Assembly (NCBI GenBank): GCA_030652805.1
Contig: JAUSPT010000070.1
Span: 1-12,902 of the forward strand
Direction: 5' to 3'
DNA from: a bacterium
GTDB taxonomy: Bacteria > JAHJDO01
DNA: 12,902 nt
The position numbers were made by a program, and so were the translations under genes. Numbering within the stretch: the stretch's first letter is position 1; each line of letters opens with the position of its first letter. The notes beneath the pieces are model-generated. The model made no database searches. It saw nothing but the letters and a program-made list of their open reading frames with translations, and had not been told where the DNA came from. Below, piece after piece: positions 1 through 12,902 of this stretch.

Positions 1-1
1 A

Positions 2-145
2 GCTGTAACAAATTGGCTGATTGAGTACAATTTTAATCGCCCTCATCAAGCGCTTGATTATTTAACACCCATGAGATATATTGAGAATCACAATGAGAAT
101 CTTAAACAAAAAGTGTTACCTATGTGCCCAGCCAGCACAAATTAG
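2..145 (+). CDS. DDE transposase, 3' end only (IS481/IS3-type integrase core)
   Basis: The reading frame is open from the window edge to a TAG at 143-145 and gives the last 47 residues of a protein. It contains WLIEYNFNRPHQALDYLTP, the typical C-terminal signature of rve integrase-core transposases (N-x-x-R-P-H-x-x-L-x-x-x-T-P). The rest of the gene lies outside the window, so it cannot be told whether the element is intact. No clear terminal inverted repeat is visible between the stop and the next gene, so it may be a remnant. Family assignment to IS481 or IS3 rests on this motif only. Confidence 0.8.
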   Translation, partial: AVTNWLIEYNFNRPHQALDYLTPMRYIENHNENLKQKVLPMCPASTN

Positions 146-163
146 GCAATAAAATCAACAATC

Positions 164-172
164 TGATATAAT
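164..172 (+). promoter_or_regulatory. Extended -10 promoter for the NagB/PIG-L gene
   Basis: TGATATAAT is a perfect extended -10 element (TGnTATAAT). Transcription would start near 179 and give a leader of about 40 nt before the ATG at 221. No good -35 box is seen 16-18 bp upstream, which is tolerated with an extended -10. It lies just after the transposase stop. Confidence 0.5.
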
Positions 173-220
173 GATAGAAATAGCATCTATCTATTCTTGC
201 GAAAAAAGAGGAATAAGGCA

Positions 221-2572
221 ATGATAAAATATAATAATAGTTCTGTTGTTGAGAAAATTGCGATTGAAAGATCAGGGAAGAAAATTCAATATCCTCCTAC
301 TGAAAAAATAAAAGTTGTTGAGGTTGCGAATTTCCCAACACTTGGTAAATTGACAGCGATTCGCTTTATTGAATGGCTCTTGTTAAATCCAGGTGGTGTA
401 GTCTCTCTTCCGACTGGGAAAACCCCTGAATATTTTATCAAGTGGGTAACATACTTCTTGCAAAATTGGAACAAAAAAGACATCAAAAAAGAACTTAGTG
501 AATGGGGTCTGATTATAAAAGACAAACCTGAAATATCTTCTTTTGTCTTTGTTCAAATTGATGAATTTTATCCAATGAATCCTGAACACGAAAATAGCTT
601 TGCGTACTATATAAAAAAATTTTATTTTAAGGGTTTTGGTCTTGATCCGAAAAAAGCACTGCTTATGGATACATGGGAAATTGGTGCTCCATTCGGTAAA
701 AATCTTGACTGGATATTTCCCGAAAATAAAGTTGACCTTTCACTGCAATATCGAAAATCTTCAAATGAACAGGAAGAATTGCAACGTAAAGCGTTATGCG
801 ACATGTCTCAATTTGCCATGGAATACGAGGAAAAGATTGAAGAGTTAGGAGGAATTGGATTTTTCCTTGGCGGAATAGGGCCTGACGGGCACATAGGTTT
901 TAATATAAAAGGTTCAGACCATTTTAGCACAACGCGGCTCGCTCACATAAATTATGAGACAGCAGCTGTAGCTGCTACTGACCTTGGAGGGATTGAAACT
1001 GCCAGGAATAAAGCAGTTATTACTATAGGGCTGGACACGATTACAAAAAACGATTCTGCAACAGCTATTATTATTGCTGCTGGTGAGAGTAAAGCAAAAG
1101 TAATCAAGAACGCAATAGAAGAGCAGCCATTAATTCTTTATCCTGCAACAGTATTGCAAAAATTACCAGCAGCGCGGTTTTATCTTACCAAAGGCGCAGC
1201 AAAACAGCTTATTGAGAGAAAATATGAATGTTTGAAATTAATGCCGAAAATTCCCTGCAATTCAATTTCAGAAACACTTATTGATATTGCTTATGCGAAT
1301 AAAAAGAAATTAACAGAATTGACAAGTAAAGAACTAAGGAAAGATAGGATAGGGAGTTTACTGCTCGATAAGAAAATCAATCTTAAAAAGCAGACCCAAG
1401 AATTATCTTTGAGTTTAAAAGATGAAATTGAAAAAGGAGCAGAAGATCTTGATGGCTTAACTTTTCTACATACAGCGCCTCATCATGATGATATTATGCT
1501 TGGATATCTTCCCAGTGTTTTACATCTAGTTAGAAAACCAAAGAATTCTCATTATTTCGCGACAATGACCAGCGGATTCACGTCTGTATCTAATTCATAT
1601 TTACTTGCTCAACTTAAAAATTTAGAGAAATTTATTAAAAAAGAACTGACCTCAAAAGAGCTGAATAAAAAGCAGTATTTTTCTCCACATAATATAATTG
1701 CACGCAATAGAGATGTTTATAATTATCTTGACGGAATTGCAAATAACAGTGCGTTTACACAAAGAGAAGCGGAAGCAAGAAGGATGATGAGAAATATAGT
1801 AGAACTTATCGGCAATTATGATAATCGAGCTGTGAAACAAAAAATTCAGGATGTACAGAATTATCTATCAAGCGCATATCCTGGAAAAAAAGATATTCCT
1901 GTTGTTCAGAAACTAAAGGGCATGATCAGGGAGTGGGAAGAAGAACTTTTGTGGGCGCATCTCGGATTTAATTGTTCCTATATTTTCCATTTGCGACTGG
2001 GTTTTTATAGCGGTGACATCTTTACTCCGAAACCGAAATGGTCAACAGATATTGAGCCTACGATTTCTCTGCTAAGAAAAATTAATCCCGATATACTTAC
2101 TGTGGCACTTGATCCAGAAGGAACGGGTCCTGACACTCATTATAAAGTTCTTCAAATAATATCTGAGGCGGTAAAAGTTTTCCTTGAAGAAAATCCAAAC
2201 AAAAAGTTAAAAATATGGGGATACAGAAATATATGGTATCGTTTCCATCCTTCAGAGGCTGATCTTTTTGTTCCTGTTTCAATGAATTCAATGGCAATTA
2301 TGAATAAAGCTTTTAACATTTGTTTTGGCTCTCAGAAAACAGCATCTTTCCCGAGTTATGAATATGATGGACCTTTTTGTGATTTAGCACAGAAAATAAT
2401 GGCAGAGCAGTATTCAGTCATCAAAACATGCTTAGGAAGAGATTTCTTTTATATGAACAATTCTCCTATGCTTCGCGCAACACGCGGTTTTGTTTTTCTT
2501 AGATGTATGGATGCTGAAGAATTTCTAAGAGAAGCACTTTCTAAAAAAGAACTTACAGAAGGGAAAATTTAG
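221..2572 (+). CDS. NagB-like (glucosamine-6-phosphate deaminase-like) / PIG-L deacetylase fusion
   Basis: This 783-residue, probably cytoplasmic protein has two domains. Residues ~30-340 are a NagB/SIS-like isomerase: PTGKTPEYF at 64-72 (sugar-phosphate loop), the DEF motif at 114-116, and GGIGPDGHIGFN at 217-228 with D222 and H224 matching the catalytic Asp and His of NagB. Residues ~410-770 are a PIG-L/LmbE-type zinc deacetylase: PHHDD at 420-424, and GPDTH ending at H640 as the likely third metal ligand. The same two-domain architecture is known in Bacteroides proteins annotated as glucosamine-6-phosphate deaminase-like. In NagB a Glu follows FN (FNEP); here that position is Ile (I229), so deaminase activity is doubtful. 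The PIG-L motif also has Ile where the usual HPDDE has Glu. A TTG at 197 is in frame, but the ATG at 221 has an AGAGGA Shine-Dalgarno at proper spacing and is preferred. A deacetylase/deaminase acting on GlcNAc-type sugars is inferred. Confidence 0.85.
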   Translation: MIKYNNSSVVEKIAIERSGKKIQYPPTEKIKVVEVANFPTLGKLTAIRFIEWLLLNPGGVVSLPTGKTPEYFIKWVTYFLQNWNKKDIKKELSEWGLIIKDKPEISSFVFVQIDEFYPMNPEHENSFAYYIKKFYFKGFGLDPKKALLMDTWEIGAPFGKNLDWIFPENKVDLSLQYRKSSNEQEELQRKALCDMSQFAMEYEEKIEELGGIGFFLGGIGPDGHIGFNIKGSDHFSTTRLAHINYETAAVAATDLGGIETARNKAVITIGLDTITKNDSATAIIIAAGESKAKVIKNAIEEQPLILYPATVLQKLPAARFYLTKGAAKQLIERKYECLKLMPKIPCNSISETLIDIAYANKKKLTELTSKELRKDRIGSLLLDKKINLKKQTQELSLSLKDEIEKGAEDLDGLTFLHTAPHHDDIMLGYLPSVLHLVRKPKNSHYFATMTSGFTSVSNSYLLAQLKNLEKFIKKELTSKELNKKQYFSPHNIIARNRDVYNYLDGIANNSAFTQREAEARRMMRNIVELIGNYDNRAVKQKIQDVQNYLSSAYPGKKDIPVVQKLKGMIREWEEELLWAHLGFNCSYIFHLRLGFYSGDIFTPKPKWSTDIEPTISLLRKINPDILTVALDPEGTGPDTHYKVLQIISEAVKVFLEENPNKKLKIWGYRNIWYRFHPSEADLFVPVSMNSMAIMNKAFNICFGSQKTASFPSYEYDGPFCDLAQKIMAEQYSVIKTCLGRDFFYMNNSPMLRATRGFVFLRCMDAEEFLREALSKKELTEGKI

Positions 2573-3834
2573 TTATTTTCTTTTCTTGCTTTTCTAACTA
2601 TTGTATTTCTTTCATCCTGTGTGGCTTTCTTAACATATCTTAAAAGCTCGATATCCTCTTCTGTCAATTCCCTATTGCGCCTGCTCATGGATATTTTTAA
2701 AGTTTTGAGCATTTCCTCTAATTCGTGTCCTTTGGTAATCTTTCCTTTACAATACCAAACAAAAGAAGGAATGTATTTAGGCAGCAAACAGCCGGTTGTA
2801 ACAAGCATACATAAAACGCCAATAGATGTTCCTGTGTTTAACAGCGTTCCTATACTTGTTTTAGTATAATCTCCAATAAAACATCCAACCTTATTGTCAT
2901 TTGTATCAAAAAGCTGTCCTTTTATGTAAACCTGCACTGAGCCGTAATCGTTTTTTAGGTCGCTGTTCGTTGTTTGTGCGCCAAGATTAACCCATTCTCC
3001 AATATATGCATGGCCAAGAAAACCGTCATGATACTTATTGCTGTAGCCATGAATTATGCTCTCTTCAATCTCTCCGCCAACTCTGCAAACAGGTCCTATT
3101 GAAGAGCCTTCTCTTAGCTTTGTTCCAAAAAGCGTTGAGCCCTTTCCTATTGAACACGGACCTTCAATTCTTGTAAAAGGAGTTACTGTCACATCCTCAT
3201 CTATTATTACAGGACCCCCTGCAGTTTCTATTATAGTATGCGGCTGAATCTCTGTGCCTTTACCAATATGCACCTTACTCCTATCTCCATAAATAATCGC
3301 TCCTTCTGCCATGTTCCCGAATATACCCTTTTGGGGAAGTTTATTAAAATCATCTTCAATAGCTTTGCCATTATTATGAATCACTTCCCATAAATAGTTA
3401 AGCAAAGTAACGGACATTTCTTTTCTTGGCAGAACTTGTTTTATATTCTTCAAAACAACTTCAAATGAATCTGCTCTGCATTTATCTAAAGTCTGTTTCT
3501 TCACTCTTGCATAAACGAGTGTATTATCCATAATGCCTATTTCTTCATCTCCCTCAGCCTGGATATCTGTATTCATAAAAAGAGTACGGCCATTAAACAT
3601 TAATATATCATCGTTTAAAGCAGATAGGTCATTTACAGACTTCCCTTCAACTCTTTTTCTGAATGTCGGTGCGATCCAATCCCTGAGAAAGAAACATGTT
3701 TCCATGTCAGGAAAAGCTCTCAGTATTTTCTCATACAAAAGAGTGTGCCCGCATCTCAATTCAAAGATTGGTCTTGTTAATGTTATCGGATAAAAATTCT
3801 CAAATGTGTCGTCTTCAAATATACAAAGTTTCAT
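2569..3834 (-). CDS. Alternative GlmU-like sugar nucleotidyltransferase/acyltransferase
   Basis: This 421-residue cytoplasmic protein resembles the alternative GlmU family (putative sugar nucleotidyltransferases first noted in Bacteroidetes). The N-terminus begins CIFEDD...FYPITLTRPIFELRCG, typical of that family, and lacks the classic LAAGxGTRM pyrophosphorylase loop. From about residue 175 to 340 there are left-handed beta-helix hexapeptide repeats (for example AIIYGDRSKVHIGKGTEI and HAYIGEWVNLGAQT), as in acyltransferases. The family is thought to make UDP-GlcNAc from GlcN-1-P, acetyl-CoA and UTP; exact substrates are inferred. A charged tail of about 45 residues after the beta-helix is unusual. 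The start chosen is the second of two close ATGs: AAGGAG lies 9 nt upstream of it, whereas the upstream ATG (3843) abuts the Shine-Dalgarno. It is the last gene of the nagB-pta-ackA operon, and its TAA overlaps the TAG of the convergent fusion gene. Confidence 0.8.
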   Translation of the reverse strand: MKLCIFEDDTFENFYPITLTRPIFELRCGHTLLYEKILRAFPDMETCFFLRDWIAPTFRKRVEGKSVNDLSALNDDILMFNGRTLFMNTDIQAEGDEEIGIMDNTLVYARVKKQTLDKCRADSFEVVLKNIKQVLPRKEMSVTLLNYLWEVIHNNGKAIEDDFNKLPQKGIFGNMAEGAIIYGDRSKVHIGKGTEIQPHTIIETAGGPVIIDEDVTVTPFTRIEGPCSIGKGSTLFGTKLREGSSIGPVCRVGGEIEESIIHGYSNKYHDGFLGHAYIGEWVNLGAQTTNSDLKNDYGSVQVYIKGQLFDTNDNKVGCFIGDYTKTSIGTLLNTGTSIGVLCMLVTTGCLLPKYIPSFVWYCKGKITKGHELEEMLKTLKISMSRRNRELTEEDIELLRYVKKATQDERNTIVRKARKENN

Positions 3835-3859
3835 ATTAGACATCTCCTTGTTATTATTA

Positions 3860-3874
3860 AGGGGCATTGCCCCT
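3860..3874 (-). promoter_or_regulatory. Small GC-rich intercistronic hairpin at the ackA stop codon
   Basis: The mRNA would read AGGGGC-AAT-GCCCCT, a perfect 6-bp stem with a 3-nt loop, overlapping the ackA TAG (3875-3873). It sits 18 nt before the Shine-Dalgarno of the GlmU-like gene. No U-tract follows, so it does not look like a terminator. It could be an mRNA-stability or ribosome-spacing element; the function is inferred. Confidence 0.4.
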
Positions 3875-5066
3875 AACTTGCTATTTTTATACTATCTCTT
3901 GCAATCATAAGTTCTTCATTAGTAGGTACAACAAGAAGTTTGATTCTGGAAGAGTCTTTACTAATAACTGCTTCTTGTTCAAAACAGTTGTTATTTTTGG
4001 ACTCATCAAGTTCAATTCCAAGGTATTCAAGATCCTGACATATATTTTTTCTAACAGGTTTTGCCTTATCACCGATGCCTCCTGTAAGCACTATGGCATC
4101 TACTTCGTTAAGAACAGCTATATATGCGCCAATATATTTTTTTATCCTGTATGCAAACATGTCAAGTGCAAGGCGTGCCTTTTTGTTGCCTTTATCTGCA
4201 TTTTCAAGCAGTGTTCGCACATCATTGCTAAGCTCTGACACTCCCAGAAGCCCGCTCTTTTTATTGAGTAATTTGTCAATCTCTTTAAGACCTACATTTT
4301 CTTTTTCTGCAAGAAAGAATAGTATCGCCGTGTCTATATCTCCACAGCGCGTGCCCATGATAAGGCCTTCAAGAGGTGTGAGCCCCATGCTTGTATCAAT
4401 TGATTGCCCGTTCTTTATTGCTGCCATACTACATCCATTTCCCAAGTGGCAGGTTATCAAGTTTACTTTGTTAAGCGGTTTATTGAGCAATTCTGAAGCT
4501 CTGATAGTTACATATCTATGAGAGGTGCCGTGAAATCCATATCTTCTTATACCATATTTTTCATACCAGTAATATGGAAGTGCGTACATATAGGCAACCT
4601 GAGGTATTGTGTGATGGAATGAAGTATCAAACACAGCTATATGTTTGCTATTCGGGAAATAATTCATTGCTTCTCTTATGCCTACAAGATTAGGCGGATT
4701 ATGAAGAGGAGCTAATGAAGAATATCTTTCTATTATTTTAATGGCTTTTTCGTCTAGTAAAGCAGACTCATAGAATTTTTCTCCTCCATGAACAACTCTG
4801 TGTCCAACTGCCTTAATCTCATCAATATTCGCTAAAACATCTGTTTTGGGACTGAGCAAATGTTTTGTGAACAGAGCAAAGGCTTCTTTATGGTCTTTGA
4901 TTTTTTGACTAAGCTTAATATTGTTTTTTTCTGATTTTTGAGTAAAAACAGATACTTCCTCTCCGATTTTTTCAACAAGTCCTTTAGCAAGTTCCTGTTC
5001 GTTACTCATATCAAAAAGACTGTATTTTATTGAAGAACTTCCACAATTAACGACTAATACCTTCAT
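3873..5066 (-). CDS. ackA: Acetate kinase
   Basis: This 397-residue protein has full family length and all signature motifs: NCGSSSIKYSLF at 7-18 (phosphate binding), GHRVVHGG, FDTSFHHTIP, RRYGFHGTSHRYV, CHLGNGCS, MGLTPLEGLIMGTRCGDID, and TNEELMIARD at the C-terminus containing the metal-binding Glu. It interconverts acetate plus ATP and acetyl phosphate plus ADP in the cytoplasm. The usual GGIGEN segment reads GGIGDK, a conservative change. The start has AGGAG 7 nt upstream. It lies 15 nt downstream of pta, so the two are co-transcribed as in many bacteria, giving substrate-level phosphorylation or acetate activation. The assignment is firm. Confidence 0.97.
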   Translation of the reverse strand: MKVLVVNCGSSSIKYSLFDMSNEQELAKGLVEKIGEEVSVFTQKSEKNNIKLSQKIKDHKEAFALFTKHLLSPKTDVLANIDEIKAVGHRVVHGGEKFYESALLDEKAIKIIERYSSLAPLHNPPNLVGIREAMNYFPNSKHIAVFDTSFHHTIPQVAYMYALPYYWYEKYGIRRYGFHGTSHRYVTIRASELLNKPLNKVNLITCHLGNGCSMAAIKNGQSIDTSMGLTPLEGLIMGTRCGDIDTAILFFLAEKENVGLKEIDKLLNKKSGLLGVSELSNDVRTLLENADKGNKKARLALDMFAYRIKKYIGAYIAVLNEVDAIVLTGGIGDKAKPVRKNICQDLEYLGIELDESKNNNCFEQEAVISKDSSRIKLLVVPTNEELMIARDSIKIAS

Positions 5067-5081
5067 CTGTTTCTCCTTTTT

Positions 5082-6068
5082 TTAACTTCGCACTGCTGTT
5101 ATAGCAGTAACTCCAACAACATCCTGAACGCTTGCTCCTCGTGATAGATCATTTATTGGCTTCTTAAAGCCCTGAAGTATCGGACCATACGCTTTTGCAC
5201 CGCCAATATATTGGGTTAGCTTATATGCTATATTTGCTGCGTCCAGATCTGGGAATATCAATACATTTGCTTTTCCAGCAACATTGCTTTCTTTTACCTT
5301 TTTTTCTGCAACTTTTGGCACAAGCGCTGCGTCTGCCTGAAGTTCTCCGTCAATATTCAAATCAGGTTTCTTTTGCCTTGCAATTTTTGTAGCTTCCACT
5401 ACTTTATCAACATCTGAGTGTGAAGCACTGCCTTTAGTTGAAAAAGACAGCATTGCAACTTTTGGCTCAATTCCAAGAAGTTTTTTAGCATTCATGGCTG
5501 TGGCTATTGCTATTTCAGCGAGTTGGGGAGCTGATGGAGAAATTGTAACAGCTGCATCAGCATAAATTAATACTTTATTTTTTTCTCCTAAAAATTCAGG
5601 AATTACCATTATAAAGAAGCTTGATGGAGTTGAAATGCCCTGTTCAAATCCTATACACATTGCGCCTGCCTGAATTAGGGAGGCTGTTGTACTTGCTATT
5701 CCACCTACCATACCATCAGCAAGACCTTGAGATACCATCATTGCGCCAAAATAGAGACTTCGTCTCACTATTCTTTTGGCCATACTAAGACTGATGTTTT
5801 CACGCAATGAACTGTATTTCTCTGCGAATTCGTCAAGATATGAAGATTCCTGCGGATTTACAATCTGAACCCCGCTTATATCAAAACCTGCCTCAGATGC
5901 CGCTTTATCTATTGCGCTTTTATCTCCTAAAAGCACAGGAATACATATTTCTTCAGATTTTATAATTGATGCGGCTTCTATAATCCGTATATCTTCTCCT
6001 TCCGGAAATACAATTTTCTTTGGAGTCTTCTTTGCGCGTTCAATAAATTGGCTGATTATATCCGACAT
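5082..6068 (-). CDS. pta: Phosphate acetyltransferase
   Basis: This 328-residue protein matches the short, single-domain phosphotransacetylases (B. subtilis type), without the N-terminal DRTGG region of the long enterobacterial form. Motifs are IVFPEGEDIRIIEAA near the start, SFSTKGSASHSD, DGELQADAALVPKVAEKK, NVLIFPDLDAANIAYK and GPILQGFKKPINDLSRG. It interconverts acetyl-CoA plus phosphate and acetyl phosphate plus CoA. Two starts are possible: ATG at 6089, which overlaps the nagB 3' end by 14 nt, and ATG at 6068, 7 nt after the nagB TAA. The second fits the family N-terminus (MSDIISQF aligns with typical starts) and is used here; neither has a clear Shine-Dalgarno, so translation is probably coupled to nagB. 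It is followed closely by ackA. Confidence 0.96.
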   Translation of the reverse strand: MSDIISQFIERAKKTPKKIVFPEGEDIRIIEAASIIKSEEICIPVLLGDKSAIDKAASEAGFDISGVQIVNPQESSYLDEFAEKYSSLRENISLSMAKRIVRRSLYFGAMMVSQGLADGMVGGIASTTASLIQAGAMCIGFEQGISTPSSFFIMVIPEFLGEKNKVLIYADAAVTISPSAPQLAEIAIATAMNAKKLLGIEPKVAMLSFSTKGSASHSDVDKVVEATKIARQKKPDLNIDGELQADAALVPKVAEKKVKESNVAGKANVLIFPDLDAANIAYKLTQYIGGAKAYGPILQGFKKPINDLSRGASVQDVVGVTAITAVRS

Positions 6069-6075
6069 ATAAATT

Positions 6076-6468
6076 TTACACTGTTTCATAATTTAATGTT
6101 AGCTTTGTTGCGCAGTCTTCAGTTATAACATAAGTTACAAACCTATGCAGTTGAAGCGCGCTTGATGGACACATTGATGTAATGGGGCCCTCAAGAGCTG
6201 CTCTGATCGCATCAGCTTTATTTGCGCCGGCTGCAAGCAAGACAATTTTCCTTGATTTCATTATGGTTCCGATCCCCATTGTTATTGCCTGTGTCGGGAC
6301 GTCTTCCTTTTTTTCAAAGAATCGCGCGTTATCTGATATTGTCTCTGCAGTTAGTGTCTTTATTCTTGTCAAAGACCCAAGAGAAGAACCAGGCTCATTG
6401 AATCCAATATGTCCATTGCCGCCAATTCCAAGAACCTGATAATCAATACCTCCTATTTCATCTATCAT
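6076..6468 (-). CDS. nagB: nagB, C-terminal part (reading frame after an internal stop)
   Basis: This 130-residue open frame holds the second half of glucosamine-6-phosphate deaminase: [17 protein letters not shown] (the catalytic His and the Glu of FNEP are present), [25 protein letters not shown] and SALQLH near the end. It is in the same frame as the N-terminal half and is separated from it only by TAA-AAA, so the ATG at 6468 lies 3 nt after the stop. There is no Shine-Dalgarno; it could be translated only by termination-reinitiation, or by readthrough. Its own TAA is 7 nt before the preferred pta start. It is best regarded as part of a broken gene or a sequencing artefact, with a split but reassociating enzyme as a remote alternative. 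Confidence 0.75.
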
Positions 6469-6471
6469 TTT

Positions 6472-6819
6472 TTATTCATGGCAGGATGCATCAATATCCT
6501 CTGCCATCCCGTTGGGGACATGAGTATTTTTCTTTAATATATTGACATGGTCAAACAGATTCTCATTCATGAAGTATCTATAACTTTGATTATGAGCTGG
6601 GTCAAGTCCTACATATTCGTCCAGATTAAATGTTATCACAGTAGAAAAATCCATTTCTCCGGCTTTGCTTCTTTCTACGAAGTCTTTGTAGAGTGGCAAA
6701 GGTGTACTGCCTGTTGCAAGACCCAGTACAAAACTGGTTTTTTTCTTCATTTCCCCTGCGATCAAATTAGCTGCCTTCTTTCCCATTTCTTCAGCATTCT
6801 TTACAATTATGACTCTCAC
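6472..6819 (-). CDS. nagB: nagB, N-terminal part (truncated by an in-frame TAA)
   Basis: This 115-residue open frame is the first half of glucosamine-6-phosphate deaminase (GlcN-6-P to Fru-6-P plus ammonia). It has FVLGLATGSTPLPLYKDFV (sugar-phosphate loop), VITFNLDEYVGLDPAH with the catalytic DEY, SYRYFMNENLFDHVNI and HVPNG. The GTG start has AAGGAG upstream. The frame ends at CHE followed by TAA, exactly where other NagB proteins have C-x-x-Y-E. The alignment resumes one residue short in the same frame, consistent with loss of 3 nt turning TAT-GAA-AAA into TAA-AAA. The two halves together span about 246 residues, a normal NagB length. It is the first gene of the nagB-pta-ackA-glmU-like operon and is divergent from the kinase gene. 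Confidence 0.85.
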   Translation of the reverse strand: MRVIIVKNAEEMGKKAANLIAGEMKKKTSFVLGLATGSTPLPLYKDFVERSKAGEMDFSTVITFNLDEYVGLDPAHNQSYRYFMNENLFDHVNILKKNTHVPNGMAEDIDASCHE

Positions 6820-6865
6820 TTCCGCTCTCCTTTCCTAGTTTATTTCCACCTTAGTTAAATAAATT

Positions 6866-6892
6866 TTGTAACTTGATTTAATTGTGTATAAT
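6866..6892 (+). promoter_or_regulatory. Probable promoter of the small Ser/Thr kinase gene
   Basis: TATAAT at 6887-6892 is a perfect -10 hexamer; TTGTAA at 6866-6871 is a weak -35 with a 15-bp spacer. Transcription would begin near 6899, 34 nt before the ATG. It lies in the ~100-bp divergent intergenic region shared with the nagB operon, whose own promoter is not clearly visible. Confidence 0.4.
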
Positions 6893-6932
6893 ATATAAAA
6901 GTTTATTTTAAGTAAAGTATTGAGTGCATAAC

Positions 6933-7730
6933 ATGAAACTTGCTGGATATGAGGTCATTAGAAAGATTGCTTCCGGTGGTATGAGCGATGTGTTTCAGGC
7001 AAAGAGGCTCTATGACAATAAATTAATTGCTATAAAGTTAATTAACTCGCACATATCAAAAAATACAGAAGCAGTGAAAAGATTTTACGCAGAAGCTGAG
7101 CTTGTGATGGGATTGAATCATCCTAATATTGTCGAGGTTTTTTCTCTGGAAAGGAATAAAAAAACGCCTTTTATAACAATGGAGTATATAGAAGGAAAAA
7201 CATTAAGGGAGCTTCTTAATAAAAAACGTCTACTTGATAATCAGACCATTATAAATATTAGTCTGGATATAACAAAAGGACTGGAATATATTCACTCTAA
7301 AGGAATTATTCACAAGGATATAAAGCCTAAGAACATTCTTATTACAAACACTACAGCTAAAATAAGTGATTTTGGAATTGCTTCCTATGGGCTGACTGCG
7401 TATTCTCATAGACAGGGAGCTCCTAGCTATATGTCTCCGGAACAGATCAAAGGAAGAGATATTGACCACAGGACTGATATATACAGTCTTGGAATTACAA
7501 TGTATGAAATGGCAACTGGCCAAGTGCCCTTCAAGGGATCCGGAGATCGGGAGATACTGACAAAGCACCTAGGTCTTAAGCCCAGATCCATAAAACAAAT
7601 CAATAGCGAAATACATCCAAATATTGAAAGCACCATTATGAAAATGCTTGAAAAATTACCTGCAAATAGGTATCAGACTGCAAGCATGCTGCAGCTTGAC
7701 TTACTTGAAATCAATATGGAACTCTCCTAG
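6933..7730 (+). CDS. Small soluble Hanks-type Ser/Thr protein kinase
   Basis: These 265 residues are almost entirely kinase domain: a glycine loop ASGGMSDVF at 13-21, the VAIK lysine at K35 (IAIK), alpha-C Glu near 54-56, catalytic loop HKDIKPKN at 127-134, DFG at 147-149, and an APE-equivalent SPE at 168-170 followed by DIYSLGITMYEMATG. The usual HRD is HKD, so the arginine that contacts phosphorylated activation loops is a lysine; other catalytic residues are present and the enzyme is probably active. No signal peptide, transmembrane segment or sensor domain is present, unlike PknB-type receptors. A GTG at 6924 is in frame, but ATG 6933 gives the more usual kinase N-terminus (MKLAGYEVIRKI); neither has a strong Shine-Dalgarno. 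The substrate is unknown. It is tail to tail with rpoN. Confidence 0.9.
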   Translation: MKLAGYEVIRKIASGGMSDVFQAKRLYDNKLIAIKLINSHISKNTEAVKRFYAEAELVMGLNHPNIVEVFSLERNKKTPFITMEYIEGKTLRELLNKKRLLDNQTIINISLDITKGLEYIHSKGIIHKDIKPKNILITNTTAKISDFGIASYGLTAYSHRQGAPSYMSPEQIKGRDIDHRTDIYSLGITMYEMATGQVPFKGSGDREILTKHLGLKPRSIKQINSEIHPNIESTIMKMLEKLPANRYQTASMLQLDLLEINMELS

Positions 7731-7757
7731 TAGAATGAACAGGAATTCTAGGATTTT
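7725..7757 (+). terminator. Hairpin terminator between the kinase gene and rpoN
   Basis: TCCTAG-(TA)-GAAT pairs with ATTCTAGGA across a short loop, giving a 9-10 bp stem with a 2-nt bulge, followed on the plus strand by TTTT. The stem includes the kinase TAG and overlaps the rpoN TAG. On the minus strand no U-tract follows, so it probably works only for the kinase transcript. The stem is AT-rich and the terminator would be of modest strength. Confidence 0.5.
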
Positions 7758-9157
7758 CTAAGACTGGATGGTAGAATATTCAAAGACTCTCTGTACTTAG
7801 CGACCGTTCTGCGGGCAATGTTTATTCCTAATGCCTTAAGTTTATCTGCAATTTTCTGGTCACTGATTGGTTTCTTGTGATCTTCATTTTCAATAAGATG
7901 GCGTATTTTTGCCTTTATGTATGTTGATGATGCAGGATTATTACTCATTAAAACTCCACCGCTAAAGAAATATTTGAGAGGCAAAAGTCCGTGAGGAGTT
8001 TGAATATATTTATTTGAAATTGTTCTGCTTATAGTAGACTGATGCACTTCTAATGCATCTGCTACTTCCTTTAACGTCAAGGGCTTTAAATGAGATAATC
8101 CCTTTTCCAAGAATTGCTTTTGATATTTGACAATATGTTTTGTTACTTTAGATATTGTTGCATGCCTTTGTTTTATACTTTTGAGAAGCCATATTGCTGA
8201 TTTGAATTTCTCAAGCAGGAACTTCTTAGCTTTTTCTTCTCCACAGGATTGCACTAGCTTTCTGTATAATGGATTTATCCTAATCATAGGCAATTCTTCA
8301 TTATTAATTACGATTGCGTATTCGACTTCCTCAGCCACCTTTTTAATAGTAACATCAGGCGTAATGTATTTTATCTGAACAGGGTTATACTGTCTTCCAG
8401 GTTTTGGCTCAAGAGAGCATATTAATCCAGCTTCTTTAATGACTTTACATTCAGAGATATTAAGATCATTAGCAATAGATTTGTAGTTTTTCTTGCCTAT
8501 ATCTCCTAAATGATACTTAACTATTTTCTGATTATAGGTATTTTCCTTGCCCATGGATTTTATCTGAATAAGCAAACATTCATCAATTGTTCTTGCCCCA
8601 ACTCCAGCAGGGTCAAATTGCTGTATTATCCCTAAAATCTTCTCAATGCTCTTTGGTGGTACATTTGTAATAGATGCCAGCTCATTCACTGAACTTTGCA
8701 GATATCCATCGTCATTTATTTCATTAATAATTACCTCTCCAATTTTATAATCATCATCTGATAATTTAACAAGATGCAGCTGCTTAAATAGATGTTCTCT
8801 CAAGCCTGAAATATTAGTGATTAAAGTTTCTGCATAGTCCCTTTTCTCCTGTTTTTCTCTTGTATCTTCCTTCTCATGTGTCTGACTGTAATATTCCTGC
8901 CAATCTCGGTCAAGTTTGGAGAATTGCTCCAGTTCTTCTTTTATATGTGCATCAAGACTTTCTTCAATACTACTATCTTCTGCATTAACAGTCTCTGTTT
9001 CCTTAACCAGCTCAAGCATAGGGTTTTCTACCAGTTCCTGTTCTATTGTTTCTTTTAATTCCAGAAGAGGCATTTGGAGCATATGTATAGACTGTCGCAT
9101 CTCGGGAGTCATTACTAACTTTTGCGTTTGTTTTAGCAATAATTCTTGTTTTAACAT
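7748..9157 (-). CDS. rpoN: RNA polymerase sigma-54 factor
   Basis: This 469-residue protein has all sigma-54 regions. Region I (1-50) is Gln/Leu-rich (LLLKQTQKLVMTPEMRQSI), and binds activators. Region II (~55-110) is acidic. The core-binding region (~110-300) includes FDPAGVGARTIDECLLIQI. The DNA-binding part has the helix-turn-helix VHQSTISRTISNKYIQTPHG and the RpoN box ARRTVAKYRE at 448-457. It directs RNA polymerase to -24/-12 promoters and depends on AAA+ enhancer-binding proteins, none of which is encoded in this window. The start has AAGGAG 7 nt upstream. The gene appears monocistronic; the usual raiA/ptsN-type downstream partners are absent, replaced by a convergent kinase gene 17 nt away. 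Confidence 0.97.
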   Translation of the reverse strand: MLKQELLLKQTQKLVMTPEMRQSIHMLQMPLLELKETIEQELVENPMLELVKETETVNAEDSSIEESLDAHIKEELEQFSKLDRDWQEYYSQTHEKEDTREKQEKRDYAETLITNISGLREHLFKQLHLVKLSDDDYKIGEVIINEINDDGYLQSSVNELASITNVPPKSIEKILGIIQQFDPAGVGARTIDECLLIQIKSMGKENTYNQKIVKYHLGDIGKKNYKSIANDLNISECKVIKEAGLICSLEPKPGRQYNPVQIKYITPDVTIKKVAEEVEYAIVINNEELPMIRINPLYRKLVQSCGEEKAKKFLLEKFKSAIWLLKSIKQRHATISKVTKHIVKYQKQFLEKGLSHLKPLTLKEVADALEVHQSTISRTISNKYIQTPHGLLPLKYFFSGGVLMSNNPASSTYIKAKIRHLIENEDHKKPISDQKIADKLKALGINIARRTVAKYRESLNILPSSLRKS

Positions 9158-9251
9158 CTCATCTCTCCTTTTTAATGTTACTACGGGGCTAGAAGAGTGT
9201 AAAGATAAAACTAGTTAGCGGGAATTATTGACTTTTATATTTACGAAGGAA

Positions 9252-9260
9252 TGCTATAAT
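9252..9260 (+). promoter_or_regulatory. Extended -10 promoter of tRNA-Leu
   Basis: TGCTATAAT fits the extended -10 consensus and would start transcription near 9267, about 14 nt before the tRNA. A TTGACT at 9228-9233 is 21 bp upstream of the hexamer, too far to be a regular -35. Confidence 0.55.
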
Positions 9261-9280
9261 GTTTTTTGTATTATTGAGAT

Positions 9281-9367
9281 GCCGAAGTGGTGAAACTGGC
9301 AGACACGCATGGTTCAGGACCATGTGGAGGCAACTCCTTGGGGGTTCAAATCCCCCCTTCGGTACCA
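9281..9367 (+). tRNA. tRNA-Leu (anticodon CAG)
   Basis: An 87-nt class II tRNA. The acceptor stem is GCCGAAG with CTTCGGT (a terminal G-U pair, as in some other bacterial tRNA-Leu), discriminator A, and CCA encoded. The anticodon arm is CATGG-TTCAGGA-CCATG with anticodon CAG, reading CUG. The long variable arm is GGAGGCAACTCC and the T arm is GGGGG-TTCAAAT-CCCCC. A short T-rich run (9368-9375) follows. It stands alone and faces away from rpoN. Confidence 0.97.
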
Positions 9368-9418
9368 TTCTTTTTAAACCCGTAACTTACTCGTTGACAA
9401 CCACTTATAAAAATGGCG

Positions 9419-9440
9419 TTGTGCCCATTTTGTGCCCAAA
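9419..9440. repeat. 22-bp direct repeat, copy 1
   Basis: The repeat consists of two TTGTGCCCA units separated by TT and followed by AA. The identical 22 bp recurs at 11087-11108. This copy lies 51 bp beyond the tRNA-Leu 3' end. The repeat does not match the tRNA 3' end, so it is not a classic tRNA-derived attachment core, but position and spacing suggest a scar of an integrated element. Confidence 0.75.
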
Positions 9441-9504
9441 ACCCGCAAAAAAGGACTTGGTCATCCTCTGCATTAGAAACTACCCACTGAAGCTACTTCT
9501 CCGT

Positions 9505-9693
9505 TTACTTCCTGTCGATTATCAATTTTCCAGCGACGCCTACGTTCTCGGGAGAATTCTCCTTGATGAGAACGACGATCGTTTCCCGTGGCAAGCCGTA
9601 TGCTTTAGTGGCAGCATCCGTTAGCTCTTGAACAAGAATTCTCTTCTTGTCTACGTCCTCAATAATAGGACCTTCGATACTAATGTTGGGCAT
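9505..9693 (-). CDS. 4-oxalocrotonate tautomerase-family protein (DmpI-like)
   Basis: This 62-residue protein starts MPNISIEGP, so removal of Met exposes Pro1, the catalytic base of the tautomerase superfamily. The body and the ending ENVGVAGKLI match the small DmpI/4-OT group in length and pattern. Such proteins form hexamers of a beta-alpha-beta fold and tautomerise enol/keto acids; the true substrate is often unknown. A longer in-frame start exists at 9723, but it would bury Pro1, and AAGGAG stands 5 nt before the ATG at 9693, so the short form is chosen. No aromatic-degradation genes are nearby, so a catabolic role is not supported. Confidence 0.85.
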   Translation of the reverse strand: MPNISIEGPIIEDVDKKRILVQELTDAATKAYGLPRETIVVLIKENSPENVGVAGKLIIDRK

Positions 9694-9723
9694 ATATTCT
9701 CCTTTCTCTACTGTTTCTAACAC

Positions 9724-9975
9724 TAATTATTGAACGTTTACGGTTACCTTACTGCTACCATACCTAAAATTGCTTTTATTGTTTTATACATAATAAAGTT
9801 TCCCTAAAATGCCTTTTTTATTTTTCACCTTTTACTCCTCTTTTAACTTTGGAAAGCATATTTTATATTTTTTATATAGGAAACTTCTCTCTTTATTTGT
9901 TTGTTTATGTAATTCCGTTTCTTCTCCATCAGGTCTTGAGATTGATGGTAATTGAAAAATATTGTTGAACCTTTC
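9724..9975. other. AT-rich intergenic region with no recognised feature
   Basis: About 250 bp, strongly T-rich on the plus strand, between the tautomerase and the secreted-protein genes. No convincing ORF, RNA or inverted repeat is seen. It presumably holds the tautomerase promoter and the 3' end of the upstream transcript. Confidence 0.5.
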
Positions 9976-10383
9976 TTAAGGATCGGTCAATTTTTTTAAT
10001 TTTATCAATACTGGAATTTTATCTTTGCCCGGTTTACCACGTTGTATATACGCTTTATGCGAAGGCTTATAAACAACAAGTGCAAATTCACTGCCTCGTT
10101 CAAACCTATCATACGGCTTAAAAAATCCATCTTTATCTGTTCTTCTTTCCTTTACAGCAACCACTTTATGCACCGCACCTGCAAGCGCAAGCGTGATTCT
10201 TTCTTTTGTCCACTTCACCGCCACATAAGCTCCTTCAATCGGCTCTCCAGTGTCCGCATCAACTACCTGGATTTTTCTGTCTTCTGCTTTTGATAAGAAG
10301 TGATAGCCCATGCAAAAGGCGGAGGTTGTGGTTAGGAAGATTAAAGCCAAAACTACACAAACCCATAATTTATTCTTTAACAT
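9976..10383 (-). CDS. Secreted transthyretin/Ig-like (carboxypeptidase-regulatory-like) protein, intact paralog
   Basis: This 135-residue protein has a signal peptide: basic start MLKNK, then a hydrophobic segment ending LIFLTTTSAFC. The mature part contains QVVDADTGEPIEGAYVAVKW and later TDKDGFFKPYDRF, the pattern of small beta-sandwich domains of the carboxypeptidase regulatory-like (transthyretin-type) class. It should be exported. Cys follows SAF, which is not a good lipobox, so signal peptidase I processing seems likelier than lipidation. It ends with a lysine-rich strand (IPVLIKLKKL). AAGGA precedes the ATG, and the start is 4 nt after the stop of the upstream paralog, so they form one operon. 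The specific function is not known. Confidence 0.75.
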   Translation of the reverse strand: MLKNKLWVCVVLALIFLTTTSAFCMGYHFLSKAEDRKIQVVDADTGEPIEGAYVAVKWTKERITLALAGAVHKVVAVKERRTDKDGFFKPYDRFERGSEFALVVYKPSHKAYIQRGKPGKDKIPVLIKLKKLTDP

Positions 10384-10387
10384 TATT

Positions 10388-10951
10388 TCATTCCTTTTTT
10401 CGTTTTTTTAAACTCTTTTCTCTTATATCTCTACATTTGCTAGATTCTTTTCTGGCCATACTCTCCCATTTTGTATCGCTAAAAAATACTCGAGCATTTA
10501 TAAGAACATGCGTATACTCCTCCGTCATTTCATAGCCCTCTGGCAGTTTTTTGAGTTTGATAATTTTATCAAACTTCAGCTTGCCTTTTTTGATTGAGGG
10601 AGGTCCTCCATACGTATATCCTATTTTCCAAGCTGACATTTCCAGAAAACTTCCATATTTCCACTTGCTCTTAAACGGATGAAACTCTCCATTCTTGTCT
10701 GTTTCTAACTCTATAATCTTTTTCGTTACTGAATTTGGTCCTCCAACATTGAGTAATATTTCCAAAAGTGGATATTTCTTCTACTTAAGCACCACCCACG
10801 CTCCCTCAATCGGCTCTCCTGTGTCTGCGTCAACCACCTGCATTGTCTCATACTTCTTCATCCACTTTGTGCCGAAGCCGAAACAAAAGGCTGAGGTTGT
10901 GGTTAAAAAGATTAAGGCAATTGTTAATAATGATATGTTTATTTTACGCAT
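10388..10951 (-). pseudogene. Secreted Ig-like paralog interrupted by an amber codon
   Basis: From ATG 10951 (AGGAG 9 nt upstream) a 56-codon frame encodes a signal peptide ending LIFLTTTSAFC and then QVVDADTGEPIEGAWVVLK, nearly identical to the downstream paralog. A TAG at 10783-10781 follows. The same frame continues without further stops to TGA at 10390-10388, giving KKYPLLEILLNVGG and ETDKNGEFHPF, again matching the paralog (TDKDGFFKP). The paralog has Trp (TGG) at the TAG position, so a single G-to-A change explains the interruption. The second part (about 130 codons) has no good start or Shine-Dalgarno and would lack a signal peptide. Without the stop the product would be about 186 residues with a C-terminal tail rich in Lys/Arg. 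It is probably a pseudogene or an assembly error. Confidence 0.7.
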
Positions 10952-11001
10952 AATGATTTTCTCCTAAAAAGATTCTATCTTCCATACTCTATCCCCATTA
11001 T

Positions 11002-11031
11002 ATTATAGAATTACTCTTAACTCAAAGGCAA
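11002..11031 (-). promoter_or_regulatory. Sigma-70-type promoter for the secreted-protein genes
   Basis: On the minus strand TTGCCT (11031-11026) is followed by an 18-bp spacer and TATAAT (11007-11002); a second overlapping TATAAT lies at 11002-10997. Transcription would begin near 10995 and give a leader of about 45 nt to the ATG at 10951. Confidence 0.5.
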
Positions 11032-11086
11032 ATGTATAAATAATGCTTCTTATGGAAAAATTCTGTACGGGGGAGAATATTGGTTC

Positions 11087-11108
11087 TTGTGCCCATTTTG
11101 TGCCCAAA
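11087..11108. repeat. 22-bp direct repeat, copy 2
   Basis: Identical to 9419-9440: two TTGTGCCCA units separated by TT and followed by AA. The two copies bound about 1.65 kb with the tautomerase and secreted-protein genes. Read on the minus strand the repeat could encode LGTKWAQ or GHKMGT in different frames, so a shared 3' end of a lost recombinase gene is one possibility. Confidence 0.75.
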
Positions 11109-11194
11109 CTACCCCAAAACAGGTATAAAGTCATCGCAAGTAATATAAGTAATGTAATTTGGTAAGTGTATGTTAGACAGGAACTAAATAAGAT

Positions 11195-11395
11195 TCAGCT
11201 GTATTTTGAAGTGTCAACTTCCTTCTCTGGCTCAATCATGGCAATAAGTTTCTCCACGTCCTTGTATTTAAAGACAATCTCATTATCTAAGCGATAGGCT
11301 TTAATCTTTTTGCTCTTAATAAGTTCTAACATTTCTGCTCTACCGAGCTTTAACGTCTGCTGAACCTCGTTCCTTGTTAGATATTTTCCTGCCAT
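11195..11395 (-). CDS. Small HTH (excisionase/MerR-like) DNA-binding protein
   Basis: This 66-residue protein has the layout of a helix-turn-helix type 17 / excisionase-like winged helix: YLTRNEVQQTLKLGRAEMLELIKSKKIKAYRLDNEI followed by a strand and FKYKDVEKLI. Such proteins bind DNA as small regulators, or act in site-specific recombination; here no recombinase gene is present. GAGG precedes the ATG by about 5 nt. The start is 14 nt after the stop of the kinase-PilZ gene, so it is probably the second gene of the unit controlled by the c-di-GMP riboswitch and could be its transcriptional output or an autoregulator (inference). Confidence 0.75.
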   Translation of the reverse strand: MAGKYLTRNEVQQTLKLGRAEMLELIKSKKIKAYRLDNEIVFKYKDVEKLIAMIEPEKEVDTSKYS

Positions 11396-11409
11396 TTTCC
11401 CTCGTTTCT

Positions 11410-12579
11410 TTATTTAATACTCTCCACAAATTTAGAAAGGGACTCTTCTCTTTCTTTATCGTTTGAGACAAATTGTATGCCAATATTGCAATCTTCTTTC
11501 TTGTGTAAATGCCAGATTATTTGACCATTTAGTTCTAAATATTTCTGAATGTCTAGCACAGGAATTCTCACTTGGAGCCTCATCTTCTCTTTTATTCTAG
11601 AATGCTCTACATCTTTATGTCTCGGTATTCTTATACGAACCCCGCCAAGACTTATGTCCTTTGTGTAGCCATAATATCCAATTAAATGTTTTGTTAAATC
11701 ATTTTGCAATCTCAGCTCAACCCCAATATTAACAGTATACCGCGGATATTTTCTTCTCTCTTGATCTATCCAACTAGTTGTTTTTACAGTTCTTTCTATA
11801 TCTAAAACCAACTCCTCTATGCTTTGATACCTTTCAGCAGGATCAATATTAAGAGTTTTTAAGACAATGTCCTCAAAACCCTTGAATATTTCTTGATTAT
11901 AAACTCGTGGCGGTTTAATAGACATATTTAGTTGCTGAGAAACAATTTGGGCAAGAGTCTCTCCATTAAATGGTCTCCTACCTGTTGCAAGTTCATACAT
12001 AACAACTCCAAGAGAGTAAATATCAGACCGTTCATCTCCTCTATATCCTTTTACTTGTTCAGGAGACATATAATGTGGAGTACCAGCTCTTTCTCGTACT
12101 TTCATGCTATATTTGTCCTTTTCATAAGCTAAACCAAAATCTATTATTTTCACGTCACCACCTTTTGTCAAAATTATATTCCTGCTTTTTATGTCCTGAT
12201 GAATAACGCCTTTTTTGTGAATATACCCAAGTATGTCACATACTTTAAGAATTATACTGATGTAATCCTTTGAGATAGCACCATGCGCTTTTATCAGCTC
12301 TCTCAAGTTATATCCGTCAATATATTCCAGTATAATATATTGAGAATCTTTCTTTTCCCCGAAGTCGTACACCTTGGGAATATTTTCATGACTTAATTTC
12401 TTCATTATTTCAGCTTCGTGAAAAAATCTGTCGATACGTTTTTGGTCAGTATCAGGCTTTATCTGCAGTATTTTAATAATTACATTTGTTTTGCCTTTAA
12501 TCCCTAGATAAATATCTGTAAAATCAGTAGAAGTAAGATATTTATTTATTTTATATCCTGATAAGTATTTTCCAATCAT
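11410..12579 (-). CDS. Ser/Thr protein kinase with C-terminal PilZ (c-di-GMP-binding) domain
   Basis: This 389-residue protein is cytoplasmic, with no membrane segment. Residues ~9-265 are a Hanks-type kinase: K36 in VIIK, catalytic loop HQDIKSRN at 127-134, DFG at 147-149, SPE at 172-174 and DIYSLGVVMYELATGRRPF. The glycine loop is degenerate (LTSTDFTDIYLG, no GxGxxG) and HRD is HQD, but the catalytic Asp129, Asn134 and Asp147 remain, so it may be weakly active. Residues ~274-376 are a PilZ domain: RKYPR (RxxxR, R276 and R280) and DISLGG (DxSxxG, 308-313), the two c-di-GMP-binding motifs, then ending in NIGIQFV. Binding of c-di-GMP is therefore predicted to control the kinase or its targeting. 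An in-frame TTG at 12600 lies inside the terminator stem; ATG 12579 gives the usual kinase start MIGKYLSGYKI and is chosen, although it has no clear Shine-Dalgarno. An HTH gene follows 14 nt downstream. Confidence 0.9.
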   Translation of the reverse strand: MIGKYLSGYKINKYLTSTDFTDIYLGIKGKTNVIIKILQIKPDTDQKRIDRFFHEAEIMKKLSHENIPKVYDFGEKKDSQYIILEYIDGYNLRELIKAHGAISKDYISIILKVCDILGYIHKKGVIHQDIKSRNIILTKGGDVKIIDFGLAYEKDKYSMKVRERAGTPHYMSPEQVKGYRGDERSDIYSLGVVMYELATGRRPFNGETLAQIVSQQLNMSIKPPRVYNQEIFKGFEDIVLKTLNIDPAERYQSIEELVLDIERTVKTTSWIDQERRKYPRYTVNIGVELRLQNDLTKHLIGYYGYTKDISLGGVRIRIPRHKDVEHSRIKEKMRLQVRIPVLDIQKYLELNGQIIWHLHKKEDCNIGIQFVSNDKEREESLSKFVESIK

Positions 12580-12581
12580 AG

Positions 12582-12619
12582 AAATAAAAAACCCATCCAA
12601 GCCCTGACCTGAATGGGTT
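12582..12619 (-). terminator. Intrinsic terminator of the c-di-GMP riboswitch (expression platform)
   Basis: On the minus strand AACCCATTC (12619-12611) pairs with GGATGGGTT (12598-12590) around a 12-nt loop, followed by a U-tract (TTTTATTT). It lies between the aptamer and the ATG at 12579. The 5' arm AACCCA (12619-12614) can alternatively pair perfectly with TGGGTT (12641-12636) at the 3' side of the aptamer. Ligand binding would thus favour the terminator, giving an OFF switch (inferred). Confidence 0.8.
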
Positions 12620-12627
12620 CCCTTTTT

Positions 12628-12727
12628 ATTTCGGCAACCCAGCTACCATAAAGTTTACAACCTCTTAGGTCTGTAGGCTTTGCGTCCTATCCTTTCGGAT
12701 AGTTTGCCCTTATCGACTAACCTAAAT
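12628..12727 (-). promoter_or_regulatory. Cyclic-di-GMP-I riboswitch aptamer (GEMM-I)
   Basis: The minus strand carries the GEMM-I conserved elements in order. P1 pairs ATTTAGGT (12727-12720) with GCCGAAAT (12635-12628). GGGCAAAC (12709-12702) follows, then a stem CTATCC-GAAA-GGATAG (12702-12687) with a GNRA tetraloop, GACGCAAAGCC (12686-12676), and a second arm with the 11-nt tetraloop receptor CCTAAG (12669-12664) and TATGG (12650-12646), then GCTGGGTTGCC. The guanine-binding GGG, the A of GCAAAG that stacks between the bases, and the C before P1 agree with the Vibrio Vc2 aptamer; the G that is A in cGAMP-sensing variants is kept, favouring c-di-GMP. It controls the kinase-PilZ gene. Confidence 0.95.
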
Positions 12728-12759
12728 TTTCAATTAACTACCATTAAGTGTATATCACA

Positions 12760-12788
12760 ATTATCTAAAAGTCAAGAGAGTGTGTCAA
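12760..12788 (-). promoter_or_regulatory. Sigma-70-type promoter of the riboswitch-kinase unit
   Basis: On the minus strand TTGACA (12788-12783) is followed by a 17-bp spacer and GATAAT (12765-12760): a perfect -35 and a 5/6 -10. Transcription would start near 12753, about 26 nt before the aptamer. The -35 lies inside the presumed IS end beginning at 12781. An alternative overlapping promoter is TTGACT (12775-12770) with extended -10 TGATATACA (hexamer 12754-12749) and a 15-bp spacer. Confidence 0.65.
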
Positions 12789-12902
12789 CCACATTTAGAA
12801 ATGTCCGCTTTTAAAACATTTAGAAATGTCCTATTTTGTTAAGATTAGTAGTAGTAAATTTTTCTTTTTGATCAAACTTTTTCTTTTTGTTAATTATGTG
12901 CA
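12781..12902. mobile_element. Probable insertion-sequence end (left terminus, partial)
   Basis: The segment begins TGTGTCAACC, which looks like an IS terminal repeat, and continues with two ACATTTAGAAATGTCC repeats and two polypyrimidine repeats TTTTTCTTTTTG (12859-12870 and 12878-12889). No ORF is seen up to the window edge. This is the layout expected for the non-coding end of a transposon whose transposase lies to the right. The boundary at 12781 is inferred; no target duplication can be checked. Confidence 0.5.
12791..12831. repeat. Tandem palindromic repeat, two copies of a 16-bp motif at 25-bp spacing
   Basis: ACATTTAGAAATGTCC occurs at 12791-12806 and 12816-12831. Each contains a 6-bp dyad, ACATTT-AG-AAATGT. 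Two phased palindromes next to a presumed IS terminus suggest binding sites for a transposase or repressor. Confidence 0.8.

Follow-up and report, generated by a model that had tools for sequence, protein, structure and literature searches.

Does the same second messenger control both the synthesis of a signaling protein and the activity of that protein once made, and if so, with which sign at each level? The question is raised by a locus in a 12,902-nt stretch of bacterial DNA (contig JAUSPT010000070.1; hereafter the window), in which a preliminary description placed a c-di-GMP riboswitch ahead of a Ser/Thr kinase-PilZ gene and a small helix-turn-helix (HTH) regulator. All of these features lie on the minus strand, in the order insertion-sequence (IS) end, promoter, aptamer (12718-12630), terminator (12623-12586), ATG (12579), kinase-PilZ gene (to 11410), and HTH gene (11395-11195). 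The interval originally delimited, 11195-12727, encloses the whole unit of riboswitch and two genes.

The identity of the RNA is clear. The RF01051 covariance model matched 12630-12718(-) over its full length (1-87 of 87) with 83 bits against a gathering score of 35 (E 1.6e-15, cmscan), which bears out the GEMM-I (c-di-GMP-I) aptamer read by eye on this strand. A scan of the window's genome returned no second RF01051 element. An A at the position of G20 in the Vc2 aptamer favours cGAMP. By alignment position, the equivalent base here is the G at 12708, which fits c-di-GMP as the predicted ligand, and a cGAMP switch is not favoured. This position has been described as a selectivity factor (PMC9262584).

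Between the aptamer and the ATG, we found an intrinsic terminator that was absent from the preliminary description (12586-12623(-), terminator scan and folding). Its hairpin has a 13-bp core (12590-12619), and its T-tract ends ~6 nt before the kinase-PilZ ATG. In each of three genomes, the terminator has a folding energy of -19 to -20 kcal/mol and unbroken pairs. Folding also yielded an alternative structure for the same 5′ leader: the aptamer 3′ strand UGGGUUGCC (12633-12641) is predicted to pair as an antiterminator with GGGAACCCA (12614-12622), whose AACCCA doubles as the base of the terminator 5′ arm, making antiterminator and terminator mutually exclusive. When the growing transcript was folded, the antiterminator was the most stable free fold at 105 nt and stayed so up to the synthesis of the terminator 3′ arm, and in transcripts of 105-125 nt it was the free minimum, ~9-15 kcal/mol below the aptamer-held fold, in three genomes. 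In the full-length leader, the terminator fold wins in all three. In each genome, the predicted antiterminator excludes both the aptamer and the terminator, which is the arrangement of Cd1, an OFF switch described with a T+H terminator and a T+A+H antiterminator (PMC9262584).

Based on this folding, the platform is predicted to be of the Cd1 OFF type: c-di-GMP holding the aptamer would let the terminator form, so that the bound ligand should stop transcription. The earlier account had given the control no sign, and the OFF direction is an addition to it. It is important to note that the antiterminator complementarity was equalled by 348 of 5,000 shuffled arms (7%) and is not significant alone; because such complementarity is not rare by chance, the OFF direction is a prediction. 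Six paired leader positions vary between the genomes, with a standard pair kept at each. All six changes are one-sided, and the three close leaders contain no compensatory double change that would prove the structure by covariation.

Our best explanation, in which we place moderate confidence, is a transcriptional OFF-type c-di-GMP-I riboswitch over a two-gene operon whose kinase-PilZ product then senses the same messenger. At low c-di-GMP, UGGGUUGCC would pair with GGGAACCCA, the terminator would come too late, and the operon would be made. At high c-di-GMP, the ligand would hold the aptamer, the arm would be left free, and the terminator would form just before the ATG, stopping transcription. 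Kinase that had already been made would bind c-di-GMP via its PilZ domain, changing its activity or targeting, and it might be directed towards the HTH protein. The binding, the kinase activity, and the HTH partner are assigned here by analogy with what is known of each family.

Besides its copy of the leader, the sister genome G001 contains two c-di-GMP-I aptamers (L005 1501-2284 and L004 1074-1584) separated by 6.5 kb. The genes behind both encode secreted-looking products without a Pfam match, and the L004 platform has a separate terminator. By folding, L005 follows the opposite logic, resembling the pilM riboswitch, in which an aptamer strand lies inside the terminator and the ligand turns expression ON (PMC9262584). 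With L005 of the ON type and the kinase leader of the OFF type, one organism may use c-di-GMP both to turn a surface gene on and to turn a kinase off. L005 also bears on the sign at our locus, as do the GEMM-I switches of both signs that exist elsewhere (PMC9262584) and the start region itself, where the kinase-PilZ ATG has no Shine-Dalgarno sequence at the usual spacing and the sole similar bases, GGATGGG, sit within the hairpin just before it. These points speak for a switch in which c-di-GMP would turn the operon ON, via another alternative fold or exposure of the start region. We nevertheless find this decidedly unlikely, since the aptamer 3′ strand belongs to the terminator's competitor and not to the terminator, as in the OFF logic of Cd1.

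Transcription into the leader probably starts from a native promoter, TTGACT-17-TACACT (12747-12775(-), 9/12 in a consensus scan). Its -10 reads TATACT in the sister genome, and the promoter sequence is common to G001 and a third genome, G002. Abutting it, ~65 nt upstream of the aptamer, is an IS end that had gone unmentioned (12783-12902(-), outside the riboswitch proper), composed of two copies of GGACATTTCTAAATGT and then GGTTGACA. We considered the tandem repeat as an operator and rejected this: GGACATTTCTAAATGT has 27 copies in the genome, many of them ~90-130 nt from contig ends, and the IS end sequence recurs in an intact IS copy with a 423-aa transposase-like ORF. The outward TTGACA of the IS end and a native GATAAT (12765-12760), spaced by 17 nt, form an 11/12 promoter match, so that the IS end may supply a hybrid promoter. 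In this strain alone, transcription into the riboswitch may have increased as a result of the insertion.

The first gene of the operon (11410-12579(-), Pfam and homologues) encodes 389 aa. A Pfam search gave a Pkinase domain at residues 19-252 (~11824-12525, E 2.5e-49) and a PilZ domain at residues 274-386 (11422-11760, E 6.1e-15), in agreement with the fusion first proposed. The PilZ motifs, described as intact RxxxR and DxSxxG, indeed read R276-KYP-R280 and D308-ISLG-G313. Across 13 related PilZ domains of the genus, R276, R280, S310, and G313 never vary, and position 308 is D or N; the PilZ fold with RxxxR and (D/N)xSxxG is that of c-di-GMP-binding PilZ domains. An AlphaFold model of the domain alone (13 homologues) reached pLDDT 80, and its best Foldseek matches are c-di-GMP-bound PilZ structures, namely BcsA, YcgR, VCA0042, Alg44 (E 4e-6 and weaker for these four), and MapZ. 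Searching the PDB by sequence, single or profile, returned no PilZ match, only chance ones. A model of the whole protein (7 homologues) had a mean pLDDT of 38 and was discarded. Motifs and domain model together support a canonical c-di-GMP site, and binding is predicted.

In the kinase domain, the catalytic residues K36, E57, D129 (HQD), N134, and D147 (DFG) are invariant in homologues, as expected of a Hanks-type kinase. The glycine-rich loop departs from GxGxxG: it reads YLTSTDFTDIYLG (TSTDFTDIYLG), with the usual glycines gone. The kinase assignment is still strong despite this loop, given the Pkinase match, and activity is predicted. The degenerate loop does lend something to the view that the riboswitch works while the PilZ or kinase domain is inactive, leaving sensing at the RNA level only. 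So does Pkn1 of Myxococcus xanthus, which holds a Ser/Thr kinase and a PilZ domain in one protein and whose PilZ domain, by prediction, does not bind c-di-GMP (PMC8316039). Weighing against these the invariant catalytic residues and two PilZ motifs that are intact and conserved, unlike the Pkn1 prediction, we judge sensing by the RNA alone to be unlikely. The window's genome has 5 GGDEF matches, 4 of them above the cut-off, and 12 PilZ domains.

The second gene begins 14 nt after the first and encodes a 66-aa excisionase-like HTH_17 DNA-binding protein (11195-11395(-), Pfam E 1.1e-6), matching the small regulator anticipated there. Homologues of it occur next to genes for kinases or PilZ proteins. 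In three genomes of the genus, a PilZ-free kinase, 66-71% identical, is encoded beside genes that we take to be miaA and an hldE-type gene from our own reading of the sequences, without a family search; in two of the three, a related HTH_17 gene is next to it, and the kinase of such a pair is 66-68% identical to the window's. This kinase is probably the older, housekeeping paralogue. The PilZ module of the window's protein recurs in fusions with a PTS EIIA domain (fructose/PtsN type), and in L048 it stands alone with an HTH gene adjacent. Given the PilZ-free paralogue and the PilZ module in other contexts, the kinase-PilZ protein looks like a domain-shuffling product of the genus.

Several other observations were made in passing. 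The PTS EIIA-PilZ fusions (L042 941-1774; L046, L049-L051, and L053), one of which lies directly before a kinase-PilZ gene, possibly tie c-di-GMP directly to the phosphotransferase system. The window also contains a stand-alone Ser/Thr kinase (6924-7730(+), 39% identical) that adjoins an rpoN-like gene, and the genome has several such kinases. A glucosamine-6-phosphate deaminase-like frame at 6076-6819(-) is split by one in-frame stop and is either a pseudogene or an assembly error. At 10388-10918(-), a small secreted protein like that at 9976-10383 is broken by one in-frame TAG.

Whether the riboswitch truly belongs to this operon can be judged from relatives, which in the phylum comparison were five searchable genomes, all of one genus. 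In G001, the leader, kinase-PilZ gene, and HTH gene follow one another in the same order as in the window, with identities of 96.5%, 96%, and 100%, respectively. In G002, the leader and terminator are likewise present, with all pairs intact, but the stretch homologous to the window runs only as far as the start codon, and the kinase is missing behind it. Downstream of this leader (L003/L047 269-560) lie first a short ORF and next a recombinase region, with the gene for an integrase-type recombinase ~400-460 nt further on. G002 encodes two kinase-PilZ proteins (80-81% identical) without an aptamer, and one of these genes has TGGGTTATTTATTTCT, almost the terminator 3′ end, directly before its ATG, which suggests that the leader once stood before that copy and was then lost. 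The layout sought in relatives was thus present in G001, whereas in G002 the leader and kinase-PilZ genes are apart.

The situation in G002, together with the IS and integrase-type recombinase beside these regions, would also be expected if the riboswitch were real and the kinase a chance or recent passenger, with the leader being a cassette, mobile or older, that truly serves a different gene. We consider such a passenger improbable: the linkage is common to two genomes, leader and kinase show about the same conservation between the window's genome and G001, and the terminator-like remnant suggests loss rather than gain. Adjacency, a terminator directly before the ATG, and the same order in the sister genome instead assign the riboswitch to the kinase operon, as originally presumed. 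With leader and kinase apart in G002 and a remnant at one copy, the link appears real but young or fragile; considering also the IS end at the window copy, we regard the linkage as genuine in two genomes and mobile across the genus.

The target had been called unusual, and we examined this across 385 bacterial genomes, 74 of which had a strong c-di-GMP-I match. Outside the genus, up to 3 kb was searched downstream of 100 GEMM-I aptamers, which came from 53 genomes. None of these 100 neighbourhoods contained a related kinase by a profile built from the window's kinase family, and two contained PilZ genes (in L156 as the second gene; in L180 ~2.4 kb after the aptamer). In L156 (183-2028), from an unrelated genome, the order is aptamer, pilus-like gene, PilZ gene, possibly another case of a riboswitch and a protein receptor in one operon. 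Among the 95 mechanically called first reading frames, subtilases, N-methylated pilins, fibronectin III, and secretion-tail domains were the commonest, and GGDEF and EAL proteins appeared twice each. Among the sampled targets, it is surface and secreted proteins that predominate. In the literature, the usual targets of c-di-GMP riboswitches are genes for motility, adhesion, and the cell surface, and genes of c-di-GMP metabolism are rare ones (PMC6366702).

We found no report of a c-di-GMP riboswitch controlling a Ser/Thr kinase in literature that was searched short of many subscription papers. Outside the genus, no kinase-PilZ protein covering both whole domains was among the matches listed for the four best candidates per genome in the 385 genomes, a depth at which rare cases may be missed. 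The claim of an unusual target therefore holds for the absence of related kinases from the sampled neighbourhoods, but the kinase-PilZ fusion itself is not new, as Pkn1 demonstrates (PMC8316039). Both parts are of known kinds. What is unusual is that they occur together, and this combination has good support at the sequence level, with its function predicted.

If the circuit operates as proposed, two receptors for one messenger, one RNA and one protein, would be wired in series, with a kinase as the protein. Vc2 binds c-di-GMP at ~1 nM and an E. coli PilZ domain at ~840 nM (PMC12564702). Since riboswitches usually bind c-di-GMP much tighter than PilZ proteins do, a two-threshold circuit could arise, and since the platform predicts that synthesis is turned OFF, the RNA and protein levels may oppose each other. 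A more tentative extension, possible but doubtful in our estimation, is that c-di-GMP acts with opposite sign at the two levels: the leader would shut off kinase synthesis as the messenger rises, while PilZ would, at higher levels, activate what kinase is left, and phosphorylation would come as a pulse-like or band-like output. If true, this output would connect Ser/Thr phosphorylation and an HTH regulator to c-di-GMP.

Known systems resemble different parts of this arrangement. The GEMM-I switches before surface, pilus, and cyclase or phosphodiesterase genes belong to the same aptamer family and have a probable promoter-aptamer-terminator layout in common with ours; unlike the window, the sampled ones have no related kinase target. 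The PilZ-free kinase-HTH pair has an HTH_17 neighbour as in the window, without PilZ and without a riboswitch. Pkn1 has the same domain pair, but its PilZ domain is the predicted non-binder and the window's is the one with both motifs intact; no report of a riboswitch before Pkn1 was found in the literature searched. The closest parallel in control is Cd1 of the flagellar operon of Clostridioides difficile, a c-di-GMP-I switch whose terminator is separate from the aptamer and whose antiterminator uses the aptamer 3′ strand with OFF logic (PMC9262584), as predicted here. Cd1 has been measured and controls flagella, whereas the window's switch is predicted, precedes a kinase-PilZ/HTH operon, and, unlike Cd1, has a terminator that abuts the start codon.
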